Shown piece by piece: positions 1 to 64,000 of a DNA stretch of 64,000 bases (positions are counted from its first letter, which is position 1; every line of letters begins with the position of its first letter). Position numbers and translations under genes: made by a program. Location: the NCBI RefSeq assembly GCF_003369445.1, contig NZ_QRCU01000015.1, forward strand, positions 1 through 64,000, read 5' to 3'. The stretch comes from Arthrobacter silvisoli. Its GTDB lineage: Bacteria > Actinomycetota > Actinomycetes > Actinomycetales > Micrococcaceae. Below the pieces are notes generated by a model that saw only the letters and a program-made list of their open reading frames with translations, did no database searches and was not told the DNA's origin.

Positions 1-1388
1 CCATCATCTCGCTGCGCACCATCATCGGCTACCCGGCCCCGAAGAAGCAGAACACCGGCAAGATCCACGGCTCGGCCCTCGGCTCGGAGGAAGTCGCCGC
101 CCTGAAGAACGTGCTGGGCTTCGACCCGGAAAAGTCCTTCCAGGTGGACCAGGACGTCCTGGCCCACGCCCGCCAGCTGGTGGAGCGCGGCGCCGCTGCG
201 CGTACCCAGTGGCAAGCCTCCTTCGAGGCATGGCAGTCGGCCAACCCGGAGAAGGCCGCGCTGCTTGAGCGCATCGAGGCCAAGAAGCTGCCGGCCGAAC
301 TCGACGCCGCCCTCCCGGTCTTCGAAGCCGGCAAGGATGTTTCCACCCGCGCCGCCTCCGGCAAGGTCCTGAACGCCATCGGACCGGTGCTTCCCGAGCT
401 GTGGGGCGGCTCCGCCGACCTCGCCGAATCGAACAACACCACCATCGAGGGCTCGCCGTCGTTCATCCCGGCCTCCCGTTCCACGGAAGCCTGGAAGGGC
501 AACCCCTACGGCCGGGTGCTGCACTTCGGCATCCGCGAGCACGCCGCCGCGTCGATCGTGAACGGCATCTCGCTGCACGGCCGCACCCGTGCCTTCTCGG
601 GCACCTTCCTGATCTTCTCCGACTACCAGCGCCCCGCGATCCGCCTCGGCGCGCTGATGGGTGTGCCGTCCCTGTACGTGTGGACGCACGACTCCATCGG
701 CCTGGGCGAAGATGGCCCCACCCACCAGCCGGTGGAGCAGCTCGCCTCGCTGCGTGCGATCCCGGGCCTGGACGTGGTCCGTCCCGGTGACGCCAACGAG
801 GTCGCCGTGGCCTGGAAGACCATGCTGGAGAACCACGAGAACCCGGCCGGCATCGTGCTGACCCGCCAGAACATCCCCACCTATGCACGTGGTACGGGCG
901 ATGCCGAGGGTGACACCTTCGCGTCCACCGCCGGCGTGGCCAAGGGTGCCTACGTTCTGGCCGAGGCTTCCAAGGACGGCGCCACCGTCCCGGCGGACGT
1001 CATCCTGATCGCCACCGGATCCGAGGTCCAGCTGGCCGTGGCGGCCCGCGAAAACCTGCAGGCCGAAGGCATCGCCACCCGCGTTGTCTCCGTGCCCTGC
1101 GTGGAATGGTTCAAGAAGCAGGACCCGGCCTACCGCGAATCCGTCCTGCCGGCCGCCGTCAAGGCCCGCGTCTCCGTCGAGGCCGGCCTGGCCCTGGGCT
1201 GGTCCGAGTTCGTCGGCGACGCCGGCCGCTCCATCAGCCTCGAGCACTACGGCGCCTCCGCCGACTACAAGCGCCTCTTCAACGAGTTCGGCATCACCGC
1301 CGACGCCGTCACCGCGGCAGCCAAAGACTCCCTCGCCGGCGCCGTCACCGCGGCAGCCAAAGACTCCCTCGCCGGCCTTTCGGCCTGA
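1..1388 (+). CDS. tkt: transketolase, 5' truncated by window edge
   Basis: C-terminal part (about 460 residues) of the thiamine-diphosphate enzyme that moves two-carbon ketol units between sugar phosphates in the non-oxidative pentose-phosphate pathway. The frame is open from base 3, so the true start lies outside the window. Visible are the pyrimidine-binding segment with [12 protein letters not shown] (the glutamate that activates the thiamine ring), [14 protein letters not shown], and the [14 protein letters not shown] motif, followed by the transketolase C-terminal domain. The end carries an internally duplicated stretch. It leads a run of same-strand genes, tkt-tal-pgi-zwf-opcA-pgl, and tal begins 20 nt after its stop. 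Confidence 0.97.
1305..1376 (+). repeat. 36-bp tandem duplication at the 3' end of tkt
   Basis: Two perfect adjacent copies of a 36-bp unit (1305-1340 and 1341-1376). They add a second [12 protein letters not shown] block just before the transketolase stop. The unit is a multiple of three, so the frame is kept and the protein gains 12 C-terminal residues. Confidence 0.95.
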
Positions 1389-1408
1389 TTACCAAGGAGA
1401 AACAGAAA

Positions 1409-2524
1409 ATGACTACTCCCACCCAGCAGCTTTCCGACGTCGGCGTTTCCATCTGGCTCGACGACCTGTCCCGTGAGCGCCTCAACAGCGGCAGCCTCGC
1501 CAAGCTGATCGAGGAAAAGAACGTCGTCGGCGTCACCACCAACCCGTCGATCTTCCACGCGGCCATCACCTCCGGCAGCGACTACGACGCGAAGATCGCC
1601 GAAGAAGCAGCCAAGGGCGCTTCGGTGGAAGAAACCATCTTCGAGATCACCACCACCGACGTCGCCGATGCCTGTGACTTGTTCGCCCCGGTCGCAGCAG
1701 CCACCAAGGGCGTGGACGGCCGCGTGTCCATCGAGGTCGACCCGCGCCTGGCATGGGACACCGAAGGCACCATCGCCGAGGCCAAGCACCTCTACAAGAA
1801 GGTCGCCAAGGACAACGTCCACATCAAGATCCCGGCGACCGTTGAAGGCCTCGCAGCCATCACCGCCGTGCTCGGCGAAGGCATCAGCGTCAACGTGACC
1901 CTGATCTTCTCCCTGGAGCGCTACCGCGCCGTGATCAACGCCTTCCAGTCCGGCCTCGAGCTGGCCAAGGAAAACGGCCACGACCTGTCCAAGATCCACT
2001 CCGTCGCCTCGTTCTTCGTCTCCCGCGTGGACACCGAAATCGACAAGCGCCTGGACGCGATCGGCAGCGAGGAAGCCAAGGCCCTCAAGGGCAAGGCCGG
2101 CGTCGCGAACGCCCGCCTGGCGTTCCAGGTCTACGAAGAGCAGTTCTCCACCGAACGCTGGGCCGTGCTGGCCGAAGCCGGCGCCCTGCCGCAGCGTCCG
2201 CTCTGGGCCTCCACCGGCGTCAAGGACCCGGCCTACCCGGACACCCTCTACGTCACCGAGCTGGCTGCGGCCGGCGTCGTGAACACCATGCCGGAAAAGA
2301 CCCTCGAGGCAACCTTCGACCACGGCGTGGTCACCGGTGACACCATCGCGGGCAGCTACGAGGAAGCGAACTCCGTCCTGGACGCCCTCGAAGGCCTCGG
2401 CGTCTCCTACAACGACGTCGTCGCCCTCTTGGAATCCGAAGGCCTGGACAAGTTCGTCGCATCCTGGAAGGAACTCCTCGGAGACGTCGAAGGCGCCCTC
2501 GCATCCGCACGGAAGGCTTCCTGA
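1409..2524 (+). CDS. tal: transaldolase
   Basis: Transaldolase, 371 residues, the length of the actinobacterial/cyanobacterial subfamily. It transfers dihydroxyacetone units between sedoheptulose-7-phosphate and glyceraldehyde-3-phosphate. Visible are VTTNPSIF near the N-terminus (residues about 38-45), the Schiff-base lysine in VHIKIPAT (about 138) and the NVTLIFS strand. The frame is open further upstream inside tkt. The ATG at 1409 is chosen because AAGGAGA sits 8 nt before it and because the family begins near [11 protein letters not shown]. It lies 20 nt after tkt and 6 nt before pgi, so co-transcription is very likely. Confidence 0.97.
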
Positions 2525-2530
2525 CACCTC

Positions 2531-4162
2531 ATGAGCTCACTCAGCTACGACGCAAGCGGTGCCGCACAGCAGGCCATCGAGCAGCATGTCCCGGCACTTG
2601 TTGAAGACCGGATCGCCAGCCGGATCTTCGCGAAGGACCACACCCTCTGGGGTACCGACGCGGAATCCGAATCGGCCATCCGCCTCGGATGGGTGGAAGC
2701 GGCCACCGTTTCCCAGCCCCTGGTCGAAGGGATCCTGGAACTCCGGGATGCCCTGAAGGCAGAAGGCATCACCCGGATTGTCCTGTGCGGCATGGGCGGC
2801 TCCTCGCTCGCCCCGGAAGTCATTGCCGGAACCGCCGGCGTCGAGCTGACCGTGCTGGACAGCACCGACCCCGAACAGGTCGGTGCTGTCCTCGCGGAGC
2901 GTCTCGCCGAAACCGCCATCGTGGTTTCGTCCAAGTCCGGCTCCACCGTCGAAACCGACTCCCAGCGGCGTGTCTTCGAAAAGGCGTTCAACGACGCCGG
3001 CATCGACGCCACGAGCCGCATTATCATCGTCACCGACCCGGGCTCGCCGCTGGACAAGGCGTCCCGCGAAGCCGGCTACCGTGCGGTCTTCAACGCCGAC
3101 CCCAACGTCGGCGGTCGTTTCTCCGCCCTGACCGCCTTCGGGCTGGTTCCCTGCGGCCTGGCCGGCGTCGACATCCAGGCCCTCCTGGACGAAGCGGAAG
3201 AAGCCGCGGAAATCCTCCGCGAGGATTCCGAAGACAACATCGGACTGCGCCTGGGCGCCGCCCTCGGCGGCACCTCCCCGCTGCGCAACAAGATCGTCAT
3301 CGCCGAAGACGGTTCCGGCATCGTCGGTTTCGCCGACTGGGCCGAACAGCTCATCGCCGAATCCACCGGAAAACTCGGCACCGGTGTGCTGCCCGTCGTC
3401 GCGGGCCCCTCGGCCCCCGAGGTCAGCGGCGGTGCCGACGACGTCCTGGTAGTCCGCTTGGTGGGCGCCGATTCAGAGGTCGAACTCGGAGCGAACGAAG
3501 CGGCGATCGCCGGTGGCCTCGCCACCCAGATGTTCGTCTGGGAATTCGCCACCGCCGTCGCCGGACGCCTGCTGGGCATCAACCCCTTCGACCAGCCCGA
3601 CGTCGAAGCCGCCAAGGTGGCCGCGCGCGGCCTGCTGGACGCACGTCCCGAGCCCACCCCGGCCAACTTCACCGACGGTGCCATCGAGGTCCGCGGCGGC
3701 GCCTGGCTGGCCGGTGCAGCCACGGTGGAAGACGCCGTGAAGGCGCTGCTCGGCGGACTCGGGCAGGACGGCTACCTCAGTGTCCAGGCCTACTTCGACC
3801 GGATCGCCTACGCACCGTTCGAAGTCGTCCGCGACCAGCTCGCGGCAGTCAGCGGCCGTCCGGTAACGTTCGGCTGGGGTCCGCGGTTCCTGCACTCCAC
3901 CGGCCAGTTCCACAAGGGCGGTCCGGCCATCGGCTCGTTCCTGCAGATCACCGCGGCCGGTTCCGGGGACGTCGAGATCCCTGAGCGCCCCTTCACGTTC
4001 GGCCAACTGATCGCAGCCCAGGCCGCAGGTGATGCCCAGGTCCTCGAAAACCACGGACGTCCCGTCCTCCGCCTGCACCTCGTGGAGCGGAGCGCGGGTG
4101 TCGCCCAGCTCCAGGAAATCGTCGCCGCGCTGGCCTCCCAGGCCACCGCGCTCGAAAGCTAA
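2531..4162 (+). CDS. pgi: glucose-6-phosphate isomerase
   Basis: Phosphoglucose isomerase, 543 residues, interconverting glucose-6-phosphate and fructose-6-phosphate at the branch between glycolysis and the pentose-phosphate pathway. The sugar-phosphate-binding SIS fold is clear: GMGGSSLAPEV (about residues 88-98), the phosphate-binding SKSGSTVETDSQR loop (about 135-147), and RFSALTAFGLVP. Further on are STGKLGTGVLP and the C-terminal HSTGQFHKGG. It is the divergent actinobacterial type, not the E. coli type, as expected beside tal and zwf. The ATG follows the tal stop by 6 nt with only a weak ribosome-binding site, suggesting translational coupling. zwf begins 14 nt downstream. Confidence 0.96.
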   Translation: MSSLSYDASGAAQQAIEQHVPALVEDRIASRIFAKDHTLWGTDAESESAIRLGWVEAATVSQPLVEGILELRDALKAEGITRIVLCGMGGSSLAPEVIAGTAGVELTVLDSTDPEQVGAVLAERLAETAIVVSSKSGSTVETDSQRRVFEKAFNDAGIDATSRIIIVTDPGSPLDKASREAGYRAVFNADPNVGGRFSALTAFGLVPCGLAGVDIQALLDEAEEAAEILREDSEDNIGLRLGAALGGTSPLRNKIVIAEDGSGIVGFADWAEQLIAESTGKLGTGVLPVVAGPSAPEVSGGADDVLVVRLVGADSEVELGANEAAIAGGLATQMFVWEFATAVAGRLLGINPFDQPDVEAAKVAARGLLDARPEPTPANFTDGAIEVRGGAWLAGAATVEDAVKALLGGLGQDGYLSVQAYFDRIAYAPFEVVRDQLAAVSGRPVTFGWGPRFLHSTGQFHKGGPAIGSFLQITAAGSGDVEIPERPFTFGQLIAAQAAGDAQVLENHGRPVLRLHLVERSAGVAQLQEIVAALASQATALES

Positions 4163-4176
4163 GGCACAATCCAAAC

Positions 4177-5730
4177 ATGCCAGAAACTGAAAACGGCAGG
4201 AAGACTGCCGTCCGCAATCCCCTGCGGGATCCGCGCGACCGGCGCCTGAACCGCATCGCGGGTCCGTCGTCGTTGGTGTTCTTCGGAGTCACCGGCGACC
4301 TCGCCCGCAAGAAGCTCATGCCCGCCGTGTACGACCTCGCGAACCGGGGGCTGCTGCCCCCGAGCTTCGCGCTGGTCGGCTTCGGCCGGCGCGACTGGAG
4401 CAACGAGGACTTCGCCAACGAGGTCCGGGAGAACGTCAAGGCGCACTCCCGTACCCCGTTCGACGAGGCGGTCTGGAACCAGCTGTCCGAGGGCATCCGT
4501 TTCGTCCAGGGCGAGTTCGACGACGACGAGGCGTTCAAGCGGCTCGATGCCACGCTGGCCGAACTGGACGAGAACCGCGGCACCCGGGGCAACCACGGCT
4601 TCTACCTGTCGATTCCGCCCAAGGCGTTCGAACAGGTCTGCCGGCAGCTGTCCCGGCACGGCCTGGCCCAGGCTGCGGACGGCCAGTGGCGCCGTGTGGT
4701 CATCGAAAAGCCCTTCGGCCATGACCTCGAATCCGCCCGGAAGCTGAACGACATCGTCGAATCCGTGTTCCCGCAGGACGCGGTCTTCCGCATCGACCAC
4801 TACCTGGGCAAGGAAACGGTCCAGAACATCCTGGCGCTGCGCTTCGCGAACCAGCTGTTCGAACCGATCTGGAACGCCAACTACGTGGACCACGTGCAGA
4901 TCACCATGGCCGAGGACATCGGTACGGGCGGCCGCGCCGGCTACTACGACGGCGTGGGCGCAGCCCGTGACGTCATCCAGAACCACCTCCTGCAACTGCT
5001 GGCGCTGACCGCGATGGAGGAGCCCATTTCCTTCAACGCGGACGACCTGCGCGCCGAGAAGGAAAAGGTCCTGGCCGCCGTCAAGCTGCCCGAGGACCTG
5101 TCCACGCATTCGGCCCGGGGACAGTTCACCGGCGGCTGGCAGGGCGGCGAACTCGTCCAGGGCTACCTCGAGGAAGACGGCATCCCCGCCGATTCCAAGA
5201 CGGAAACCTACGCGGCCATCCGTTTGGACATCAACACCCGCCGCTGGAGCGGAGCACCGTTCTACCTACGGGCCGGCAAGCGCCTCGGCCGTCGCGTGAC
5301 CGAGATCGCCGTCGTGTTCAAGCGTGCCCCCAACCTGCTGTTCCGGGACCACAGCGAGGACGACTTCGGCCAGAACGCCGTGGTCATCCGCGTCCAGCCG
5401 GACGAGGGCGCCACGATCCGATTCGGTTCGAAGGTCCCGGGCACGCAGATGGAAGTCCGCGACGTGACCATGGACTTCGGCTACGGCCACTCCTTCACGG
5501 AGTCCAGCCCCGAAGCCTACGAGCGGCTGATCCTGGACGTGCTGCTGGGCGAACCGCCGCTGTTCCCGCGCCACCAGGAAGTCGAGGAGTCCTGGAAGAT
5601 CCTGGACCCCTTCGAGGAATACTGGGCAGGCTTGGACGAGCAGCCCGAACCCTATGCTCCGGGCAGCTGGGGGCCGGCTTCGGCCGACGAACTGCTGGCC
5701 CGCGACGGACGAAGCTGGAGAAGGCCATGA
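4177..5730 (+). CDS. zwf: glucose-6-phosphate 1-dehydrogenase
   Basis: Glucose-6-phosphate dehydrogenase, 517 residues. It oxidises glucose-6-phosphate to 6-phosphogluconolactone with NADP, the first step of the oxidative pentose-phosphate pathway. The N-terminal nucleotide-binding motif FFGVTGDLARKKL (about residues 30-42), the VIEKPFGHD strand and the active-site RIDHYLGKETVQN (about 206-218) are all intact. In actinobacteria the enzyme works with OpcA, which is encoded immediately downstream and overlaps by 4 nt (ATGA). That arrangement supports coupled translation and complex assembly. Confidence 0.98.
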   Translation: MPETENGRKTAVRNPLRDPRDRRLNRIAGPSSLVFFGVTGDLARKKLMPAVYDLANRGLLPPSFALVGFGRRDWSNEDFANEVRENVKAHSRTPFDEAVWNQLSEGIRFVQGEFDDDEAFKRLDATLAELDENRGTRGNHGFYLSIPPKAFEQVCRQLSRHGLAQAADGQWRRVVIEKPFGHDLESARKLNDIVESVFPQDAVFRIDHYLGKETVQNILALRFANQLFEPIWNANYVDHVQITMAEDIGTGGRAGYYDGVGAARDVIQNHLLQLLALTAMEEPISFNADDLRAEKEKVLAAVKLPEDLSTHSARGQFTGGWQGGELVQGYLEEDGIPADSKTETYAAIRLDINTRRWSGAPFYLRAGKRLGRRVTEIAVVFKRAPNLLFRDHSEDDFGQNAVVIRVQPDEGATIRFGSKVPGTQMEVRDVTMDFGYGHSFTESSPEAYERLILDVLLGEPPLFPRHQEVEESWKILDPFEEYWAGLDEQPEPYAPGSWGPASADELLARDGRSWRRP

Positions 5731-6650
5731 TTGTAGATCTTCCAGATACCACCACCTCGAAGATCTCCAAGAAGATCACCTCGCTGCGCGAGCAGGGCGG
5801 CGTCATCGCCCTGGGCCGGGTGCTGACCCTCGTGGTCGTCACCAAGTCCGGCCTGGAGGAAGAAGCCATCGAGGCGGCCAACGAGGCCAGCCGCGAACAC
5901 CCCTGCCGGATCATCGTGCTGGCCGACGCCGGAGCCGAGGCCCCGGACCGGCTGGACGCCCAGATCCGTGTGGGCGGCGATGCCGGTGCCTCCGAAGTCA
6001 TCGTGTTGCGCGGTTTCGGTTCGTTGGCCAAGGAGAGCGAATCGCTCGTGGCCGGACTGCTCCTGCCGGACGCTCCGATCGTGGCCTGGTGGCCGCACGG
6101 GGCCCCGGACAACGCCTGCGAAACCTCGATCGGCCGGATCTCGCACCGCCGCATCACGGATTCGGCCAACGAGCCTGATCCGGCTGCGGCGCTGGAACGC
6201 ATCCGCACCACGTACCGGGCCGGCGACACCGACCTGGCCTGGACCCGCCTGACGAACTGGCGCCTGCAGCTCGCCGCGGCACTGGACCAGGTGGACGACT
6301 CCCCTGTCACGGCCATCACCGTGGAAGGCGCCTCGGATTCACCCAGCACCCTGCTGCTCGCTGCCTGGCTGACCCTCTTCCTCGACGCTCCGGTGAAGAT
6401 CGTGGAAGACCCTGCCGGCACCGGCATCCGCCGGGTGCTGCTGAGCCGTGCCACCGGCGACGTCCAGCTGCACCGTCCGGGACTCACCGTGGCCGAGCTG
6501 ACCCAGCCCGGCCAGCCGGCGCAGCGCATTTCGCTGCCTCGCCGCAGCCTGCGCGATTGCCTCGCCGAAGAATTGCGCCGGCTCGATCCGGACGACGTCT
6601 TCGGCGAAGTGATTACTATGGGACTGCCCCGCACCGAAAGCAAGGAGTAG
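5727..6650 (+). CDS. opcA: glucose-6-phosphate dehydrogenase assembly protein OpcA
   Basis: OpcA, 307 residues, a non-catalytic partner needed for full glucose-6-phosphate dehydrogenase activity in actinobacteria and cyanobacteria. Recognised by its position (ATGA overlap with zwf) and family blocks: the N-terminal MIVDLPDTTTSKISKKI, the central PIVAWWPHGAPDNAC segment, a WTRLTNWR motif and an RRSLRDCLAEELRRLDPDD tail. No signal peptide or membrane helix is seen. The pgl start lies 6 nt downstream. The family is also well known as a fixed neighbour of zwf, so the call is strong, although no active-site residues can be used to test it. Confidence 0.95.
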   Translation: MIVDLPDTTTSKISKKITSLREQGGVIALGRVLTLVVVTKSGLEEEAIEAANEASREHPCRIIVLADAGAEAPDRLDAQIRVGGDAGASEVIVLRGFGSLAKESESLVAGLLLPDAPIVAWWPHGAPDNACETSIGRISHRRITDSANEPDPAAALERIRTTYRAGDTDLAWTRLTNWRLQLAAALDQVDDSPVTAITVEGASDSPSTLLLAAWLTLFLDAPVKIVEDPAGTGIRRVLLSRATGDVQLHRPGLTVAELTQPGQPAQRISLPRRSLRDCLAEELRRLDPDDVFGEVITMGLPRTESKE

Positions 6651-6656
6651 CGTTCC

Positions 6657-7475
6657 GTGACCGTTGAGCCCAGAGTAAGCATCCACCCCGACTCCACCGT
6701 CCTGATGGCCGCGATTGCGGCCCGCCTCATCACCAAGTTGGTCGATGTGCAGGACAAGCACGGGGAAGCCACTGTCGTCCTGACCGGCGGCACCGTGGGA
6801 ATCGGAACCCTCAAGGCCGTGGCGGCCTCTCCTGCGGCCCCGGCCGTGGACTGGTCCCGGGTCAACCTCTGGTGGGGTGACGAGCGGTTCGTGGCCAAGG
6901 ACAGCCCGGACCGCAACACCCGCCAGGCACGCGAGGCACTGCTGTCCGGCCTGCCGCTGGATCCGGAGCGCGTCCACGAGCCCGGGTCCTCGGACGAATT
7001 CGCCTCGGCTGAGGACGCCGCTGCGGACTACGCTGCCCGGTTGAAGGCCGCCGCCGAAGCCGAGCACGCTGCCGACACCTCGGACAACCGCCCGGCGGAT
7101 GCCGGTGAGCTGCCGCGCTTCGACGTGCTGCTGCTCGGCGTCGGTCCCGATGCGCACATCGCCTCGCTCTTCCCCGAGCAGGCGGGCATCAGGGTCCACG
7201 ACCGCACGGTGGTGGGCGTGGAAAACTCCCCCAAGCCGCCGCCGTCGCGCATTTCACTGACGCTGCCGGCAATCAACTCGGCGCAGGAGATCTGGATGGT
7301 TGTCGCAGGCGAGGACAAGGCCGGCGCGGTCGGCCTGGCCCTCGCAGGGGCGAACCCGGTGCAGGTCCCGGCAGCGGGACCGCACGGCCGCTCACGCACC
7401 CTGTGGCTGATCGACGAGAACGCGGCGTCCCGCGTTCCGCAGCAGCTAGTCCGCAAGGATCCCGCGGGAGCGTAA
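6657..7475 (+). CDS. pgl: 6-phosphogluconolactonase
   Basis: 6-phosphogluconolactonase (DevB/SOL family), 272 residues. It hydrolyses the lactone made by zwf to 6-phosphogluconate. Visible are LTGGTVG (about residues 42-48), the WWGDERFV segment typical of the family and LLGVGPDAHIASLFP (about 155-169). The canonical motif has GHD-type GxDGHxASLFP, so the Gly-to-Ala change beside the histidine is a minor deviation. The start is a GTG 6 nt after opcA, with AAGGAG in the opcA end as ribosome-binding site. It is the last gene of the pentose-phosphate run. Its 3' end overlaps the convergent rbpA by 30 nt. Confidence 0.95.
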   Translation: MTVEPRVSIHPDSTVLMAAIAARLITKLVDVQDKHGEATVVLTGGTVGIGTLKAVAASPAAPAVDWSRVNLWWGDERFVAKDSPDRNTRQAREALLSGLPLDPERVHEPGSSDEFASAEDAAADYAARLKAAAEAEHAADTSDNRPADAGELPRFDVLLLGVGPDAHIASLFPEQAGIRVHDRTVVGVENSPKPPPSRISLTLPAINSAQEIWMVVAGEDKAGAVGLALAGANPVQVPAAGPHGRSRTLWLIDENAASRVPQQLVRKDPAGA

Positions 7476-7823
7476 CCTCTTCAGCGCTCCAGCCAGGACA
7501 CGTTCGGCGTCCTGGCTGGAGCGCCTTTCTTTAACGTAATCGAGGTGGCTCTTGAAGACCTCGTCATCCTGGCGTTCGCAGGGTGCTATGCCGGGCTCCC
7601 GGGCGGCCACGAGGCCGCATTTCGGGCAGTCCCAGTTCGCCGGGATCTGGTCATCCGGCAGCTTAAGAAAAACAAGCCGCGTCTCGTGTCCATTGGCGCA
7701 CCAATAAGGGACACGAATACGCGGCAAGTTTTCGCCGACAGTGCTGTCGGACTCGTTTTTGGGACCTGTACCGGCGGTCACGCCGGCCCTGGTGCCACGG
7801 AATCCTTGGCTGCCATGAACCAT
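7446..7823 (-). CDS. rbpA: RNA polymerase-binding protein RbpA
   Basis: RbpA, 125 residues, an actinobacterial transcription factor that binds the principal sigma factor and RNA polymerase and stabilises promoter complexes. The Micrococcaceae form is visible: an N-terminal MVHGSQGFRGTRAGVTAGTG arm, a zinc-ribbon-like core with YWCANGHE and WDCPKCG, and the C-terminal sigma-interaction helix around HLDYVKERRS. The ATG at 7823 is preferred over an upstream in-frame TTG because GAGGAG lies 7 nt before it. The 3' part of the gene is unusual: on the opposite strand it encodes the terminator-like hairpin for pgl. Confidence 0.93.
   Translation of the reverse strand: MVHGSQGFRGTRAGVTAGTGPKNESDSTVGENLPRIRVPYWCANGHETRLVFLKLPDDQIPANWDCPKCGLVAAREPGIAPCERQDDEVFKSHLDYVKERRSSQDAERVLAGALKRLRSRGILAD
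7484..7532 (+). terminator. intrinsic terminator of the pgl operon, inside rbpA
   Basis: A perfect 16-bp stem (arms 7484-7499 and 7509-7524, 9-nt loop) followed by CTTTCTTT. It starts 8 nt after the pgl stop and has the layout of a Rho-independent terminator on the plus strand. The whole element lies within the rbpA coding region, on its complementary strand. Confidence 0.85.
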
Positions 7824-7940
7824 CGTCAAGCTCCTCGAGAGTCGGCTGCATCGCTTTAAGCCACGCAGCCAAGTCTAATGCCGGGAGCCCGACGGCGGCA
7901 GTGCCGGTTTCCGCGTCAGGAGCCTGGGGAGGCCAGGAGG

Positions 7941-8198
7941 TCAGGAATCTCCGCCGGAAGTGAAGCGCATGATCAGGCCGAGGCCGATGATCACCACGCC
8001 CCAGGTGCAGCCAAGCACGATGGTGAAGCGGTTGAGGTTCCGCTCCGCGACGCCCGAGGAGCTGAGGCCGGAGCTCATGCCGCCACCGAACATGTCGGAA
8101 AGGCCACCGCCGCGGCCCTTGTGCAGCAGGATGAGCAGGGTCAGCAGAAGGCTGGTGATGCCCAGCAGGATCTGCAGGATTACTTGAAGAACGTCCAC
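7941..8198 (-). CDS. secG: preprotein translocase subunit SecG
   Basis: SecG, 85 residues, the small accessory subunit of the SecYEG channel. It has two predicted membrane helices (about residues 5-25 and 57-77) flanking a glycine-rich loop with LLHKGRGGGLSDMFGGG, the family hallmark. A VAERNLNR segment precedes the second helix. It lies downstream of tpiA on the same strand, the standard actinobacterial gap-pgk-tpiA-secG order. About 40 nt separate it from tpiA, so co-transcription with tpiA is likely. Confidence 0.96.
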   Translation of the reverse strand: MDVLQVILQILLGITSLLLTLLILLHKGRGGGLSDMFGGGMSSGLSSSGVAERNLNRFTIVLGCTWGVVIIGLGLIMRFTSGGDS

Positions 8199-8238
8199 GA
8201 CGGCCTTTCAGGAGTGCGGAAAGCGGGAGCTACCAGGC

Positions 8239-9054
8239 CTAGGCCGCGGTGATGTGGCTCTCGAACCTGACAATGTTAGCAAACTCGGCCGGGTCGAGGC
8301 TGGCGCCACCCACAAGGAGGCCGTCCACGTCGGCTTCGGCCATGATCGCTGCAGCGTTGTTGGCCTTGACGGAGCCGCCGTAGAGGAGGCGGGTTCCGGC
8401 GGCCACGGCGTCGTCGAACAAGGAAGCCAGTTCCGCACGGATGGCGGCACACATTTCCTGGGCGTCTTCCGGCCCTGCGACCTCGCCGGTACCGATGGCC
8501 CAGACGGGTTCGTAGGCCACGACGAGTTCCTTGGCCTGCTCCGCCGTGAGGCCTTCGACGCCGGCGCGCAGCTGGGCGAGGGTGTGCTCCACGTGGGTAC
8601 CGGCCTGGCGGATGTCAAGGCCTTCGCCAACGCACAGGACCGGGGTGACCTCGTGGCGGAAGGCGGCCTTCACCTTGGCGTTGAGGACCTCGTCCGTCTC
8701 GTTGTGGATGGTGCGGCGTTCACTGTGGCCCACGAGGACGTAGGAGCAGCCGAGCTTGTTGAGGAACTGGCCGGAGATGTCCCCGGTGTAGGCGCCGGAG
8801 TCGAACTGGGACAGGTCCTGACCACCGTAGACAACCTTGAGTTCGTCGCCCTGGACGAGGGTCTGGACGCCACGGAGATCGGTGAACGGCGGGAAGACAG
8901 CAACCTCCACGCGGCTGTAGTCGTGCTTGGCGTCGGACAGGGTCCAGGCAAGCTTCTGCAGCAGGGTGATGCCCTGGACGTGGTCCATGTTCATCTTCCA
9001 GTTGCCGGCGATGAACGGCGTGCGGACGAAGTTTCCGTTGGCAGAGGTTGTCAC
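8239..9054 (-). CDS. tpiA: triosephosphate isomerase
   Basis: Triosephosphate isomerase, 271 residues, a TIM barrel interconverting dihydroxyacetone phosphate and glyceraldehyde-3-phosphate. Catalytic residues are present: the lysine in AGNWKMN (about 19), the histidine in VGHSERR (about 110), and the glutamate in [11 protein letters not shown] (about 183). Phosphate-binding LYGGSVK and GLLVGGASL follow. The start is a GTG with GGAG 5 nt before it. The gene follows pgk after a 98-nt gap that contains a strong hairpin, so its expression may be partly uncoupled from gap-pgk. Confidence 0.97.
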
Positions 9055-9066
9055 GTGTGCTCCAAA

Positions 9067-9124
9067 GAAGTAGTGAAAGGGAAACCGGCAAGGTGCTGCT
9101 CCGAAAGGAGCGGCACCTTGCCGG
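9067..9124 (-). terminator. hairpin with U-rich tail between pgk and tpiA
   Basis: An 18-bp stem (arms 9085-9102 and 9107-9124) with one G-U pair, closed by a four-base loop. It is followed on the minus strand by TTTCCCTTTC. It sits between the pgk stop and the tpiA start and could end or attenuate gap-pgk transcripts. Confidence 0.72.
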
Positions 9125-9152
9125 CCTGGTGCCTGCTGGCGGGTGTTGATGC

Positions 9153-10379
9153 CTAGCGGTCGAGAACGCTCAGGCCCGGGAGTTCCTTGCCTTCAAGGTA
9201 TTCCAGGCTGGCGCCGCCGCCAGTGGAAATGTGGCCGAACTGCGAATCCTCGAAACCGAGAGTGCGCACGGCCGCGGCGGAATCGCCGCCGCCGACCACG
9301 GTGAAGGCTTCGGTTTCCGTCAGCGCCTGCGCGATCGCGCGGGTGCCGGCGGCGAAGGCCTCGAACTCGAAGACGCCCATGGGGCCGTTCCAGAACACGG
9401 TGCGTGCACCCTTGATCTGTTCGGCGAACAGTGCCGCCGATTCCGGTCCGATGTCCAGGCCGATGCCTGCGGCACCGAAGGTGCTTGCTTCGATGGCGTC
9501 AGCGGCGACGGTCTCGAATTCGGCGTCAGCGGCGAAGCGGCTTGCCACGACGACGTCGACCGGGATCACGAAGGTGGTGCCGGCGTCGGAAGCGCGCTTG
9601 AGATAGTCCTGCACCACCGGGATCTGGTCTTCTTCGAGGAGGCTGCTTGCCACCTTGTGCCCGGCAGCGGCCAGGAAGGTGAAGAGCATGCCTCCGCCCA
9701 CCAGGATGGTGTCGGCCTTGCCCAGGAGGTTGTCGATCACGGCGAGCTTGTCCGAGACCTTGGAACCGCCGAGGACCACGACGTAGGGGCGCTGCGTGTC
9801 GGCCGTGAGCTTCCGCAGGACCTCTACCTCGGTGTGCACGAGGTCGCCCTGGTAGGACGGCAGGCGGGTGGCAACGTCGTAGACGCTGGCGTGCTTGCGG
9901 TGCACGGCGCCGAAGGCATCGTCCACGAAGGCACCGTTGTCCCCGGTCAGGGCCACCAGTTCGTCAGCGAAGGCGCCGCGCTCGGCGTCGTCCTTGCTGG
10001 TTTCACGGGCATCGAAGCGGACGTTCTCCAAGACGAGCACTCCACCGTCCTGCAGGCCGGCTGCGGCCTCCTTCGCGGCGGTACCGACGGTATCCGCGGC
10101 CAAGGTGACCGGAAAGTCAGCCAGTTCGGCGAGACGCGCCACGGCGGGCTTCAGGGAGTACTTGTCTTCGGGTGCGCCCTTGGGGCGTCCGAGGTGGGCG
10201 GTTACGAGCACACGGGCACCGGCGTCCGAGAGCTTCTTGAGGACCGGGAGGGAGGCCTTGACGCGGCCGTCGTCGGTCACTGTAGAGCCGTCGAGCGGCA
10301 CGTTCAGGTCACTTCTGACGAGAACGTACCGCCCGCGGACACCTTCAGCGATGAGTTCGTTGAGGGTGTGAGATGTCAT
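9153..10379 (-). CDS. pgk: phosphoglycerate kinase
   Basis: Phosphoglycerate kinase, 408 residues, transferring phosphate from 1,3-bisphosphoglycerate to ADP. Substrate-binding [10 protein letters not shown] and [10 protein letters not shown] lie in the N-terminal domain and NVRFDARET further on. The hinge-side GGSKVSDK and the ATP-binding [15 protein letters not shown] and GGGDSAAA lie in the C-terminal domain. The gene starts 9 nt after the gap stop, so the two are almost certainly one transcript. A strong hairpin follows its stop. Confidence 0.98.
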
Positions 10380-10388
10380 GTGTCTACC

Positions 10389-11453
<1,065 letters not shown>

Positions 11454-11552
11454 CTAACAAATCCCGCACGTCTTTGGGCAGAAGTGATTATCAGATCGGA
11501 GGGCGACCAGCCACGTTGCTGAAGGCTGACGACGCCTTCCGTGACCTATCTT

Positions 11553-11596
11553 ACGTTCAAGAAAGCCCGCCCCTGCAACTGCAGGGGCGGGCTTTC
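11553..11596 (-). terminator. intrinsic terminator downstream of sodA
   Basis: A perfect 17-bp stem (arms 11561-11577 and 11580-11596) with a 2-nt centre. On the minus strand it ends in CTTTC followed by TTGAAC. It lies 66 nt beyond the sodA stop and insulates sodA from the gap promoter region. Confidence 0.85.
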
Positions 11597-11662
11597 CGCC
11601 ATTTGGGCGAAATTCACGCGAATGTGAAGTTTGTTACACCTGCGTGTCTTCCGGATCACCCG

Positions 11663-12286
11663 CTAGAGGACGATGAGTCCCGTGGCGTTGGCGCGGGCTG
11701 CTTCGAAGCGCTTGGCGACGTCGGCCCAGTTGACGATGTTCCAGAACGCCTTGACGTAGTCGGCCTTCACATTGACGTAGTCCAGGTAGAAGGCGTGCTC
11801 CCACATGTCCAGCATCAGCAGCGGGGTGGTGCCGACGGCGACGTTGCCCTGCTGGTCGTAGAGCTGCTCGATCAACAGGTTGCCGGCGATGGGCTCGTAG
11901 GCCAGGAAGGCCCAGCCGGAGCCCTGCAGGCCGAGGGCAGCCGCGGTGAACTGGGCACGGAAAGCGTCGAAGGAGCCGAAGGCGTCCTCGATGGCGGCCG
12001 CCAGCTCGCCTTCCGGCTTGTCGCCGCCGTCCGGGGAGATGTTGTTCCAGAACACCGAGTGGTTGATGTGGCCGCCGGTGTGGAACGCCAGGTCCTTCGA
12101 CAGGCGGTTGATGTTGGCGAAGTCGCCCTTTTCGCGGGCTTCGGCCAGCTGGGCCAAGGCGTTGTTGGCGCCGGCAACGTAGGCGGCATGGTGCTTGCTG
12201 TGGTGCAGCTCCATGATCTTCGCCGAGATGTGCGGTTCAAGCGCCGCGTAGTCGTAGCCAAGCTCGGGCAGTACGTACTCTGTCAC
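11663..12286 (-). CDS. sodA: superoxide dismutase, Mn-type
   Basis: Cytoplasmic Fe/Mn-family superoxide dismutase, 207 residues, converting superoxide to oxygen and hydrogen peroxide. Metal ligands are visible: the histidines in [11 protein letters not shown] and [10 protein letters not shown], and the [11 protein letters not shown] block near residue 165 that supplies Asp and His. The second-shell glutamine appears in the LYDQQGN region, as in manganese enzymes, and GGHINH fits the same type. Metal preference remains an inference. The GTG at 12286 has GGAGG 5 nt upstream and gives the family start [12 protein letters not shown]. It is probably a single-gene unit bounded by its own terminator. 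Confidence 0.96.
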
Positions 12287-12460
12287 GAAACCCTCCAATG
12301 TTGTGGACCGTCGGTCCTGTTGCTAACTCTCGTTCTGTTCATCCGGCCGGAGCACCGGCCGGAAATCTTTGGGGAGCACTGCTTTCCCGGCGGACCATCG
12401 GCATAACCGAGGGACCCGTCCGGGTATTTCACCCCGCCGTGTCGATTCTAGGCACGGTGG

Positions 12461-13441
12461 CTATTCGTCCATCATTTCCGGAGTCACATTTGCCTCGGTG
12501 CCCGGGATGTCGAGCTCGGCGGCGCGTTTGTCCGCCATGGCGAGCAGGCGCCGGATCCGGCCGGCGATCGCGTCCTTGGTCATGGGCGGGTCGGCGAGGC
12601 GGCCGAGTTCGTCCAGGCTCGCCTGCTTGTGCGCGACGCGCAGTTCACCCGCGTACTTCAGGTGGTCCGGGACGTCGTCGCCAAGGATCTCCAAGGCGCG
12701 GTCCACGCGGGCTCCGGCCGCGACGGCTGCCTGGGCGGAGCGGCGCAGGTTGGCGTCATCGAAGTTCGCCAGGCGGTTGGCCGTGGCGCGCACCTCCTTG
12801 CGCATGCGCCGCTCCTCCCAGACCATCAGCGCGTCGTGGGCGCCCATCCGGGTCAGGAGTTCGGCGATCGTGTCGCCGTCGCGGATCACCACGCGGTCCA
12901 CGCCGCGCACTTCGCGGGCCTTGGCCTGGATTCCGAGGCGGCGGGCCGCGCCCACCAGCGCGAGGGCGGACTCCGGGCCTGGGCAGGTGACTTCCAGCGA
13001 AGAGGAACGGCCGGGTTCGGTCAGCGAGCCATGGGCGAGGAAAGCCCCGCGCCAGACCGCCTCGGCGTCCGCGGCTGAGCCGTTCACGACGGCGGAGGGC
13101 AGCCCGCGCACAGGGCGTCCCCGGCCGTCGAGCAGGCCGGTCTGCCGGGCGAGGGCCTCGCCGTCGCGCACCACGCGGACGACGTAACGGCTGCCGCGCC
13201 GCAGTCCCCCGCCGGAGACGACAATGATCTCGCTCTGGTGCCCATAGACCTCCGCGATGGCCGCACGCAGCCGCCGGGCGGTGGAGGCGAGGTCCACCTC
13301 GGCCTCGATGACGATGCGGCCCGAGATGATGTGCAGCCCGCCCGCGAAGCGCAGCATGGCCGAGACTTCGGCCTTGCGCACGGAGGACTTCTTGATATCC
13401 AGCCGGGAAAGTTCTTCCTTGACCGATGCGGTCAGTGCCAT
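12461..13441 (-). CDS. whiA: DNA-binding protein WhiA
   Basis: WhiA, 326 residues, a conserved Gram-positive regulator with an N-terminal LAGLIDADG-homing-endonuclease-like fold and a C-terminal helix-turn-helix. In Streptomyces it controls sporulation and division genes; in non-sporulating relatives its targets are less clear. Family blocks are [14 protein letters not shown], the [12 protein letters not shown] segment, [18 protein letters not shown], and [13 protein letters not shown] at about residue 228. The C-terminal part carries [21 protein letters not shown]. It starts 9 nt after yvcK ends and forms the fixed rapZ-yvcK-whiA unit. No clear terminator is seen in the 174 nt before sodA, only an 8-bp GC hairpin at 12343-12362. 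Confidence 0.97.
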
Positions 13442-13450
13442 GGCGTGTTC

Positions 13451-14467
13451 CTAACTATTCCCGAAAATATCGTGGTACGCCGCCGCCAGAAGGAGGGGGT
13501 CGTGGACCGGGCGGCGCCGGGACGCACCTACTCTACCGAAGACGACCTCCGCGCCGATGCGTCCGGCGGCCTTTTCGAAGGTCGCGACGTCGGCCACGGA
13601 TTCCGGATCGGCGAGGACCACGTCCACGCTGAACTCCGGGGCGTACTTGCGCAGCGCATCCAGGTGGTCGGCCGCGCTCATGCCGGAGGTTTCCTTCGTG
13701 TCCATGGCCAGGTTCATGGTCAGGCAGCGCTTGGCGGCTGTGCCCACGAGGGCCTGGCGCATTTCAGGAAGGAGCAGGTGCGGCAGCACGGAGGTGTACC
13801 AGGAGCCCGGCCCGAGGATGATCCAGTCCGCCAGCTCGATGGCCGTCAGCGCATCGGTGCAGGCCGGTGCGTCCTGCGGGATGAGCCTGACATCTTCCAA
13901 TGAACCGGCCACCGCGCACTTCGCTTGGCCGGTGATGGTCTGCACTTCGTACCCGCCGTTGGGCAACGGGACGCGGACGTCGCCTTCGATGGTGAGCGGC
14001 ACGCTGGACATCGGAAGCACCTGACCGCGGGCGCCAAGCAGCGCGCCGGCCCACTTCAACCCGGCGACAGTATCGCCCAGGAGCTCCCAAAGGGTCATGA
14101 TGAGCAGGTTGCCCATGGCGTGGTTGTCGAGCGGGCTTTCGCGGCCGTCCGGGGCCTTGAAGCGGTGCTGCATGACGTCGCGCCAAGTACGTCCCCAGTC
14201 GGTGTCATCGCAGAGGGCGCTTAGCGCCATGCGCAGGTCGCCCGGCGGGAGGACGCCGTACTGTTCGCGGAGACGCCCGGAGGAGCCGCCGTCGTCCGCT
14301 ACCGTCACGATGGCGGTCAGCTCGGAGGTGAGGAGGCGCAGCGCGGACAACGACGCGGCCAGCCCGTGGCCGCCGCCGAGTGCCACCACCGACGGGCTCT
14401 TGTCCTTCTGGCTGCCCGGCGTACCTTTCGGCGGGATGAGCGGCAGCGGCCCTGTCAGGATGCCCAT
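13451..14467 (-). CDS. yvcK: gluconeogenesis factor YvcK/CofD-like
   Basis: YvcK (MgfK), 338 residues, of the CofD-like Rossmann superfamily. It binds UDP-sugars and influences carbon metabolism and peptidoglycan precursor supply in other Gram-positives. The signature VALGGGHGLAASLSALR (about residues 27-43), VADDGGSSGRLR (about 56-67), PPGDLRMAL, NHAMGNLL and LGPGSWYTSVLPHLL are present. Its ATG overlaps the rapZ stop by one base (TAATG) and whiA follows after 9 nt, so the three genes should be co-expressed. Confidence 0.96.
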   Translation of the reverse strand: MGILTGPLPLIPPKGTPGSQKDKSPSVVALGGGHGLAASLSALRLLTSELTAIVTVADDGGSSGRLREQYGVLPPGDLRMALSALCDDTDWGRTWRDVMQHRFKAPDGRESPLDNHAMGNLLIMTLWELLGDTVAGLKWAGALLGARGQVLPMSSVPLTIEGDVRVPLPNGGYEVQTITGQAKCAVAGSLEDVRLIPQDAPACTDALTAIELADWIILGPGSWYTSVLPHLLLPEMRQALVGTAAKRCLTMNLAMDTKETSGMSAADHLDALRKYAPEFSVDVVLADPESVADVATFEKAAGRIGAEVVFGRVGASRRRPVHDPLLLAAAYHDIFGNS

Positions 14468-15390
14468 TACTCGCGGCCCAGATCGCGGTGGCTGGTGGTG
14501 ACTGTCACGCGCGGATACTGCGCCAGGCGTTTGGAAAGCTCGACGGCGACCGCCACCGAACGGTGCTTGCCGCCGGTGCAGCCCACGGCGATGGTGGCGT
14601 AGTGCTTGTTCTCCGTGCGGTATCCGTCCAGGACCGGTTCAAGGGCCCGTACGTAGCGGTCCACGAATTCCTTCACCCCGGCGGCCTCGAGCACATAGTC
14701 CCGGACGTCGGCGTCCAGCCCGGTGTGCGGGCGCAGCTGCGGAACCCAGTGCGGGTTGGGGATGAAACGGGCGTCGGCCACGAAGTTGGCGTCCACCGGA
14801 AGCCCGTACTTGAAACCAAAGCTCATGACGTTCAGGCGCAGCGTCACGGGGCCGGTTTCGCTGAAGAGCTCGGTGATGGCAGTGGCGAGTCCGTGGACGT
14901 TGAACGCGCTGGTGTCCAGGACGATGTCCGCGGATTCGCGCAGTTCCCTGAGCACCTCGCGTTCGGCGGCGATGCCGTCCAGGATGCGTCCGCCTCCCTG
15001 CAGCGGGTGGGGCCGCCGGCCCTGTTCAAAGCGCCGCACCAGGACGTCGTCGCTGGCGTCGAGGAACAGCACCCGGAAAGTGATGCCGCTGGCGCTCAGG
15101 GCGCCGAGGGCAGCGCGGATGTCGCTGAACAGCCCCTTGCTGCGGACGTCGACGACGATCGCAAGCTTGGGGATGGAGCCCGGGGCATGGGAGACGATTT
15201 CGGCCAGGGTGCCGAGCATCTGCGGCGGGAGGCCTTCAACGACATACCAGCCGTGGTCCTCAAGGGCGTCGGACGCGGTGCTCCGGCCGGCCCCGGACAT
15301 ACCTGTCACCACCAGCAGTTCCGCTTCGGCAGGCTTGACGGGAACGAGTCCGTCCTGCTCCGCGCCGGATTCTGCCGTTGGTTCTGACAT
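14467..15390 (-). CDS. rapZ: RNase adapter / nucleotide-binding protein RapZ (YvcJ)
   Basis: RapZ/YvcJ family P-loop protein, 307 residues. The N-terminal kinase-like domain has Walker A GMSGAGRST (about residues 29-37) and the family segment RRFEQGRRPHPL. The C-terminal domain has VMSFGFKYGLP, RFIPNPHW and CTGGKHRSV. In E. coli RapZ guides decay of the small RNA GlmZ. The actinobacterial role is not settled, though the tie to YvcK hints at cell-wall precursor control. The ATG at 15390 is preferred to the TTG one codon upstream, with GGGGGAG before it. yvcK follows with a 1-nt overlap. Confidence 0.95.
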   Translation of the reverse strand: MSEPTAESGAEQDGLVPVKPAEAELLVVTGMSGAGRSTASDALEDHGWYVVEGLPPQMLGTLAEIVSHAPGSIPKLAIVVDVRSKGLFSDIRAALGALSASGITFRVLFLDASDDVLVRRFEQGRRPHPLQGGGRILDGIAAEREVLRELRESADIVLDTSAFNVHGLATAITELFSETGPVTLRLNVMSFGFKYGLPVDANFVADARFIPNPHWVPQLRPHTGLDADVRDYVLEAAGVKEFVDRYVRALEPVLDGYRTENKHYATIAVGCTGGKHRSVAVAVELSKRLAQYPRVTVTTSHRDLGRE

Positions 15391-15477
15391 CAAATCTCCC
15401 CCGTTTTCGAGATGGTCCGTTACCGGAGCCGCTGCGGCAGCGGCCGGTTCCTGCGTTGGCTGGCGTTCCTACCCTAG

Positions 15478-17511
15478 CTAAGATTCGAGGATTTCGCCGG
15501 TGGTCATGTTGATGGCGACGGCGGCTTCGTTGCTTTCGGCCGCCTCGCCCAGATGCCTGCTGACAGCCTCCGCCAGCGCGGGTCCGATGCCCTTGGCGGC
15601 GGTGAGTTCGACGACGGAGGCCGCCTTGATCTTCTTGAGCGAACCGAAGTGGGCCAGGAGGGCCTTCCGCTTGGCTTCGCCGAGGCCCGGCACGCCATCC
15701 AACGCGGAGACCGTCATGGCCTTCCCCCGCTTCTGGCGGTGGAAGGTGATGGCGAAGCGGTGGGCTTCGTCGCGGATGCGCTGGAGCAGGTACAGGCCCT
15801 GGGAGGTGCGGGGCAGGATCACGGGGAAGTCGCTGTCCGGCAGCCAGACTTCCTCGAGCCGTTTGGCCAGGCCCACCACGTAGACGTCGTCGATACCGAG
15901 GTCCGCGAGGGCACGTGCCGCGGCGTTCACCTGGGGCTGGCCGCCGTCGACGACGACAAGGTTGGGCGGATAGGCGAACTTGGCTTTCGCCGGGGCCGCG
16001 GTGTCGTCGGCCGGCTCTGCACCCTCCCCTGAGGGGATTTCGCCGGAGGGCATCTCACCCGAGCGTATCTCACCCGAGCGTATCTCACCCGACTTCGGCG
16101 GCTGGGCCGCCTTGTCCTGCAGGTAGTGGCGGAACCGGCGGGTCAGGACATCGTGCATGGCGGCGGTGTCGTCGCGGGCCGCCTCGCCGGTGATGGAAAA
16201 CTTGCGGTAGTCGGCCTTCTTGGGCAGCCCGTCCTCAACCACCACCATGGACGCCACCACGTTGGTGCCCTGGACGTGGGAGATATCGAAGCATTCGATG
16301 CGGAGCAGCGGCACGGGTAGTTCGAGGGCTTCCTGGAGTTCCTGCAACGCCTGGGAACGCACAGTGATGTCCCCCGCGCGGCGTACCTTGTGCAGTTTCA
16401 GCGCTTGTTCGGCGTTTTCCCGGACAGTGGACATGAGGGCTGCCTTGTCGCCGCGCTGCGGAACCCGGATGTCCACCTTCGCGCCGCGCAGCCCGCCCAG
16501 CCATTCGATGAGTTCGGTATGGTTGGCCGGGGTTTCGGGCACCAGGACTTCCCGGGGGATCCGTTCCTGATACTCGCCGTCTTCGCCATAGACCTGCTGC
16601 AGGAGGTGCTCGATCAATTCCGGCGTGGTCACGTCCTCGACCTTTTCGACGACCCAGCCGCGCTGGCCCCGGATGCGGCCGCCGCGCACGTGGAAGACCT
16701 GCACTGACGCTTCCAGGTCGTCTTCGTGCAGCCCAAAGACGTCAGCTTCCGTTTCCTCCGAGAGCACCACGGCGTTGCGTTCGAAGACTTTGCGCAGGGC
16801 GGCGATGTCGTCGCGGACCCGGGCGGCACGTTCGTAGTCGAGTTCGGCGACGGCGCCCGCCATTTCCTTCTCCAGGCGGCGGATGAACCTGCCCGCTTCG
16901 CCGCCCATGAAGGCGCAGAAGTCCTCCGCGAGCTGCCGGTGCTCCTCCGGGGTGACCCGGCCGACGCAGGGGGCGGAGCATTTGTCGATGTAGCCCAGCA
17001 GGCACGGACGGCCGCTCGCCTGGGCTCTTTTCAGGACTCCGGCACTGCAGCTTCGCACCGGGAAGACCCGGAGCAGGGTATCCATGGTTTCCCGGATGGC
17101 ACCGGCGGTGTAAGGACCGAAGTAGCGGGTGCCCTTACGGCGTTCTCCACGCAGCACCTGTACGCGGGGCAGCTTCTCCCCCATCGTCACGGCAAGGTAG
17201 GGGTAGCTCTTGTCGTCGCGGAAGACGACGTTGAAGCGCGGCTTGAATTCCTTGATCCAGGTGTATTCGAGCTGCAGGGACTCCAGTTCGCTGGCGACCA
17301 CCGTCCACTCCACGCTGCTCGCGGCGTGGACCATGGCGTGCGTCTTCGGCAGGAGCCCGGCGGGGTTGGCGAAGTAGGAGTTCAGCCGGGAGCGGAGGTT
17401 TTTGGCCTTGCCGACATAGATGACCCGGCCGTGCGGGTCCCGGAAGCGGTACACGCCCGGCGTCGTCGGAATTTCGCCCGTCCGGGGCCGGTAACTCGCT
17501 GGATCTGCCAC
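15478..17511 (-). CDS. uvrC: excinuclease ABC subunit UvrC
   Basis: UvrC, 677 residues, the dual-incision nuclease of nucleotide excision repair. It has an N-terminal GIY-YIG domain (TPGVYRFRD to [14 protein letters not shown], about residues 18-45) and a cysteine-rich [16 protein letters not shown] segment. A UvrB-binding UVR motif lies around [19 protein letters not shown]. The RNase H-like endonuclease domain has [12 protein letters not shown] and VVDGGQPQV, and paired helix-hairpin-helix motifs at the C-terminus contain [15 protein letters not shown] repetitive SGE-rich insert at residues 474-496 interrupts the RNase H-like domain. It lies 87 nt upstream of rapZ. Confidence 0.97.
16024..16092 (-). 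repeat. 15-bp in-frame tandem repeat within uvrC
   Basis: Four full 15-bp units plus part of a fifth encode [20 protein letters not shown] and SGE. The two 5'-most copies in the gene are identical and use the codon ATA, which is rare in this GC-rich sequence; the later copies have drifted at third positions. The insert lies in a linker of the endonuclease half. Confidence 0.92.
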
Positions 17512-17552
17512 GGATCCAGTCTAGTAAGGGAAACGGCGTCCCGCGGCCAGGG

Positions 17553-18221
17553 CTATTCGGCGCTCTTGCTCTGGTTGTAGCCGGCCGCCCGTTCCTGGCC
17601 GCTGAGTTCCGCGATGGCGTCCATGATCCGGTCCGTGACCGCGCGGCGCGCAGGAAGGGAGTGGTCCGGACCCGTCTTCTCGAAGTACAGCGGCTCCCCC
17701 ACTTTCATGGTGAAGTGCTGCGGACGGACGGCGTTGGTTTCGATCGACTGGAGCTTGTCCGTGCCGATCAGGCCTACCGGGATCACCGGGGCGCCGGTGG
17801 TGAGGGCGAGCCAGCCGACGCCGGTGCGTCCGCGGTACAGCAGCCCGTCGCGGGAGCGGGTGCCCTCGGGATAGATGCCGATGCCCCGTCCGGTGTCGAG
17901 GATGTCCAGCAGGGTCTTGAGGGCCTGGACGCTGGCGGCCTGCTCGCCGCGTTCCACGGGAATGGAACCCACGGCCTGGAAGAACGCCTTCATGGCACGG
18001 CCCTTGAAGCCCTTGCCGGTGAAGTATTCGGCCTTGGCGAAGAACGCCACGGGCCTTGGCATGAGCGCTTGGACGATCACGCTGTCGAGGAAGGATAGAT
18101 GGTTGGGGGCGATGATGAAGGGGCCGTCCTTGGGCACGTTCTCCAGGCCGACGACGGTGGGCCGGCAGGTACCGGAAATCAGTCCGCGGGTTGTCCAGCG
18201 GATGACATCAAAGGCTTCCAT
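17553..18221 (-). CDS. 1-acyl-sn-glycerol-3-phosphate acyltransferase (PlsC family)
   Basis: Lysophospholipid acyltransferase of the PlsC family, 222 residues, adding a second acyl chain in phospholipid synthesis at the inner membrane face. The catalytic NHLSFLD (NHxxxxD, about residues 39-45), the substrate-binding IGIYPEGTRS (about 113-122) and a PVIPVGLIG strand are all present. There is no clear long membrane segment, as in many short family members. It overlaps the upstream HAD gene by 14 nt, so the two are co-translated. The exact acyl donor and acceptor cannot be read from the sequence. Confidence 0.92.
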   Translation of the reverse strand: MEAFDVIRWTTRGLISGTCRPTVVGLENVPKDGPFIIAPNHLSFLDSVIVQALMPRPVAFFAKAEYFTGKGFKGRAMKAFFQAVGSIPVERGEQAASVQALKTLLDILDTGRGIGIYPEGTRSRDGLLYRGRTGVGWLALTTGAPVIPVGLIGTDKLQSIETNAVRPQHFTMKVGEPLYFEKTGPDHSLPARRAVTDRIMDAIAELSGQERAAGYNQSKSAE

Positions 18222-18942
18222 CGTTCTGCACCTCGCTCAGCGCCGCCGCACGGACAACGTCCAATTCTTCAATCTTCTTCCGCAGCTCGTCCGTCGTGCG
18301 GACCACCGCGACGGCGCCGGCTTCTTCAAGCTCGCCGTCCGGTGCGAAGCCCCAGCGCACCCCGACGCAGTCCAGGCCGTTGGCCATGGCCCCAGCGACG
18401 TCCTGGTGGCGGTCCCCGACCATCACCGCACATTGGCCGCCCAGTTCGGCGAGGGCCGCGCCGACGATCTCGACTTTTCCGGCGGGCACGCTCCTGCCGG
18501 AAGGCAGCACGGCGTCCGGGGACTCGTCGTCGGACGATCCGCAGATCACCGTGAAGAATCCGGCAATGCCGTGGTGCTCAAGGACAATTTGCGCCAGGCG
18601 CAGCGGCTTCTGGGTTGCGACGGCGACCGGCCGGCCGGATGCGGAAAAGTGGTCCAGCAGGCCGTGGATGCCGGGGTAGAGCCGGCTGGCGGCGATTCCG
18701 GTGGCCAGGTAATGGGTCCGGTAGCGGGTGATCACTTCCCCGACGAGCTCCGCGGGGACGCCGGCGATGGTTCCGAGGGAGTCGCTGAGCTTGGGGCCGA
18801 CCATGGAGTCCAGGATTTCCTGGTCCGGTACAGGCAATCCCATCTCGCCCAGGGCCGCGGCAATACCCCCTGTGATTCCGCCGGCAGGATCGACAAGGGT
18901 GCCGTCCAGATCGAAGATTACAGGCACCGATGTTTGAGTCAC
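18208..18942 (-). CDS. HAD-superfamily hydrolase, phosphoglycolate phosphatase-like
   Basis: HAD phosphatase, 244 residues. Motif I FDLDGTLVDP (about residues 10-19, with both nucleophile and acid aspartates), motif II in VAVATQKP, the motif III lysine near GKVEIV, and motif IV VMVGDRHQDVAGA are intact. The small helical cap between motifs I and II fits the Gph/PGMB subclass. The GTG at 18942 is the only start before a stop. The 3' end overlaps plsC by 14 nt. The substrate is unknown; phosphoglycolate or another small phosphate ester is a guess from the family. Confidence 0.88.
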   Translation of the reverse strand: MTQTSVPVIFDLDGTLVDPAGGITGGIAAALGEMGLPVPDQEILDSMVGPKLSDSLGTIAGVPAELVGEVITRYRTHYLATGIAASRLYPGIHGLLDHFSASGRPVAVATQKPLRLAQIVLEHHGIAGFFTVICGSSDDESPDAVLPSGRSVPAGKVEIVGAALAELGGQCAVMVGDRHQDVAGAMANGLDCVGVRWGFAPDGELEEAGAVAVVRTTDELRKKIEELDVVRAAALSEVQNDGSL

Positions 18943-18986
18943 CGGGTTAGTTTCTCACGAGTTGAGGCATGCCTGAAATTCACATT

Positions 18987-19044
18987 CCGGCCGGGGAATA
19001 CACCGGGGGTCCGCCACGCGCGCACCCTGGGGGTCCCCGGCCGG
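18987..19044 (-). terminator. candidate hairpin after uvrA
   Basis: Perfect 11-bp inverted repeat (18987-18997 and 19034-19044) a few bases past the uvrA stop, with a 36-nt loop and an AT-rich run but no true U-tract beyond. It may be a weak terminator; the evidence is only the repeat and its position. Confidence 0.4.
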
Positions 19045-19049
19045 AGAGC

Positions 19050-21980
19050 CTACGCCCGGCCCAGGATCTCCGCGAGGAAGGTGCCTGTGTGGCTGTCCGG
19101 AGACTTGGCGACCTGCTCGGGAGTGCCCGTGGCCACGATGCGCCCGCCGCCGGAACCACCGTTGGGACCAAGGTCCACGATCCAGTCGGCGGACTTGATG
19201 ACGTCCAGGTTGTGCTCGATGGTGATCACCGTGTTCCCCTTGTCCACCAGGCCCTGGAGCACCAGGAGAAGCTTGCGGATGTCCTCGAAATGCAGGCCGG
19301 TGGTGGGTTCGTCCAGGACGTAGATGCTCCGGCCGTTGGAGCGCTTCTGCAGTTCCGAAGCGAGCTTCACGCGCTGGGCTTCGCCGCCGGACAGGGTGGT
19401 GGCCGGCTGGCCGAGGCGCACATAGCCCAGGCCGACGTCGACCAGGGTGTTCAGGTGCCGGGCGATCGGGGTGAACGCGGCGAAGAACTCCGCGCCTTCT
19501 TCGATCGGCATGTTCAGTACATCAGCGATCGTTTTGCCCTTGTAATGGACTTCCAGGGTTTCGCGGTTGTAGCGCGCACCGTGGCAGACCTCGCACGGGA
19601 CGTACACGTCCGGAAGGAAGTTCATCTCGATCTTCAGGGTGCCGTCACCCGAGCAGGCTTCGCAGCGCCCGCCCTTGACGTTGAAGGAGAAGCGGCCGGG
19701 CTGGTAGCCGCGGACCTTGGCCTCGGTGGTCTCGGCGAAGAGCTTGCGGATGTTGTCGAACACGCCCGTGTAGGTAGCCGGGTTCGAGCGCGGGGTGCGA
19801 CCGATGGGGCTCTGGTCCACGTGCACCACCTTGTCGAGGTGCTCCAGCCCCTGCACGGAACGGTGGCGCCCCGCCACCTGCTTGGCGCCATTGAGCTTGT
19901 TCGCCAGCACCTTGTACAGGATCTCGTTGACCAGGGTGGACTTGCCGGATCCGCTGACGCCGGTCACGGCGGTGAGCAGGCCGAGCGGGAAGGTGGCGTC
20001 CACGTTGTTGAGGTTGTTCTCGCGGGCGCCGATGACCTTCAGCTCGCGCTTCTTGTCGTACTTGCGCCGCTTGGCCGGGAGCTCGATGCTGCGCCGGCCG
20101 GACAGGTAGTCGCCGGTGAGCGAGCCGCGGTTTTCCAGGAGTTCCCGGTAGGGGCCGGAATGCACCACCTGGCCGCCGTGCTCGCCGGCGCCGGGTCCGA
20201 TGTCCACCACCCAGTCGGCTTCGTGGATGGTGTCTTCGTCATGCTCCACCACGATCAGGGTGTTGCCGAGGTCGCGCAGCCGGGTGAGGGTTTCGATCAG
20301 CCTGCGGTTGTCCTTCTGGTGCAGGCCGATCGAGGGCTCGTCCAGCACATACAGCACGCCCACCAGGCCCGAACCGATCTGGGTGGCCAGGCGGATGCGC
20401 TGGGCTTCGCCGCCGGACAGGGTCCCGGAGGGGCGTTCGAGGTTCAGGTATTCGAGGCCGACGTCCAGGAGGAAGGTCAGGCGCGCCTGGATCTCCTTGA
20501 GAACCTGGTGCGCGATCTGGGCTTCACGTCCGGTCAGGGTGAGGTTGCCCAGGAACGCGGCGCATTCGCGCATGGGCAGCGCAGCGACTTCTGCGATCGA
20601 CTTGCCGTTGATCAGCACGGAGAGGGAGGCCGGATTCAGCCGGGCGCCGTTGCATTCCGGGCAGGGGATCTGGCGCATGTACTCTTCGTAGCGGTCGCGC
20701 GCCCAGTCCGAATCGGTTTCGCCGTGCTTGCGGTGCACGTATTGGATGGCGCCCTCGAACCCGGTGCTGTACTTGCGTTCCCGGCCGAAGCGGTTGCGGT
20801 ACTGGACGACGACCTTGTGGTCCTTGCCGTGCAGCACGGTGCGGCGGACGTCGGCGGGCAGTTTCTCCCACGCGGTGTCCATGGAGAAGCCGAGCTCCAT
20901 GGCCAGGCCTTCGAGCAGCCGGTTCCAGTATTCCGTGGTGGCGGTGCCCAGGGACCACGGGGCGATGGCGCCCTCGTTGAGCGAAAGCTCGGGGTTGGGG
21001 ACCACCAGTTCCTCGTCCACCTCAAGCTTGGTGCCGATGCCGGTGCAGGCAGGGCAGGCGCCGAAGGGGTTGTTGAAGGAGAAGGAGCGCGGCTCGATCT
21101 CGTCGATGGCCAAGGGGTGCTCGTTGGGGCACGCCAAGTTCTCCGAGAACGCCCGGATGCGGTGGGGGTCCTCCTGGTCCAGGTCCACGAACTCGGCGAG
21201 CACGCGGCCTTCGGCGAGGGACAGCGCCGTTTCGATGGAGTCGGTGAGGCGCTGGCTGATGCCTTCCTTGACCACGAGGCGGTCCACGACCACTTCGATG
21301 GTGTGCTTGAACTGCTTGCCGAGCTTCGGCGGGTCGCTCAACTGGATGAGTTCACCGTCCACCCGGGCGCGGGCGTAGCCCTTGGCGGTGAGTTCCTTGA
21401 AGAGCTCCACGAACTCGCCCTTGCGTCCGCGGACCACCGGCGCCAGGACCTGGAAGCGGGTTCCGGCGTCGAGCTCGAGGAGCTGGTCGACAATCTGCTG
21501 CGGAGTCTGGCGGGTGATCGGCTCGTGGCACACGGGACAGTGCGGGCGGCCGACGCGGGCCCACAGCAGGCGCATGTAGTCGTAGATCTCGGTGATGGTG
21601 CCCACCGTGGAGCGCGGGTTTTTGCTGGTGGACTTCTGGTCGATGGACACTGCCGGGGAGAGGCCCTCGATGAAGTCGACGTCCGGCTTGTCCACCTGGC
21701 CAAGGAACTGCCGGGCATAGGCCGAGAGGGATTCCACGTAGCGGCGTTGTCCCTCGGCGAAGATGGTGTCGAAAGCCAGGGACGACTTGCCGGACCCGGA
21801 CAGGCCGGTGAACACGATCATGGCGTCACGGGGCAGGTCGAGGTCGACGTTGCGGAGGTTGTGCTCCCGCGCGCCCTTGACGACGAGCCGGGACAGGTCA
21901 TGTCCGGCAGGCTGCACGGGGGCGGGGGGAACGCTCTTGAGGGTTTCGACGGCGGAGTCTTCAGCTACGGCTTTGGGCAC
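19050..21980 (-). CDS. uvrA: excinuclease ABC subunit UvrA
   Basis: UvrA, 976 residues, the damage-sensing ATPase dimer of nucleotide excision repair. Two ABC modules are visible. The first has Walker [13 protein letters not shown] (about residues 59-70), signature [12 protein letters not shown] and [11 protein letters not shown]. The second has [22 protein letters not shown] and [10 protein letters not shown]. The second zinc site is canonical (CEAC then CEVC). In the first, the usual leading CxxC is replaced by CPNEH before GACPAC, so a histidine may be a ligand, as seen in other actinobacterial UvrAs. The start is a GTG at 21980. It is probably transcribed alone. Confidence 0.97.
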
Positions 21981-22146
21981 CCACTAATGCTAATCGAAAA
22001 CTTCTTCGAATTTCCATGTGCCGTTGCCCACCCCGGAAGTACTCCCTGCCAGGGTCGGACGGCGGCCCGCACCGCGGCGGGGCGCCTAAGCGTCGTCCCG
22101 ACGGCCCCCGCCGCGCGCTTGCGGGCGTTGGGAGGGGACCTGCGCG

Positions 22147-22527
22147 CTACGTTTCGTCGTAGGCGGCCGCGAGAAGCTGGACTGCCTCGGCGAAACTCGC
22201 GCCCTGGGCCCGGGCTGCGGCGGCGTATTCGGCAGCCACCGCGGCCAGCACGCTGTACCGTTCGTCGCGGGCGCAGACCACAGTTCCGTTCCTGCCGCGG
22301 GTGGCGACGACACCGGCGGCCTCGAGCTCCTTGTAGGAGCGGGCCACCGTGTGCGGGGCGACGTCCAGCTGCTCGGCCAGCTTCCGCACCGCCGGCAGCC
22401 GGCTGCCGACAGGGAGGGTGCCGCTGTCCGCAAGGTCGATGATGCGCAGGCGGAGCTGCTCGAAAAGCGGCACCGAACTCGTCTGGCTGGGCCGCCACTC
22501 CCCCGGAAACACCGCCTGGGCACTCAT
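22147..22527 (-). CDS. GntR-family transcriptional regulator (YtrA type)
   Basis: Small GntR regulator, 126 residues. The N-terminal winged helix-turn-helix runs from PLFEQLRLRIIDLADSG through LPAVRKLAEQLDVAPHTVARSYKELEAAGVV (written here in part; about residues 20-75) into the wing GRNGTVV. The short C-terminal helical tail without a ligand domain marks the YtrA subfamily, which usually controls adjacent ABC transporters. Its ATG overlaps the upstream exporter gene by 4 nt, so it is the last gene of that operon and probably autoregulates the whole unit. The inducing signal is unknown. Confidence 0.9.
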   Translation of the reverse strand: MSAQAVFPGEWRPSQTSSVPLFEQLRLRIIDLADSGTLPVGSRLPAVRKLAEQLDVAPHTVARSYKELEAAGVVATRGRNGTVVCARDERYSVLAAVAAEYAAAARAQGASFAEAVQLLAAAYDET

Positions 22528-24374
22528 CGCGGCGTCCCGGTACCGACGCCGTCGAGCGGCGTGTCCGGTTCGTCGCTCCCGGCGAACTGGGCCTTGTGCA
22601 GCAGGGCGTAATGGCCACCCCGGGCCAGCAGGGTCTGGTGCGTTCCGTGCTCGACAATCCGTCCGTGGTCCATGACCAGAATTAGATCAGCGTCCCTGAT
22701 CGTGGACAAGCGGTGTGCGATCACGAAGGACGTCCGGTTGCTCCGGAGCCGGTGCATGGCGTGCCGGATCAGCACCTCGGTGCGGGTGTCCACCCAACTG
22801 GTGGCCTCGTCCAGGACCAGGACGGGCCGCCCCGACAGCCGGGCACGGGCAATGCTGAGCAGCTGCCGCTGACCCTGGCTGAGGGGCTCGCCGCCGTTGC
22901 TGAGCATGGTGGCATAGCCGTCGGGGAGCGAACGGACGAAGTGGTCCACGTGGCTCGCCTCGGCGGCGGCGACGATGTCCGCGTCGCTGGCGGAGGGGTC
23001 GCCGTAGGCGATGTTTTCCCGAATGGTCCCGGTGAAGATCCAGGGTTCCTGCAGGACGACGCCGAAGTGCTGACGAAGTGCGTCCCGGGGCATCTGCGTG
23101 ATGTCCACGCCGTCCACGGTGATCCGGCCGGCGTCGGGCTCATGGAAGCGCATGAGCAGGTTCACCAGGGTGGTCTTGCCTGCGCCGGTGTGACCCACGA
23201 TCGCGACCGTCTGGCCCGGATCCACCGTGAAGGAGAGGTCTTCCAGGACCGGCGTGTCGGGGCGGTAGCGAAAGGAGATGTGCTCGAAGGCGACGGCACC
23301 GCGGCGGCCGTTCGCAGAGGCCGCGTCCGGCAGGGACACCGCCTCGGCCGGGAGTTCGGCCGCGTCGAGCAGTTCGAAGATCCGGGCGGCGGACGCCGAG
23401 CAGGATTGGAGCGCCTGGACCATTCCGCCGATCTGTCCGAGCGGCTGGCTGAACAGGCGGTTGAACTGGATGAAGGCCTGGATGCCACCGATCGTCATGG
23501 CCCCGGCGAGAAACTGCAGCCCGCCCACCAGGGCCACCCCTACGTAGCTGGCGTTGGAGACGAAGGCCATGAGCGGCTGCACCAGCCCGGAAAGGAACTG
23601 GGCGCGCGCGCTGGCGTTATACAGGGTGCTGTTCCGGGTCGCGAAACGGTCCGCCATGAGGCCCCGGGCGCCGAACAGCTTGATGGTCTCGTGGCCGGAG
23701 GCAGTTTCTTCCACGATCGAGTTGACCTCTCCGGTGGCCGCCCATTGCCGCGCGAAGTAGTTCCGGGCAGGCCCGCTCACCATATACGACAGCAGGGCCG
23801 AGACGGGAACGGTGAGGAGCGCCACCAGCGCCAGCAACGGCGAAATCAGCAGCATCATGCACAGCGAGGCAAAGGCCATCAGCAGGGAGGTGATCAGCTG
23901 GCCCAGCAGCTGGTTGAGGAGCTGGGCCACGTTGTCGAGGTCGTTGCTCGCCCGGCTCAGCACGTCACCACGGCTGCGGCTGTCGTAATCGGCCACAGGG
24001 ATGCGGTGCAGCTTGTCTTCGACGGCCTGCCGGAGCCGGTATGCGAGCCCTTGGACGGCGCTTGCGGTCAGCGTCCCCTGCGCCCAGCTCAACACCGACG
24101 CGACGACATAGATTACAGCCACGGGGACCAGCAGGGCGGCGAAGCGGGCCGCATTGAAGCCACCCCCCAGCACCGCTTCGGCGACGACGTCAGTGGCGTC
24201 GCCGAGGATCTTCGGCGCGGAGACGTTGAGGACCACGAAGCAGGCGATGCACAGCAAGGCACCGGTCATCGCGGCCCGGGACGGATCCAACATTTCGATC
24301 AGGCGGAACAGCGCACGCCCGCGAAGCGGTCGCTTGGGGCCGGTGGCCTCCCCCGCCGGCGCCGGCCGGCTCAT
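22524..24374 (-). CDS. ABC exporter half-transporter, catalytic-site subunit
   Basis: Full ABC-exporter half (membrane domain fused to ATPase), 616 residues. Six membrane helices occupy about residues 35-330. The ATPase has Walker A GHTGAGKTT, an LSQGQRQL signature and Walker B VLVLDEATSWVD with the catalytic glutamate intact. Its neighbour has an aspartate there, so the pair should form a heterodimer with one degenerate ATP site, as in BmrCD/TM287-288 exporters. It overlaps both neighbours by 4 nt (ATGA at each end). Substrate unknown; drugs or lipids are typical for the family. Confidence 0.92.
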   Translation of the reverse strand: MSRPAPAGEATGPKRPLRGRALFRLIEMLDPSRAAMTGALLCIACFVVLNVSAPKILGDATDVVAEAVLGGGFNAARFAALLVPVAVIYVVASVLSWAQGTLTASAVQGLAYRLRQAVEDKLHRIPVADYDSRSRGDVLSRASNDLDNVAQLLNQLLGQLITSLLMAFASLCMMLLISPLLALVALLTVPVSALLSYMVSGPARNYFARQWAATGEVNSIVEETASGHETIKLFGARGLMADRFATRNSTLYNASARAQFLSGLVQPLMAFVSNASYVGVALVGGLQFLAGAMTIGGIQAFIQFNRLFSQPLGQIGGMVQALQSCSASAARIFELLDAAELPAEAVSLPDAASANGRRGAVAFEHISFRYRPDTPVLEDLSFTVDPGQTVAIVGHTGAGKTTLVNLLMRFHEPDAGRITVDGVDITQMPRDALRQHFGVVLQEPWIFTGTIRENIAYGDPSASDADIVAAAEASHVDHFVRSLPDGYATMLSNGGEPLSQGQRQLLSIARARLSGRPVLVLDEATSWVDTRTEVLIRHAMHRLRSNRTSFVIAHRLSTIRDADLILVMDHGRIVEHGTHQTLLARGGHYALLHKAQFAGSDEPDTPLDGVGTGTPR

Positions 24375-26152
24375 GGCTCTTCCGCCGTGTCGAGCTGGGA
24401 GGCAACGAATTCCCGGTAGTGCTCCGACTCGGCCAACAGCCCCGCATGGGTGCCGTTGCCGACAATTTTGCCGTTATCGAGTACAAGGATCCGGTCCGCG
24501 GTTTCCACGCTGCGCACCCGTTGGGCCACCATGAGCACCACGGAGGTGGCCAGTCGCGGCCTCAGCGCCGCGAGGATCCGGGTTTCGGTAAGGGCGTCGA
24601 GGGCGGAGAAGCTGTCGTCGAAAAGGTGGATGGACGCCGGCCGCAGGAGGGCACGGGCGAGGCACAACCGCTGCTTCTGCCCGCCGGAGAGCCCGCCACC
24701 TTGGGCGAGGACCGTATTGAGGCCGTCCGGGAGGGCGGAAACGAACGACGCCGCCTGCGCCGTGTCGAGCGCCTCCCACAGTTGCGTGTCGCTCGCCGTG
24801 GGGAGGGCGATCCGGAGGTTGTCCGCGACGCTTCCGTCGAAGAGCCAGTTCCGCTGCGGCACGGCGGCGATGCCGCGCCGCAGCGTGTCCAGCGGAATCC
24901 CGTGCGTATCCTCGCCGCCGATGGTGATGCTGCCGCCGCTCGCTTCGAGCAGCCTCGGCACCAGCCGCAGGAGGGTGGATTTCCCGCTGCCCGTGGAGCC
25001 GATGATGGCCGTCGTCGTGCCCGGCGGCGCCCCGAAACTGATGCCCTCCAGCACCCGGGCCTCGGCTCCGGGGAAGGCGAAGGAGACGTTCTCGAAGCGC
25101 AGGACCGCCTTGGACGGTCCATGGGCCGGCGTCGACGAGTGCCTGCCGTGCCAGGCCGGTGGCGGGGCGGGCGTTACCTGGTTCGCGCTGTCCGTTTGCC
25201 GTTCGTCAGGGCTGGTGAGGATTTCGCTGATCCGTTCAGCGCTGACCTCTGCCCGGGGCGCGGCGGAGAGAACGTACATGGCCATCATGATCGCGAGCAG
25301 GATCTGCATGATGTAGGCAGTGAAGGCGGTCAAAGCGCCCAGTTCCATCGCGCCGCTGACAATCCGGAGTCCGCCCAGCCACACTACTGCCACCGAAGAC
25401 AGGTTCACCACGGTCATCACCAGCGGGAGCATCACCGCCACGATCCGCGCCGAACGCAGGTTGTTGGCCGTGAGCGCGCCGTTGGCGGCGGCGAAGCGTT
25501 CCTTCTCGTACGGGCGCCGGACGAAAGTGCGGATCACCATGACGCCCATGATCTGCTCCCGGATCACGGTGTTGATGCGGTCCACGAGCCCCTGTCCTTG
25601 CCGGTACAGCGGGACCAGTTTGTGGACGATCCGGAGCATGATCAGCATCAGCAGCGGAATGATGGCGAAGACCAGCCACGCGAGGGTACCGTCCTGTGCC
25701 ACCGCCAGCAGCACCCCGCCGACGCCCATGACCGGGGCGGCGACGAGCATGCTGAACACGAGGATCACCGCGGTCTGGACCTGAAGGATGTCGTTGGTGG
25801 TGCGGACCACCAGGCTGGCCGGTCCGAAGCGTTCCGCTTCCTGGGCGGGCAGGGCATGGATCTTCTCGAAGAGTTCCTGCCGCAGGCGCCGCCCGATCTT
25901 CATCGCGACGACGGCTCCGAGGTATCCGGCGGATACTGCCGCCAGCACCTGGACGAAGGCCAGGGCCAGCATCCGTCCGCCGAGTTCCAGCACCACGGAG
26001 CTGTTGCCGGCGAGCAGGCCGTCGTCGACGATCTCGGCGTTCAGCGTGGGAAGCAGGAGGGTAGCGCCGACCTGGAGCAGTTGGAGGAACGCGATGGCTG
26101 CGACGTGCAGCCGGTACGGGGCAAGGCGCCGCAGTACGAGAGCTGCGAGCAT
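24371..26152 (-). CDS. ABC exporter half-transporter, degenerate-site subunit
   Basis: ABC-exporter half, 593 residues, with six membrane helices in the first 320 residues and a C-terminal ATPase. The ATPase has Walker A GSTGSGKSTL and signature LSGGQKQRLCLARA, but Walker B reads IHLFDDSFSALD, with Asp in place of the catalytic Glu. This is the known mark of the inactive site in heterodimeric exporters. The open frame extends 125 codons upstream, but the ATG at 26152 has GGAGG just before it and begins directly at the first membrane segment. It is the first gene of the exporter-GntR operon, 98 nt downstream of tam. Confidence 0.92.
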   Translation of the reverse strand: MLAALVLRRLAPYRLHVAAIAFLQLLQVGATLLLPTLNAEIVDDGLLAGNSSVVLELGGRMLALAFVQVLAAVSAGYLGAVVAMKIGRRLRQELFEKIHALPAQEAERFGPASLVVRTTNDILQVQTAVILVFSMLVAAPVMGVGGVLLAVAQDGTLAWLVFAIIPLLMLIMLRIVHKLVPLYRQGQGLVDRINTVIREQIMGVMVIRTFVRRPYEKERFAAANGALTANNLRSARIVAVMLPLVMTVVNLSSVAVVWLGGLRIVSGAMELGALTAFTAYIMQILLAIMMAMYVLSAAPRAEVSAERISEILTSPDERQTDSANQVTPAPPPAWHGRHSSTPAHGPSKAVLRFENVSFAFPGAEARVLEGISFGAPPGTTTAIIGSTGSGKSTLLRLVPRLLEASGGSITIGGEDTHGIPLDTLRRGIAAVPQRNWLFDGSVADNLRIALPTASDTQLWEALDTAQAASFVSALPDGLNTVLAQGGGLSGGQKQRLCLARALLRPASIHLFDDSFSALDALTETRILAALRPRLATSVVLMVAQRVRSVETADRILVLDNGKIVGNGTHAGLLAESEHYREFVASQLDTAEEP

Positions 26153-26250
26153 CCGGCCTCCGTTCCATGTCCGGGAGGCTACGGCCGCCAAACGAATGCA
26201 GCCCCCACTGTCGCGAATGCCATTGTAGTGCAGATCACAACCAGGGCGGC

Positions 26251-27081
26251 TTAAGCGGGCGCGCCTTCCGGCAGGGCGCCAGCCGGGTAACCTCCGGCCT
26301 TGTGCCCTACCGCGAAGATGCGCCGGAAGGGGAACACCGTGCCGTGCCGGGTTGCGGGGTAGGCCTCGCGCAGCAGCGCCGCGTATTGCTCCTCGAAACG
26401 AGCCGCGTCCTCCGTGGACAAGGCAGCCAGCACCGGTCGCAGGCCCGTTCCACGGACCCATTCGAGCACGGGATCCCGCCCCGGCAGCAACTGCTGGTAA
26501 CTGCTCTCCCAGGCGTCGGCCTTCCACCCTGCGTCGAGCATCACGGCGAGATAGTCCGCCGGCCCGCCCACGGCGTCGTCATGGCGCAGCACGCCCTCCA
26601 ACTGCTCCGACCAATCCGGAGACGCCGCGAGTTCCCGCATCAGCGTGTGCGAGGGTGCCCCGAAGTTGCCGGGGACCTGCAGCGCGAACCAGGCCCCCGC
26701 CGGCAGGGCATCCAGCCAGCGGGGCAGCAGATCCAGGTGCGCTGGAACCCATTGCAGGGCTGCATTGCTAACTACGACGTCGCACTCGCGGCCGGGCATC
26801 CAGTCCTTGATATCGGCGGCGTCGAAGGCAAGGCCGGGGTGCCCTTCCACCTGCCGGGCGGCACGCCGCAGCATCTCGGGCGAGGAGTCGAGGCCCAGGA
26901 CACTGGCCCCCGGCCAGCGGTCCGCCAGGGTCGCCGTCAGGTTTCCCGGGCCGCAGCCGAGGTCCACCACCTGCCGGGGCGAGTCCGCGACGATCCGGGC
27001 GGTCAGGTCGAAGAACGGCCTGTCGCGGTAGTCCCCGAACTGCACGTATCTGCCGGGATCCCATGTCATCGCCTGTGCCAC
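26251..27081 (-). CDS. tam: trans-aconitate 2-methyltransferase
   Basis: SAM-dependent class I methyltransferase, 276 residues, resembling Tam, which methylates trans-aconitate formed spontaneously from cis-aconitate. Visible are the N-terminal TWDPGRYVQFGDYRDRPFFDL, typical of Tam, the SAM-binding VVDLGCGPGNLT (about residues 38-49), the acidic LGLDSSPEML and DVVVSNAALQWV. GTG at 27081 is chosen because GAGGAG lies 6 nt upstream; a later ATG at 27069 is also possible. It is divergent from the helicase gene at 27127 with only 45 nt between the starts. Confidence 0.85.
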   Translation of the reverse strand: MAQAMTWDPGRYVQFGDYRDRPFFDLTARIVADSPRQVVDLGCGPGNLTATLADRWPGASVLGLDSSPEMLRRAARQVEGHPGLAFDAADIKDWMPGRECDVVVSNAALQWVPAHLDLLPRWLDALPAGAWFALQVPGNFGAPSHTLMRELAASPDWSEQLEGVLRHDDAVGGPADYLAVMLDAGWKADAWESSYQQLLPGRDPVLEWVRGTGLRPVLAALSTEDAARFEEQYAALLREAYPATRHGTVFPFRRIFAVGHKAGGYPAGALPEGAPA

Positions 27082-27126
27082 AGCCGTCTCCTCGTAGGTA
27101 TCTGGCTCCACACTAAGCTGGAGGCA

Positions 27127-29673
27127 ATGAAACTTCTTGAGCAGCTCTCCGGCATGTCACTCGGCGGCCCGGACGGCGGATCCCCCGACCCGGACGATAT
27201 CTACACCCGCTTCGTTGAATGGACCGAGGGCCGCGGGCTCCAGCTCTACCCTGCGCAGGACGAGGCCATCATGGAGCTGGCCGGCGGCGGCAACGTCATC
27301 CTCGCCACCCCCACAGGTTCGGGGAAGTCGCACGTCGCCATCGCCGCACATTTCACGGCGATGGCCCGCGGTGGCCGCAGCTACTACACCGCCCCCATCA
27401 AAGCCCTGGTGTCAGAGAAGTTCTTCGCCCTGTGCGACATCTTCGGCGCGGAGAACGTCGGCATGATCACGGGCGATTCGGGCGTCAACCAGGACGCGCC
27501 GATCATCTGCTGCACCGCCGAAATCCTGGCCAACATCGCACTGCGCGAGGGCGCGGCGGCCGACCTGACCGCCGTGATCATGGACGAGTTCCATTTCTAT
27601 GCCGACCCGCAGCGCGGCTGGGCCTGGCAGGTGCCGCTGCTCGAACTGCCGCAGGCCCAGTTCCTGCTGATGTCCGCGACTCTGGGCGATGTGAGCCGTT
27701 TCGAGACCGGGCTCACCGATCTCACCGGCCGCCCGACGGCGACCGTCAGTTCCGCCGAACGGCCCATTCCGCTGCACTACTACTACCAGGAGACTCCGGT
27801 CCACGAGACCCTGGAGGAACTGCTGGAAACCAGGCAGGTCCCGGTCTACGTGGTGCACTTCAGCCAGGTGGAAGCGATCGAACGCGCGCAGAACTTGATG
27901 AGCATCAACATGTGCACGCGCGAGGAGAAGGACCGGATCGCCGAACTGATCGCCGGTTTCCGATTCGCCGCCGGTTTCGGCAAGACGCTCAACCGCCTGG
28001 TGCGGCACGGCATCGGCGTCCACCATGCCGGCATGCTGCCCAAGTACCGCCGCCTGGTGGAACAGCTTGCCCAGGCCGGACTGCTGAAGGTCATCTGCGG
28101 CACCGACACGCTTGGCGTCGGGATCAACGTGCCGATCCGCACGGTGCTGCTCACCGCGCTGAGCAAGTACGACGGCGTCCGCACCCGGCTGCTTAACTCC
28201 CGTGAGTTCCACCAGATCGCCGGGCGGGCCGGCCGCGCGGGCTACGACACCGCCGGCACCGTGGTGGTCCAGGCACCGGAACACGTGGTGGAAAACGCCA
28301 AGGCAATGGCCAAGGCCACCGCAAAATTCGGCAACGACCAGAAGAAGCTGCGCCAGGTGGTCAAGAAGCGTCCGCCCGAGGGTTTCGTCTCCTGGGGCCA
28401 GCCCACCTTCAACAAGCTGGTGGAGTCGGTGCCCGATCCCCTGTCCTCCAGTTTCACCATCACCCACGCGATGGTCCTGAACTTCATGGAACGGCCAGGG
28501 GATCCGTTCGTGGCGGCGCGCCGCCTGCTGAGCGAGAATCATGAAGCCCGGCCGGCGCAGCTGAAGCTGATGAAGAAGGCCCTGGGCATCTGCCGCGAGC
28601 TGCTTGCCGCCGGCGTCGTGGAACGCGTACCGGTGGACGAACAGGAGCAGGAAGGCCGCTCCCTGCGATTGACGGTCCACCTGCAGCCGAACTTCGCCCT
28701 CAACCAGCCGCTCTCGCCGTTCGCGCTTGCGGCACTGGAACTGCTCGACCCGGAGTCGCCGTCGTACGCCCTTGACGTGGTTTCCGTGATCGAGGCGACC
28801 CTCGAGAAGCCGCGCCAGATCCTCTCCGCGCAGGAGAAGAAGGCCCGCGGCGAAGCTGTGGCCGCCATGAAGGCGGACGGCATCGAATACGAACAGCGCA
28901 TGGCCATGCTGGAGTCGGTCAGCTATCCGAAGCCACTGGCCGGGATCCTCGGCGATGCGTTCGAGGTGTACAGGCGGGCGGCCCCTTGGGTGGGCGACTT
29001 CGAGCTGACCCCCAAGTCGGTGATCCGGGACATGTACGAGCGCGCCATGAACTTCGGCGAATTCGTCCAGTTCTACGGCCTGGCGCGCTCCGAGGGCATC
29101 GTGCTGCGCTATCTCGCGGACGGCTTCCGGGCGCTGCGCCAGACCGTCCCGCAGGACGCCCTCCGGGACGACTTGGAAGACCTCATCGCCTGGCTCGGCG
29201 AGCTCGTACGGCAGGTGGATTCGTCCCTGCTGGACGAATGGGAGGAACTCACCTCCGGCGCTGCACCCACACCGCACGACGCTCCCCCGCCCCCGCCGCC
29301 GGCCCTGACCTCCAACATCCGGGCGTTCCGGGTGATGGTCCGGAACGAGATGTTCCGGCGGGTGGAACTGTTCGCGGCGGAGGATTCGGCAGCCTTGGGA
29401 GAGCTCGACGGAGGCAGCGGCTGGGATGCGCCCCGCTGGGAAGAGGCATTGGATGACTATTTCGACGAGCACGATGACATCGGCGACGGGCCCGACGCCC
29501 GCGGCCCCGGCCTGCTGATCATCACCGAAGAGCCCGGGATCTGGCGCGTCCGGCAGATCTTCGACGATCCCGCAGGAAACCACGACTGGGGAATCTCGGC
29601 CGAAGTGGACTTGGCGGCGTCGGATGAAAGCGGAACCGCCGTGGTGACGGTGACCGATGTAAACAGGCTGTAG
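27127..29673 (+). CDS. DEAD/DEAH-box RNA helicase, Ski2-like with DUF3516
   Basis: Superfamily 2 helicase, 848 residues. The N-terminal Q-like LYPAQDEAIMEL, Walker A ATPTGSGKSHVA (about residues 60-71), Walker B IMDEFHFYADP and motif III LLMSATLGD are followed by a second RecA domain. That domain has GVHHAGMLPKYR, GTDTLGVGINVP and the motif VI QIAGRAGRAGYD. The C-terminal half (about 420-848) is the DUF3516 region found in actinobacteria. The family is distantly related to Ski2/Mtr4 helicases, so RNA processing is likely but unproven. The open frame runs far upstream; ATG 27127 starts the conserved part. Confidence 0.9.
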   Translation: MKLLEQLSGMSLGGPDGGSPDPDDIYTRFVEWTEGRGLQLYPAQDEAIMELAGGGNVILATPTGSGKSHVAIAAHFTAMARGGRSYYTAPIKALVSEKFFALCDIFGAENVGMITGDSGVNQDAPIICCTAEILANIALREGAAADLTAVIMDEFHFYADPQRGWAWQVPLLELPQAQFLLMSATLGDVSRFETGLTDLTGRPTATVSSAERPIPLHYYYQETPVHETLEELLETRQVPVYVVHFSQVEAIERAQNLMSINMCTREEKDRIAELIAGFRFAAGFGKTLNRLVRHGIGVHHAGMLPKYRRLVEQLAQAGLLKVICGTDTLGVGINVPIRTVLLTALSKYDGVRTRLLNSREFHQIAGRAGRAGYDTAGTVVVQAPEHVVENAKAMAKATAKFGNDQKKLRQVVKKRPPEGFVSWGQPTFNKLVESVPDPLSSSFTITHAMVLNFMERPGDPFVAARRLLSENHEARPAQLKLMKKALGICRELLAAGVVERVPVDEQEQEGRSLRLTVHLQPNFALNQPLSPFALAALELLDPESPSYALDVVSVIEATLEKPRQILSAQEKKARGEAVAAMKADGIEYEQRMAMLESVSYPKPLAGILGDAFEVYRRAAPWVGDFELTPKSVIRDMYERAMNFGEFVQFYGLARSEGIVLRYLADGFRALRQTVPQDALRDDLEDLIAWLGELVRQVDSSLLDEWEELTSGAAPTPHDAPPPPPPALTSNIRAFRVMVRNEMFRRVELFAAEDSAALGELDGGSGWDAPRWEEALDDYFDEHDDIGDGPDARGPGLLIITEEPGIWRVRQIFDDPAGNHDWGISAEVDLAASDESGTAVVTVTDVNRL

Positions 29674-29683
29674 GCGGCGACGC

Positions 29684-31063
29684 GTGGAGGCCGTGCCGGA
29701 CCTGGCCAGCAGCCTGCGGGTGCTGGACGCCTTGCGCAGCGCCGTCCGTGCGCAGTGCAGCGGGCCCAGGCAATGGTGGTCCGGCGCGCTGGACGTGGAA
29801 GGCCTCGCCATGGGCGCCGTCCAGGCGACTGCCACGGCCCTCAACGCACTGACGGAGTCCGGCAGGTACTCCGCCAGCTCCACCCGGGTAGCAGCCGCCT
29901 TCGATTCCTTGGGGCATCTCCGAATCGACGGGCGCCACGCTGAAGGGTTTGCCCCGATATCGGGGTTCCGCCGCACCGCCGACGGCTGGATTCGGCTCCA
30001 TGCCAACTACCCGCACCACGCCGAACGCCTCATGCGGGCCCTCAACGTCTCCACACCCGGAGACGTTGACATAGCGCTTTCCCGCGTCACCGCAGACGAC
30101 GCCGAGGCACTCATCACCTCGCACCACGGCGCAGCGGCCGTTGTGCGGACGCGCGACGCATGGACCTCGACAGCCATGCGTGCCGCCGTCGCGTCCGGAC
30201 CATGGATTTCCTTCACCGCCTCAGTTCCTTCCCGGGTCCGCGGCCACACTTGGATCCCTGCTCCCGGTGGTGTCCTCCCGCTGGCCGGCCTCAGGGTGCT
30301 GGACCTGACGCGCGTCATCGCCGGTCCTGTGGCCACCCGCTTGCTTGGAGCTCTGGGAGCGGACGTGCTGCGCATCGACCCGCCCGCCCTGCCGGAGCTG
30401 GCTGATGCCTTCATCGACACTGGTTTCGACAAGCGCAGTGCCGAGGCGGACCTGGCGGCCCCGGGCGTGCTTGGCAGGGTTGAGGAACTGATCGCTTCCG
30501 CCGACGTGTTCATCAGCGGTTACCGGGGCGGCGCCTTGGAGCGCTTCGGCCTGGACCCGGAATCGCTGCGGGAGCGGTGGCCCGGCCTGGTGGTGGGCAC
30601 CCTGGACGCGTGGGGTTCCGAGGGGCCATGGAGTGGACGGCGTGGTTTCGACAGCCTAGTGCAGGCAGCCTCCGGGATCGCAGTGGCGTACGGCACAAAC
30701 GACGACGGTTTCCGCCCGGGCGCGCTGCCGGTCCAGGCCCTGGACCACGCCACTGGCTACGGGGTGGCCGCCGCTGTCCTCGCCCTTCTGGCCGAGCGGC
30801 ACGGCACCAGAGCAGGTGGCAGCGCCAGGCTATCCCTCGCCCGGACGGCCGAAGAACTCTTCGCCCTCCCGGCCACGCTGCTTGACAGCCAGGGCAGCGG
30901 ATCCGCCCCTGATCCCGCCCTTTCCGCTATGGACAGCCCGTACGGCAGCCTCCGCCACGTGGGCCCGCCCTTGCTCGCCGACGGCGTCCCCTTGAAATAC
31001 AGGCGCCCGCCGGCCCCCTACGGATCATCCGCTCTGGGATGGCAGGTAAGCTCGGAGCCATGA
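29684..31063 (+). CDS. CaiB/BaiF family CoA transferase, apparently rearranged
   Basis: Family III CoA transferase-like protein, 459 residues. Residues about 203-400 hold the canonical N-terminal half: LAGLRVLDLTRVIAGP, GADVLRIDPP, the ADVFISGYRGGALERFGLDP block, GFDSLVQAASGIAVAYG, and QALDHATGYG, whose Asp matches the catalytic aspartate. Residues about 90-180 (GFRRTADGWIRLHANYP, ALITSHH, VRTRDAW) instead resemble the small domain that normally follows that half. The order looks permuted. Start GTG 29684 is uncertain; a second GTG lies three codons later. ATGA overlap with the next gene. Substrate unknown. Confidence 0.8.
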   Translation: MEAVPDLASSLRVLDALRSAVRAQCSGPRQWWSGALDVEGLAMGAVQATATALNALTESGRYSASSTRVAAAFDSLGHLRIDGRHAEGFAPISGFRRTADGWIRLHANYPHHAERLMRALNVSTPGDVDIALSRVTADDAEALITSHHGAAAVVRTRDAWTSTAMRAAVASGPWISFTASVPSRVRGHTWIPAPGGVLPLAGLRVLDLTRVIAGPVATRLLGALGADVLRIDPPALPELADAFIDTGFDKRSAEADLAAPGVLGRVEELIASADVFISGYRGGALERFGLDPESLRERWPGLVVGTLDAWGSEGPWSGRRGFDSLVQAASGIAVAYGTNDDGFRPGALPVQALDHATGYGVAAAVLALLAERHGTRAGGSARLSLARTAEELFALPATLLDSQGSGSAPDPALSAMDSPYGSLRHVGPPLLADGVPLKYRRPPAPYGSSALGWQVSSEP

Positions 31064-31581
31064 GTGTGATCCGTTCCGCAACCCCCGCCGATGTCCCCGT
31101 AATCCTGCAGATGATCCACGAACTGGCAGTGTACGAAAAAGAGCCGGACGCCGTGAAGAACACCCCGGAGATGCTGCACGGGGCGCTGTTCGGCGGCAAC
31201 CCGCGGGTGTATGCGAACATCGCCGAGAACGACGACGGCGAGGTCCGCGGCTTCGCCCTGTGGTTCCTGAACTACTCCACCTGGGAGGGCGTGCACGGCA
31301 TCTACCTCGAGGACCTCTACGTCACGCCCGAGGCCCGCGGCGAGGGCCACGGCAAGGCGCTGCTGCAGCATCTGGCCGCCACCGCCGTCGAGAACGGCTA
31401 CGCCCGGGTGGAATGGAGCGTGCTCGACTGGAACGAACCCTCCATTGCGTTCTACAAGAGCTTGGGCGCCGCGCCCATGGACGAGTGGACCACCTTCCGG
31501 CTCACCGGCGACGCGCTGGCCTCTTTCGGTGCGGTCGGCCCCGGTGCGGTATCCCTCGGCGAAAGCCTGGCCCGTGGCTGA
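31060..31581 (+). CDS. GNAT-family N-acetyltransferase
   Basis: GNAT acetyltransferase, 173 residues, similar to the diamine (spermidine/spermine) N-acetyltransferase group. The N-terminal SVIRSATPADVPVILQMIHE, the central YLEDLYVTPEARGEGHGKALL (acetyl-CoA pyrophosphate loop, about residues 84-104) and the C-terminal VLDWNEPSIAFYKSLGA are typical. ATG 31060 overlaps the upstream stop by 4 nt and is preferred to an ATG seven codons earlier. The next gene overlaps its stop by 8 nt. The acceptor cannot be set from sequence alone. Confidence 0.88.
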   Translation: MSVIRSATPADVPVILQMIHELAVYEKEPDAVKNTPEMLHGALFGGNPRVYANIAENDDGEVRGFALWFLNYSTWEGVHGIYLEDLYVTPEARGEGHGKALLQHLAATAVENGYARVEWSVLDWNEPSIAFYKSLGAAPMDEWTTFRLTGDALASFGAVGPGAVSLGESLARG

Positions 31582-32956
31582 GGCATTTGCCGCCCTGGCC
31601 GCCGGGAACCCGGCGGCCGCGACCGCAGGCCACACCGTTGGAGCCCGCCACGCATTCCGTGGCGTCCGCACGGTGGAGCACTTCTTCACAGTGCCGCTGG
31701 ACCACGCACACCCCGGCGACGCCGAGATCACGGTCTTCGCGCGGGAATACGTCTCCGCGGACCACACCGATGCCGAGGCCGCCGCGCTGCCCTGGCTGCT
31801 GTTTCTGCAGGGCGGCCCCGGCGGCCGCGGCAACCGGGTCACCTCCCTATCCGGGTGGATGAAGGCGGCCGCCCGCGAGTTCCGGATCCTGATGCTGGAC
31901 CAGCGGGGCTCCGGCCTGTCCAGCCCCGTGGACCGCAACACGCTGCCGCTGCGTGGCAGCGCGGAAGAACAGGCCGGCTACCTGGCCTTCTTCCGGGCCG
32001 ACTCGATCGTGGCCGACGCCGAGCTGATCCGGGCCGCCCTGGGAGCGGCCCCGTGGACCGTGCTGGGCCAGAGCTTCGGCGGCTTCTGCGCCCTGAGCTA
32101 CCTGTCCTTCGCCCCCGCCGGACTGAAGGAAGTCCTCATCACCGGCGGCCTGGCACCACTCCAAGGCCCGGCGGAGCGGGTCTACCGGGCCACTTTCGAA
32201 CGGGTCGCAGCACGCAACGCCGAATACTTCGCCTGGTACCCGGAGGACCGTGAACGGGTCACCCGGATCGCCCGCCACCTCGAGTTGCACGAGGAACTGC
32301 TTCCCGACGGCAGCCGGCTCACTCCCGAGCGTTTCCAGATGGTCGGCTCCTTCCTGGGCGGCAACACGCGCGTGGACGCCCTGCACTACCTCCTCGAAGA
32401 CGCCTTTGTGGCCACCCCGGACGGTGAACGGCTCTCCGATGCCTTCCTGGAGCAGGTGCGCGCCCAGGTGTCACGGGCAGCCAACCCCTTGTACGCCGTG
32501 CTGCACGAATCGATTTACGGCCAGGGCCAGGCCACGGACTGGGCTGCCTGGCGGGTGCTCGGGGAATTCCCGGACTTCCGTCCCGATGCTGACGCACCCT
32601 TGCTCACCGGCGAAATGGTCTACCCCTGGTACTTCGAGCAGGACCCCGCCCTGCAGCCGCTGCGCGAGGTGGCCGAGCTGCTCGCCGCGAAGCCGGACTG
32701 GGCACCCCTGTACGACCTGGAACAGCTGGCTGCCAACACCGTTCCGGTTGCCGCTGCCGTCTACCGGGACGACATCTATGTCGATTTCGACTTGTCGATG
32801 GAGACCGCCGCGGCAGTCCGTGGCCTGCAGGCCTGGACCACCGCCGACTTCCACCACGACGGCATCGGTGAAGACGGCGAAGGCATCTTCCGGCGCCTGC
32901 TTGGCATGGTCCGCGCGGAGACCACAGTCCGCTCCGAAAGAACAGTCCGCGGCTGA
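31574..32956 (+). CDS. alpha/beta hydrolase, S33 prolyl aminopeptidase family
   Basis: Alpha/beta-hydrolase, 460 residues, of the proline iminopeptidase/tripeptidyl aminopeptidase group, cytoplasmic with no signal peptide. The oxyanion loop FLQGGPGG (about residues 75-82), LMLDQRGSGLS and the nucleophile elbow LGQSFGGFCAL (about 163-173) are clear, and DFHHDGIGED near the C-terminus likely contains the catalytic histidine region. The start is a GTG overlapping the GNAT gene. The open frame continues further upstream but that part is antisense-like low-complexity. It converges with the MFS gene with 19 nt between stops. Confidence 0.88.
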   Translation: MAEAFAALAAGNPAAATAGHTVGARHAFRGVRTVEHFFTVPLDHAHPGDAEITVFAREYVSADHTDAEAAALPWLLFLQGGPGGRGNRVTSLSGWMKAAAREFRILMLDQRGSGLSSPVDRNTLPLRGSAEEQAGYLAFFRADSIVADAELIRAALGAAPWTVLGQSFGGFCALSYLSFAPAGLKEVLITGGLAPLQGPAERVYRATFERVAARNAEYFAWYPEDRERVTRIARHLELHEELLPDGSRLTPERFQMVGSFLGGNTRVDALHYLLEDAFVATPDGERLSDAFLEQVRAQVSRAANPLYAVLHESIYGQGQATDWAAWRVLGEFPDFRPDADAPLLTGEMVYPWYFEQDPALQPLREVAELLAAKPDWAPLYDLEQLAANTVPVAAAVYRDDIYVDFDLSMETAAAVRGLQAWTTADFHHDGIGEDGEGIFRRLLGMVRAETTVRSERTVRG

Positions 32957-32975
32957 CGCAGATTCCTGAAGCCTT

Positions 32976-34289
32976 CTAGGCCGTGTCCGCTTCCGTCCGG
33001 AACATCCGCAGCAGGAGAGCGCCGATGACGGCGGCGGCGAGGACCAGCGCGGCCATGTTCAGTCCCTGGTAGCCAAGCCAAGCCAGGAGCAGCCCGGAGA
33101 AGCCGCCGCCCACCGCGCCCGCTGCGCCCATGAGCGTGTCCGAGACGCCCTGCACGGTGACGCGTTCCTCCTGCGGCACGCTCTCGGCCAGCAGGGTTGA
33201 CCCGGCGATCGTGGCGGCGGACCAGCCCATGCCCAGAAGCACGAGGCCCGCGGTCACCGCTGCCGGCTCATGCTGCCCGAAGCCCGCCACGCACGCGGCG
33301 GCGATCAGCAGCACATAGCCCAGGCCGATGGTGGGAAGCCGCCCGGCCTTGTCCGTCAGCCAGCCCATCAGGGGCGAGAGCGCGAACATGCCGGCGATGT
33401 GCAGCGAAATCGTGAAGCCGATGATGGTCAGTGCGTCGGTCCCCATGGTGTGGCCACCGTGTCCGGTGATCGGCCCTTCGACGAGCTGCTGCAGGTGCAG
33501 CGGCGTCATGGACATGACGCTGACCATGATGCCGTGCGCAGACACGATGGAGGCGAGGGCGAGGAGGGACATCGGCGAGGACCGGACCGCTTTGAGTCCC
33601 AGTGCGAGGGAACGGCGGCGCGGACCGGGCCGGCCGCCGTCGGGCTCTGATCCGCTCAGGCGGCGGGCGAGCAGCAGCGGGTCCGGGCGCAACCCCGTGA
33701 GGAGCAGGACCGCCGCCAGCAGGAGCCCCGCCACCGAGAAGATGAACGGCCCTGCGCTGGCCGGGAGCCCGAGGGCTTCACCGACGGCGGCACCCGGCTG
33801 GATCAGGTTGGGTCCGGCGACGGCGCCGATAGTGATGGACCAGACTACGGTGGACAGGTCGCGGCCGCGGCGCGCCGGATCAGCGAGGTCGACGGCGGCG
33901 AAACGGGCCTGCAGGTTCGCCGCCGATCCGAGTCCGAGGAGGGCGCCGCCCAACAGGAGCAGCGGGAAACTGCCGGCGGTGGCCGACACGATGACGAGGA
34001 GCGCACCGACCATCGCCGCGAGAAGCCCGGTGACGAGTCCGATGCGGCGGCCGCGGCGTTCGGCCAGTCCTGCCAGCGGAAGGGCCGCGACGGCCGCGGC
34101 GAGGGTCAGGACTGTGGTCACCGAACCGGCCCAGGCTTCCGAACCGCTGAGCTGCACCGCCAGCAGGGAGCCGATGGAGAGGGTGGCGCCGTTGCCGATG
34201 CCGCTGAGCAGCTGCGCTGCGCTCAGGAGGGCGACGGAACGGCGCTGGACTGCTATGGGATCCATGGTTTCAGTCGGAGTCAATGCCAC
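32976..34289 (-). CDS. MFS transporter
   Basis: Major facilitator superfamily permease, 437 residues from the chosen start, with about 12 predicted membrane helices. Visible are the first helices from SVALLSAAQLLSGIGNGATL, the loop motif GLAERRGRRIGLVTG (motif A-like, about residue 70) and its C-terminal counterpart GWLTDKAGRLPTIGLG. The substrate is unknown; drug or sugar efflux is typical. Start choice is weak. GTG 34289 is used, ATG 34310 is equally open, and the longest frame (to 34349) would run into a hairpin. It ends convergent to the S33 hydrolase. Confidence 0.85.
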   Translation of the reverse strand: MALTPTETMDPIAVQRRSVALLSAAQLLSGIGNGATLSIGSLLAVQLSGSEAWAGSVTTVLTLAAAVAALPLAGLAERRGRRIGLVTGLLAAMVGALLVIVSATAGSFPLLLLGGALLGLGSAANLQARFAAVDLADPARRGRDLSTVVWSITIGAVAGPNLIQPGAAVGEALGLPASAGPFIFSVAGLLLAAVLLLTGLRPDPLLLARRLSGSEPDGGRPGPRRRSLALGLKAVRSSPMSLLALASIVSAHGIMVSVMSMTPLHLQQLVEGPITGHGGHTMGTDALTIIGFTISLHIAGMFALSPLMGWLTDKAGRLPTIGLGYVLLIAAACVAGFGQHEPAAVTAGLVLLGMGWSAATIAGSTLLAESVPQEERVTVQGVSDTLMGAAGAVGGGFSGLLLAWLGYQGLNMAALVLAAAVIGALLLRMFRTEADTA

Positions 34290-34336
34290 CACCCGAGCAT
34301 ATCCCCGCATCGCCCGGACGGCTCCCGGATACGCCA

Positions 34337-34365
34337 GAACCCCGGTCACATGGTGACCGGGGTTC
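34337..34365 (-). terminator. hairpin between terC and the MFS gene
   Basis: Perfect 13-bp inverted repeat (34337-34349 and 34353-34365) with a 3-nt loop, 40 nt past the terC stop. It has no U-tract, so termination is plausible but not certain. Confidence 0.5.
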
Positions 34366-34388
34366 CGGACAAGGCGCCTGACGGCGTC

Positions 34389-34420
34389 AGTCGACGTCGC
34401 TGTATTAGTCGACGTCGCTG
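34389..34420 (-). repeat. short tandem duplication spanning the terC stop
   Basis: An 18-bp unit is followed by 14 bp of a second copy. On the minus strand both copies encode Ser-Asp-Val-Asp: the first ends in TAA (34405-34407), and after one more codon the second ends in TGA. The terC C-terminus and a stop codon are thus present twice. Confidence 0.85.
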
Positions 34421-35433
34421 AGGCTCTTGCGGGAGTCCTCTTCGAGGCGGGCGTCCAGCTTGGACTGCTTGGCCGCCGGGCTGAGCAGGCTGGCCACCAC
34501 CGCGATGATGATGGTGCCGATGATGACTGCCAGGGATACGAAGGTGGGGATCTCAGGGGCCCATTCGATGTGGTGGCCGCCGTTGATGAACGGCAGTTCG
34601 TTGACGTGCATCGCGTGCAGCACCAGCTTCACGCCGATGAAGGCCAGGATGACCGAAAGTGCGTGCTTGAGGTAGACCAGCCGGTTCATGAGGCCGCCCA
34701 GCAGGAAGTAGAGCTGGCGCAGGCCCATGAGGGCGAAAATGTTGGCCGTGAACACGATGAAGGCGCTCTGGGTGAGGCCGAAGATCGCCGGAATGGAGTC
34801 GACGGCGAACAGCAGGTCGGTCATGCCGATGGTCACGAAGACGATCAGCATCGGCGTGAAGACCTTCTTGCCATCGACCGTGGTGCGGAGCTTGCCGCCG
34901 TCGAACTTCTCGGACATCGGCAGGACCTTGCGGAGCCGGCCCACCAGCGGGTTCTCGGAGCCTTCTTCCTCGTCATGGCCGTCGTCCTTGGCCTGCTTCC
35001 AGGCCGTCCAGAGCAGGAAGGCGCCGAAGATGTAGAACACCCAGCTGAACTGCTCGATGACCACCGCGCCGAGCGCGATGAAGATCCCGCGCAGGATCAG
35101 GGCGATGATGATGCCCACCATCAGCACTTCCTGCTGGTATTTCCGGGGCACGGCGAAGCGGGCCATGATGATGATGAAGACGAACAGGTTGTCGATGCTC
35201 AGGCTGTATTCGGTGACCCAGCCGGCAATGAACTGGCTGCCGTGCTCAACGCCGTCAAAGGCAAAGATGGCGCCGGCGAAGGCCAGGGCAAGGGCGACGT
35301 AGAAGCCCACCCAGAGGCCCGCTTCCTTCATGGAAGGTTCGTGCGGGCGCTTGACCACCAGCAGGAGGTCGACGAGCAGGATGATTCCGAGGACGACAAA
35401 CGAGCCGACCTCAAACCACAGGGGAAGCTGCAT
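34405..35433 (-). CDS. TerC/Alx family integral membrane metal-ion protein
   Basis: TerC-family protein, 342 residues, with about nine membrane helices. The family motifs WVTEYSLSIDNLFVF (about residues 72-86) and TDLLFAVDSIPAIFG (about 205-219), with their intramembrane acidic residues, are present. A charged cytoplasmic loop with KDDGHDEEEG lies between the two halves. Relatives such as E. coli Alx and B. subtilis YkoY/MeeF handle manganese, in part by loading secreted metalloproteins. That role fits here because the leader carries a Mn-type riboswitch fold. AAAGG precedes the ATG. It lies downstream of uvrB but should have its own regulated transcript. Confidence 0.93.
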   Translation of the reverse strand: MQLPLWFEVGSFVVLGIILLVDLLLVVKRPHEPSMKEAGLWVGFYVALALAFAGAIFAFDGVEHGSQFIAGWVTEYSLSIDNLFVFIIIMARFAVPRKYQQEVLMVGIIIALILRGIFIALGAVVIEQFSWVFYIFGAFLLWTAWKQAKDDGHDEEEGSENPLVGRLRKVLPMSEKFDGGKLRTTVDGKKVFTPMLIVFVTIGMTDLLFAVDSIPAIFGLTQSAFIVFTANIFALMGLRQLYFLLGGLMNRLVYLKHALSVILAFIGVKLVLHAMHVNELPFINGGHHIEWAPEIPTFVSLAVIIGTIIIAVVASLLSPAAKQSKLDARLEEDSRKSLSDVD

Positions 35434-35465
35434 GAAAAATGCCTTTCGCAGGGTACGTCGAAGCG

Positions 35466-35582
35466 GTGTAAGTCTCTCCGGCCTGCCTGGGCACTTAGTG
35501 CAGATTCGGCGGCCCGCTGCGTCCGGCGAGGCATCTGTGCCTGGCGTGTTGACGGACGTAGCGCTCGGGATACTCCCCTACG
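35466..35582 (-). promoter_or_regulatory. yybP-ykoY (manganese) riboswitch upstream of terC
   Basis: The 165-nt leader between uvrB and terC contains, in the right order on the minus strand, GGGGAGTA (35578-35571), GTCAACA (35553-35547) and GGAGAGACTTAC (ending 35468). The first and last are the conserved loop and docking sequences of the yybP-ykoY family, with pairing-capable arms between. The family senses Mn2+ and commonly precedes terC-like genes. The call is from motif memory; boundaries are approximate. The expression mechanism (terminator or ribosome-site masking) is not evident. Confidence 0.82.
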
Positions 35583-35598
35583 TGACCACAACCTTACC

Positions 35599-37713
35599 CT
35601 AGGCGTGCCCGGCGGACTGCATTTGACGCAGCTCCCGCTTCAGTTCACCGACCTCATCACGCAGCCGGGCGGCGATTTCGAACTGCAGTTCGGCGGCGGC
35701 CGAATGCATCTGCTCAGTAAGTTGTGCGATGAGTCCCACGAGGTCCTCCGCCGGGGCCGCAGCGAGGCCGTCGCTGCGCACGGTGGCTGCGCCCTTCCTG
35801 GCCCCGGCTTTGGCCGACGAAGCGATGCCGCGCTTGCCCTTGCCGTAGTCGAAGCTTCCCAGCAAGGCATCGGTGTCGGCGTCTTCCCGGGCCAGCTGGT
35901 CGGTGATGTCTGCGATCTTCTTGCGCAGCGGCTGGGGGTCGATGCCGTTTTCGGTGTTGAACTTCACCTGGATGTCGCGGCGCCGGTTGGTTTCCTCGAT
36001 GGCGTGGGCCATGGAATCGGTGATCCGGTCCGCATACATATGCACCTGGCCGGACACGTTACGTGCCGCACGGCCGATGGTCTGGATGAGGGACGTGGAC
36101 GAACGCAGGAAGCCTTCCTTGTCTGCGTCCAGGATGCTTACGAGGGAGACTTCCGGGAGGTCCAGGCCTTCGCGGAGCAGGTTGATGCCGACCAGGACGT
36201 CGAATACACCCAGCCGCAGTTCCCGCAGCAGTTCCACGCGGCGCAGGGTGTCGACGTCGGAATGCAGGTACTGGACCTTCACGCCGTGGCCGAGCAGGTA
36301 GTCAGTGAGGTCCTCGGCCATGCGTTTGGTGAGGGTGGTGACCAGGACGCGTTCGTCCCGGTCCACGCGGGTGCGGATCTCGCCGAGGAGGTCGTCGATC
36401 TGGCCCTTGGTGGGCTTGACGACCACTTCGGGGTCGATCAGGCCGGTGGGACGGATGATCTGCTGCACGAAGCCGTCCGCCTTGCCAAGCTCGTACTTGC
36501 CGGGGGTCGCCGACAGGTAGACGGTCTGGCCGATGCGTTCCAGGAACTCGTCCCATTTCAACGGCCGGTTGTCCATGGCTGATGGCAAGCGGAACCCATG
36601 GTCCACCAGGGTGCGCTTGCGGGACATGTCCCCCTCATACATGGCGCCGATCTGCGGGACGGTCACGTGCGATTCGTCGATGACCAGCAGGAAGTCGTCC
36701 GGGAAATAGTCCAACAGGCAGTGCGGTGCGGTGCCTGAACCGCGGCCGTCGATGTGCCGTGAGTAGTTCTCAATGCCGTTGCAGAAACCCATCTGCTGCA
36801 TCATCTCGAGGTCGTACGTGGTGCGCATGCGCAGCCGCTGGGCCTCGACCAGCTTGTTCTGGCCCTCCAGCACCTTGAGGCGCTCGGCCAGTTCGTCTTC
36901 GATGCCCTTGATGGCCCGGCTCATCCGTTCCGGACCCGCGACGTAGTGGGATGCCGGGAAGACGTACATCTCGGTCTCTTCCCGGATGACCTCCCCCGTG
37001 ACCGGGTGCAAGGTGTAGATGTTCTCGATCTCATCGCCGAAGAACTCGATCCGCAGCGCCAGTTCCTCGTACATCGGGATGATTTCCACGGTGTCGCCGC
37101 GGACCCGGAAGGTGCCACGGTGGAAGTCCATGTCGTTGCGGGCGTACTGCATGGACACGAACTTGCGGAGGAGGTGGTCCCGGTTCAGCTCGGCACCCTT
37201 GCGAAGGGTCACCATCCCGGCGATGTACTCTTCCGGCGTGCCGAGGCCGTAGATGCAGGACACGGTGGCGACCACGACGACGTCGCGCCGGGTGAGCAGC
37301 GCGTTGGTGGCCGAATGCCGGAGGCGCTCCACTTCCTCGTTGATGGAGGAGTCCTTTTCGATGAAGGTGTCCGTCTGCGGGACGTAGGCCTCGGGCTGGT
37401 AGTAGTCGTAGTACGAAACGAAGTATTCCACTGCGTTGTTGGGCAGCAGTTCCCGGAATTCGTTGGCCAGCTGCGCCGCGAGGGTCTTGTTCTGCACCAG
37501 CACCAGGGTGGGCCGCTGGACCTGTTCGATAAGCCAGGCCGTGGTGGCGCTCTTGCCGGTACCGGTGGCACCAAGGAGCACGACGTCCTTTTCACCGTTG
37601 TTGATGCGTTCGGTCAACTCCGCGATGGCGGCCGGCTGGTCACCGGCAGGCTGGTACTCGCTGACGACTTCGAAGGGTGCGACGACTCGGTTGATTTCCT
37701 GGGCGAGGCTCAT
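35599..37713 (-). CDS. uvrB: excinuclease ABC subunit UvrB
   Basis: UvrB, 704 residues, the damage-verification helicase that loads UvrC. Seen in order: Q-motif [11 protein letters not shown], Walker [13 protein letters not shown] (about residues 47-58), the beta-hairpin region [14 protein letters not shown], Walker [21 protein letters not shown], and the second RecA domain with [11 protein letters not shown] and [10 protein letters not shown]-terminal UVR motif with [21 protein letters not shown] binds UvrC. About 165 nt, holding the terC riboswitch, follow its stop. It is divergent from the RidA gene. Confidence 0.98.
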
Positions 37714-37796
37714 GCATCAAATCTACCCCTGCCCGCGGACAGTTACTGTCCGCGTTCCGGCGGCATTTCACGGGTCCCGCGTGGCAGGATGGCGCC

Positions 37797-38195
37797 ATGG
37801 AAATCACCTTCGTGCAGCCCGAAGGGCTGGTCCGCAGCCCGGCCTTCAGCCATGCCGCCGTCGTCCCGCCGGGTGCCGCAACCATCTACCTGGGTGGCCA
37901 GAACGGCGTCGACGCCACCGGCGCCATTGTCTCGGATGACGTGGCCGAGCAGTCGCTCAGGGCGGTCACGAATGCCCGGCTGGCCCTGGAAGCGGCCGGC
38001 GCGTCCCTGGCCGACGTGGTGCAATGGACGGTGCTCCTCCATGTCGACGCCGACCTCCGCGCCGCGTACGGCGCCATCGCCCCGCACCTTGCCCGGGAGG
38101 GCGCCCCGCCGCTGGTCACGGCGGCGCGCGTGGCCGGCTTGGGCGTCCCCGGCGCCCTCATCGAGGTGAGCGCCATCGCCGCCGTGGTCCCCTGA
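37797..38195 (+). CDS. RidA/YjgF family protein
   Basis: RidA-superfamily protein, 132 residues, of the trimeric chorismate-mutase-like fold. Members hydrolyse reactive enamine/imine intermediates, or act on other small substrates. The conserved IYLGGQNGVDATG (about residues 30-42), the LEAAGASLADVVQWTVLL helix-strand and C-terminal LIEVSAIAAV are visible. The typical RidA arginine that anchors the substrate carboxylate (in the VPR..-type motif) is replaced by LVTAARVAGLG, so the arginine is shifted and the activity is uncertain. Its stop sits within a hairpin shared with coaE. Confidence 0.85.
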   Translation: MEITFVQPEGLVRSPAFSHAAVVPPGAATIYLGGQNGVDATGAIVSDDVAEQSLRAVTNARLALEAAGASLADVVQWTVLLHVDADLRAAYGAIAPHLAREGAPPLVTAARVAGLGVPGALIEVSAIAAVVP

Positions 38196-38219
38196 CGCTT
38201 CGGGCGCTTCGGCGTCAGG
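38191..38219. terminator. shared hairpin between convergent ridA-like gene and coaE
   Basis: An 8-bp inverted repeat (38191-38198 and 38212-38219) overlaps both stop codons (TGA at 38193 on plus, TGA at 38217 on minus). It may act as a short bidirectional terminator. No U-tract is seen. Confidence 0.45.
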
Positions 38220-39423
38220 AGTACGACGGCGGCTGCCAGCCGCTGCTTGCGGCCCAGGCTTCCATCCGTGGCAGCGCCTGCCCGGTGAACCAGGGTTCCT
38301 TCGCTTCGGCGTAGCGGGCAGTGCCGGCGTCGTCGGCGAACTGCGCGGACAACTGTTCCTTCTCCATGGCGTAGTCCGCCCGGGCCTCCGCGTCGCAGCG
38401 CAGCCAGTCCCGGAAGAGGAGGGCGTAGCGCCAGCCCGGACTGCCGGCCACGCGGAGGTGGACATTGACTGCCTGTCCCGGGTCGGCGTTCGCGTGGAAC
38501 CGCTTCTGCCAGAGGTCCGGATCTTCGGATCCGGGCTTTGCCGTGTCCCGCCACGCACCGGGAACCGCGGGGAAGCCGGCGTCCGCCAGGGCGGGGGCAA
38601 GGCCGTCCGCCGTCGCGAGCGAATCAACGGTGAGCTGCAGGTCAATGACGTCCTTGGCAGGCAGCCCGGGGACCGCCGTCGAGCCGATGTGGTCGACGGC
38701 CAGCAACTCCGGCGCAGCCTTCCGGATCCGCGCGGCGAGGCGTTCGGCGATGGCGGGCCAAGCAGGGTCGGGCGGCAGCAGCCGGGCGCTGCCTGGGCGT
38801 TCCGCGCGTGTGCCGTCGGCGAGGTTCGCGGCGAAGGGCAGCAGCCGCTCCGTCCACAGGCGGTCCACCCGGGCCACGATTTCCTCCCGCGAGCCGGTGT
38901 TGTCCAGGACCACGTCCGCCGCCGCCAGCCGTTCCTCGCGGGTGGCCTGCGCCGCGATCCGGGACCGCGCCTCGGCCTCGGCCATACCACGTTGTCCGGT
39001 CATTCTTTCGACGCGGAGTTCTTCCGGGGCATCGACGACCACCACCAGGTGGAAGTTGCTCCCCTGCCCGGTCTCGACGAGCAACGGGATGTCCTGGACC
39101 ACGATGCCGCGTGGATCAGCCGAAGACAGGAGTTCGGCGGCACGCGCGCGGACCAGCGGATGGACGATCCCGTTGAGGACCTCACGCCGGGCCGGGTCGG
39201 CGAACACGATCCCGCCCAGGCGGGCACGGTCCAGCCGGCCCCCCCGGTCCAGGATGTCCGGGCCGAAGGCGTCCACGATCCGGCGGAGTCCCTCGGTGCC
39301 GGGTTCGACGACCTCCCGGGCGATCACGTCGGCGTCGACCAGCACAGCCCCGAGCTCGCGGAACCGTTGGGCCACCAGGGATTTTCCGGAGGCGATCCCG
39401 CCCGTGAGTCCGATTTTCAACAC
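38215..39423 (-). CDS. coaE: dephospho-CoA kinase fused to a GrpB domain
   Basis: Bifunctional-looking protein, 402 residues. Residues 1-200 are dephospho-CoA kinase, the last step of coenzyme A synthesis: Walker A GLTGGIASGKS (about 5-15), VDADVIAREVV, the VVQDIPLLVETG strand and an LID segment around MTGQRGMAEAEARSRI. Residues about 215-395 form a GrpB/UPF0157 nucleotidyltransferase-like domain with VDHIGSTAVPGLPAKDVIDLQ and HLRVAGSPGW. The fusion is common in Micrococcaceae and mycobacteria; the GrpB domain is needed for stability or folding in mycobacterial CoaE, and its chemistry is unclear here. Confidence 0.95.
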   Translation of the reverse strand: MLKIGLTGGIASGKSLVAQRFRELGAVLVDADVIAREVVEPGTEGLRRIVDAFGPDILDRGGRLDRARLGGIVFADPARREVLNGIVHPLVRARAAELLSSADPRGIVVQDIPLLVETGQGSNFHLVVVVDAPEELRVERMTGQRGMAEAEARSRIAAQATREERLAAADVVLDNTGSREEIVARVDRLWTERLLPFAANLADGTRAERPGSARLLPPDPAWPAIAERLAARIRKAAPELLAVDHIGSTAVPGLPAKDVIDLQLTVDSLATADGLAPALADAGFPAVPGAWRDTAKPGSEDPDLWQKRFHANADPGQAVNVHLRVAGSPGWRYALLFRDWLRCDAEARADYAMEKEQLSAQFADDAGTARYAEAKEPWFTGQALPRMEAWAASSGWQPPSYS

Positions 39424-39480
39424 CCCTCCACCCTAAGCCCGGGCACGGGGCGCCCCAGCCAGCCGGCTTAGAATTGGTCA

Positions 39481-40182
39481 GTGCCAGAACAAGAGACCCG
39501 GGCCACGGCGTACACCACCCTTGCGGCCGGCGGCGACCTCCGCCATGAACTCGAGATCAAACGCTCCCGCTTCATCACCGTGCTGCGCCGTTCCGCGGAC
39601 GAGGACGCGGCCCGGTCCCTCGTGGCGGATCTGCGCAAGGAGTTCCATGACGCACGGCACCACTGCTCGGCCTTCGTGCTCGGTGCCGACCGTGATATCC
39701 AGCGTTCCAGTGACGACGGCGAACCGTCGGGCACGGCCGGCATTCCGATGCTGGAGGCGCTGGTCAAACGCGAGACCATGCCCGGAGTGAGCGACCTGAG
39801 CGACATCAGTGCCGTCGTCGTGCGCTATTTCGGCGGCATCCTCCTCGGCGCCGGCGGCCTGGTCCGTGCCTATTCCGAATCGGTGTCCTCCGCGCTGGAC
39901 GCCGCGCCTTTGGTCCGGCGGAGCCGGCTGCGGATCTGTGCGGTGCCCGTACCGCACGCCCAGGCGGGCCGGCTGGAGAACGAACTGCGGGCGGCGGGAT
40001 TCGTCATGGCGGACAGCAGCTACGAGGCGGTCAATACCGTGCTGCGGCTCGCGTTGCCGGACAACGCTGCAGACATCGCCGACGCCGGTGCGCGCCTTGC
40101 CGCGCTGACGGCGGGCAGCGCCGGGCTTCTGCCGCAGGGCACCGAATGGATCGATACCGGGCTGGACATGTCCTCCCCGTGA
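39481..40182 (+). CDS. YigZ/IMPACT family protein
   Basis: UPF0029 (YigZ/IMPACT) protein, 233 residues. The N-terminal domain has HELEIKRSRFITVL, the HHCSAFVLG stretch, SDDGEPSGTAGIPML (about residues 77-91) and AVVVRYFGGILLGAGGLVRAY (shown in part). A ferredoxin-like C-terminal domain follows. The bacterial role is unclear, and nucleic-acid binding has been suggested for the fold. GTG 39481 is the start of the conserved part with no strong ribosome-binding site; it is divergent from coaE with 57 nt between. It ends about 90 nt before the rpsA terminator. Confidence 0.9.
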   Translation: MPEQETRATAYTTLAAGGDLRHELEIKRSRFITVLRRSADEDAARSLVADLRKEFHDARHHCSAFVLGADRDIQRSSDDGEPSGTAGIPMLEALVKRETMPGVSDLSDISAVVVRYFGGILLGAGGLVRAYSESVSSALDAAPLVRRSRLRICAVPVPHAQAGRLENELRAAGFVMADSSYEAVNTVLRLALPDNAADIADAGARLAALTAGSAGLLPQGTEWIDTGLDMSSP

Positions 40183-40261
40183 AGCCGGCAGTGGACATGG
40201 CAGCACTATGTCCACCGGCGGGCCCACGCATTGGACGTGTGCTGAAATGATCCCGCGTTGG

Positions 40262-40304
40262 CGTTAAACGGAAGGCGCCCCCTCCAAAGGGAGGGGGCGC
40301 CTTC
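40262..40304 (-). terminator. intrinsic terminator of rpsA
   Basis: A perfect 15-bp GC-rich stem (40271-40285 and 40290-40304) with a 4-nt loop, followed on the minus strand by CGTTTAACG. It lies 37 nt past the rpsA stop and can also stop plus-strand reading from the yigZ gene. Confidence 0.85.
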
Positions 40305-40340
40305 GTGGCTATTCAGCTGTTCCCGTCAGGGAGAGCGGAA

Positions 40341-41816
40341 TCAGTTGCCGGTGAGCTTCTCGCGCAGGGCGGCGAGGGCCTCGTCCGAAGCCAGGGTGCC
40401 CGAGGAAGCCTCGGAAGCAGCCGGCTCGGAGGAGTAGCTGGTGGCAGCAGACTCGTTGTCGCCGGAAGCGGCGGCAGCGGCGTCGTCAGCAGCGTGCTGT
40501 GCAACCTGCTTCTTGTGGGCTTCCCAACGGGCCTGGGCGTCAGCGTACTGCTGCTCCCAAGCGGCGCGCTGTGCTTCGTAGCCTTCGAGCCATTCGTTGG
40601 ACTCGGGGTCGAAGCCCTCGGGGTACTTGTAGTTGCCCTCTTCGTCGTACTCTGCGGCCATGCCGTACAGAGCCGGGTCGAACTCGGTGCTGTCGGCGTC
40701 AACGCCCTCGTTCGCCTGCTTGAGGGAGAGGGAGATGCGGCGGCGCTCGAGGTCGATGTCGATGACCTTGACGAACAGTTCGTCGCCAACAGAGACAACC
40801 TGCTCAGCCAGTTCGACGTGGCGGACAGCCAGCTCGGAGATGTGGACGAGGCCTTCGATGCCGTCTTCGACGCGGACGAACGCACCGAACGGAACGAGCT
40901 TGGTGACCTTACCCGGAACAACCTGGCCGAGGGCGTGGGTGCGGGCGAAGGTCTGCCACGGGTCTTCCTGCGTAGCCTTGAGCGACAGGGAGACACGCTC
41001 GCGGTCCAGATCCACTTCGAGGACCTCGACGGTGACTTCCTGGCCGACCTCGACAACCTCGGACGGGTGGTCGATGTGCTTCCAGGACAGCTCGGAAACG
41101 TGAACCAGGCCGTCTACGCCGCCCAGGTCCACGAAGGCACCGAAGTTGACGATGGAGGAAACGACGCCAGGACGGACCTGGCCCTTTTCCAGCTTGTTGA
41201 GGAAGGTGGAGCGGACCTCGGACTGGGTCTGCTCGAGCCATGCACGGCGGGACAGCACAACGTTGTTGCGGTTCTTGTCCAGCTCGATGATCTTGGCTTC
41301 GATCTGCTGACCGATGTACGGAGCCAGGTCGCGCACGCGGCGCATCTCGACGAGCGATGCGGGGAGGAAGCCGCGCAGGCCGATGTCGAGGATAAGACCA
41401 CCCTTGACGACCTCGATGACGGTACCGGTGACAACACCGTCTTCTTCCTTGACCTTCTCGATGTCGCCCCAAGCACGCTCGTACTGAGCGCGCTTCTTGG
41501 AGAGGATCAGGCGGCCTTCTTTGTCTTCCTTGGTGAGCACCAGGGCTTCGACCTGATCGCCGACGGCGACAACGTCGCCCGGATCAACGTCGTGCTTGAT
41601 GGAAAGCTCGCGGGAGGGGATGACACCTTCGGTCTTGTAACCGATGTCGAGCAGAACTTCGTCGCGGTCGACCTTGACGACGGTACCTTCGACGAGGTCA
41701 CCGTCGTTGAAGTACTTGATGGTGGCGTCGACTGCTGCGAGGAAGTCCTCGGCGGTGCCGATGTCGTTGATCGCGACGACGGGGGCACCGGGCTTCTCGG
41801 TGGAGGTGATGGTCAT
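40341..41816 (-). CDS. rpsA: 30S ribosomal protein S1
   Basis: Ribosomal protein S1, 491 residues, with four S1 OB-fold domains (from about residues 35, 120, 205 and 290). The last two have the strong RNA-binding forms GGVDGLVHVSELSWKHIDHP and DGIEGLVHISELAVRHVE. The actinobacterial type has four domains rather than the six of E. coli, plus a disordered acidic/Ala-Ser tail (about 380-491). It binds mRNA at the small subunit. The 228-nt leader up to the deacetylase gene carries no other gene; autoregulation of S1 is common but no fold was identified. Confidence 0.97.
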   Translation of the reverse strand: MTITSTEKPGAPVVAINDIGTAEDFLAAVDATIKYFNDGDLVEGTVVKVDRDEVLLDIGYKTEGVIPSRELSIKHDVDPGDVVAVGDQVEALVLTKEDKEGRLILSKKRAQYERAWGDIEKVKEEDGVVTGTVIEVVKGGLILDIGLRGFLPASLVEMRRVRDLAPYIGQQIEAKIIELDKNRNNVVLSRRAWLEQTQSEVRSTFLNKLEKGQVRPGVVSSIVNFGAFVDLGGVDGLVHVSELSWKHIDHPSEVVEVGQEVTVEVLEVDLDRERVSLSLKATQEDPWQTFARTHALGQVVPGKVTKLVPFGAFVRVEDGIEGLVHISELAVRHVELAEQVVSVGDELFVKVIDIDLERRRISLSLKQANEGVDADSTEFDPALYGMAAEYDEEGNYKYPEGFDPESNEWLEGYEAQRAAWEQQYADAQARWEAHKKQVAQHAADDAAAAASGDNESAATSYSSEPAASEASSGTLASDEALAALREKLTGN

Positions 41817-42044
41817 GTAGTAGGGGCTCCGTTGTGGATAGTGTGTCGGTCAGGCAAACCGCCCGCTTCCCGTTCCGGGATCCGGGACACAGCGCAAGGC
41901 CGGGTCATCCTGAATTGTGGATTGTATTGATCGCGTGCACGTAGTACACGCCCGTTTATTCTAGTCGCACCCGCCAACAAGGGTCAAAATGGGCGCCGCC
42001 GCGGCCCTCCTGTTACCTCCAGGGCCAGGTTCCTCCCCTCACCT

Positions 42045-43004
42045 CTACTTCAGCTGCCTTGCCACTTCGCCGAGGCGGGCGAAAACCACTCCCCGGTCCA
42101 GCAACCGGGGCAGCGCCGCAGCGTAGCCGGCAGCGGTGCCGCTGGCCGGGTGGTTGAAATGCGAAATCACGATGTCGCCGCCACCCACCCCGGCCAGTTC
42201 GCCCGTCACCTGCGCGGGACTGAAGGTAGCCCCGGCGTCGCCGTTCACGCTGAAGTTCACCGGCACCTGGCCGAGCCGCCGCGCAATGGCGGCCGCGACG
42301 TCGTCGTAATGGGCGGTTCCCGAACGGAAGAAGACGCACGGCTTGCCGCTCAGCCGCTCCACCACCGCCTTCGCATCCATCAGTTCGTCGTACACCTCGC
42401 CGACGCTCGCCGTCCCGGGAATCCCGTACGCCTGGCGCCCGTCCACGGAGAGGGGCCGGTGCAGGGCGCCGTGGTTCGCCAGTTCGAACAGCGGGTCCGC
42501 GCCGAGTTCCGCAGCGCGCGCGGGGTTGGCCGCGATCCAGCGCCCGTTGAGGAACAGCGTGGCGGGAACGTTGAGCTTGCGGAGGGTGTCGAGGAGCCGC
42601 TCGTCGCAGTCCGCTCCCCCGGGACCGCCGCAGGCATCGAAAGTGAGAACGGCTTTGCCGGAGCTGCTGCGCGTGGCGACCCCGCTGACGTGCATACCCC
42701 ACTCCGCGGGCTGCCGGCCGCCGTACCGGGCGACGACGGCCTCCCGGGAGAGCGGTGCCGGGCGCTTGCCTGCAGGAAGGAGCCCGGAATGTGTTGCGGA
42801 GGCCGCGGGGGCCTCCTGCACGGAAACAGCCGACGGCGTGGCAGTCCCTTGCGGTCCGGGCGCCCCGCCGCGCTGTCCGGGTCCGGCGCAAGCGCCGAGC
42901 GCCGCGGCCGCCAGTCCGGCGGCAGCAAGCAGTACGGTGCGGCGACCGGCTGCGGCAAGGTGACCGGCCCCGGATTCGGTGCCGGCGATGATGGAGTCCC
43001 CCAT
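42045..43004 (-). CDS. polysaccharide deacetylase lipoprotein (NodB-type)
   Basis: Exported carbohydrate esterase family 4-type protein, 319 residues. The N-terminus has a twin-arginine-like GRRT before a hydrophobic stretch and the lipobox LGAC (cysteine about residue 39), so it is probably a membrane-anchored lipoprotein. The NodB domain shows LTFDACGG (about 119-126) with only one of the usual two aspartates, a zinc-like NHGALHRPL, FFRSGTAHYDD and VISHFNHP near the end. A TFDAC clade of deacetylases exists, so activity is plausible. Cell-wall glycan N-deacetylation is the likely role. Confidence 0.85.
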   Translation of the reverse strand: MGDSIIAGTESGAGHLAAAGRRTVLLAAAGLAAAALGACAGPGQRGGAPGPQGTATPSAVSVQEAPAASATHSGLLPAGKRPAPLSREAVVARYGGRQPAEWGMHVSGVATRSSSGKAVLTFDACGGPGGADCDERLLDTLRKLNVPATLFLNGRWIAANPARAAELGADPLFELANHGALHRPLSVDGRQAYGIPGTASVGEVYDELMDAKAVVERLSGKPCVFFRSGTAHYDDVAAAIARRLGQVPVNFSVNGDAGATFSPAQVTGELAGVGGGDIVISHFNHPASGTAAGYAAALPRLLDRGVVFARLGEVARQLK

Positions 43005-43061
43005 GGATTCCTGTTCTGTTATGGCCCGCCGGAGCGGGAGGTGGTGCTGGTGTTTGTGCGG

Positions 43062-44360
43062 TTAGAAGTGGGTGGCGCAGTGCGCCGGGCGTTCGACGGC
43101 GAACAGTTGCTGGGCGCGGAACGCCGCGCCGGGCGTATGCTCCTGGATCCGCCCGGCCGCCAGGAGGGTGAGCGGACTGACCGCGCCGAGGTAGATCGAG
43201 CCGAGGTCCGCGACGTCGAGGACCAGGTCCGGTGCAGCGCCCGGCGGCGCCGGTACCACCGTGGCCCGGCTCTCCGCGGCATCCAGGACCCAGCGCCCTT
43301 CAGCGTGGCCCAGGCCGTCGCTGACGTCAAGCACCAGGCGTCCGCCGCCGGCGTAGCTCCTGGCAGAGAGCGCAGCGGGGACGTTGAGGATCCGCAGCCA
43401 CAGCATGTCCCGGTGGTCCGAATCCGTGACGCAGCGTGGGTCGGCCAAGGCCCAGGCCAGCGGATCGTTGACCGGCGCGTCCTGCCAGCTGACCTGCTCC
43501 ACCAGGTCGATGCTGCCCAGGAACTGCCACAGCTCCAGGTACGCGGCGTCGCCCGCTGCCACGATGTCCAGAACCTCCACCGTGTAGGGCTTGCTGTCCC
43601 AGCCGGCGAACTTGTAGGAGACGTAGCCGTCCACGGCGCCGTCGGCGTCGTAGTGCAGGGCGCATTTGACCGCCCGGTCCGCATTGCCATCGCGGCCCAG
43701 GGCGCCGGAGACGTGCCTGCGGTAGAAGTCCTGCCGCACGATCGACCCCGGGGTGCGGCGGTGTGCCAGCTCGAACAGGCCAGGGGCGAGTTCCAGGAGG
43801 ACGGAAGGGTCCGCGATCTCCACGCTGCCCACGGCCTCATGCCGGAGCCGGAACTTCGGACCCGTGTCCACCTTGATGCTCCGTTCGAAGGTGGCAACGC
43901 CGAAGCCGAAGCGGCCGTAGATCGAAGCCTCGGAAGCGGTCAGTGCCGCCATCGCGGTCCCGGCAGCCTTCGCAGCCGCCAGGTCTTCCTCCATCATCCG
44001 CCGCAGCAGGCCCTTGCGGCGGTGCGTTCCGCGGACCGTGACCGCGCTGATCAGGTGGGTGCGCAGCTGCCGGCCGAAGCCGATATTGAGCTCCTTTTCG
44101 AAGCTGGCGAACGTAGCCACCGGATGCTCGGCGTCCAGCGCGTGGGACGGGGTGCCGCCGGTCAGGTACGCCCCGGCCAGCTCCCGACCGTCGGCCAGGT
44201 GCATTGCGATGATCTTGTCGATGTGTTCGTCGGCGCGTTGCTCGTCGTGGAAGCCGTGTCCCACGGCGCGGATCCAGTCGCGTGCCCGGCGGTAGCCGGG
44301 TTCGTCCCTGGGGGCGGACGGGAAGCGCTCGATGACGTAGTTTTCCTTGGGATCTGCCAC
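43062..44360 (-). CDS. Eis-like GNAT N-acetyltransferase
   Basis: Enhanced-intracellular-survival-type acetyltransferase, 432 residues. Architecture: an N-terminal GNAT domain with SAVTVRGTHRRKGLLRRMMEE (acetyl-CoA loop; shown in part, about residues 106-125), a second degenerate GNAT domain from about 165, and a C-terminal SCP2-like domain from about 320. The protein ends in a free Phe (CATHF), as in Mycobacterium Eis where the C-terminal carboxylate acts in catalysis. Eis relatives acetylate lysines or aminoglycosides; the substrate here is unknown. It lies between polA and the deacetylase gene and should have its own promoter. Confidence 0.9.
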   Translation of the reverse strand: MADPKENYVIERFPSAPRDEPGYRRARDWIRAVGHGFHDEQRADEHIDKIIAMHLADGRELAGAYLTGGTPSHALDAEHPVATFASFEKELNIGFGRQLRTHLISAVTVRGTHRRKGLLRRMMEEDLAAAKAAGTAMAALTASEASIYGRFGFGVATFERSIKVDTGPKFRLRHEAVGSVEIADPSVLLELAPGLFELAHRRTPGSIVRQDFYRRHVSGALGRDGNADRAVKCALHYDADGAVDGYVSYKFAGWDSKPYTVEVLDIVAAGDAAYLELWQFLGSIDLVEQVSWQDAPVNDPLAWALADPRCVTDSDHRDMLWLRILNVPAALSARSYAGGGRLVLDVSDGLGHAEGRWVLDAAESRATVVPAPPGAAPDLVLDVADLGSIYLGAVSPLTLLAAGRIQEHTPGAAFRAQQLFAVERPAHCATHF

Positions 44361-44370
44361 CCCACCGAGA

Positions 44371-44418
44371 CTAATCAGACAAAGCAGGGCGCGCCACCAT
44401 TCCGGCGGCGCGCCCTGC
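44371..44418 (-). terminator. intrinsic terminator of polA
   Basis: Perfect 12-bp stem (44384-44395 and 44407-44418) with an 11-nt loop, followed on the minus strand by TTTGTCTGATTAG. It begins 20 nt after the polA stop. Confidence 0.78.
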
Positions 44419-44438
44419 GTGCGGTTCCCTGCGGGACC

Positions 44439-47264
44439 TCAGTGGCCGGCGTCGTGCCAGCTGGTCCCGACGCCGATCTGGACGTCCAGCGGGACGCTCA
44501 GCTTTGCGGCCGAACCCATCTGCTCCGCCACCAGCTTCTCCACGGCGTCCCGCTCGCCCGGGGCGACTTCGAGCACGAGTTCGTCGTGGACCTGCAGGAG
44601 CATGCGGGACTTCAGGCCCTGGCCGGCCAGTTCCGCCGCGACGCCGAGCATGGCGCGCTTGATGATGTCCGCGGCCGAGCCCTGGATCGGTGAGTTCAGG
44701 GCGATGCGTTCGGCGAGTTCGCGGTGCTGCCGGTTGGTGCTGGTAAGGTCCGGCAGGTAACGGCGGCGGCCTTCGATGGTGGAGGTGTAGCCGTCGATGC
44801 GCGCCTGCTCGACGACGCCGCGCAGGTAGTCGCGTACGGCGCCGAAACGGTCGAAGTAGTCCTTCATGAGCGAGCGGGCCTCGTCCACCGAGATCTCCAG
44901 CTGCTTGGACAGGCCGAAGGACGTCAGCCCGTAGGCGAGGCCGTAGGACATCGCCTTGACCTTGGAGCGCATGGCGCTGGTGACGTCTTCCGGGGCCACG
45001 TTGAAGATATGCGAGCCGACATAGCGGTGCAGGTCTTCGCCCTCCCTGTAGGCCTGGATCAACCCTTCGTCCCCGGAGAGGTGGGCCATGATGCGCATTT
45101 CGATCTGCGAGTAGTCGGCGGAAAGCAGGCATTCATAGCCTTCGCTGACCACGAAGATCCCGCGCACCCGGCGGCCTTCCTCGCTGCGGACCGGGATGTT
45201 CTGCAGGTTCGGGTTGTTCGAGGAAATGCGGCCGGTGGCGGCGACGTTCTGGGCGTAGTCCGTATGGATGCGGCCATCCTCGGCCACGGATTTCTTGAGC
45301 GTTTCCACCATCTGGGCGAGCTTGGACGATTCACGGTGGGCCATGAGCTGGACCAGGAATTCGTGCCCGGTCTTCTCCAGGAGGGCCTTCAAGGAGGCCG
45401 CGTCCGTGGTGTAGCCGGACTTGATCTTCTTGGTCTTCGGCAGCCCGAGTTCCTCGAAGAGAACGGTTTGCAGCTGCTTGGGCGAACCCAGGTTCACCTC
45501 GTGGCCGATCGCCGCGAATGCCTGCTCCTGGGCGTGCTGGATCACCTTGGACAGGTCCGCGAGCTGTTCGTTCATGCGGTCCAGGGACACACCGATGCCG
45601 GCGAGTTCCATGCCGGCCAGCACCCGGGCGACCGGCAGTTCGAGAGTGGTCAGCAGCGCACTCGCCTGGCGGTCGCTGAGTTCCTTCTCGAAGTGCTTGC
45701 TGAGCGTGTGCCCGACGGCGGCCTGCCGTACGAGTTCGCTGGCCGCCGCGCCGTCCGGGCCATCGCCGAGGTCCAGTTCGAGCTGCCCGGAGGTGGAGGC
45801 CGCGGCTTCCAGGGTGATCTTCAGGTGGTGCTGGGCGAGTTCCGCCAGCTCGTAGCTGCGCCGGTCCGGTTCAATGAGATACCCGGAAATGGCGGTGTCG
45901 TCGACCACGCCTTCCAGGCCGAGCCCGCGGTGGTGCAAAGCCTTCAGCGCAGCCTTGAACTCGTGCATCACCTTGGCTTCCTCGGGGTCCGTCAGCCAGC
46001 CGGCGACCACGGCTTCGGCCGCGGCATCGAGCCTGGAGAGCTCTATGAAGGCCGCCCCGTTGCCACGGACGACGGCGAGGGCTTCGGCGTCGTACCCGAT
46101 CCGGCCGGGGACCAGCTGAACAGCCAGCGCGGAACGCATCCCGGCACCGGCGGCGAAGAACTCCTGCAGTTCCGCCGCGTCCTCCAGGACGGCGAAGTCA
46201 GGTGCGTCGATGGTGTCCGGAGCGGCGCCGGCCGTGTCGTCGCCATAGAGGTCGAAGAGCCGGGTGCGGAGGGTCTTGAATTCGAGTTCGTCGAAGAGTT
46301 CTTCGATGGCCTGGCGGATGGGCCGTGGCTCGGCGAGCTCGTCCAGGCCGACCGGGAGGTCCAGGTCCGTCAGCAGGTGGTTGAGGCGGCGGTTCCGTTT
46401 GACGGCGTCGATGTTCTCGCGGAGGGCCCCGCCCACCTTGCCGCCGATCGCGTCCAGGTTTTCCAGGATCCCGTCGAGGCCGCCGTAGAGGTTGATCCAC
46501 TTGGCTGCGGTCTTGGGGCCGACTCCGGGCACGCCGGCAAGGTTGTCCGCGGACTCACCCACCAGGGCGGCGAGGTCCGAGTAGCGGGACGGGGAGACGA
46601 AGTATTTTTCCTCAATGGCCGCGGCGTCCATGCGCGGGATATCGGAGACGCCCTTCCTCGGATAGAGGACGAAGACGTTGTCCGTGATGAGCTGGAACGT
46701 GTCGCGGTCGCCGGAGACGAGGAGCACTTCGAAGCCGGCCGCTTCGCCCTGCGCCGCGAGGGTGGCAAGGATGTCGTCGGCTTCGTAGCCGGGCATCTTG
46801 ATGGTCTTGATGTCCCAGGCGCGCATGACCCGTTCGATCAGGCCGATCTGGCCGCCGAACTCGGCCGGGGTCTCGTTGCGGCCGCCCTTGTATTCGCTGT
46901 ATTCGGCCTTGCGGAACGTGGTGTCATCCGAGACGTCGAAGGCCACTGCGACGTGGGTGGGTTTCTGGTCCCGGATGAGGTTGATCAGCATGGAGGTGAA
47001 GCCGTGCACGGCGTTGGTGTGCTGGCCCGCGGAGGTGGCGAAGTTTTCAGCCGGGAGTGCGTAGAAGGCGCGGAAGGCCATCGAGTGGCCGTCAAGCACC
47101 AGCAGCCGGGAGCGGCCACCGGCTGCGGTCCCGGGAACGGCGTCCGGAAGGGTCGCTGCGGAGGCGGGCGGGACTGCCGCTGACCCGGCGGCGGGGATTT
47201 CGATGGCTGTGTTGTCGATGGCCTGGTTTTCGACGGTACCGGCCGGTTTGGTTGTTTCGCTCAC
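44439..47264 (-). CDS. polA: DNA polymerase I
   Basis: DNA polymerase I, 941 residues, for gap filling in repair and Okazaki fragment maturation. The N-terminal 5' nuclease domain begins at RLLVLDGHSMAFRAFYAL (about residue 40) and has the helix-hairpin-helix GVPGVGPKTAAKWI. The middle exonuclease-like domain lacks the DxE pair and is probably inactive. The polymerase domain has DYSQIEMRIMAHLSGD, the O-helix-type RSKVKAMSYGLAYGLTSFGL and LLQVHDELVLEV. GTG 47264 is chosen; ATG 47285 is possible. The thioesterase gene diverges from 20 nt upstream. Confidence 0.96.
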   Translation of the reverse strand: MSETTKPAGTVENQAIDNTAIEIPAAGSAAVPPASAATLPDAVPGTAAGGRSRLLVLDGHSMAFRAFYALPAENFATSAGQHTNAVHGFTSMLINLIRDQKPTHVAVAFDVSDDTTFRKAEYSEYKGGRNETPAEFGGQIGLIERVMRAWDIKTIKMPGYEADDILATLAAQGEAAGFEVLLVSGDRDTFQLITDNVFVLYPRKGVSDIPRMDAAAIEEKYFVSPSRYSDLAALVGESADNLAGVPGVGPKTAAKWINLYGGLDGILENLDAIGGKVGGALRENIDAVKRNRRLNHLLTDLDLPVGLDELAEPRPIRQAIEELFDELEFKTLRTRLFDLYGDDTAGAAPDTIDAPDFAVLEDAAELQEFFAAGAGMRSALAVQLVPGRIGYDAEALAVVRGNGAAFIELSRLDAAAEAVVAGWLTDPEEAKVMHEFKAALKALHHRGLGLEGVVDDTAISGYLIEPDRRSYELAELAQHHLKITLEAAASTSGQLELDLGDGPDGAAASELVRQAAVGHTLSKHFEKELSDRQASALLTTLELPVARVLAGMELAGIGVSLDRMNEQLADLSKVIQHAQEQAFAAIGHEVNLGSPKQLQTVLFEELGLPKTKKIKSGYTTDAASLKALLEKTGHEFLVQLMAHRESSKLAQMVETLKKSVAEDGRIHTDYAQNVAATGRISSNNPNLQNIPVRSEEGRRVRGIFVVSEGYECLLSADYSQIEMRIMAHLSGDEGLIQAYREGEDLHRYVGSHIFNVAPEDVTSAMRSKVKAMSYGLAYGLTSFGLSKQLEISVDEARSLMKDYFDRFGAVRDYLRGVVEQARIDGYTSTIEGRRRYLPDLTSTNRQHRELAERIALNSPIQGSAADIIKRAMLGVAAELAGQGLKSRMLLQVHDELVLEVAPGERDAVEKLVAEQMGSAAKLSVPLDVQIGVGTSWHDAGH

Positions 47265-47283
47265 AGGTGCCAGCCTAGTTGCC

Positions 47284-47751
47284 ATGATGGACAATTTCAC
47301 GCCGGGCCGGTTCACCGAAGAGCTCATCGCTGCCGGGGTTCCGGCGGAGTTGCATGGCTGGCTGGAGCGCTACGGCGTGGGTGCCCTGGTGGTGAAGATG
47401 GGCATCAGGTTCCTGGAACTTGGCCCGGCGCGGGCCGTGGCCACCATGCCGGTGGAAGGAAACACCCAGGTGGCCGGAATCCTGCACGGCGGAGCCCATG
47501 TGGTGCTGGCAGAGACGCTCGGCTCCTTCGCTGCCTCCCTGCATGCCGGGCCCGGCCGCCACGCCGTCGGGATCGAGGTGGGCGCCACGCACCACCGTTC
47601 GGTTGCCGGCGGCCTGGTCACCGGGACCTGCACGGCAATCCACCTCGGCGGCACCCTGGCCACGCACGAGGTGGTCATGACCGACGAATCCGGCCGGCGG
47701 CTGTCCACGGCACGCATCACCAACATGATCCGGGATAACCGCGGGCACTGA
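47284..47751 (+). CDS. hotdog-fold thioesterase (PaaI family)
   Basis: Hotdog-fold acyl-CoA thioesterase-like protein, 155 residues, cytoplasmic. The motif VAGILHGGAHVVLAETLGSFAA (shown in part; about residues 62-83) has the HGG block, and the GIEVGATHHRSVAGG segment is the second family block. It resembles PaaI/MenI-type enzymes; MenI in menaquinone synthesis or general acyl-CoA clearing are the main alternatives. ATG 47284 and ATG 47287 are adjacent. Divergent from polA with 19 nt between starts, so the two promoters must overlap the opposite coding regions. Confidence 0.88.
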   Translation: MMDNFTPGRFTEELIAAGVPAELHGWLERYGVGALVVKMGIRFLELGPARAVATMPVEGNTQVAGILHGGAHVVLAETLGSFAASLHAGPGRHAVGIEVGATHHRSVAGGLVTGTCTAIHLGGTLATHEVVMTDESGRRLSTARITNMIRDNRGH

Positions 47752-47754
47752 CCC

Positions 47755-47788
47755 GAACGCCGCGGACCGCGGTTGCTAGCCGGCGTTC
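47755..47788. terminator. candidate bidirectional hairpin between convergent genes
   Basis: An 8-bp inverted repeat (47755-47762 and 47781-47788), with a nested CCGCGG pair inside, lies at the junction of the thioesterase and DHFR-like genes. The right arm overlaps the 3' end of the latter. No U-tract. Confidence 0.4.
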
Positions 47789-48330
47789 CTGCCTGGAAAC
47801 CGGTACCGCAGTTCCACGGCCGCACCGCCGATGGTGTGCGAGGAGAGCAACTCAAGCGGCGCCGTCGGGCGGTCAACGGGAAGCAGCTGCTTTCCGGAGC
47901 CGAGCACCACCGGAATCAGGGTGACGATCATCTCGTCCAGCAGCCGCGCCCGGGCAAACTGGGCCGCGAGGTCCCCGCCGCCCACCAGCCACACGTTCCT
48001 GCCGGACGCGCTGTCGATGAGGTCCTGCGCGAATTCGGCGACGTCGCCGCGGACGAAGGTGATGTCCGCCCCCGCCGGCGCGGAGTATTCCCGGTGCGTG
48101 AAGATCCAGCAGGGAAGGTCCGGGTAGGGCCACTTGCCGGGCTCGTGCTGCAGCAACCAGCGGTAGGTCTGGCCGCCCATGACCACGCAGCCGATGCCGG
48201 CCATGAAGTCCGCGTAGCTCTCCCCCACCCCCTCGGTGCTGTCGAACTGGAGGAGCCAGCCAAGGTCGTCGTCGGAGGTGGCGATGAAGCCGTCGAGGGA
48301 CGATGCCACGTAGTACTGGAAAGCGGACAT
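47776..48330 (-). CDS. dihydrofolate reductase-family protein (RibD C-terminal domain)
   Basis: DHFR-like/RibD-C-domain protein, 184 residues. The N-terminal YYVASSLDGFIATSDDDLGWL (shown in part), the CVVMGGQTYRWLL segment (about residues 47-59), the NADPH-loop NVWLVGGGDLAAQF (about 113-126) and VTLIPVVLGSGKQLLP are the family pattern. Such YyaP/YwjB-like proteins are probable reductases of unknown substrate and are not the housekeeping folate enzyme. The open frame extends 109 codons upstream inside the next gene; ATG 48330 begins the conserved domain. 13 nt separate it from the membrane-protein gene upstream, so it may be the last gene of that unit. Confidence 0.9.
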   Translation of the reverse strand: MSAFQYYVASSLDGFIATSDDDLGWLLQFDSTEGVGESYADFMAGIGCVVMGGQTYRWLLQHEPGKWPYPDLPCWIFTHREYSAPAGADITFVRGDVAEFAQDLIDSASGRNVWLVGGGDLAAQFARARLLDEMIVTLIPVVLGSGKQLLPVDRPTAPLELLSSHTIGGAAVELRYRFPGRNAG

Positions 48331-48343
48331 GGCCCCAGCGTAC

Positions 48344-49354
48344 TCATCGCGGTGCGGGGTTCCCAGAGGAAGGATTGCCGTACTCCACCCGGACGGTGCC
48401 GTTGTCCGGGAGCACCACCACGCGGCCGTCCTTGAGCGTCCAGCCGTCGTTGAGCAGGAAGATCCGGCCGCCGCTGACCACCAGCAAGCGCAGCCCGCTG
48501 TAGCGGTAGAGCGGCGCAGTGGCAGTGCCGGCGGAAGCTTCGAGCACGTTCGGCGCCGAAACGGCGAGCCGCTCCTTGCTGTAGACGACGGCGGTGGGCA
48601 GCAGGGCGGAGCGCTCCTGGTAGTCGACGGCGGCCCCGCGGCCAAGCGCCTGGGCATAGTCGGCGGTGCCCCAGAACAGCAGCAGGGTCACCAGGATGAA
48701 CATGAAGGCCCGCTCCAGTCCGCGCGGGGTGAGGATCGGGCTGCGCGCGGCGTGCTGCATCGCGCGGCGGCGCAGCGCCACGCCCCAGCTGCCCAGCAGC
48801 AGGCCGCCGGCGATCAGGTAGGGCACGTAGAGAAGCGTGCGGTCGGGCTGGGCAACGGTGAGGATCCACATGGCAGCGGCGAACAGGTAGCCGGCCGCGG
48901 CGACGACCGCAGCCGCGATCCCCAGGGGCCGCCGGTAGCGGCCCGCGGCAATGACCCTGTTCAGGGCGCGGTCCGCCATGAGCCAGGCGAGCCCGATGAG
49001 CGCGAGCCAGGCGAGGGGACGGAACAGGGACTGGATGCTGCGCAGGATGAAGTCCTGGACGGTGTAGCCGAAAAGGCTGACGTCCAGGCCCATCGACTTG
49101 GCCTGCGCGTCGCTGCGGGCCCAGCCGAAGTACACCAGGAGGGCCGTCGCCACGGTGAGGGGCGGGCCGATGACCGAGAGGACCTCGAGGGTGCGCTGCC
49201 AGCGCGTGTCGAGGAGCGCCCGGCTGCCTTCCCCCGCGGCGGATTCAGGAGCGGCAGGTTCAGGGACGGCGGATGCCTGCGCTCCACCCTCGCCGGCACC
49301 GGCGTCGCCCGCGCCTGCGTCAGGGGGTCCGGTCCCGGCCGGCGCGCCGCTCAC
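48344..49354 (-). CDS. unknown membrane protein, five predicted helices
   Basis: Not recognised. 336 residues: an Ala/Gly/Pro-rich, probably disordered N-terminus (about 1-45), five hydrophobic helices (about 55-76, 110-128, 144-167, 173-193 and 215-233) and a C-terminal domain of about 100 residues with repeated short strands (LRLLVVSGGRIFLLND, GRVVVLPDNGTVRVEY). Its ATG overlaps the upstream lipoprotein gene by 4 nt, so the two are made together and may interact. No catalytic motif is visible. Topology with an odd helix number would put the two ends on opposite sides. Confidence 0.75.
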   Translation of the reverse strand: MSGAPAGTGPPDAGAGDAGAGEGGAQASAVPEPAAPESAAGEGSRALLDTRWQRTLEVLSVIGPPLTVATALLVYFGWARSDAQAKSMGLDVSLFGYTVQDFILRSIQSLFRPLAWLALIGLAWLMADRALNRVIAAGRYRRPLGIAAAVVAAAGYLFAAAMWILTVAQPDRTLLYVPYLIAGGLLLGSWGVALRRRAMQHAARSPILTPRGLERAFMFILVTLLLFWGTADYAQALGRGAAVDYQERSALLPTAVVYSKERLAVSAPNVLEASAGTATAPLYRYSGLRLLVVSGGRIFLLNDGWTLKDGRVVVLPDNGTVRVEYGNPSSGNPAPR

Positions 49355-50346
49355 GGCCCCTCCGTGCCCGTGTTCCCGGCCGGTGGAGGGCTCGGCTGAG
49401 GCGAGTCCGACCCCGGAGACTCCGGCCCGGAAGGAGAGGGAGTACCCGGTCCACCGGTGGGGGCGGTGTCGTCGTAGAAGAACTGCACCTCGCCGGGTGC
49501 GTCCAGGGTGTCGGTGATCGTCACGGTGATCGAGGCCTTGTCACCGGCTGGCGGCGTCCTGAAGTAGACCGGCGAGTAGTCGCCGTCGCTGCGGGTTTCG
49601 ACGCCGGAGGCCGCGCCGTCGATCTTCACCTCCGAGACCCGTACGTAATAACCGTCCAGCCGGACCCAGCTGCCCCCGGCCCGCGGCCCGGAAGGGCGGC
49701 TCAGGCCCGGCACCGGGACAAAATTCTCGTCGACCACCGTGAGGCCGGTGAGCTTGCGCGGGCAGGCTTCGCCGGTGCCGGGCTCCACAGGGACCGCGGT
49801 TGCCGGATTCGCATTGTGATACTCGACGGCGCTGCGCACCACTGCGAGGACCGCCCGTTCCAGGCAGCGTCCCTCAGGCGGCGCCTGGACAGCGGACAGG
49901 GCCGTCGCAGCGTCCTGCCACTGCGCAGCGGTCCCGTCGCGCAGTGCGTAGCAGACGGCCCCGGCGGCGCGCCACACGTCCTTGAAAGTGGTGCCATCCA
50001 CGCCGTCGCGGAGCTGCTCGCAGTCGCGGCCCTGGGCGAACAGGTACATCCGCCCTTCCTGGGGATCGTTGGGGCCAACAGGACCAATCGGTATCCACCG
50101 GACCACCGGCGCTTCGGCAGGCGGGGGAACACCCGGGACGGGCGGTCCCGGCACGGGCTGGACCGTGGGTTCCAGCAGCGCCGGATCGCTGCTCGCCGGG
50201 GCGCTGGGCGAGGTCAGTTCGGGAGTCTGCTGGGCGCCGGCGCTTTCCGCTCCCGCAGGCGGGCCGCAGGACACCAGTGCGAAGGCAGCCAGAATCACCG
50301 GAAGGAATGTCCCGGATCTGCCGTTGGTTTTCAGCCGTCCGAACAT
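49351..50346 (-). CDS. unknown secreted lipoprotein
   Basis: Not recognised. 331 residues with a signal peptide and lipobox LVSC (cysteine about residue 27), so probably anchored to the outer face of the membrane. A Ser/Pro linker (about 40-85) leads to a domain with four cysteines (DCEQL, AVCYAL, GRCLE, EACPRK) that could form disulfides. A beta-rich domain follows (about 225-300) and then a Pro/Gly/Ser tail. The 4-nt overlap with the membrane-protein gene suggests one functional unit. No enzyme motif was found. Confidence 0.75.
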   Translation of the reverse strand: MFGRLKTNGRSGTFLPVILAAFALVSCGPPAGAESAGAQQTPELTSPSAPASSDPALLEPTVQPVPGPPVPGVPPPAEAPVVRWIPIGPVGPNDPQEGRMYLFAQGRDCEQLRDGVDGTTFKDVWRAAGAVCYALRDGTAAQWQDAATALSAVQAPPEGRCLERAVLAVVRSAVEYHNANPATAVPVEPGTGEACPRKLTGLTVVDENFVPVPGLSRPSGPRAGGSWVRLDGYYVRVSEVKIDGAASGVETRSDGDYSPVYFRTPPAGDKASITVTITDTLDAPGEVQFFYDDTAPTGGPGTPSPSGPESPGSDSPQPSPPPAGNTGTEGP

Positions 50347-50469
50347 GGCCCCACACCTGCCCCAGGGCGGCGCAATGGCCCCCGGAAAGGAGGCCGGTCA
50401 GCTTGCGCAGCTACACAGCCGATTATTCTCCCGAATGGACTGAACAGCCAGAGTCCGGAAGGGGGGCCG

Positions 50470-50691
50470 CTACTTGCTGAAGTACGGCACGATCAGGTAG
50501 ATGCCGAAAAGCACGGCAGCGCCGCAGGCCGCGAAGCACAGGTAGGCCAGGGAACGGAACAGCGCCGGCGACTTGTTCTCGACGTCCCCGGCGATCGCGG
50601 TCAAGCGCACACCCAGGGAATAGAGGACCACCAGGACCACGGCGGAGACCAAGGTGGCTCCTGCAACCTGCAGCAGTTCCAACCATTTCAT
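50470..50691 (-). CDS. small membrane protein linked to PiT
   Basis: 73 residues with two predicted helices (about 7-27 and 46-68), separated by a polar loop RLTAIAGDVENKS. No known domain was recognised. The ATG overlaps the PiT stop by 4 nt, and a small two-helix protein in this place is seen in related actinobacteria from memory. It may be an accessory subunit of the phosphate transporter. No phoU-like gene is found beside it. Confidence 0.8.
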   Translation of the reverse strand: MKWLELLQVAGATLVSAVVLVVLYSLGVRLTAIAGDVENKSPALFRSLAYLCFAACGAAVLFGIYLIVPYFSK

Positions 50692-51899
50692 CGCTTGGCG
50701 TCCTTGCTCTTGTTCTCCGCGGCCTTCTTGCGCGCGGACTTCTTCTGGAACCTGACGGCCGTGCCGGCCTCTTCGACCTCCACGGCGTTGTGGTGGCCAA
50801 CGTGCGACTTCCTTGAGTACAGGAACATGAAGACCACGACGGCGATGCCTACCACGGCGGCGATGACCACGCCGACGATGCCGGTGCCCACCAGCAGGGC
50901 GGTCAGGGCGCCGACCACGGCGGCGGCCGGCAGGGTCAGCAGCCAGCCGATGGCGATGCGGCCAACCATGCCCCAGCGGACGGTGGTGCCCCGGCGGCCA
51001 AGGCCGGAACCGATGACCGAGCCGGAGGCAACCTGCGTGGTGGAGAGGGCGAAGCCCAGATGGGAGGAGGCCAGGATGGCCGAGGCGGTGCTGGACTCGG
51101 CGGAGAAGCCCTGTGCCGGCTTGACCTCGGTGAGGCCGGAGCCCATGGTGCGGATGATCCGCCAGCCGCCGGCGTAGGTGCCGATGGCGATGGCGAAGGC
51201 ACAGGCCGCGATCACCCAGAACTGCGGGCCGCTGCCGGTCGCCTGGGTCCCTGCGGCAATGAGCACGAGGGTGATGATGCCCATGGTCTTCTGGGCGTCG
51301 TTGGTGCCGTGCGCCAGCGCCACCAAGCTGGAGGTGAAGATCTGGCCGGTGCGGAACCCGCCGCGCTTCTGGGTGAGCTTGTCACCGGTTTCCGGGTCGT
51401 GCCGGGAGGTCAAAGCGTAGGCCAGGCGGGTACAGACGTACGCCACCGCGCCGGCGATCACCGGTGCGAAGACGGCCGGCAGGATCACCTTCTGCAGCAC
51501 GGTTTCGAAGTTCACCGAATGGAAGCCGATGCCGACGATCGCCGCGCCGATGAGTCCGCCGAACAGGGCGTGCGAGGAGCTGGACGGCAGGCCCTTGAGC
51601 CACGTGAACATATTCCAGAGGATGGCGCCCATGAGGCCCGCGAAGATGATCTCCGGGGTGATGTGGATGCCGTCCGTACCTTCCCGGATGAGCCCGCCGG
51701 AGATGGTCTTGGCGACCTCGGTGGACAGGAAGGCGCCAACGAGGTTCAGCACGGCGGCCAGGGCCACGGCCGTCTTGGGCTTGATGGCGCCGGTGGCGAT
51801 GGGCGTGGCCATCGCGTTGGCGGTGTCGTGGAAGCCGTTGGTGAAGTCAAAAAATAAGGCCAGCGCTATGACAAGCGCGACCATGAAGGTGATTTCCAC
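50688..51899 (-). CDS. pit: inorganic phosphate transporter, PiT family
   Basis: PiT permease, 403 residues with about ten helices, a low-affinity proton-coupled transporter of neutral metal-phosphate. The two inverted signature repeats are visible: FFDFTNGFHDTANAMATPIATGA near the N-terminus (shown in part) and VALAHGTNDAQKTMGII (about residue 190). A basic C-terminal tail (KKSARKKAAENKSKDAK) is cytoplasmic. GTG 51899 is preferred, giving EITFMVALVIAL; ATG 51884 is an alternative. It probably forms a two-gene operon with the following 73-residue gene. Confidence 0.93.
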   Translation of the reverse strand: MEITFMVALVIALALFFDFTNGFHDTANAMATPIATGAIKPKTAVALAAVLNLVGAFLSTEVAKTISGGLIREGTDGIHITPEIIFAGLMGAILWNMFTWLKGLPSSSSHALFGGLIGAAIVGIGFHSVNFETVLQKVILPAVFAPVIAGAVAYVCTRLAYALTSRHDPETGDKLTQKRGGFRTGQIFTSSLVALAHGTNDAQKTMGIITLVLIAAGTQATGSGPQFWVIAACAFAIAIGTYAGGWRIIRTMGSGLTEVKPAQGFSAESSTASAILASSHLGFALSTTQVASGSVIGSGLGRRGTTVRWGMVGRIAIGWLLTLPAAAVVGALTALLVGTGIVGVVIAAVVGIAVVVFMFLYSRKSHVGHHNAVEVEEAGTAVRFQKKSARKKAAENKSKDAKR

Positions 51900-52081
51900 C
51901 TGGTTGCCCAATCTGCAGAGTCGACGTTCAGCAGTTCCACTTCCCCGCGCCTGCCACACCACATGTTCGGCAGACATTCACCTGCCCGCCCTTGCGGAGG
52001 CCTTCCGTGGCCAGCATGAAACCTTAAGAATCCTACGTTGCATCGGGGACAGCGCAAAACACTCCGGAGCCGGACTCCGGT

Positions 52082-52576
52082 TCACAGGAAAGCCTCGACG
52101 GCGTCCAGATGGTCCGGCGTCAGGCCCCTGCGCGGATCGGGCGAAATATGCAGCATCCGGGCGCCCCAGGCATCGGCCCACGCCAGCGCCCTCGGCTCGC
52201 TGTTGAGCTGGTCGTCCAGCCAGACAAGGCGATCGGCGGGATGGGCGGCAACGTCCCGGCGGATGGCGTCCAGCTTCCACCAGTCCGCCGACAGGTCCAG
52301 GCCGGCACTGGAAAGGACGGGCCAGTCCCGCCCGTCAAGCTTGATGGCCGGGCACAGGAACTCGGGCGCGAGCCGTTCCCATGTGGTCAACCACACAAAG
52401 CGGGCACCGGGCCGCCGGGACAGGACATTCAGCCTGACCACCAGTTCCGGCGCGAACGCGACTTCCAGTACGCCGGCGTCGGCCAGCTCCCACTCGCTCC
52501 CCCAGCCGCTCCTGCCTTGGACAGCGAAGGGACTCACCACACCGTCGACGTCGAGGTACAAGGACACCCGGGACAT
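52082..52576 (-). CDS. HAD domain-containing protein
   Basis: Small HAD-fold protein, 164 residues. Motif I LYLDVDGVVSPF (about residues 6-17) holds both aspartates, LTTWERLAPEFL matches the motif II region, and LVWLDDQLNSE supplies the terminal acidic pair. There is no cap domain. It resembles the HAD 'Swiss Army Knife' RNA-repair-like group, a link known only from family context. The ATG at 52576 has AGGAGAGG just upstream; the frame extends 49 codons further but without conserved features. The kynU gene diverges about 216 nt away. Confidence 0.85.
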   Translation of the reverse strand: MSRVSLYLDVDGVVSPFAVQGRSGWGSEWELADAGVLEVAFAPELVVRLNVLSRRPGARFVWLTTWERLAPEFLCPAIKLDGRDWPVLSSAGLDLSADWWKLDAIRRDVAAHPADRLVWLDDQLNSEPRALAWADAWGARMLHISPDPRRGLTPDHLDAVEAFL

Positions 52577-52702
52577 AGCCTCTCCTGTCACCGGGAACGC
52601 GTCCCCCGCACCCCCCGGCACGTCCCACCCTAACGCCGCTGCGGCATGGAAAACAGGGCCGCAGAATACCTTGCGCCTTGCCCGGAAAGGCCATTTGTAT
52701 TT

Positions 52703-52730
52703 CACTATCGAAACGACCGTCACGTTAGTG
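52703..52730. promoter_or_regulatory. candidate operator upstream of kynU
   Basis: Imperfect inverted repeat CACTATCG-N12-CGTTAGTG (7 of 8 matched), 63 nt before the kynU start, with an AT-richer stretch on both sides. Position and symmetry suit a dimeric repressor such as the PaaX protein encoded downstream. No binding evidence exists. Confidence 0.4.
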
Positions 52731-52792
52731 TTACTCTATTGCGCAGGTGGCCGCTTGGGCCGCACCAAAACAGCCCGCGTGAGGAGCATCCC

Positions 52793-54082
52793 TTGAGCGA
52801 TCCCCAACTCGATACAGCAGCCGAAACCCCCGGAAGGATGAACACCGGGCCCGGCACCCCCGACTTCGCCGCCGCCTCGGCGGCCTTGGACGCCGCCGAT
52901 CCGCTGGCGGACTGCCGGGACCTTTTCTACAGCCCGGATGAGGCGCAGCTTTCCGCGTACCTGGACGGCAATTCGCTGGGCCGGCCGCTGAAGGCCACGG
53001 CGGAGCGGCTCCCCCGCTTCGTGGAGGAGGCCTGGGGCAGCCGGCTGATCCGCGGCTGGGACGAACAATGGATGGACGAGCCGCTGGCCGTCGGCAACCG
53101 CCTGGGCGAGGTGGCGCTCGGCGCCGCCCCCGGCCAGGCCTTCATCGGCGACTCCACCTCGGTGCTCCTGTACAAGCTGATCCGGGCGGCCGTCGACGCC
53201 CGCCCGGGCCGCGACGAGATCATCGTGGACCGGGACAACTTCCCCACCGACCGCTTCATCGTCGAAGGGATCGCCGCGGAACGGAACGCCACCATCCGCT
53301 GGGTCGACTCCCGGCCGGCCAGCGGCGTGCGGCCGGCGGACCTGGCGGAATTGCTCAACGAACGGACCGCCGTCGTGGTCCTCAGCCACGTTGCCTACCG
53401 CTCGGGTTTCCTCGCCGACGCGCCGGCCATCACCGCGCTGGTGCACGACGCCGGCGGGCTGATGCTGTGGGACCTGTGCCACTCCGTGGGCTCGGTGCCG
53501 CTGGAACTGGACGCCTGGGACGTGGACCTCGCCGTCGGCTGCACCTACAAATACCTCAACGGCGGCCCGGGCTCCCCCGCCTTCGCCTACGTGAGCAGCG
53601 CGCTGCAGGATCAGCTCCAGCAGCCCATCTGGGGCTGGATGGGTGCACACGATCCCTTCGGCATGACGGACAGCTACCGGCCCGCCGACAACCTCCGCCG
53701 CTTCATCACGGGCACCCCGCCCATCCTCGCGATGCAGCCGCTGAAGGACATGGTGGAGCTCATCGCTTCCGTCGGGATGGACGCCGTCCGGGAGAAGTCG
53801 GTCAAGCTCACCGAACACGCACTCGACCTGGCCGATGCATGGCTGGTGCCTCTCGGCGCGGAGGTGGTGAGCCCCCGGGACGCCGCCGAACGCGGCTCGC
53901 ACATTACCGTGGACCACCCCCGCTTCGCCGAGGTCACGCAAGTGCTCTGGGAGCGCGGTGTCATCCCGGATTTCCGGCCGCCGCACGGCCTCCGGATCGG
54001 CTTGTCGCCACTGAGCACGGGCTTTGCCGAACTCGAACACGGCATCCGCTCCATACGCGAAGTGCTGCTCGGGCTCTCGTGA
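52793..54082 (+). CDS. kynU: kynureninase (aminotransferase class V fold)
   Basis: PLP-dependent kynureninase, 429 residues, cleaving kynurenine to anthranilate and alanine in tryptophan breakdown. The class V pattern is clear: YLDGNSLGRPL (about residues 58-68), FIGDSTSVLLYKLI, the aspartate in LMLWDLCHSVGSVPLEL, and the PLP lysine in GCTYKYLNGGPGSPAF (about 260). A TTG start at 52793 is chosen because GAGGAG lies 6 nt upstream. It overlaps a PaaX-type regulator by 4 nt (GTGA). No tryptophan dioxygenase or formamidase is seen nearby, so it may degrade an imported intermediate. Confidence 0.92.
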   Translation: MSDPQLDTAAETPGRMNTGPGTPDFAAASAALDAADPLADCRDLFYSPDEAQLSAYLDGNSLGRPLKATAERLPRFVEEAWGSRLIRGWDEQWMDEPLAVGNRLGEVALGAAPGQAFIGDSTSVLLYKLIRAAVDARPGRDEIIVDRDNFPTDRFIVEGIAAERNATIRWVDSRPASGVRPADLAELLNERTAVVVLSHVAYRSGFLADAPAITALVHDAGGLMLWDLCHSVGSVPLELDAWDVDLAVGCTYKYLNGGPGSPAFAYVSSALQDQLQQPIWGWMGAHDPFGMTDSYRPADNLRRFITGTPPILAMQPLKDMVELIASVGMDAVREKSVKLTEHALDLADAWLVPLGAEVVSPRDAAERGSHITVDHPRFAEVTQVLWERGVIPDFRPPHGLRIGLSPLSTGFAELEHGIRSIREVLLGLS

Positions 54083-55047
54083 GCGCCTTCCTCGACGACG
54101 TCGACTCCCGCCCCGGGAGCACCACCAGCCTGCTGCGGACGGTGATCGGCCTGTACCTGCGCGACGCCGGCGGCTGGCTGCCGGCGTCGGCGTTCCTGCG
54201 GCTCATGGAGGCGCTGGACGTGCCGGCCGCCGTGACCCGCACCGCGCTGAGCCGGCTGAAGAAGAAGGCGGTCCTGGAGCAGCAGCCGCGGGACGGCGTC
54301 GCCGGCTACGCACTGACCTCAGGTGCCGCGACGATGCTGGCCCGGGGAGACAGCCGGATCTTCGCACCGCAGCACATGGCCGACGGCGACCCCTGGTGCC
54401 TGGTGTCCTTCTCCATTCCCGAGGCGGAACGGGAGAAACGGCACCAGCTCAGGCGGCGGCTGCACTGGACCGGCTGCGGCACGGTGGCGGCCGGGCTGTG
54501 GATCGCGCCGGCGTTCCGCCGGGGCGAGATCGAGGACGTGCTGGCGGGGCTGGGGCTGCGGGAACAGGCCACGCTCTTCATCACGGACACCCCTGTCCCA
54601 GGTGGTGGCCACCACAGCGCAGGCCTCCGGGACGCGGCCGCGCAGTGGTGGGACCTCGAGACCGTCGCGGCCCTGCATCGGGATTTCATCCGGGAATGGG
54701 CTGCCGGTGAGGACCCTTCCGTGGGCGGCGGTCCGCCGCCGCCGGCCGCCGCCTTTGCCTCGTACGTGCGATGCATCGACAGTTGGCGGATCATTCCGTA
54801 CCTTGACCCCGGGCTGCCGCCCGTGTTCCTTCCCGCTGACTGGCCCGGGAAGGACGGGATCGCCGTGTTTGAGGGCGTCCGGGCTGTCCACGCCGGTCCG
54901 AGCGCGGATTTCGTGCGCACGGTGGCCGGGGGGGGTAGGCAGCAGACGGGGATGAGCCAGGGCACCGGGAGTACTCTGGAAGCATGGCCGCCGCCGACGG
55001 CGGGTGGCCCGGTGACGGGTGGTCCGGGAGGTTTCCATGACCCGTAG
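54079..55047 (+). CDS. PaaX-family transcriptional regulator
   Basis: PaaX-type regulator, 322 residues. The N-terminal winged helix (SLLRTVIGLYLRDAGGWLPASA into VTRTALSRLKKKAVLEQQ, shown in part; about residues 15-75), a central domain with WCLVSFSIPEAEREKR and the C-terminal PaaX_C helical part with ALHRDFIREW are visible. E. coli PaaX represses phenylacetate genes in response to phenylacetyl-CoA; here the partner kynU suggests an anthranilate-path signal. The last 35 residues after a run of eight G bases at 54928-54935 are low-complexity, so the true C-terminus may be shorter. It overlaps the next gene by 11 nt. Confidence 0.87.
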   Translation: MSAFLDDVDSRPGSTTSLLRTVIGLYLRDAGGWLPASAFLRLMEALDVPAAVTRTALSRLKKKAVLEQQPRDGVAGYALTSGAATMLARGDSRIFAPQHMADGDPWCLVSFSIPEAEREKRHQLRRRLHWTGCGTVAAGLWIAPAFRRGEIEDVLAGLGLREQATLFITDTPVPGGGHHSAGLRDAAAQWWDLETVAALHRDFIREWAAGEDPSVGGGPPPPAAAFASYVRCIDSWRIIPYLDPGLPPVFLPADWPGKDGIAVFEGVRAVHAGPSADFVRTVAGGGRQQTGMSQGTGSTLEAWPPPTAGGPVTGGPGGFHDP

Positions 55048-56164
55048 GTGGTTGCGCTGGTTGCCGGCTGCCATGGTGCCTGCAGCGCTGACGGCAGCGG
55101 CTTTGGCCGGTTCGTACCAAGCCGGAGCCGCCGTCAGTCTCCCCGGGAAGTCGGCTGCGGAGATCATCGCCATGATCGGCCGTTCGGACGTCCGCGCCTT
55201 GTCCGGAACACTCCGCCAGTCCTCCGAGCTGGGGCTTCCGCAGCTTCCCTCGGCCGGTCCCCTTCCTTCGGCCCGGCCGGGCGCCAACCAGGGCCTTGCC
55301 GCCGTGATCGAACTCCTGGGCACCCCGCATACCGCCCGGATCTACCTGGATGGACCGTCGAAGGCCCGCTTCCAAATCATGGACACGCTGGCCGAGCGCG
55401 ATGTGGTCCGCAACGGCAAGGACCTCTGGCTGTACAACTCGGCGGACAACAGCGCAGCCCACATCACGCTGCCTGACGCACCGGCGCCGGGGACCCGCAC
55501 CCCGCACGCCCACGTACCGGCGGACCAGGACCCGAAGACACCGGAAATGACTACCCCTGAGGCCCTCGCTCAGCGCTTCCTCGCCGCCGTGGACCCCAGT
55601 ACTGAAGTGACGGTCGGGGACCCGACCACCGTGGCCGGCCGCACAGCGTACCAGTTGGTCCTCAAGCCACGCAGTACGGGCACCTTGCTCGATTCGGTGA
55701 CCCTCGCCGTCGACTCTGCATCCGGCCTGCCGCTTGGAATCCAGCTGCGGGCGCGGGAGCAGGCCGCCCCCGCGTTCTCGCTCGCGTTCAGCGACATCAG
55801 CCTCGCCGCCCCCGAATCCTCCGTGTTCGCCTTCACGCCGCCCCGCGGTGCCTCCATCGAGGAGAAGACCGTTACCTCACCGGTTCCAGTGCCGGAGAGC
55901 AAACATCCCGCTCCCGGGACGCACCCGGCGGCGACGCGGCCTACTGTGACCGGCAAGGGCTGGGACACGGTGGTGGCTTTCCCCGCAGGTGTGCTTCCCG
56001 CCGGTGTTCGCTCCGCTCCCGCGTTCGCGCAGCTCACCCAGGCGGTGCCCGGCGGCCGCGCCCTCAGCAGCAGCCTCGTGACCGTGCTGATGCTCGACGA
56101 CGGCCGGGTGTTCGCGGGAATGGTCCCCCTTGAGCGGCTGCAGGCTGCGGCCGCCCCGCAATGA
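55037..56164 (+). CDS. exported LolA/RseB-like protein
   Basis: 375 residues, with a signal peptide (basic TRRWLRWLP, hydrophobic to about residue 32). The folded part resembles the LolA/RseB beta-sheet scaffold that binds lipid chains or lipoproteins: SAAEIIAMIGRSDVRALSGTLRQ, ARIYLDGPSKARFQIM and VVRNGKDLWLYNSADNSAAH recall the family strands. It lacks a lipobox and could be released or membrane-anchored by its signal. The start has GGGAGG 5 nt before it. The stop overlaps the ABC ATPase gene by 4 nt, strongly linking the two. Function unknown. Confidence 0.82.
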   Translation: MTRRWLRWLPAAMVPAALTAAALAGSYQAGAAVSLPGKSAAEIIAMIGRSDVRALSGTLRQSSELGLPQLPSAGPLPSARPGANQGLAAVIELLGTPHTARIYLDGPSKARFQIMDTLAERDVVRNGKDLWLYNSADNSAAHITLPDAPAPGTRTPHAHVPADQDPKTPEMTTPEALAQRFLAAVDPSTEVTVGDPTTVAGRTAYQLVLKPRSTGTLLDSVTLAVDSASGLPLGIQLRAREQAAPAFSLAFSDISLAAPESSVFAFTPPRGASIEEKTVTSPVPVPESKHPAPGTHPAATRPTVTGKGWDTVVAFPAGVLPAGVRSAPAFAQLTQAVPGGRALSSSLVTVLMLDDGRVFAGMVPLERLQAAAAPQ

Positions 56165-57138
56165 GCGACACTTCCGGGCCGGACGCACTGGCAATCGAAA
56201 CCCTTGGCCTGAGCAAGCGCTTCGGCCGCCGTTCCGCCGTCGACTCCATCAACCTCGCCGTTCCGCGGGGTTCCGTTTTCGGCTTCCTTGGCCCCAACGG
56301 CTCCGGCAAGACCACCACCATCCGCTTGCTGCTCGGCCTCGCCGCCCCCTCCAGCGGGGGGATCCGGGTGCTCGGCAGGCCGGTCCCGGCGGGCTTGGCG
56401 GCCGTGCTGCCGGAAGTCGGCGCCTTGGTGGAAGGACCGGCCTTCTACCCTTTCCTCTCGGGAGCGGCGAACCTGCGCAGGCTGGACACCGCGGATCGGC
56501 ACGCCCCGCGAAGCACCCGGGCCGCACGGGTTGATGAGGCCCTCGAACGAGTGGGGTTGTCCCATGCCGCCGGCAAGAAGGTGCGCGCATACTCGCTGGG
56601 GATGAAACAGCGCCTGGGGATCGCCAATGCCCTCTTGCGGCCCCGGGAACTGCTGGTCCTGGACGAGCCCACCAATGGCCTGGATCCCCAAGGAACACGC
56701 GAAGTCCGCAGCCTGGTGCGCTCCCTGGCGGCCGGCGGCACCACGGTGTTCGTCTCCAGCCACCTGCTCGCCGAAGTCGAACAAATGTGCACCCATGTGG
56801 GCGTCATGAGCGTCGGCAAGCTCGTGGCCCAAGGCACCCTTCGCGAGCTGCGCGCGGCCGGGACGGCCAGGATCATGCTGCGGACACCGGATATTGCGGC
56901 CGCGGCGCGCGTCCTTTCGGGCCTTGGCCTGCACCCCGAACCGGCAGGCGTCCTGCAGGACACGGACCATGGCGGGCTGCTCAGCACCAGTCCGCCGGGC
57001 CACACAGTGGCGCCCGAGGACATCGTGGCCGCCCTCGTGGCGGCCGGCGTGCGGGTGCAGGGTTTCGGAGTGGAAGACGCCAGCCTCGAAGAGCGCTTCG
57101 TGTCCCTGACCGGAGAGGGGTTCGACGTTGCGGGATGA
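56161..57138 (+). CDS. ABC transporter ATP-binding protein
   Basis: ABC-2-type ATPase, 325 residues. Walker A GPNGSGKTTT (about residues 43-52), the Q-loop region before EVGALVEGPAFYPFLSG, the signature YSLGMKQRLGIA (about 142-153; SLGMK variant), Walker B LLVLDEPTNGLD and VFVSSHLLAE are present. A C-terminal regulatory extension of about 100 residues follows. It overlaps the upstream LolA-like gene by 4 nt and the permease by 11 nt, forming a three-gene unit. Substrate unknown; lipid-linked or antimicrobial export are typical for the class. Confidence 0.92.
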   Translation: MSDTSGPDALAIETLGLSKRFGRRSAVDSINLAVPRGSVFGFLGPNGSGKTTTIRLLLGLAAPSSGGIRVLGRPVPAGLAAVLPEVGALVEGPAFYPFLSGAANLRRLDTADRHAPRSTRAARVDEALERVGLSHAAGKKVRAYSLGMKQRLGIANALLRPRELLVLDEPTNGLDPQGTREVRSLVRSLAAGGTTVFVSSHLLAEVEQMCTHVGVMSVGKLVAQGTLRELRAAGTARIMLRTPDIAAAARVLSGLGLHPEPAGVLQDTDHGGLLSTSPPGHTVAPEDIVAALVAAGVRVQGFGVEDASLEERFVSLTGEGFDVAG

Positions 57139-58024
57139 AGCCATGGCCGCCCGGGGGGGTGCGGCCCCGGGACCCGCCGCGCGCGCAGCGTCGGCGAGCG
57201 GGCGCCCGGGTGCGTGGGCGCTCATGGGGTCCGAACTTTCAGTGCTGTTCCGGCGGCTCCGGACCTGGGCCATGCTGCTCGCCCTCGCCGCGATTCCCCT
57301 CCTGATCGCCACGGCGGTCCGGCTCACTTCGCATCCGGTGCCGCCAGCCCGTGGCCCGGCATTCCTGGACCGCATCTCCCAGAACGGGCTCTTTGTGGGC
57401 ATGACCGCAATGCTGGTGTCGGTGCCGCTGTTCCTGCCCCTCACGGTAGGAGTCGTTGCCGGCGACACCATCGCCGGCGAAGCGAACCTCGGCACCCTCA
57501 GGTACCTGCTGGTGGCACCCGCGGGCCGCGTCCGGCTCCTGCTCATCAAGTACGCGGCCGCCGCGGTATTCTGCCTGACCGCGACGGTGACCGTCGCCGC
57601 CGTCGGCGTGCTGGCCGGCGTCGCGCTCTTCCCGGTGGGGCCGGTGACGCTCCTCTCGGGGGACACCATCGACGTCGGCGAGTCGCTCTTGCGTTCCCTG
57701 CTGATCGCCGCCTACCTTGCAGTGTCGCTGCTGGGGCTCGCGGCGATCGGCCTGGCAATCTCGACCTTCACTGACATCCCGGTCGGCGCCATGGCGGCGA
57801 CCGTCGTGCTGTCGGTCATGTCCCAGGTGGCCGACAACCTGCCGCAACTGGAATGGTTGCACCCGTGGCTGTTCAGCCATTACTGGCTGGACTTCGCCGA
57901 CCTGCTCCGCCAGCCCATCTCGTGGACGACGTTCGGCGGGAATGCCCTGCTGCAAGGTGGCTACATCCTGGCCGCCGGAGCCATCGCGTACGGCAGGTTC
58001 ACCAGCAAGGACATCCTGTCCTGA
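57128..58024 (+). CDS. ABC transporter permease (ABC-2 type)
   Basis: ABC-2 permease, 298 residues, with six predicted helices (about residues 44-62, 90-112, 140-165, 190-215, 220-240 and 270-290). The large loop near IAGEANLGTLRYLLVAPAGR resembles the coupling region of bacitracin/antibiotic-type exporters. The start is a TTG at 57128 with GGAGAGG about 8 nt upstream; ATG 57143 is an alternative. It works with the preceding ATPase. The downstream Sua5 gene starts 26 nt later. Confidence 0.9.
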   Translation: MRDEAMAARGGAAPGPAARAASASGRPGAWALMGSELSVLFRRLRTWAMLLALAAIPLLIATAVRLTSHPVPPARGPAFLDRISQNGLFVGMTAMLVSVPLFLPLTVGVVAGDTIAGEANLGTLRYLLVAPAGRVRLLLIKYAAAAVFCLTATVTVAAVGVLAGVALFPVGPVTLLSGDTIDVGESLLRSLLIAAYLAVSLLGLAAIGLAISTFTDIPVGAMAATVVLSVMSQVADNLPQLEWLHPWLFSHYWLDFADLLRQPISWTTFGGNALLQGGYILAAGAIAYGRFTSKDILS

Positions 58025-58050
58025 AAGGCTGCCTGCCGTAAGCTCGGGGA

Positions 58051-58671
58051 ATGGCCAGATTCTTCGATGTCCACCCGCAGGACCCCCAACCCCGCCTGGT
58101 CGGCCAGATCGCCGAGATCGTGCGCTCGGGCGGCCTGATCGCCTACCCCACCGATTCGTGTTACGCCCTCGGGGCCCAGTTGGGCAACAAGGAGGCCCTG
58201 GACCGCATCCGCAGCATCCGCCAGCTGGACGACAAGCACCATTTCACCCTGGTCTGCAAGGACTTCGCGCAGCTGGGCCAGTTCGTGATGATCGACAACG
58301 ATGTCTTCCGCAGCATCAAGGCCGTCACGCCGGGAAGCTACACGTTCATCCTCCCGGCCACCAAGGAAGTGCCGCGCCGGCTGCTGCACCCGAAGAAGAA
58401 GACCGTGGGCGTGCGCATCCCCCGGCACAACTTCGTCCACGCCCTCCTGGCCGAGCTCGGCGAGCCCCTGCTCTCGAGCACCCTCCTGCTGCCCGGCGAA
58501 GACGAACCGTTGACCCAGGGCTGGGAGATCAAGGAACGCCTGGACCACGTGGTTGATGCCGTGGTCGAGGCCGGCGATGTCGGATCCGAGCCGACCACCG
58601 TGGTTGACTTCTCCAGCGGCGGCGCAGAAGTGGTCCGCCGCGGCACCGGCGACCCCTCGAGGTTCGAATGA
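58051..58671 (+). CDS. L-threonylcarbamoyladenylate synthase family (Sua5/YciO)
   Basis: YrdC/Sua5-fold protein, 206 residues, nearest the YciO branch. The YrdC domain has IVRSGGLIAYPTDSCYALG (about residues 24-42), KRI-like NKEALDRIRSIRQLDDKHHFTLVC, the GSYTFILPATKEVP segment (about 100-113) and KTVGVRIPRHNF. Sua5/TsaC makes threonylcarbamoyl-AMP for the t6A tRNA modification; YciO members can do this only weakly, so the main tsaC may be elsewhere. Its end overlaps the next gene by 4 nt. Confidence 0.88.
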   Translation: MARFFDVHPQDPQPRLVGQIAEIVRSGGLIAYPTDSCYALGAQLGNKEALDRIRSIRQLDDKHHFTLVCKDFAQLGQFVMIDNDVFRSIKAVTPGSYTFILPATKEVPRRLLHPKKKTVGVRIPRHNFVHALLAELGEPLLSSTLLLPGEDEPLTQGWEIKERLDHVVDAVVEAGDVGSEPTTVVDFSSGGAEVVRRGTGDPSRFE

Positions 58672-59333
58672 GCATCCCCGAAGAGGACGTCACGATCGAC
58701 GTGGACGGCACGCCCGTTTCCGGCCGGTACGCCCGCCCGGAGAATCCCTTCGCCACGGTCCTGGTGGCGCACGGCGCCGGTGCGGGGATGGAACACCCGT
58801 TCATGGGCGGTTTCGTGCGGGCCTTGAACGACGACGGCGCCGCCACCCTGCGCTTCAATTTCCCTTACCGGGCGGCCGGCAGAAGGTTCCCGGACCGCCC
58901 GCCGTTGGCGATCGCCACGTGGCGGGCCGCCCTGGCCGAAGCACAGGCCCGCTCGGCCGGTGAACCGCTGTGGGCGGCAGGCAAGTCCTTCGGTGGGCGG
59001 ATGGCGTCGATGGCGGTGGCTGAGGGCATGCCCGCGGCCGGTCTCATCTACCTTGGCTACCCGTTGCACCCGCCGGGCAAGCCGGACAAGCTCCGCGACG
59101 AGCACCTGTACTCGATTACCGTGCCCATGCTGTTCCTGCAGGGCACCAAGGACCCTTTCATGACGCCGGACGTGCTGGAAGGCGTGGTTTCCCGGATCGG
59201 CCCCAACGCCGTGCTGGAGTGGCGGGAAGGCGGCGGGCACACCTTCGAGGTGGCCGGCGTGAAGCGCACTGCCGCTGAGCTTGGCGCCTCGCTGGCCCCG
59301 TCCGTCAGCGCCTTCATCCGTTCGAACAGCTAG
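58668..59333 (+). CDS. alpha/beta hydrolase, dienelactone-hydrolase/KANL3-Tex30-like
   Basis: Alpha/beta-hydrolase, 221 residues. VLVAHGAGAGMEHPFM (about residues 32-47), a strand-turn-helix with AAGKSFGGRMAS (nucleophile Ser in GKSFGG, about 108), a C-terminal Asp in LQGTKDPFM and a histidine in EGGGHTFE are all seen, so the triad is complete. The KANL3/Tex30 relatives are probable hydrolases of unknown substrate. ATG 58668 overlaps the upstream stop by 4 nt. It converges with hrpB. Confidence 0.87.
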   Translation: MSIPEEDVTIDVDGTPVSGRYARPENPFATVLVAHGAGAGMEHPFMGGFVRALNDDGAATLRFNFPYRAAGRRFPDRPPLAIATWRAALAEAQARSAGEPLWAAGKSFGGRMASMAVAEGMPAAGLIYLGYPLHPPGKPDKLRDEHLYSITVPMLFLQGTKDPFMTPDVLEGVVSRIGPNAVLEWREGGGHTFEVAGVKRTAAELGASLAPSVSAFIRSNS

Positions 59334-59349
59334 GCCGCTTCCTGCGCCG

Positions 59350-62004
59350 CTACGCCCGTGGCTTGGCCCGGGCCGTGGCCGGGGCCGTCCACGGGTCCTC
59401 GGGCCAGGGATGCTTCGGGTAGCGGCCGCGCATTTCGGCACGCACTTGGGCATAGGGCCCGGCCCAGAAGGATTCGAGATCGTCAGTCACTGCCAGGGGC
59501 CGTCGCGCCGGAGAGAGCAGGTGGAACAGCACCGGCACCCTGCCGTCGGCGATCCGGGGGGTCCCGGCCCAGCCGAAGCACTCCTGCAGCTTGACCGCCA
59601 CCACGGGCCGGCCGCCGTCGGACTCCGCCTCCGGATAGTCGATGGCGACGCGCGAACCGCTGGGCACGTCCAGCCGCTCCGGCGCCAACTCCGCGAAGCG
59701 CGAGGCTTCGGGCCAGGGCAGCAGGCGCCGCAGCGGTTCCGTAAGGTCTATCCCGGCGGCCGGTGCGCCGTCGGCCAGTGACCCCAGCTCCGGGGCGAGC
59801 CAGTCTTCCAGCCGCGCCAGGAGTGCCCGCTCGGAAACGTCAGGCCACGGTGCGCCCAGTTCACGGTGCAGCAGGGCCATCCTGCGGCGCAAGGCGTCCG
59901 CACCCGCAGACCAGCCGATGGTCGCCAGGCCGTCGGACGCCAGGGCTGCAGCGACGGCGGCGCGCCCTTCCGCCTGGCGGGGCCGGACGGGCGTGGAGGA
60001 CAGCACGATCGCGCCAAGCCGGCGCTCCCGCCGGGCGGTCAGCCTGCCTTTGGCGAAGCGCGCGTCCACCGAGTCCGCCAGCAGGTGGGCGGCGGCGGCT
60101 TCGGCGGCGTCGGCGGAGAGCGGTGCCGCGGAGCGGATGACGGCGCCGGTACCGGCGGCATCCCGCCCCGCCGCGCGGGAAACCTCGGCGACGGCGAGCC
60201 AGTCATGCCCGGACAGCGGGCTGCCGGCGGGCAGGCCGGCCCGGGTACCTGACGCGAGGAGGTACTGCGGCGCCCCGTCTCCCGGGACGCGACGGGCCAC
60301 GCGGTCCGGATACGCCAGGGCCACAACGAACGCCACGGCTTCCTTCCCGTCCGGCGCGGTGTCCAGTGCGCCCAGCAAGGAGGAAGCGGCGACGGCGGCG
60401 GCCTCCTCCCGCGCAATGGCCTCCAGCCGCCGGGTGTCGTCGGCCCAGCGTTTGGACGCGGGGTCCTTTCCTTGCCGGAGCGCGGCGAGAAGCGCATGCA
60501 GGTCGGCACCCGGGGCCCGCTGATCCCCGGCGACGAGCGCAACTGTTTCGGCGGCGGCGCGTTTGCCGACGACGGCGGCCCCGTCCAGCAGGGCCCGCGC
60601 GAGCCGTGGTTCGGCGGGCACGGCGGCCAGGGCCCGGCCGAGGGCCGTGGCGTGCCCGGCCTCGTCCACTGCCCCGATTTCCCGCAGTACTTCAACCGCC
60701 TCATCCATCGCGGCGCGCGGCGGGGTGTCCGGGAGTGCCAGGCCGGCTCCCCCGGGCGCGCCCCAGCAGGCGAGGGTCAGGGCGGCTCCGCTCAGCTCCG
60801 CGACGGCGATCTCCGGGGTCCGATGGGCCGGTGCCGCGGCGAAGGCCTTCTGTTCATAACAGCGGACCACAGTCCCCGGTCCCTGGCGGGCTGCCCGGCC
60901 CGCGCGTTGTTCGGCTGAGGCGCGGGAGCAGGACACGGTGACCAGCCCGGACATGCCGCGGCCGGAATCACGTCGCGGCTCCCGGGACAGGCCGGCGTCC
61001 ACTACGAGGTGCACACCAGGCACGGTCAGCGAGGATTCCGCGAGCGCCGTGGACACGATGATCCTGGCGGGCCCTCCCGGTTCCCTGCCGGAGACAGCCC
61101 TGTCCTGCGCCGCGGGATTGACCTGGCCGTGAAGTTCGAGGATTTCCGTACCTGCGGCGCGTTGCCGGAGGCGGTTCGCGACGTGTGACACCTCACGGGT
61201 ACCGGGAAGGAAGACGAGGGCGTCGGTTCCGGGTTCAGTGGCCAGGGCGGCGGCGTGCGCGGCCGCGGCGGTGCCGGCCACATGGTCCAGGAAGGCGGGA
61301 GTGACGCCGCGTTCGTCGAGTCGGGGGCCGGGCGCCGGCGCCCACACGGTTTCCAGAGGGTACAGCGCGGAGGGGCAGTCGACCACCGGGAGCGGAGGTC
61401 CGCCGTCGGGCCCCGCCAGCAGGGCTGCGAAGCGCGGGGCGTCCACCGTGGCGGACATCGCCACCAGGCGGAGGTCGCCGCGGAGTTCACGGACTTCGGC
61501 GAGCATGCCGAGCAACAGGTCGCTCTCCAGGCCGCGTTCATGGACTTCATCGAGGATCACCGCGTGCGTGCCCTCCAGCCCGGGATCGGCGAGCAGGCGG
61601 CGCACCAGGATCCCGGGGGTGACGAACTCGACGGCGGTCCGCGGGCCCGTGTGTCGTTCGCCGCGGACCGTGTATCCCACGGACTCCCCCAGCCGGCTCC
61701 TCTGGAGGGCCGCGAGCCGGCGGGCCGCGGCACGGGCGGCGACCCGTCGTGGTTGGGTGACGATGACCCTCGGGACCACACCCCCTGCCGCACTTCCCGC
61801 TGCGCACAACGTGGCCAGCAGCGGCGGGACCAGCGTGGTTTTGCCGGTGCCCGGTGGCGCCTGGACCACGGCGGCGGAGCCTGGATCCTTGAGCGCGGCC
61901 GCGAGGTCCGGCAGCGACTGGGCGAACACGAGTCCCGCCCCGATGCTTTCGAGGTCGAAAATGGCCTGCGCAGCGGCGGTGCCCGATGGGAACAGTGAAG
62001 TCAC
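59350..62004 (-). CDS. hrpB: ATP-dependent helicase HrpB
   Basis: DEAH-type helicase HrpB, 884 residues from the chosen start. Walker A PPGTGKTTLVPPLL (about residues 51-64), TQPRRVAARAAARRLA, the DEVHERGLESDLLLGML box, MSATVDAPR and AGRAARQGPGTVVRCY are visible. The HrpB-specific C-terminal domain holds LLPWPEASRFAELAPERL and VAVKLQECFGW. RNA remodelling is likely but its bacterial role is not well defined. GTG 62004 is chosen; the frame is open 7 codons further with a GTG at 62025. It converges with the hydrolase after 16 nt. Confidence 0.92.
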   Translation of the reverse strand: MTSLFPSGTAAAQAIFDLESIGAGLVFAQSLPDLAAALKDPGSAAVVQAPPGTGKTTLVPPLLATLCAAGSAAGGVVPRVIVTQPRRVAARAAARRLAALQRSRLGESVGYTVRGERHTGPRTAVEFVTPGILVRRLLADPGLEGTHAVILDEVHERGLESDLLLGMLAEVRELRGDLRLVAMSATVDAPRFAALLAGPDGGPPLPVVDCPSALYPLETVWAPAPGPRLDERGVTPAFLDHVAGTAAAAHAAALATEPGTDALVFLPGTREVSHVANRLRQRAAGTEILELHGQVNPAAQDRAVSGREPGGPARIIVSTALAESSLTVPGVHLVVDAGLSREPRRDSGRGMSGLVTVSCSRASAEQRAGRAARQGPGTVVRCYEQKAFAAAPAHRTPEIAVAELSGAALTLACWGAPGGAGLALPDTPPRAAMDEAVEVLREIGAVDEAGHATALGRALAAVPAEPRLARALLDGAAVVGKRAAAETVALVAGDQRAPGADLHALLAALRQGKDPASKRWADDTRRLEAIAREEAAAVAASSLLGALDTAPDGKEAVAFVVALAYPDRVARRVPGDGAPQYLLASGTRAGLPAGSPLSGHDWLAVAEVSRAAGRDAAGTGAVIRSAAPLSADAAEAAAAHLLADSVDARFAKGRLTARRERRLGAIVLSSTPVRPRQAEGRAAVAAALASDGLATIGWSAGADALRRRMALLHRELGAPWPDVSERALLARLEDWLAPELGSLADGAPAAGIDLTEPLRRLLPWPEASRFAELAPERLDVPSGSRVAIDYPEAESDGGRPVVAVKLQECFGWAGTPRIADGRVPVLFHLLSPARRPLAVTDDLESFWAGPYAQVRAEMRGRYPKHPWPEDPWTAPATARAKPRA

Positions 62005-62267
62005 CCATCCATTGTGGATGACCACAGCCGATCACCGACAAACTTGATAAGCATGCTTAGTAATGACATGATGTGAGGTGTGACACGGTTTGCCATAGCG
62101 AACAAGTGAACGGCCAGGAAGGAAAACGGCACCGCCGTGGCTGACCGATCCAGGGAGGAAGCGGGGGCGCCCTGCGAGGGTCGCAGCGCAGCAATGCGTT
62201 ACTGCTGAATATCACGCGTGGAAGCAGCTGTCGTTTCGGTTTCCGCGCCAGGAAAGGAAACTCCATC
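62005..62267 (+). other. intergenic region upstream of a small membrane-protein cluster
   Basis: 263 nt between the hrpB start and a 56-residue gene. It should hold the divergent promoters. A short GTG frame of 23 codons occurs near 62136, with no supporting spacing or family. No clear promoter boxes, repeat or RNA was identified. Confidence 0.5.
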
Positions 62268-62438
62268 ATGAATACCCTTCTCATCGTTGCCGGCGTCATC
62301 GCCATTGTCCTTCTGCTCGTTGGCGGCTTCACGCCCGCCCTGAATTTCCTGCTGTGGGTCGGAATCATCCTTTTGGCCATCGCAGCCATCGGATGGCTCC
62401 TCAGCTACACGAACGGACACCGGCACAGCGGCATCTGA
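62268..62438 (+). CDS. small hydrophobic membrane protein (56 residues)
   Basis: 56-codon gene, too short for many gene finders. AAAGGAAACTCCATC precedes the ATG. The sequence is two hydrophobic helices (about residues 3-21 and 26-44) with a short polar break (GGFTPA), then a charged tail with HRHS. It resembles the small YqaE/LydA-like or DUF-type stress membrane peptides seen in front of similar genes, but no family is assigned. The next small membrane gene follows after 80 nt, suggesting a shared unit. Confidence 0.75.
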   Translation: MNTLLIVAGVIAIVLLLVGGFTPALNFLLWVGIILLAIAAIGWLLSYTNGHRHSGI

Positions 62439-62518
62439 TGCGCCGCGCCCCGGGAACCACCGGACGAGCCCGTCCCGGGCGGCAACCGTCACACGAAGCC
62501 GACTAGAAAGGAACGGAC

Positions 62519-62776
62519 ATGTACATAGGTTCCTCAATATTCCTTATCGCGCTGGGCGCCATTCTCGCCTTCGCGCTGGCTCCGGGACTGATCCCCTTCC
62601 TGGACCAACAGATGACCGGTTACATCCTGATGGTCGTTGGAGTCATCGGGCTGATCGCGTCGCTGATCATGGCGGCTCCGCGCCGTCGCCTCCGGACGAC
62701 TGAAAGCCGGCAGGCGACGGACCCGGGAACGGGTGAAGCTGTCACCCACAGGGAAACCCGGGACACCGGACTCTGA
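62519..62776 (+). CDS. DUF6458-like small membrane protein
   Basis: 85 residues. The N-terminus MYIGSSIFLIALGAILAFAL and a second helix (TGYILMVVGVIGLIASLIM, about residues 34-52) match the DUF6458 family of actinobacteria as remembered. A charged, probably cytoplasmic tail with basic RRRLR and many threonines follows. AAAGGAACGGAC precedes the ATG. Function unknown. Confidence 0.82.
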   Translation: MYIGSSIFLIALGAILAFALAPGLIPFLDQQMTGYILMVVGVIGLIASLIMAAPRRRLRTTESRQATDPGTGEAVTHRETRDTGL

Positions 62777-62792
62777 AACAAGCAAGGCACTA

Positions 62793-62829
62793 CCGCGGCT
62801 CCCGCCCCATCGCGTGGCGGGAGCCGCGG
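62793..62829 (+). terminator. hairpin between the DUF6458-like gene and the DUF1206 gene
   Basis: Perfect 14-bp stem (62793-62806 and 62816-62829) with a 9-nt loop, 17 nt past the stop. No U-tract follows, so it may be a weak terminator or an RNA stability element. Confidence 0.5.
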
Positions 62830-62847
62830 CATGAACAGGAGCGCACT

Positions 62848-63675
62848 GTGAACAAGAGCGCGAACAAGACAGCACGGACCGCGGCCAAGGCTGCGGAAAC
62901 CGCGAGCAACTCCACCGCCCTGGAGACAGCGGCCAGGGCGGGCTTCGCGGCGAGCGGCGTGCTCCACGTCCTCGTGGGCGCCATCGCCTTCCAGCTGGCC
63001 CGCGGACTCAACGGGGAGGCCGACGTCGGCGGCGCGGTCGCCCAGCTGGCTGCCACCCCCGGCGGGCCATTCCTGCTGTGGGCGTGCTTCGGGGCCTGCG
63101 CCGCCTTGGCCCTGTGGCAGGCCGGGGACGCCGTCTTCGGCAAGCCCCGGGCAGGTGGAAACCGCCTCACCGCCCGTATCAGCGCCGCCGCGCAGGCGGT
63201 AGTGTTCGCCCTGCTGTCCGCCACGGTCCTGTCCTTCGCCCTCGGCAGCGGGAAGAGCAACCGGGAGTCCAGCAGCGACCTCACTGTGACGTTGCTCCAG
63301 GCACCCTTCGGCGTCGCGCTCCTGCTGATGGCAGGAGCGGGAATCATCGGGACGGGCATCTTCTTCGCGGTCCGCGGCGTCCGCGCCTCTTTCCGCAAGG
63401 ATCTGTTCCTCCCCGGTGCGGCCCTGCCCCGGCGGGTGGCGCTGACGGCCGGGATCGCCGGCTACGTCTCCAAGGGCTGCGCCCTGCTCCTGGTGGGGCT
63501 GCTGGTCATCCTGGCCACCGTGCGCCAACAGCCCGAGCAGTCGACAGGACTCGACGGCGGACTCAAGGGCCTTCGCGAGCAGGCCTACGGACCGTACCTT
63601 CTCGCCGCGCTCGCCCTCGGCTTGGTCTGCTACGGCTGCTTCCTGATCCTGAAAGCCAAGTATGCGCGCATGTAG
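62848..63675 (+). CDS. DUF1206 domain-containing membrane protein
   Basis: 275 residues with a lysine/alanine-rich, soluble N-terminus and about six helices in three pairs, each pair matching the DUF1206 repeat (ARAGFAASGVLHVLVGAIAF at about residues 29-48, ARISAAAQAVVFALL, and LTAGIAGYVSKGCALLLVGLL). The start is a GTG with AGGAG about 8 nt upstream. The function of the family is unknown. It lies 9 nt before a topoisomerase gene, so they could share a transcript. Confidence 0.88.
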   Translation: MNKSANKTARTAAKAAETASNSTALETAARAGFAASGVLHVLVGAIAFQLARGLNGEADVGGAVAQLAATPGGPFLLWACFGACAALALWQAGDAVFGKPRAGGNRLTARISAAAQAVVFALLSATVLSFALGSGKSNRESSSDLTVTLLQAPFGVALLLMAGAGIIGTGIFFAVRGVRASFRKDLFLPGAALPRRVALTAGIAGYVSKGCALLLVGLLVILATVRQQPEQSTGLDGGLKGLREQAYGPYLLAALALGLVCYGCFLILKAKYARM

Positions 63676-63683
63676 CCGGCGCC

Positions 63684-64000
63684 ATGCCGCGGCTTAAGCA
63701 CAGCGACCCCGCCCAGCCGGGCATCCGGCGACGGCGTGCGGGCCGTGGTTTCAGCTACCGGGACGCCGGGGGTTCGCCCGTCTCCAGCGCGGACCGCGAG
63801 CGCATCAACGGCCTCGTGATACCTCCCGCCTGGCGGCAGGTATGGATCTGCCCTTTCGCCAACGGCCACATCCAGGCCACCGGACTCGACGGCGCCGGAC
63901 GCCTCCAGTACCTCTACCATCCCCGGTGGCGGGACAGGAAGGATGCTGAAAAGTTCGCCCGGGCCGCCCGCTTGGGCATGGCCATGCCGCGGCTCCGGAA
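63684..64000 (+). CDS. type IB DNA topoisomerase, 3' truncated by window edge
   Basis: First 105 codons of a eukaryotic-like type IB topoisomerase (poxvirus-like). RRRRAGRGFSYRDAGG then the signature DRERINGLVIPPAWRQVWICP (shown in part; about residues 40-60) and GHIQATGLDGAGRLQYLYHPRWRD (shown in part) form the N-terminal DNA-clamp domain. The catalytic tyrosine lies beyond the window. The frame stays open to the last base, so the gene is truncated only by the window. Start ATG 63684 is 9 nt after the DUF1206 stop. Confidence 0.9.
   Translation, partial: MPRLKHSDPAQPGIRRRRAGRGFSYRDAGGSPVSSADRERINGLVIPPAWRQVWICPFANGHIQATGLDGAGRLQYLYHPRWRDRKDAEKFARAARLGMAMPRLR

Follow-up and report, generated by a model that had tools for sequence, protein, structure and literature searches.

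A conserved hairpin past the pgl stop, written in the codons of a convergent rbpA paralog, as a probable transcription-end signal of the pgl-side RNA

How might converging runs of central-metabolism genes avoid collision when no intergenic space separates them? The junction of pgl and an rbpA paralog in Arthrobacter silvisoli provides a test bed for this question. It lies in the window, by which we mean the whole stretch of DNA analysed here, 64,000 nucleotides long. On the plus strand, Pfam searches outline a run of transketolase, transaldolase, pgi-like, zwf, opcA and pgl genes; the third of these is without a Pfam match at 1e-10, and we presume its name. The minus strand carries gap, pgk, tpiA and secG, followed by a gene of the rbpA family. 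Judged from gene order and strand, these runs may be tkt-to-pgl and gap-to-rbpA operons, and their last coding sequences converge tail to tail. RbpA residues are numbered with TTG at 7829 as residue 1, which makes ATG at 7823 residue 3. The features of the junction are as follows.

6657 to 7475, plus strand: pgl, last of the pentose-phosphate gene run (PF01182, 232.5 bits; TIGR01198, 218.7 bits), with its TAA stop at 7473-7475
7446 to 7829, minus strand: the rbpA paralog (PF13397, 95.3 bits), with a likely start ATG at 7823
7484 to 7499, plus strand: 5' arm of the hairpin, antisense of rbpA residues 111-115 plus the first base of 116
7500 to 7508, plus strand: hairpin loop, 9 nt in the window, with synonymous divergence 0.75 of expectation
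7509 to 7524, plus strand: 3' arm of the hairpin, antisense of rbpA residues 103-107 plus the third base of 102
7525 to 7532, plus strand: T-rich tail CTTTCTTT, antisense of rbpA codons Lys100-Glu101-Arg102, with AAA at Lys100 in 186 of 190 genomes
7530 to 7538, plus strand: nonamer TTTAACGTA, antisense of the Tyr98-Val99-Lys100 codons (synonymous z -3.8, -4.9 and -5.3)

An earlier note on this DNA had described a 30-nt tail-to-tail overlap of the two genes and a perfect 16-bp stem that begins 8 nt downstream of the pgl stop and is contained entirely in rbpA codons. Both descriptions hold: the gene ends at 7475 and 7446 give the overlap, and 7484-7499 pairs with 7509-7524 through arms that are 100% complementary, with all stem bases coding for rbpA residues 102-116. 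In many relatives additional pairs narrow the loop to 3-7 nt. The segment 7470-7540 folds at -39.9 kcal/mol on the plus strand (z -7.5 against dinucleotide shuffles) and at -43.6 kcal/mol on the minus strand (z -9.1). The hairpin is missing from the list of a simple terminator scan, probably because that scan permits loops of 3-8 nt only, and a search of 6500-9000 for known RNA families in Rfam returned no match at the gathering score. Comparable perfect hairpins of 15-17 bp occur elsewhere in the window (40271-40304 and 11561-11596); therefore it is conservation, and not presence, that decides.

Two of the window's other hairpins, perfect or near-perfect and of 17-18 bp, lie between a gene we take to be sodA-like and gap (11561-11596) and between pgk and tpiA (9085-9124), and are likely ordinary intergenic terminators or processing sites. 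A perfect 14-bp hairpin within the pgi-like coding sequence (2857-2891) was taken as a control. All 14 of its pairs form in 2 of 30 genus loci, one of them the window's own, and 8-13 Watson-Crick pairs form in the remaining 28. Because several loci carry a compensated C/G swap, it is not a clean negative control and may be constrained too.

Conservation was assessed at 192 genus loci, reduced to 190 distinct rbpA genes when a motif filter removed L251, whose stem and nonamer are both intact, and L300 was dropped since its fetched stretch reaches a contig end without an rbpA stop; that sequence holds no such stem. The stem survey covered 145 distinct regions in which the genes overlap by 30, 48, 84, 4, 20 or 17 nt, and overlaps of 42 nt and below zero were examined separately. 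A stem of 15-19 bp with at most 2 mismatches is present in 142 of the 145 regions, that is, in all 142 distinct genus regions surveyed; L121, L122 and L126, from other genera, are the regions of this survey without it. The stem starts 8 nt past the pgl stop, except for 9-10 nt in four regions and 34 nt in L254, where the pgl stop sits further upstream, and it is also present in more divergent genomes beyond the 142 surveyed regions. Conservation in close relatives had been set as a test beforehand, and the stem is indeed kept, and co-varies, across the genus.

Nor does the stem depend on the overlap. The overlap spans 48 nt at 133 of the 190 loci, 30 nt at 35, 42 nt at 3, 84 nt at 2 and 4 nt at 1, and is lacking at 16. 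As an internal check, the Leu119 codon, antisense of the pgl stop, is CTA or TTA in 175 of 190 genomes, but among the 16 rows that lack the overlap 12 have CTG. A clade of 14 genus genomes (support 0.957), nested among overlapping lineages, has lost the overlap, with 12-110 nt now separating the stops; its stem and nonamer are nearly unchanged, and we conclude that the stem is not a side effect of overlapping genes. L025 and L207, in which the pgl frame stops early, belong to the 16 rows and are counted outside the clade. At L274, L280 and L282 the gap between the stops is filled with repeated TATCCC-type units. A separate signal of the rbpA strand within pgl is not called for, because the constrained pgl codons -15 to -1 fall inside the 48-nt overlap that codes for rbpA.

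We propose a model whereby the hairpin is probably a functional RNA element of the pgl side: an intrinsic terminator of the tkt-tal-(pgi-like)-zwf-opcA-pgl run that works one way and may be a pause-terminator aided by a factor. In this model, RNA polymerase would exit pgl, the GC-rich stem of 15-19 bp would form a few bases past the stop, and polymerase would stop over the TTTCTTTAAC tail, thereby preventing antisense transcription through rbpA-secG-tpiA-pgk-gap. In the opposite direction, polymerase would meet 1-4 T in the 10 nt after the stem and complete rbpA; the lower number of T on the minus strand suits an element that lets rbpA transcription through. That transcripts would end at the hairpin, with what efficiency and with which factors, we infer from sequence. 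Two hallmarks of intrinsic terminators are found here, a GC-rich stem-loop directly downstream of the last gene and, on the plus strand, the compensatory pairs with G-U allowed that denote selection on RNA.

The sequence that follows the stem accords with a terminator in part. Directly after the stem the plus strand reads CTTTCTTTAA, within the longer stretch CTTTCTTTAACGTA. The 10 nt after the stem hold 3-7 T on the plus strand and 1-4 on the minus strand (1 in 118 of 190 genomes). The commonest plus-strand tails among the 190 are TCTTTCTTTAAC (51), CCGCTCTTTAAC (44) and CCGTTCTTTAAC (44), all T-rich and interrupted, and with CCGCTCTTTAAC the U-tract is weak in that part of the genus. An A-tract upstream of the stem, a feature of bidirectional terminators, is absent, given the 1-4 T in 10 on the minus strand; A-tracts are reported, in excerpts of PMC12207403, as virtually absent from Streptomyces terminators, making this a weak criterion in actinobacteria. 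The nonamer TTTAACGTA stands at these codons in 176 of 190 genus loci versus 0 of 93 outgroup loci, and its constraint extends 6 nt beyond the T run, suggesting that it belongs to the same constrained unit as the stem and that the T run explains it only partly. It occurs once in the 4.35-Mb genome, which does not support its being a general tail motif. A promoter reading of TTTAACGTA / TACGTTAAA, considered by eye, finds no support either: residues 88-95, whose codons would hold a -35 element on the minus strand, are without synonymous constraint. Glu101, between the stem and the nonamer, is encoded by GAA in 121 and GAG in 69 of 190 genomes and is not clearly constrained (synonymous z -0.6). 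The interrupted T run, the loose Glu101 and the nonamer reaching 6 nt further do not fit a plain terminator.

It is here that an alternative finds its footing, to which we assign a small probability. The stem and TTTAACGTA might form a pause or processing element: polymerase would halt there, for example through NusG reading TTCTTT on the non-template strand, or an RNase would be directed to it, and 3' ends would arise in a second step or under some conditions only. Such an element would account for a nonamer that is constrained beyond the T run, unique in the genome and a companion of the stem, and it has precedents: in published excerpts, the NusG of B. subtilis acts in pausing where intrinsic terminators present TTNTTT (PMC8060035), and that of M. 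tuberculosis favours both pausing and termination (PMC10990936). By analogy, factor-aided pausing or termination is plausible. Against it, the GAG codon of Glu101 breaks TTNTTT in 69 of 190 genomes, and the nonamer has no complement of at least 6 nt upstream of the stem with which it could pair.

The evidence on which strand's RNA is selected comes codon by codon. In the stem register, the third codon base of one arm lies opposite the first codon base of the other, so that single synonymous changes can yield a G-U pair on the plus strand (A-C on the minus strand) or the reverse. Across 16 pairs and 190 genomes we count 2779 Watson-Crick pairs, 163 plus-strand G-U, 19 minus-strand G-U and 79 others. 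On trees estimated with FastTree from the same two genes that are analysed here, parsimony places 55 events from Watson-Crick to plus-strand G-U, 15 to minus-strand G-U and 28 to other mismatches, and by a tally of the same output 10 of the 15 fall in the innermost codon pair beside the loop. The pair of residues 105 and 113 is A-T in 75 genomes, G-C in 58, A-C (plus-strand G-U) in 56, G-G in 1 and G-T in 0. Changes between C and T at the third base of Ala113 number 25 on branches with A as the first base of residue 105 and 0 on branches with G (P = 7.5e-5), although the latter state makes up 31.6% of branch length; control C/T changes at residues 36-97 divide 386:194. The 102/116 pair shows the same pattern, with 7 versus 0 changes (P = 0.005). 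These branch-based tests supersede Fisher tests that ignore kinship.

Covariation was tested on 70 of the 166 distinct 63-mers. In these sequences, 26 cells had changed on both sides versus 4.3 in shuffles, a value reached by 0 of 500 shuffles, and when the partner was shifted by 1-3 columns, 26-44% of cells paired instead of 96.8%. Pair types by themselves were no more numerous than in the shuffles (181 of 500). When these 70 sequences are read on the opposite strand, 92.1% of their cells are paired, and the 13 outer pairs are intact in 24 cases versus 67 on the plus strand. Folding energy alone gives a weaker contrast than the pair counts, the plus strand being stabler in 123 of 190 genomes. 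Plus-strand G-U as the main deviation, together with the co-varying pairs, reveals RNA-level selection on the plus strand, and taken together these patterns point to the pgl-side RNA as the molecule that is selected.

This asymmetry disfavours action on the rbpA strand. The earlier note had raised the idea that the same fold acts in the rbpA mRNA, where it could serve as a 3'-end stabiliser or translation-rate element; we regard this as very unlikely and as largely refuted already. The minus-strand fold is slightly stronger in the window (-43.6 versus -39.9 kcal/mol) and folds at least equally well in 67 of 190 genomes, but the outer 13 pairs are complete in 60 of 190 genomes on the minus strand versus 175 on the plus strand, the remaining 130 having at least one minus-strand mismatch and 15 a plus-strand one. 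Moreover, the synonymous options that would give minus-strand G-U (CGT at 103, TCT at 104, GGG at 114 and GCT at 113 opposite G) are used in 0 of 190 genomes, and the T-rich tail is on the plus strand. A role of the DNA itself, as a protein-binding site or cruciform, is extremely improbable for a related reason: the 41-bp near-palindrome does have conserved arms and a conserved flanking nonamer, but a DNA palindrome should tolerate plus-strand G-T and A-C equally, and the events divide 55 versus 15 overall and 53 versus 5 in the 13 outer pairs (tally of the parsimony output). The codon pair nearest the loop, 107/111, frequently fails to pair; like the 15 genomes with a plus-strand mismatch, this speaks against the terminator model.

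Synonymous divergence was measured over 95 phylogenetically independent pairs. The arm codons carry 78 synonymous differences versus 286.6 expected, a ratio of 0.27, compared with 0.88 at residues 116-118 just outside the stem, 0.37 at residues 98-101 and 0.19 in the codons that overlap pgl; none of the 11-codon windows further upstream in rbpA falls below 0.71. The codons that are fixed are often rare in the background. Gly114 has GGA in 189 of 190 genomes, a codon used for 20% of glycines in the preceding part of rbpA and for 14% of those in pgl; Lys100 has AAA in 186 (31% and 13%) and Val99 has GTT in 184 (27% and 17%). The expectation that synonymous sites at the stem would be conserved and would co-vary as base pairs is thus confirmed.

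A null model in which the protein was kept and codons were redrawn from background usage (38,000 draws) reached full pairing of the 13 outer pairs in 0.045% of draws on the plus strand and 0.047% on the minus strand, with a median of 8 of 13 pairs formed, and the median folding energy of the real sequences was equalled by 1 of 1,900 such draws on the plus strand and 4 of 1,900 on the minus strand. At the same codons of 93 outgroup genes, all 13 pairs form in 0; most often 6 of them form, and at most 11 (L123 and L125). The hairpin is not a product of chance. That it should be a by-product of a conserved protein helix and GC-rich codon bias, with no RNA function, is scarcely credible: several genus-invariant residues do yield many pairs from protein constraint alone, as the null median of 8 of 13 attests, but full pairing in 92% of genomes versus 0.045% of shuffles, the fixed rare codons GGA, AAA and GTT, the absence of Gln106 and Gly114 from most outgroup proteins, and the synonymous profile refute it.

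What does the hairpin mean for the protein that faces it? The PF13397 domain places the product in the RbpA family, and a structure model of it matches RbpA chains in RNA polymerase complexes, such as 6edt_J and 8dy7_G (Foldseek E 8.7e-6 to 6edt_J, with TM-scores of 0.35-0.40 on a model that is moderate as a whole, at 72.6). The model has C-terminal helices at 93-100 and 103-119, which are 95-102 and 105-121 in the TTG-based numbering, with pLDDT of about 78-89. M. tuberculosis RbpA is described, in excerpts of PMC9695777, as having an N-terminal tail, a core, a basic linker and a sigma interaction domain. Position 114, within a predicted helix, is Gly in 190 of 190 genus proteins versus Glu in 63 and Gly in 1 of 93 outgroup loci, and position 106 is Gln in 189 of 190 versus Ala in 72 and Gln in 2 of the 93. 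In the stem, Gly114 (GGA) lies opposite Ser104 (TCC) and Gln106 (CAG) opposite Leu112 (CTG). The simplest reading is that an RNA need fixed these two residues in the C-terminal helix of RbpA, Gln106 and Gly114; alternatively, they may go back to common descent combined with selection on the protein. Selection for the hairpin thus appears to have fixed codons and also some amino acids of the facing protein, and the rare codons together with the genus-specific Gln106 and Gly114 support the earlier proposal of a mutual constraint between the hairpin and the RbpA helix.

We speculate, with some reserve, that the stem and TTTAACGTA are a genus-specific termination or pause module that arose in the gene of an RNA-polymerase-binding protein and reshaped its putative sigma-binding helix at Gln106 and Gly114; such a module may be read by a factor and is perhaps tuned to leak. 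If so, the RNA signal of one operon would have dictated amino acids of the opposing one.

The window's genome has two RbpA-family genes, the second (L002, G000:C69:40064-40345) being 35% identical to the pgl-linked one. In a sample of 198 genus genomes, 196 have a match, 192 of them the window-type rbpA and 4 a weak paralog only, and 2 are without a match. In a family sample of 149 genomes, which takes in 31 other genera, a stronger match is found in at least one genome of 6 genera; of the 31, 24 have a weak match only and one has none. The named close relatives are Arthrobacter and Pseudarthrobacter. Genes similar to the pgl-linked rbpA occur in Streptomyces, Kineococcus and Blastococcus, in some cases close to pgl.

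Like intrinsic (Rho-independent) terminators in general, the element combines a GC-rich stem-loop with a T-rich stretch just past the last gene of an operon. Unlike them, it lies wholly inside a conserved coding sequence of the opposite strand, its tail (CTTTCTTTAA) is interrupted and in part of the genus weaker, and an additional conserved nonamer accompanies it. Compensatory evolution of intrinsic terminators in B. cereus is reportedly the subject of Safina et al. 2017, to go by the title; compensatory changes in terminator stems would be common to both cases, whereas here pairs are compensated by way of codons, with amino-acid changes at residue 105 among them. As with bidirectional terminators at convergent genes (Ju et al. 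2019, as cited in PMC8060035 and PMC8269248; their A-tract feature is described in an excerpt of PMC12207403), the hairpin is placed between two convergent units and would limit antisense read-through. It differs from them in having no T run after the stem on the other strand and looks one-directional; since the rbpA coding sequence continues at this point, transcription of that gene should be able to proceed past it. Excludons and overlapping 3' transcripts (PMC7154746, in excerpt) likewise involve convergent operons whose transcripts may overlap in antisense, but the boundary element at pgl/rbpA is itself dual-coded with a protein and would limit such overlap rather than create it.

Convergent-gene terminators, bidirectional terminators and overlapping 3' transcripts are thus known (excerpts of PMC12207403, PMC8269248, PMC7154746 and PMC8745188). 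Our search of full-text literature, which took in few subscription papers and mostly listings, returned no conserved terminator stem in an antisense coding sequence with codon-level evidence. The pgl/rbpA junction offers a natural case, across 190 genomes of soil bacteria of the Arthrobacter group, in which what is probably the end signal of a transcript shares its base pairs with a protein helix encoded on the opposite strand, and in which codon-by-codon evidence shows which strand's RNA is selected. It also carries a warning: such elements can be overlooked or misread by terminator finders restricted to intergenic regions and by analyses that treat synonymous changes as free of selection.

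Outside the genus, pgl is convergent within 200 nt at 30 of 93 outgroup loci, and 10 of these 30 have an intergenic hairpin of at least 14 bp with at most 1 mismatch (L048, L052, L054, L055, L060, L061, L062, L092, L101 and L118). At L123 and L125, both of another genus, the 11 of 13 outer pairs that form at codons matching 102-116 are possibly a partial or precursor stem. In L131, which belongs to a further genus of the family, an imperfect hairpin of 25 bp with 2 mismatches lies inside the rbpA coding sequence, 27 nt past the pgl stop; differently placed as it is, this hairpin is possibly an independent case.
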